From Streptomyces sp. NRRL S-118 (lineage in GTDB: Bacteria > Actinomycetota > Actinomycetes > Streptomycetales > Streptomycetaceae): DNA of 8,622 nt. The translations under genes were made by a program, and so were the position numbers. Shown here piece after piece: positions 1 through 8,622 of this stretch. Each line of letters begins with the position of its first letter. Position 1 is the stretch's first letter. The stretch is from positions 101,190 to 109,811 of the forward strand of contig NZ_KL591024.1 of assembly GCF_000716335.1 (NCBI RefSeq), read 5' to 3'. The notes under the pieces are model-generated. The model saw only the letters and a program-made list of their open reading frames with translations, had not been told where the DNA came from and did no database searches.

Positions 1-483
1 CGCCCGGGCCAGGATCACCGTCTGCTGTTGCTCACCCGCGCCGGCATCCCGAGCGGCGAACAGTTCCCGAGCCACCTCTCCCGGCAGATCCTGGGTGATC
101 CACCGCACCCGCGGATCGTCTGAGGAGCCTGTCGGAGCCGCGCACCCGAATCGCGCACGGGTATGGAAGACGAAGCCCTCCGCCTCAGCCTGGGCACGCC
201 GACGGGCCCGTACTCGGGGCTGCCACCGAGCCAGCACTGCTTCCTCGATCGCCAGACCCTTCGCCGGACCCGGGGGACGACGCGCTCCTGGCTTCTTCGT
301 CACCCACCGCTGCACGGTGCGCTGCGACACCCCCAGTACGGTGGCCACCTGCTGGGTGGAACCTCGGTGCGTCGTCAGCAGAAACCGCAGGCGGGCCTCG
401 GTGCTTGAGGGAACGGCCCGGGTGCGCAACGCGCGCTCCAGTCTTCTTGTGACCGTCCGGGGACGCGTTCGTACCGTGTCCAC
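1..483 (-). CDS. tpg: Telomere terminal protein, Tpg-like (3' end cut by window edge)
   Basis: Tpg is the protein covalently bound to the 5' ends of Streptomyces linear replicons; it primes fill-in of the 3' overhang after replication. Seen here: 161 codons open to the window edge. A helix-turn-helix lies at residues ~44-61 (core ATVLGVSQRTVQRW). Then come an Arg-rich stretch around residues 87-98 (RWQPRVRARRR) and the family-typical block at ~109-130 (RARFGCAAPTGSSDDPRVRW), then ELFAARDAGAGEQQ. From memory full Tpgs are ~185 residues, so ~20-25 are missing. The GTG start at 483 has AGGA nine bases upstream and puts LRFLL about 32 residues in, as in the family; the frame stays open further upstream. 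Thr114 is the reported nucleotide-accepting residue in characterised Tpgs; Thr108 and Thr118 are the local candidates here. No tap gene, the usual upstream partner, is present: the gene upstream is divergent and unrelated. Confidence 0.85.
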   Translation of the reverse strand, partial: MDTVRTRPRTVTRRLERALRTRAVPSSTEARLRFLLTTHRGSTQQVATVLGVSQRTVQRWVTKKPGARRPPGPAKGLAIEEAVLARWQPRVRARRRAQAEAEGFVFHTRARFGCAAPTGSSDDPRVRWITQDLPGEVARELFAARDAGAGEQQQTVILARA

Positions 484-559
484 CAGCGGGTTTCCTGCCG
501 CGTGCGCGTGTGCCGCCTTGTCCGGTGCGCGCCGAGCACTCTTCCCTTGGAGTCCCGCG
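484..559. promoter_or_regulatory. Divergent intergenic region between tpg and the 560-1943 gene
   Basis: This 76-base gap separates two divergent starts, GTG at 483 on the minus strand and ATG at 560 on the plus strand, so it should carry both promoters. Directly visible are ribosome-binding sites for each side: AGGA nine bases from the minus-strand GTG, and TTGGAG seven bases from the plus-strand ATG. I do not see a convincing -35/-10 pair for either gene. Confidence 0.45.
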
Positions 560-1408
560 ATGCTTTCATCGCTGCCCGTAGTCCAAGCGATCGATTTCCT
601 GTGTGAGCACACCTCCAGCAAGAGCCGTGTGATGGCCCTGCTGACTCACGACAACGGCCCCAGTTCCCTGACCGCTGTCCTGACCTGTAAGGACCCCGAC
701 CATGCCTGTGAAGCGGTGCGCATTTTGCGCCGAGTCCTGGCCCGACGCGATGCCACCACCGTCGACGACGAACTGAAGGCCCTCACGGCTGAGATGCCGG
801 ACGCACCGGCCGGCTCGCTGCGCCAGGCCGTCGTCCAGGCCGCGAGCGGCATCTGGCAGGCAGAACCTGGCACCTTGTTCGTGGTACCCGACCCGGATCC
901 GTCAGAGGACGAAGCAGTCTCCGACGTGGCGTCCGGACCGGTGGGGCACCCGCGGCTGAAGGACCTCCCGGGAAAGGTCGTGCGGATCGCGCACCTGCAC
1001 GAGTTCCACGTCACCGACGAGGACGCTCTCCTGCGCGCTGCTGTCGACCGCGGCTGGGAGCCGCTGCCTGCATCCGAACTCGGTGATGACGATCCACGCG
1101 ACCTGATCGGAGCCGTGATGACCCTCACCGAGGACCCGGATATCGCCGGAACCCAGACCCTGGAAGAGCAGAGCTCCGCGGAGCTTCTGCGCGCCGAAGA
1201 CGGGGATGAGCTGGCGGACTGGAGCGCGGCGCCGGTCGTCACCCGCTTCACTCACGGCTGGCGCCTGCGAGGCCAGCAGACCCGGCCCGCAGCCGAAGAA
1301 CAGACTCCTAACTTCGCAGCGCTCTTCGCCACCCGGGACTGTCCGTGCAAGGGCGAGGACGAGGAATGTCGAGGAGTGCGGATGGCAGCTCACGCCCCGT
1401 ACCGCTGA
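560..1408 (+). CDS. Hypothetical acidic protein, N-terminal part of a frameshifted gene
   Basis: The family is not one I can name. This frame gives 282 residues from an ATG preceded by TTGGAG at good spacing; codon third positions are strongly G/C, as in a real streptomycete gene. The open frame extends upstream to 95, but that part lies opposite tpg and has no reason to be translated. The N-terminal ~80 residues look helical (a CEAVRILRRVLARRD segment near 50-65). The middle is acidic, with an Asp/Glu-rich linker at ~108-120. Near the end is NFAALFATRDCPCKGEDEEC (residues ~251-270), which starts a Cys cluster. After residue ~270 the frame appears wrong: the last dozen residues are basic and unlike the rest, while the next frame continues smoothly (see 1371-1943). 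I therefore read this as the first two-thirds of one gene. Function unknown; linkage to tpg and the telomere is the only clue. Confidence 0.7.
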   Translation: MLSSLPVVQAIDFLCEHTSSKSRVMALLTHDNGPSSLTAVLTCKDPDHACEAVRILRRVLARRDATTVDDELKALTAEMPDAPAGSLRQAVVQAASGIWQAEPGTLFVVPDPDPSEDEAVSDVASGPVGHPRLKDLPGKVVRIAHLHEFHVTDEDALLRAAVDRGWEPLPASELGDDDPRDLIGAVMTLTEDPDIAGTQTLEEQSSAELLRAEDGDELADWSAAPVVTRFTHGWRLRGQQTRPAAEEQTPNFAALFATRDCPCKGEDEECRGVRMAAHAPYR

Positions 1409-1943
1409 CCTGCTCCACACGGCACTGGTCGTCCTCGCGGACCAGGCTTACGACGACGCGCAGCGTCTGGGGGACCAGTTCCTGTCAGACGCTGACTCCG
1501 CAACGTGGGAGGTCTTCGACCGACTGCCCCCGCTCACCTGGACAGCCGACCACCGTTGGCGACGGCGGATGGCGCGCGCCTTTGACGACCTGGCCGCCGA
1601 CCTCGCTAAGGGAAACTGGCCCAACCCCACCTGCACTGCGGAGGAGATGGCCCTGCACCTGGCCATCGAGGACGCACCGACCTACCTGGAAGACCGCCCC
1701 GCAGAGGACGACCACAACAGCCTCCCGGAACACGAGGACGATTACAGCTGGGACAGCTGCTCCGACCTGCTGTTCCAAGACCACGACGTCCTGATGCTCT
1801 TCCACTCCAAGTTCACCGGCATCGAGGACCCCGATCACCCCGCAAACCAGTTCATGGGCGTGGGCGACCTTCGGGAGGCCGCCTGGTTCGACCCGTTCGA
1901 CAACCGCAGCAACAGGGACCCTCGACGAGGCTTCCGACGGTAG
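1371..1943 (+). pseudogene. C-terminal part of the frameshifted 560-1943 gene, no start codon of its own
   Basis: About 190 codons in the +1 frame relative to 560-1408, beginning EECGWQLTPRTADLLHTAL and ending at TAG 1941-1943. The region looks fully coding, with high third-position GC. Features: an aromatic/basic stretch at HRWRRRMARAFDD, acidic C-terminal half, and a run of Trp/Asp-rich sequence (EDDYSWDSCSDLLFQDHDVL) before WFDPFDNR. There is no ATG/GTG with a ribosome-binding site near the point where coding character begins. The only in-frame upstream start is ATG 1206, deep inside the overlapping frame; the next ATG is internal at 1569. This argues against an independent gene. Skipping one base near 1370 joins both frames into ~460 residues and completes a C-x-C-x6-C-x2-C cluster. 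Programmed frameshifting or a sequencing error are alternatives to a true mutation. Function unknown. Confidence 0.65.
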
Positions 1944-1950
1944 ACCACAG

Positions 1951-1986
1951 CCCCTTGCGCTGGCCGACTGGGGCCAGCGCAAGGGG
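1951..1986. terminator. Bidirectional hairpin terminator between convergent genes
   Basis: A perfect 15-bp inverted repeat, CCCCTTGCGCTGGCC at 1951-1965 and its complement at 1972-1986, with the six-base loop GACTGG. It starts 8 bases after the TAG at 1943 and lies 11 bases past the end of the minus-strand ORF at 1997, so it can serve both converging transcripts. There is no clear U-tract, which is common for terminators in high-GC actinomycetes. Confidence 0.85.
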
Positions 1987-1996
1987 CACCGGCCTT

Positions 1997-2305
1997 CTAC
2001 CGTGCCCAGTCGATGCCGAGGCGGAGGAGGGCGGTGAGCCGTGCGGGGTCGAGTCGGTCGCGGCGGGCTTTTTGGTTGGCATACCAGATCCCGGTGCGGT
2101 GCTCGCTGCCTTCGGGCAGCCGCTCGACGACGGCCCGCCCCGGCATCTGGCCTTCCCGTTCGATGTACTGCTGAAGGGCCCGCAGGCCCTTCTGGAATGC
2201 CTCACCGCCCTTTCCCAGCCCGGTGGCTGTTGTCCCCTTCGCCGCCGCCTTGCGGGCCCGTGCGGGCTTTTCACGCCGAGTTCGCCGAGCCTCCGCTGTG
2301 ACCAT
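1997..2305 (-). CDS. Stand-alone helicase-associated (HA) domain protein, possible helicase remnant
   Basis: This 102-residue ORF starts with a Lys/Arg/Ala-rich ~33-residue tail. One HA domain follows: AFQKGLRALQQYIEREG, then GIWYANQKARRDRL, then LTALLRLGIDWAR at the C-terminus. It lines up with the last HA repeat of the terminal helicase in this window (AFQRGLAALTQWIEREG, LGVWITNTKTRRDKL, DALAKLGVDWA). The nucleotide sequence is also alike, for example GCCCAGTCGATGCC here against GCCCAGTCGACGCC there. HA domains occur as tandem C-terminal repeats on SF2 helicases and are thought to bind nucleic acid. The ATG at 2305 has no good ribosome-binding site, and a TGA lies about 17 codons upstream in frame, with nothing helicase-like before it. 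It may be a genuine small HA protein, or the surviving 3' end of a duplicated helicase gene. Confidence 0.55.
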   Translation of the reverse strand: MVTAEARRTRREKPARARKAAAKGTTATGLGKGGEAFQKGLRALQQYIEREGQMPGRAVVERLPEGSEHRTGIWYANQKARRDRLDPARLTALLRLGIDWAR

Positions 2306-2382
2306 CCATCGCCCAGCAAGACGGCCAGAAGGCCGACCAGGACCCCGTCACCCGGCTCCCGGCCGGACTCCGGCGCCCGCTG

Positions 2383-2394
2383 CCGGTGCACCGG
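2383..2394. repeat. 12-bp perfect palindrome in the 2306-2500 gap
   Basis: CCGGTGCACCGG is a perfect self-complementary 12-mer in the gap upstream of the HA-domain ORF. It could be an operator half-site pair or chance in GC-rich DNA. No flanking promoter elements are clear. Confidence 0.3.
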
Positions 2395-2448
2395 GGAGTG
2401 GACCGGCACCAAGCTCCGCCCGGGCTGAGCATCGACGATACGGAGCGG

Positions 2449-2469
2449 GCGGCGCCGTCCCAGCGCCGC
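2449..2469 (-). terminator. GC-rich hairpin after the SMC-like gene, candidate terminator
   Basis: Arms GCGGCGC at 2449-2455 and GCGCCGC at 2463-2469 pair perfectly over a seven-base loop. The hairpin begins about 30 bases past the TAA at 2501-2503 on the minus strand, a fitting place for termination of the helicase-SMC operon. There is no U-tract. If it works, the downstream HA-domain ORF would need its own promoter. Confidence 0.4.
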
Positions 2470-2500
2470 GTCTTGGCCGTCCTTGTTTGGGCGGCGGCGT

Positions 2501-4348
2501 TTACACGGGGCTGGTCTCGCGTGGGGGGAGGCCAGGGATCACACCATCGGTCAGATTGGTGCGGATCTCCCGAACAACTGGCCCCGGGGTGCCGCGGAGT
2601 TCGCGGCAGGCGATGATGACCTGACCTCCAGCACCCGAAGGATCTTCGAAGGTGGCGAGGTCGGTGAGGCCATCGAGGAGCGCGTTGGCGCTGCGCTGGT
2701 CCTCCGGGCCGTCACCCAGGCCGGTGAACGGGCCGTCCACGATCAGGAACTGGGGTACCGGCATCGCCGGCACCTCCCGGGCGGTATCGCGCAGCGCCAG
2801 CAGGACACTGACGTTCGCGCGGGTCATCGCGTGCCCGGCGACGACCCGGGAGTCGAACGACTTTCCGTTGATGGTGACGGAGAAATCTTCCGGGCTGATG
2901 GAGACCGTGTTGACCTCGGGGTCACACGCCTGCAGCCGGCGCAGCGCATGACGCGACCACCGGTCGGTCGCCTGCTTGACCATCAGATCGGTGTCCTGCC
3001 GGGCAGTGGTGTATGCGGCTTTCGCGATCTCCGCAGCCTTCTCCAGCTCAGGCAGCCGCTCGCGTAGTTCCGTCAGCTCCGCGACCTCACGCAGGTGCTC
3101 CGCGTTCTGCTCCAGCCGCGCGGCCAGCTCCCGTGCCGCCGCTTCGGCCTCCACCACGACCTGCTGCTGCGGCGCGATCACATCCTGCGTGAACGCCCGC
3201 ACCGCGGCCGTCGCCTCCACGACAACCCGGTCGGCGTCACCGACCCGTCCACGGGCCTCCTCCGCCGCCTGCACCGCACGTCGGGCCGCCTCACGGGCCT
3301 GCTCAGCGGCCTGCTGCGCCTGGGACATCCGCCGCGTGAACTCCTCGGCACGCTGACGGCGCTCAGGGTCGAAACGCCGGCACACTGGACAGTCGTCCTC
3401 CGACAGTCCCGTCAGATCCAGGGCCCTTACACACGTGGGGCACAGGCTCGGGTCGGTGGCTGCCTCCCGCAACCCAGCCAGACGTCCCCTTGCCTCAGCT
3501 GCGGCCGTATCCAGAAGCCGCGCCGTACGCTGACGGTCCTCGGCCGCCACGCCTGCGGCCCGCCGGGACTCCTGCGCCGCGGCCACCTTCTGCTCCAGCA
3601 CGACGAGCTGGTTTTGCAGCCGGCTGAGCTCCGCCCCGGCCTTCTGCGCCCTCAACGCCTCCTGCTGGTGCTGAGCGGTCCACTGCTCACCGCGGCGCTG
3701 CAGGTCCTCGACGGACGGCAGATCACGCTCCTGCCGCTCACGCAGAATCCGTTTGCTGCGGTTCTTCGCCGACCGCCACTCCTTCGTCCTGGCGTCGTCC
3801 TCTTGGCGCAGCGCGTCGACCTTCTCGTCATCGGCCCCCAGCAGCACACGTCCCACCGCCGTGCGCTCTTCCTTGCTCTGCCCGCCGAGGTAGACGTTCG
3901 GGAGGTCGCGCTGGCGCGCGTAGAACCATGGCACGAGCTTGTCCAGTGTCACGCGCGTACGTCCGGCGCCCAGCCGGGGGATCCCAAGCAGATCCTGGAA
4001 GACATCGGCCGCCGACCGCCGGGAGTCACTGCGCTTGACCGGATGACGCTCCGGGATACCCAACGTGCCGCGTGTGAAGACCACATCCTCCTGCCGGTCT
4101 TCCGTGCTGCGGATGACCTCCCACCGCTCCCCGCCGATCCGGGCGACGAACCCAACACGGCTGCACATCGATACGGCATCCATCACCTTGGCATGCTCCA
4201 CCCCCAGCACCCACCACACCGATTCCAGCGTTGTGCTCTTGCCCGACGAGGTCACTCCCGTCAGCGCGGGTAGGGGGGCATCGAGCCTCACCTCGTGCTT
4301 CACCCTGTCGACCTCGAACAAAAAGCACTCGATGCTGAGCGTGACCAC
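2501..4348 (-). CDS. Compact SMC/Rad50-like ATPase with Cys4 zinc finger
   Basis: 615 residues with the layout of an ABC/SMC-type DNA-linked ATPase. The N-terminus has a Walker A (GVTSSGKST, ~31-39). Coiled coil runs from about 175 to 300. It is interrupted by a Cys4 motif, CPTC at 303-306 and CPVC at 320-323, and resumes to about 460. In the C-terminal lobe, a degenerate signature-like helix (VVAGHAMTRANVSVLLAL, ~502-519) precedes a Walker B (QFLIVDGP, Asp538). An acidic catalytic residue is not evident after that Asp. At about half the length of Rad50 it belongs to the short SMC-like group; the size and the PVPQFLIVDGP region recall DUF3732-type proteins, but I am not certain. Start chosen: GTG 4348, six bases after GGGAGG. 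An earlier GTG at 4426 has only a poor site and would add 26 low-complexity residues. It is third in the helicase operon, 116 bases after the 156-residue gene. Role unknown; likely DNA-end or foreign-DNA related. Confidence 0.8.
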   Translation of the reverse strand: MVTLSIECFLFEVDRVKHEVRLDAPLPALTGVTSSGKSTTLESVWWVLGVEHAKVMDAVSMCSRVGFVARIGGERWEVIRSTEDRQEDVVFTRGTLGIPERHPVKRSDSRRSAADVFQDLLGIPRLGAGRTRVTLDKLVPWFYARQRDLPNVYLGGQSKEERTAVGRVLLGADDEKVDALRQEDDARTKEWRSAKNRSKRILRERQERDLPSVEDLQRRGEQWTAQHQQEALRAQKAGAELSRLQNQLVVLEQKVAAAQESRRAAGVAAEDRQRTARLLDTAAAEARGRLAGLREAATDPSLCPTCVRALDLTGLSEDDCPVCRRFDPERRQRAEEFTRRMSQAQQAAEQAREAARRAVQAAEEARGRVGDADRVVVEATAAVRAFTQDVIAPQQQVVVEAEAAARELAARLEQNAEHLREVAELTELRERLPELEKAAEIAKAAYTTARQDTDLMVKQATDRWSRHALRRLQACDPEVNTVSISPEDFSVTINGKSFDSRVVAGHAMTRANVSVLLALRDTAREVPAMPVPQFLIVDGPFTGLGDGPEDQRSANALLDGLTDLATFEDPSGAGGQVIIACRELRGTPGPVVREIRTNLTDGVIPGLPPRETSPV

Positions 4349-4464
4349 CCGGTACCTCCCGCGACTCGGCAGCGCTTCAGCGCTCGTAGCGGGTAACGAC
4401 ACGCGGCCGCCCGGGTGACGTGCCACCCCAGACCGGCGTCAGCTGCCCAGGCCGCGAAGCTCGC

Positions 4465-4935
4465 CTAGGGCCGCCTGCGGCGCTCCTCAGCCTCACGGGA
4501 GACCTTCTTGACAAGGTCCCAGAACGGACCCGCTTGGGCCGCGTCAGCAGCGGCCCCAGGCCAGGGCACGGCACCAACACCAAAGACCTGACTGATGCGA
4601 GCCTCCCAGCACTTCCGGCACTGGCAGTCCCCTGCCGTATGAGCCGGACAGACTCGGTCAGCCGTCTCATAGACCAGCGCAGCCAATGCCTCCGCCCGCT
4701 CCCTCCACCGCGCCGCGTTCGAACGAGCCTCTGACGCTTCCTGTTCGGCCCGCCGCCGCGCGCCGATCAGCGCCCAGTCAGGGCCTCCTCCGCCGTAGTA
4801 GCCCACCGCTTGCTCCAGCTCGTCTTGACACCATGTCCTTCCGACGACAACGCCCCCACCAGTAACAAGACACGCCGCATCACCCAGGAGGCCCTGGGAC
4901 GCGTTCTGCGCCAGCGGCCGGCCGCCGCCGTTCAC
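4465..4935 (-). CDS. Small Cys-rich protein coupled to the terminal helicase
   Basis: I do not recognise this 156-residue protein. The GTG start at 4935 overlaps the helicase stop in the tetranucleotide GTGA, the classic arrangement for translational coupling, so it is probably made in step with the helicase. The first ~30 residues are Gly-rich and poorly structured. Residues ~58-92 are a Glu/Arg/Ala-rich amphipathic helix, possibly coiled coil. Residues 96-109 carry a compact cluster, CPAHTAGDCQCRKC, i.e. C-x2-H, then C-x-C-x2-C, a plausible zinc site. A Trp/Phe-containing tail (GPFWDLVKKV) and a basic end (EERRRRP) follow. The open frame extends upstream to 5121, but that is a shadow of the helicase. 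The sandwiched position between helicase and SMC-like ATPase suggests an adaptor or DNA-contacting subunit; that is inference only. A later start, such as GTG near codon 44, cannot be excluded. Confidence 0.65.
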   Translation of the reverse strand: MNGGGRPLAQNASQGLLGDAACLVTGGGVVVGRTWCQDELEQAVGYYGGGGPDWALIGARRRAEQEASEARSNAARWRERAEALAALVYETADRVCPAHTAGDCQCRKCWEARISQVFGVGAVPWPGAAADAAQAGPFWDLVKKVSREAEERRRRP

Positions 4936-7607
4936 GCCCAGTCGACGCCCAGTTTCGCGAGTGCGTCCCGTTGTTCCTGGGTGAGTTTGTCGCGGCGGGT
5001 TTTGGTGTTGGTGATCCATACGCCCAGCTTGACGGTCACCGCCTCCGCCTCGCTGTCGACGGTGATCTCCTCGCTGTGGCCGCGGGGTACGGGCCGGTTC
5101 ACGCCTTCTCGCTCGATCCACTGTGTGAGGGCGGCCAGGCCTCGTTGGAATGCCTGCTGTGCCTTGCTCGGGCCCTTCGTCGCCCGCGTGGCCGCAGGGG
5201 CGGGAGACGGTGCCTCAAGCGGCTTGATGCCCAGCGTGGACAGCCGCTGCTGCTGCTCGGGCAGGAGGCCGGCCCAGGTGGCCGGCTGCTTCTGCTGCTG
5301 GAGCCATCGTCCGATGTCGTCGCCGTCGAAGGTGACGCCGGGTGCGATGTCGGGTAGGTGGCCGTCGGCGTCGACGAGGTCGGCGAGGACGCGGTAGTGG
5401 CGCTGCCAGTTGAGTGGCCATGGGCAGTTCCAGTCGGGGTCGATCGCGGCCAGCTGCTGCGCGCGTACGGTGGCCCGTTCCGGGTCCTTGCCCAGGCCGT
5501 TCTTCGCGCCCTTGCGGCGGAGGTTGGCCATGAGCTGCCCGATGGGCACCATCCCCTCGGCCTCGGCCTCGCCCCAGACGGCGTCCTGGCGGGGTGCGAG
5601 GTGGCCAGTGGCTCGCCGGTAGGAGCGGAGCGCGGCGAGCTTGTTCTCCCAGCCTTCCTCGCCGGGCTCCCAGACCATCCCGGCCTCGGGGGCGTCCAGC
5701 AAGGTCTTGCGCCGTTCCTCCAGCTCCCCGGCTCGCAGCGCCTTCCGCTGCTGGTGGACCCATCGCCCGAGCGGAAAAGCCTTCGTCGTGCCCACCTCGG
5801 TCTCGACATCGTAGGGAACGGCATACAGGCCGCTGATCTCGTTCTCCTTCCGCCAGCGGAGCAGGGCCTGGTAGCCCTCCAGCCACACCAGGGACTCCGG
5901 CCGGTAGACCCGGGTGCGTAGGAAGGCCGCGATGGTGGCGGCGTCGCGCGGGCTGGAGAAGTGCAGCAGGGCGGCTTCGGCGGCGGACTGTGTGTCGTCG
6001 TCCTCCTGCTCCTCGCCGTCGCCCGCGCCGCTGGTCCCGATGATCTGCCCGTCCTCGTCGCGCCGGATGTGGATCTTGCGCTTGCCGCTGCTGAGGGCGC
6101 GGGAGGCGAGCTGTTCGACCAGGCGCTCATCGTGGGAGCGCAGGCCCTGGAGCACGGCTACGAGGGGACGGAACGAGGCGCTGGCGACCATGTCGGTCGG
6201 GTCCTCGCCGGGCTGGAGAAAGACTGGCACGATGATCCTGGCGACCTTGGTGGAGCCGTCGCGGTGCAACCTGAGCGCGCGGCCGATGTTCTGGACGATC
6301 TCGACCTGGGAGCCGCGGGTGTCGGCGAAGCAGACGGCTTCGACTCCGCGCTCGCCGGTGATGTCGACGCCTTCGCCGAGCACGCGAACGCTGGCGAGGA
6401 AGGCCCGGTGCACGCGCCGGTTGTTCGCGTCGATGCCGCCTGCGAACTGGCGCAGCACCTCGCGTCGCTCGGAGACGAGGTGGTCGCCGCACAGCCACGC
6501 CGACCACACCCGGCCGGGGGGTACGTGGCGGCCGGACTCCAGCTCGTAGAACTCCGCGTCGATCGACGACGCGGGCAGCTCCTCCGCCCGCGCCAGGTCC
6601 TCATCGGAGGCGTCGTTCATGTACAGCTCGGCCGCTGTCTCGGGCAGCTTCTCCGCGAACGCCGCCGCTTCCTCGACCTTCTGGTGGAACGTCATGACCG
6701 TACGCAGGTTCCACTTCGCGGCGTGCTCCAGGAGCGCCGTCTGCAACAACGCCAGGCGCCGGCCGCGCCGGGCCTCCTCCGATTCCCCGAGGACGGGGGA
6801 GGGGTCGCGGATCTCCAGCACGTCGATCTCGAACCCGGCGAGGATGCCCCGCTCGATCGCCTCCGAGAGCCCGAGTTCTGCGATCCACGCGCCGTAGGTA
6901 CCCTCGGGGTCGTCGGCCATCGACGCGAGCATCATCTCCTGACCGTCCGCGCTCTTCTGAGGCCGGGGCGAGGCGAGGATGCGCGGGGTCGCGGTGAGGT
7001 AGAGCCGGAAGTCCGCGGGGATCCTCTGGTTGTCGTGCATCGCCGCCCACGGCCGACCAAGATCACCGGCGGTTCCGTGGGCCTCGTCCACGATGGCGAG
7101 GTCGAAGCCTGCCATCCGCTGGCCGTAGAGCCGTTCCCCGCCCGCCAGGGCGGCCTCCAGCGGCCCGCGAACCTTCCGTGGGCCCTCGGGTGCGTCGATG
7201 TCCTCCCGGGCCACCAGCGAGGCGTACGTGGCGAACACGACCACAGGCCCGGACCCGGCCCACAGGGCGAGCTGGATCGGGTTGGTAGTGGTGCGCACCC
7301 CCAGTTCGCTCAGCACCGGGTCGTTCTCCAGCGAGCACACCGCCGCCATCGGGGCCCGATGCCCCACCAAGCGCCACGCCTGAGCGGTCTGCACGAGCAG
7401 GTCCAGGGTCGGCACGGTCACAAGGATCCGCCCGTCCCGGAAGCATTCCAGCGCGCACGCGGCCGCCGTGATCGTCTTGCCCGACCCGGTCGCTGACACG
7501 ATCGTGCCCCGGGCACCCTGCGGGGGCACAGGTGATCTTGCAGGAAATCCCACCCACTTACGAAACGCCGACCGCTGATCTACCTGGTGTTCCTTGAGTG
7601 AAATCAC
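4932..7607 (-). CDS. ttrA: Telomere-proximal SF2 helicase with four HA repeats (TtrA-like)
   Basis: 891 residues. ATPase lobe: LKEHQVDQ near the N-terminus, Walker A ATGSGKT (39-45), DEAH box (VDEAH, 173-177), motif III TATP (205-208). Second RecA-like lobe: RVLGEGVDI (408-416) and the arginine-finger motif QNIGRALRLHRDG (439-451). These make it a complete superfamily 2 DEAH helicase. After an acidic linker (~528-540) come about four helicase-associated repeats, near 574-650, 652-732, 733-795 and 819-891, each with spaced Trp and basic residues. The GTG start at 7607 follows GAGG closely; no earlier good start is seen. It begins about 1 kb from the DNA end and is read inward, as for the terminal helicase genes of S. 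coelicolor and S. lividans (ttrA), which have been linked to conjugal transfer. The gene symbol rests on architecture and position, not on an alignment. It is the first gene of an operon with the 156-residue and SMC-like genes. Confidence 0.9.
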   Translation of the reverse strand: MISLKEHQVDQRSAFRKWVGFPARSPVPPQGARGTIVSATGSGKTITAAACALECFRDGRILVTVPTLDLLVQTAQAWRLVGHRAPMAAVCSLENDPVLSELGVRTTTNPIQLALWAGSGPVVVFATYASLVAREDIDAPEGPRKVRGPLEAALAGGERLYGQRMAGFDLAIVDEAHGTAGDLGRPWAAMHDNQRIPADFRLYLTATPRILASPRPQKSADGQEMMLASMADDPEGTYGAWIAELGLSEAIERGILAGFEIDVLEIRDPSPVLGESEEARRGRRLALLQTALLEHAAKWNLRTVMTFHQKVEEAAAFAEKLPETAAELYMNDASDEDLARAEELPASSIDAEFYELESGRHVPPGRVWSAWLCGDHLVSERREVLRQFAGGIDANNRRVHRAFLASVRVLGEGVDITGERGVEAVCFADTRGSQVEIVQNIGRALRLHRDGSTKVARIIVPVFLQPGEDPTDMVASASFRPLVAVLQGLRSHDERLVEQLASRALSSGKRKIHIRRDEDGQIIGTSGAGDGEEQEDDDTQSAAEAALLHFSSPRDAATIAAFLRTRVYRPESLVWLEGYQALLRWRKENEISGLYAVPYDVETEVGTTKAFPLGRWVHQQRKALRAGELEERRKTLLDAPEAGMVWEPGEEGWENKLAALRSYRRATGHLAPRQDAVWGEAEAEGMVPIGQLMANLRRKGAKNGLGKDPERATVRAQQLAAIDPDWNCPWPLNWQRHYRVLADLVDADGHLPDIAPGVTFDGDDIGRWLQQQKQPATWAGLLPEQQQRLSTLGIKPLEAPSPAPAATRATKGPSKAQQAFQRGLAALTQWIEREGVNRPVPRGHSEEITVDSEAEAVTVKLGVWITNTKTRRDKLTQEQRDALAKLGVDWA

Positions 7608-7627
7608 GACCCTCAGCCCGCTGTCCT

Positions 7628-7843
7628 ATGATCAATCCCATGATCCGCCCCCTCGCAGGACCTCCTACGTGGAAGCATCTGGCTTGCTCACTTGCCCTTA
7701 CTGCCCTGGTCTGGACGGTTTGGTATGGCACGCAACCCATCTATTCGCCGTGCACCTATTTCGGCAGCCATTCATACGAAAAAGCCATCGAGTACGGCCA
7801 ATGTGATCCACCAGAAACGAGATTCAGCACCTGGATCCGCTAA
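7628..7843 (+). CDS. Small predicted membrane protein, divergent from the helicase
   Basis: 71 residues from ATG 7628 (or 67 from ATG 7640). A short basic N-terminus is followed by one hydrophobic segment at ~17-36 (HLACSLALTALVWTVWYG). A polar tail follows with two Cys (42 and 59) that could form a disulfide outside the membrane, ending FSTWIR. Base use is less GC-rich than the neighbours. No clear ribosome-binding site precedes either ATG. The start lies only 20 bases from the divergent helicase start, so each promoter would have to sit within the other gene or one transcript be leaderless. The clean membrane segment favours a real gene, the missing signals count against it. Family not recognised. 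Confidence 0.45.
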   Translation: MINPMIRPLAGPPTWKHLACSLALTALVWTVWYGTQPIYSPCTYFGSHSYEKAIEYGQCDPPETRFSTWIR

Positions 7844-7888
7844 GGCATCACCCATGGCGTGTCCCGTGTTTCCGCCAAAGGTACATGC

Positions 7889-7905
7889 TGCATCAAGCTG
7901 ATGCA
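7889..7905. repeat. Short hairpin after the 7628-7843 ORF
   Basis: TGCATCA and TGATGCA pair perfectly over the triplet AGC, starting 45 bases past the TAA at 7843. It could be a weak terminator or chance. The rest of 7844-8014 shows nothing I can name. Confidence 0.3.
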
Positions 7906-8014
7906 CGCGCTACCACCGGAAGCCGACTCGAACGGGCCCCCACCACAGCACGGGCAGCTGAAAGAGCTGAGTTAACCGCCGGTGGATGGCGCGGATCGGG
8001 GTACATGGGCCGGC

Positions 8015-8308
8015 ATGGCGCCGAAGACTGAACACCACATGTCCCTGCGGGCCGTACGGCAGCTGCGCCGAGTCCGCGCCCTCTATACGGCAGGTGCCCT
8101 GTTGTGGGCGGCCGCCGCGGCTTGGACGGGATGGACCCATCCCGGAAGCCGGCAGATGTGGCTCTCCCTCCTCCTACTGACAGTCTTCACCGGCCTGCTC
8201 GCCGCCGCCTCCCTCTGGCTATACCGCCTTCAGGCAGCCCCGGGGCCCAGGCCGGCGCATCAGGCCGCACCCCGACGGGCCATCACTCCCCATCACGCAA
8301 ACGCCTGA
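8015..8308 (+). CDS. Small two-helix membrane protein next to the telomere
   Basis: 97 residues from ATG 8015; GTG 7982 and ATG 8039 are in the same frame, and none has a strong ribosome-binding site, so the start is uncertain. A basic N-terminus (LRAVRQLRRVR) precedes transmembrane segment 1 at ~23-41 (LYTAGALLWAAAAAWTGW). A short loop (THPGSRQ) leads to segment 2 at ~48-70 (MWLSLLLLTVFTGLLAAASL). A Pro/Ala/His/Arg tail follows. Positive charge on both tails predicts both ends in the cytoplasm. It is the last gene before the telomere palindromes, transcribed toward the DNA end. Family not recognised; it could be a conserved subterminal gene of linear replicons. Confidence 0.5.
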   Translation: MAPKTEHHMSLRAVRQLRRVRALYTAGALLWAAAAAWTGWTHPGSRQMWLSLLLLTVFTGLLAAASLWLYRLQAAPGPRPAHQAAPRRAITPHHANA

Positions 8309-8343
8309 ACTCCACCACCCGACCCCTTGCCCTGTAGCCAGCC

Positions 8344-8363
8344 TGGCCCGCGGCAGCGGGCCA
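8344..8363. repeat. Telomere palindrome, innermost
   Basis: TGGCCCGC at 8344-8351 pairs with GCGGGCCA at 8356-8363 over GGCA. This is the innermost clear stem of the array, 36 bases past the end of the last gene. Confidence 0.8.
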
Positions 8364-8364
8364 C

Positions 8365-8391
8365 GGGCTTGAAGGCGAAGCCGGAAAGCCC
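8365..8391. repeat. Telomere palindrome with nested GGC-GAA-GCC
   Basis: Outer arms GGGCTT (8365-8370) and AAGCCC (8386-8391) enclose a small inner stem GGC-GAA-GCC at 8374-8382, giving a bulged hairpin. Confidence 0.7.
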
Positions 8392-8404
8392 GAAGCGGGG
8401 GAGC

Positions 8405-8420
8405 GCAGCGGACCCGCTGC
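8405..8420. repeat. Telomere palindrome
   Basis: GCAGCG at 8405-8410 pairs with CGCTGC at 8415-8420 over GACC. Confidence 0.7.
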
Positions 8421-8424
8421 AGCC

Positions 8425-8447
8425 GGTCTGCAGCGAAGCGGAAGACC
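8425..8447. repeat. Telomere inverted repeat, long loop
   Basis: GGTCT (8425-8429) pairs with AGACC (8443-8447) around a 13-base loop; flanking bases extend the stem imperfectly. It is the weakest of the array. Confidence 0.5.
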
Positions 8448-8451
8448 AGCC

Positions 8452-8468
8452 GTGGGACGGAGTCCCAC
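8452..8468. repeat. Telomere palindrome, GGA loop
   Basis: GTGGGAC at 8452-8458 and GTCCCAC at 8462-8468 pair perfectly over GGA. Confidence 0.8.
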
Positions 8469-8470
8469 AA

Positions 8471-8495
8471 GCTCCGAGAGCGCAGCGAACGGAGC
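8471..8495. repeat. Telomere palindrome with inner CGC-A-GCG
   Basis: GCTCCG (8471-8476) pairs with CGGAGC (8490-8495). The loop holds GCGCAGCG, another GCA-centred mini-stem. Confidence 0.75.
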
Positions 8496-8497
8496 GT

Positions 8498-8524
8498 CAA
8501 CCCGCCCGCGGGGCGGGCAGGTTG
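8498..8524. repeat. Telomere palindrome with one mismatch
   Basis: CAACC (8498-8502) with GGTTG (8520-8524) and GCCCGC (8504-8509) with GCGGGC (8513-8518), separated by one C/A mismatch and closed by GGG. Confidence 0.8.
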
Positions 8525-8526
8525 AG

Positions 8527-8545
8527 TGGGACGCGCAGCGTCCCA
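8527..8545. repeat. Telomere palindrome, GCA loop
   Basis: TGGGACGC (8527-8534) and GCGTCCCA (8538-8545) form a perfect 8-bp stem over GCA. It corresponds to the GGGACGC palindrome of archetypal telomeres. Confidence 0.88.
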
Positions 8546-8548
8546 TTA

Positions 8549-8571
8549 GCGCTCCCGCGGAGCGGGAGCGC
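8549..8571. repeat. Telomere palindrome, GGA loop, 10-bp stem
   Basis: GCGCTCCCGC (8549-8558) and GCGGGAGCGC (8562-8571) pair perfectly over GGA. As I recall it, this element is essentially unchanged among archetypal Streptomyces telomeres. Confidence 0.9.
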
Positions 8572-8596
8572 AACCCCCGCGCGCAGCGCGGGGGTT
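8572..8596. repeat. Telomere palindrome, GCA loop, 11-bp stem
   Basis: AACCCCCGCGC (8572-8582) and GCGCGGGGGTT (8586-8596) pair perfectly over GCA. It is the longest stem in the array. Confidence 0.9.
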
Positions 8597-8602
8597 CGCT
8601 TG

Positions 8603-8621
8603 CACAGCGCGCAGCGCTGTG
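8603..8621. repeat. Telomere palindrome, outermost present
   Basis: CACAGCGC (8603-8610) and GCGCTGTG (8614-8621) pair perfectly over GCA, one base from the window end. By register it equals the second palindrome of the archetype. Confidence 0.9.
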
Positions 8622-8622
8622 G

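Follow-up and report, generated by a model that had tools for sequence, protein, structure and literature searches.

Near the end of a linear Streptomyces molecule, at a distance of about 4 kb and inward of a telomere helicase, a small protein gene and an ATPase gene form a conserved unit in which the helicase is not included. By its sequence and predicted structure, the ATPase is a full-length relative of LmuB of Lamassu/ABC-3C. We see an even chance that this LmuB-type ATPase and its small, likely zinc-binding partner would serve as a sensor of DNA structure or DNA ends that restricts competing plasmids or phages. The LmuB-like sequence, the predicted fold, the zinc hook and the Walker B motif without glutamate led us to this reading, as did the conservation of the pair and the fact that the subterminal region is also home to distantly related LmuB-type systems.

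The window, i.e. the whole stretch of 8,622 nucleotides analysed here, comes from the right-hand end of C26, a contig of 109,811 bp in a Streptomyces draft genome, and stops where the contig does. The original prediction had described three same-strand genes read inward from about 1 kb behind a telomere. This arrangement is present: helicase, small protein gene and ATPase gene all lie on the minus strand and read inward, the helicase starting 1,015 bp from the contig end. Gaps of 125 bp (helicase stop to small-gene start) and 116 bp (small-gene stop to ATPase start) separate them. The features are the following:

1997..2305, minus strand: remnant of a further helicase (C-terminal HA domain), inward of the small gene/ATPase pair
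2501..4348, minus strand: LmuB/Rad50-like zinc-hook ATPase, 615 aa, conserved GTG start at 4348
2729..2749, minus strand: Walker B FLIVDGP of the ATPase, Gly in place of the catalytic Glu
3380..3442, minus strand: zinc hook with two CxxC motifs (CPTC...CPVC), flanked by two long coiled-coil helices
4232..4258, minus strand: Walker A GVTSSGKST of the LmuB-like ATPase
4465..4806, minus strand: small protein, 113 aa, GGGPDW...RAE plus H-x(4-6)-C-x-C-x2-C-W, putative zinc site
4932..7607, minus strand: TtrA-type telomere helicase, 891 aa, ResIII/DEAD plus four HA repeats, outside the conserved unit
8483..8622, no strand: archetypal Streptomyces telomere, five hairpins with 3-nt loops, about 16 bp or less from the true end

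The telomere was confirmed by similarity and by folding. The last 300 bp of the window match linear Streptomyces plasmids in 130 records, ending 16 bp or less from the record end in 24 of the 25 matches listed, and the window end folds into five consecutive tight hairpins (z = -9.4). At the opposite window edge, a Tpg telomere terminal-protein gene (1-621, minus strand; NF047541, E=6.5e-41) is cut about 8 kb from the end. HA-repeat C-terminal helicase remnants flank the slot in the window and also at 7950-8731 (+) in locus L007 and at 4611-5645 (+) in L081, as if cargo had been inserted between two tandem helicase genes or ends had been swapped there.

The compact SMC-like ATPase of the original prediction proved real, with its class corrected to LmuB/Rad50-like with a double CxxC zinc hook. 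The predicted genes were likewise real, with changed boundaries. The ATPase open frame runs from 2501 to 4426 (641 aa), and we place the start at GTG 4348, which is preceded by GGGAGG. Residues 32-590 of the 641-aa frame matched the PADLOC LmuB profile PDLC03863 at E=1.9e-28, and the protein also matched PDLC03859 and PDLC03862. With the predicted structure as query, the six best Foldseek matches in the PDB were Lamassu folds, and the model contains an LmuB/Rad50-like fold with a zinc hook. The position of the Walker B glutamate is occupied by Gly in 20 of 22 close rows and by Ser in the other two; glutamate is absent there in all 32 LmuB-type rows. A direct BLASTP match to a known ABC-3C ATPase was not significant (E=0.044), and profile and fold evidence decided the assignment. 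As far as sequence and model go, this LmuB-like character lends support to the anti-plasmid or anti-phage role that had been guessed.

The small gene is best read, from its aligned relatives, as 113 aa and not as the 218-aa ORF initially assumed: its start, M-x-Y-x-GGGPDW, is shared by 11 of 12 aligned rows and lies four residues earlier in one. The 12 close rows have in common the N-terminal GGGPDW/RAE motif and a cysteine cluster. Once distant members are included, H-x(4-6)-C-x-C-x2-C-W is what stays invariant; the window copy's first cysteine is not conserved. This candidate zinc site agrees with the metal-binding protein foreseen. A profile search (protein searches scored about 8,000 best candidates) returned 52 proteins, and the organism-bearing names among the matches listed were all Streptomyces. 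One of them, P0079, is named SBI_00002, of S. bingchenggensis, and is apparently, by its name alone, the second gene of that chromosome. Relatives of the small gene occur in 4-5 of 392 Streptomyces genomes. In all five plasmid records that contain it (NZ_CP108509.1, NZ_CP108510.1, NZ_CP032053.1, NZ_CP045849.1, NZ_CP086231.1), no annotated feature lies under it. The protein showed no similarity to the two middle components tested, to PADLOC or to the PDB, apart from one stray Cas8b match in one of the 12 members run through PADLOC; its identification as a known middle component or solved fold was dropped for lack of a match, the weak model being left out of the fold search. A short match to its N-terminal motif was observed on C1 of genome G259 at 4533-4598 (+) (E=1.3e-5), 4.5 kb from the contig start, and again in opposite orientation at 7623232-7623297 (-); the two sites probably lie at the two ends of one chromosome.

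Seven ATPase loci could be placed, with records of one plasmid counted once and locus scans relying on two short patterns: the window, TSRI0107 (L003), NBC_01237 (two linear plasmids), S. clavuligerus pSCL2 (three records), NBC_01335, S. celluloflavus and S. noursei, the last with only a degenerate ATPase remnant. The small gene stands directly upstream of the ATPase in four of them and is missing in three. An intact same-strand helicase, reading inward, lies upstream in four loci (adjacent in two), and a helicase fragment does so in a fifth, S. celluloflavus. The conserved link with terminal helicases that the original prediction required was thus found. The ATPase is less than 12 kb from a replicon or contig end in five of the seven loci, and in the window and TSRI0107 all three genes are within 6.3 kb of the contig end.

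A dedicated three-gene system, as had been proposed, did not hold up. The helicase was found in 355 plasmid records versus six with a close relative of the ATPase. In pSCL2, helicase and pair are 7 kb apart with other genes between; in NBC_01237, the helicase belongs to a different subfamily (36% identity), with one gene in between. Between window and TSRI0107, dS was 0.12 for the ATPase, 0.21 for the small gene and 0.46 for the helicase; between window and S. clavuligerus, the values were 0.71, 1.71 and 0.45, respectively. Small gene and ATPase, despite dS values that differ about twofold, rank both strains alike; the helicase, equally far from both, does not. Since silent-site divergence differs between the same genomes, helicase and pair have separate histories. 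The dN/dS ratio was 0.22-0.33 for the ATPase (15 pairs) and, for the small gene, 0.10-0.18 in five of six pairs, near silent-site saturation, and 0.58 in one, so that both genes look maintained by selection. Full-length open frames are present in the window and five further loci.

The pairing may extend, in different gene order, across ATPases of about 30% identity: in G332 (two contigs), a small-gene relative lies 1.9 kb downstream of a sister-clade LmuB-like gene. No such relative was found near the sister-clade ATPases of G118, G006 and NBC_01766. In these three loci, too, an LmuA-type operon partner is not obvious, suggesting a stable lineage without effector. Likewise, no adjacent gene scanned in the window and the relatives tried matched an LmuA profile, though a remote or novel effector could escape such a scan, and no Pfam match to Mre11/SbcD was seen among the genes called in the surrounding 17.8 kb. 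In G196, a small-gene relative occurs without LmuB, near a SEC-C protein, a ResIII/DEAD helicase and an adjoining gene for a 491-aa protein. The front of this 491-aa protein is 43% identical to window ORF 560-1408 (+) and its rear, by eye, resembles ORF 1395-1943 (+); the two ORFs overlap in different frames, and a frame change, either real or a sequencing error, seems to have split the window copy.

Other genes were observed around the pair. In TSRI0107, the ATPase is followed (L003, 6587-8959, plus strand) by a gene for a 790-aa protein with zinc-ribbon-like cysteines and what looks, by eye, like GEAK, a nuclease motif. We rejected it as the effector of the pair, since it matched no Pfam or PADLOC family and the window lacks it; it is a candidate in TSRI0107 only. 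Between the telomere helicase and the pair of pSCL2 (L009, 5017-9386), a 1170-aa HamB/PDC-M23B-like DEAD helicase (E=2.5e-59) and a 290-aa partner of no known family make up a further defence-like unit in the slot. A phage origin of the pair was discarded, as no match was seen in phage records or in viral contigs, the latter scanned with short patterns.

The window helicase, with ResIII/DEAD and four HA repeats, is the HA-repeat helicase that had been predicted. Its 355 plasmid records (tblastn, E<=1e-60) include 344 named Streptomyces and 97 at 80-90% identity, and it lies less than 5 kb from the record end in 58 of the 60 matches listed out of these 355. It was also found in 42 of 150 Streptomyces genomes (E<=1e-150). 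Likened by description to TtrA as given in excerpts of PMC8743542, it is an inward-reading DEAD-box helicase with HA repeats that sits roughly 1 kb behind an archetypal telomere; in most records this type of helicase has no close SMC partner. TtrA is reportedly required for SLP2 conjugation (PMC8743542, excerpts). By analogy, the window helicase, a separate module of the linear replicon, probably has a role in transfer or end handling. We also considered it as an LmuA-like effector, given a gene order that resembles lmuA-lmuC-lmuB, and rejected the idea, as this helicase is ubiquitous in the absence of the pair and its history is a separate one.

The slot behind the helicase is occupied by other LmuB-type genes as well. 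At four of ten helicase-bearing linear-plasmid ends, picked by us and not at random from 60 listed rows, with PADLOC run on selected proteins, such a gene is found no more than 2.5 kb away from the helicase: NBC_01240 and S. venezuelae have PDC-M68/ABC-three-component units there, pSHJG1 has LmuB on the opposite strand, and NBC_01717 has LmuB plus LmuA. A tblastn search with 32 LmuB-type sequences, which covered all ten ends, found none at the other six. One LmuB profile was positive in 41 of 150 genomes. In genomes with at most five contigs, 11 of 22 LmuB hits were within 17 kb of a replicon end (expected 1.3), a cut chosen after the positions, transcribed manually, had been seen; split hits were merged, and the 11 hits come from eight genomes with near-identical ends in G019 (C2/C3) and G094 (C1/C2). 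On chromosomes alone, the count was 6 of 15 (expected 0.06). The Wadjet control JetC, present in 54 of 150 genomes, had 1 of 28 hits within 17 kb, and that one a fragment; here the exclusion of genomes with more than five contigs included G096 (six contigs), chromosome lengths were rounded for seven genomes and one was set from the end of a helicase hit. The window's genome gave no match to the JetC profile PDLC00553 at E<=1e-30.

A helicase or part of one lay on the telomere side in four of nine LmuB-bearing ends that were fetched and was missing in five, which makes the end link broader than the helicase link. Where a genome had both helicase and LmuB hits (13 genomes), they were within 5 kb of each other in five, the window's genome being one of these, with 0.08 expected. 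Of 13 plasmid records matched by PDC-M68B (12 Streptomyces and one Embleya), 10 have the match no farther than 16 kb from an end. Relatives of the pSHJG1 LmuB, however, are within 17 kb in only 4 of 11 plasmids, which runs counter to the slot. When end location is mapped on a tree of 32 LmuB-type proteins, five or more gains or losses are required on branches with good support; some of the long branches are uncertain, we picked the rows ourselves, and those labelled as end-located include two seen only next to a helicase in draft contigs. As a separate observation, a distant LmuB-like gene in each of G062 and G068 is followed by a related gene of about 260 aa (49% identity between the two; L032 11768-12550, plus strand, and L033 8248-9039, minus strand) that overlaps the end of the ATPase gene, possibly another unrecognised ABC-3C-like operon. 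In G068, the ATPase match occurs 146 kb from both chromosome ends.

Enrichment of Lamassu at the extreme ends of Streptomyces chromosomes is already in print and was therefore set aside as a discovery of ours: a DefenseFinder survey of 2023 (PMC10482375, excerpts) reports 31% in the first or last 1%, finds enrichment near linear-plasmid ends too and suggests a link between position and function. It also reports Wadjet as enriched in the outer 10%, which does not conflict with our control because the latter covers the outermost 17 kb only. None of the terms helicase, ttrA or telomer appears in the main text of that survey as excerpted. Neither a paper tying Lamassu to the telomere helicase nor the slot behind the helicase and the effector-less clade was found in the open-licence literature searched.

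Compared with Lamassu (LmuA-LmuC-LmuB; DdmABC), the pair shares the ATPase profile match, the predicted fold, the zinc hook, a Walker B motif that has lost its glutamate, a small gene immediately ahead of the ATPase gene and the subterminal location reported for other Streptomyces Lamassu. It differs in that the window has no recognised LmuA, the gene in front of the pair encodes a telomere helicase with a history of its own, and profiles show no relation between the small protein and either of the two middle components tested. We class it as LmuB-like and its Lamassu architecture as incomplete, short of a full Lamassu system, because no LmuA effector was recognised. The PDC-M68/ABC-three-component unit (S. 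venezuelae NRRL B-65442 plasmid, NBC_01240, G010) has the same region, helicase strand and an LmuB-like ATPase, but it has its own first gene matching PDC-M68A, an annotated middle component 6 and an ATPase far diverged from ours, as the BLASTP value above reflects. Rad50/SbcC resembles the window ATPase in its head, coiled coil and zinc hook, whereas the latter is 615 aa long with a short coil, no catalytic glutamate and no Mre11/SbcD gene found adjoining. Wadjet JetABCD, also an SMC-type anti-plasmid system common in Streptomyces, is a different family and, in our sample, stays away from the extreme ends.

The lack of a recognised effector could also mean that ATPase and small gene are leftovers of a Lamassu system that lost LmuA in a recombinogenic chromosome end. 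The helicase remnants adjoining the slot, the degenerate S. noursei copy and the three loci without the small gene would fit such decay. We nevertheless consider it unlikely, given the full-length frames, the purifying selection (with small-gene pairs near silent saturation) and the sister-clade loci that lack an obvious LmuA partner as well. A dedicated machine of helicase, zinc protein and Rad50-like ATPase that processes or protects the palindromic capped end, or guides end-first transfer, seems rather unlikely to us. The proximity of all three genes to the contig end in two strains, the Rad50-like fold, the recognition of protein-linked and hairpin ends by Rad50 (PMC10586767, excerpts) and the apparent position of SBI_00002 speak for it. 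Against it stand the hundreds of helicase records with a close ATPase in only six and the differing divergence of helicase and pair; moreover, a small gene present in so few Streptomyces genomes cannot be generally needed for ends. An accessory for linear-plasmid maintenance or transfer, in which an SMC-type ATPase would act in partition, fertility control or something like surface exclusion and not in immunity, appears quite improbable. Four of the six plasmid records with the ATPase are typed mobilizable and TtrA is linked to conjugation, but the best-scoring solved folds are Lamassu and the pair is on few linear plasmids.

We favour the reading of the pair as a reduced, accessory Lamassu-like sensor that is carried as subterminal cargo, probably for defence between replicons. 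In this function, the ATPase would dimerise via its zinc hook, and the ATP-bound dimer might clamp DNA ends or hairpins without hydrolysis. The signal would then pass to an effector, either the small protein itself or one supplied in trans, directed at rival linear or circular replicons or at phages. More speculatively, and with a slim chance in our estimate, the pair could represent a telomere-adapted, effector-less Lamassu branch, in which an LmuB-type clamp and an HCCC zinc mini-protein would read hairpin or protein-capped DNA ends and tell the replicon's own telomeres from foreign ones, making the replicon end an immunity checkpoint. If true, this would explain why unrelated LmuB lineages settled repeatedly beside telomere and helicase.

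In conclusion, part of the published Lamassu end signal could be narrowed to a slot of a few kb immediately inward of the telomere helicase, in which distantly related LmuB types are found. To these we add an LmuB clade without recognised effector, paired with a small zinc-candidate gene that is unannotated in all five plasmid records with it. Lamassu/DdmABC is described as a sensor of hairpins or DNA ends (PMC10586767 and PMC12904381, excerpts). Streptomyces telomeres are among the kinds of structure, DNA ends and palindromic hairpins, to which Lamassu reportedly responds, so that in tractable strains (S. clavuligerus with pSCL2, S. venezuelae NRRL B-65442) the question of how position relates to function becomes directly testable.
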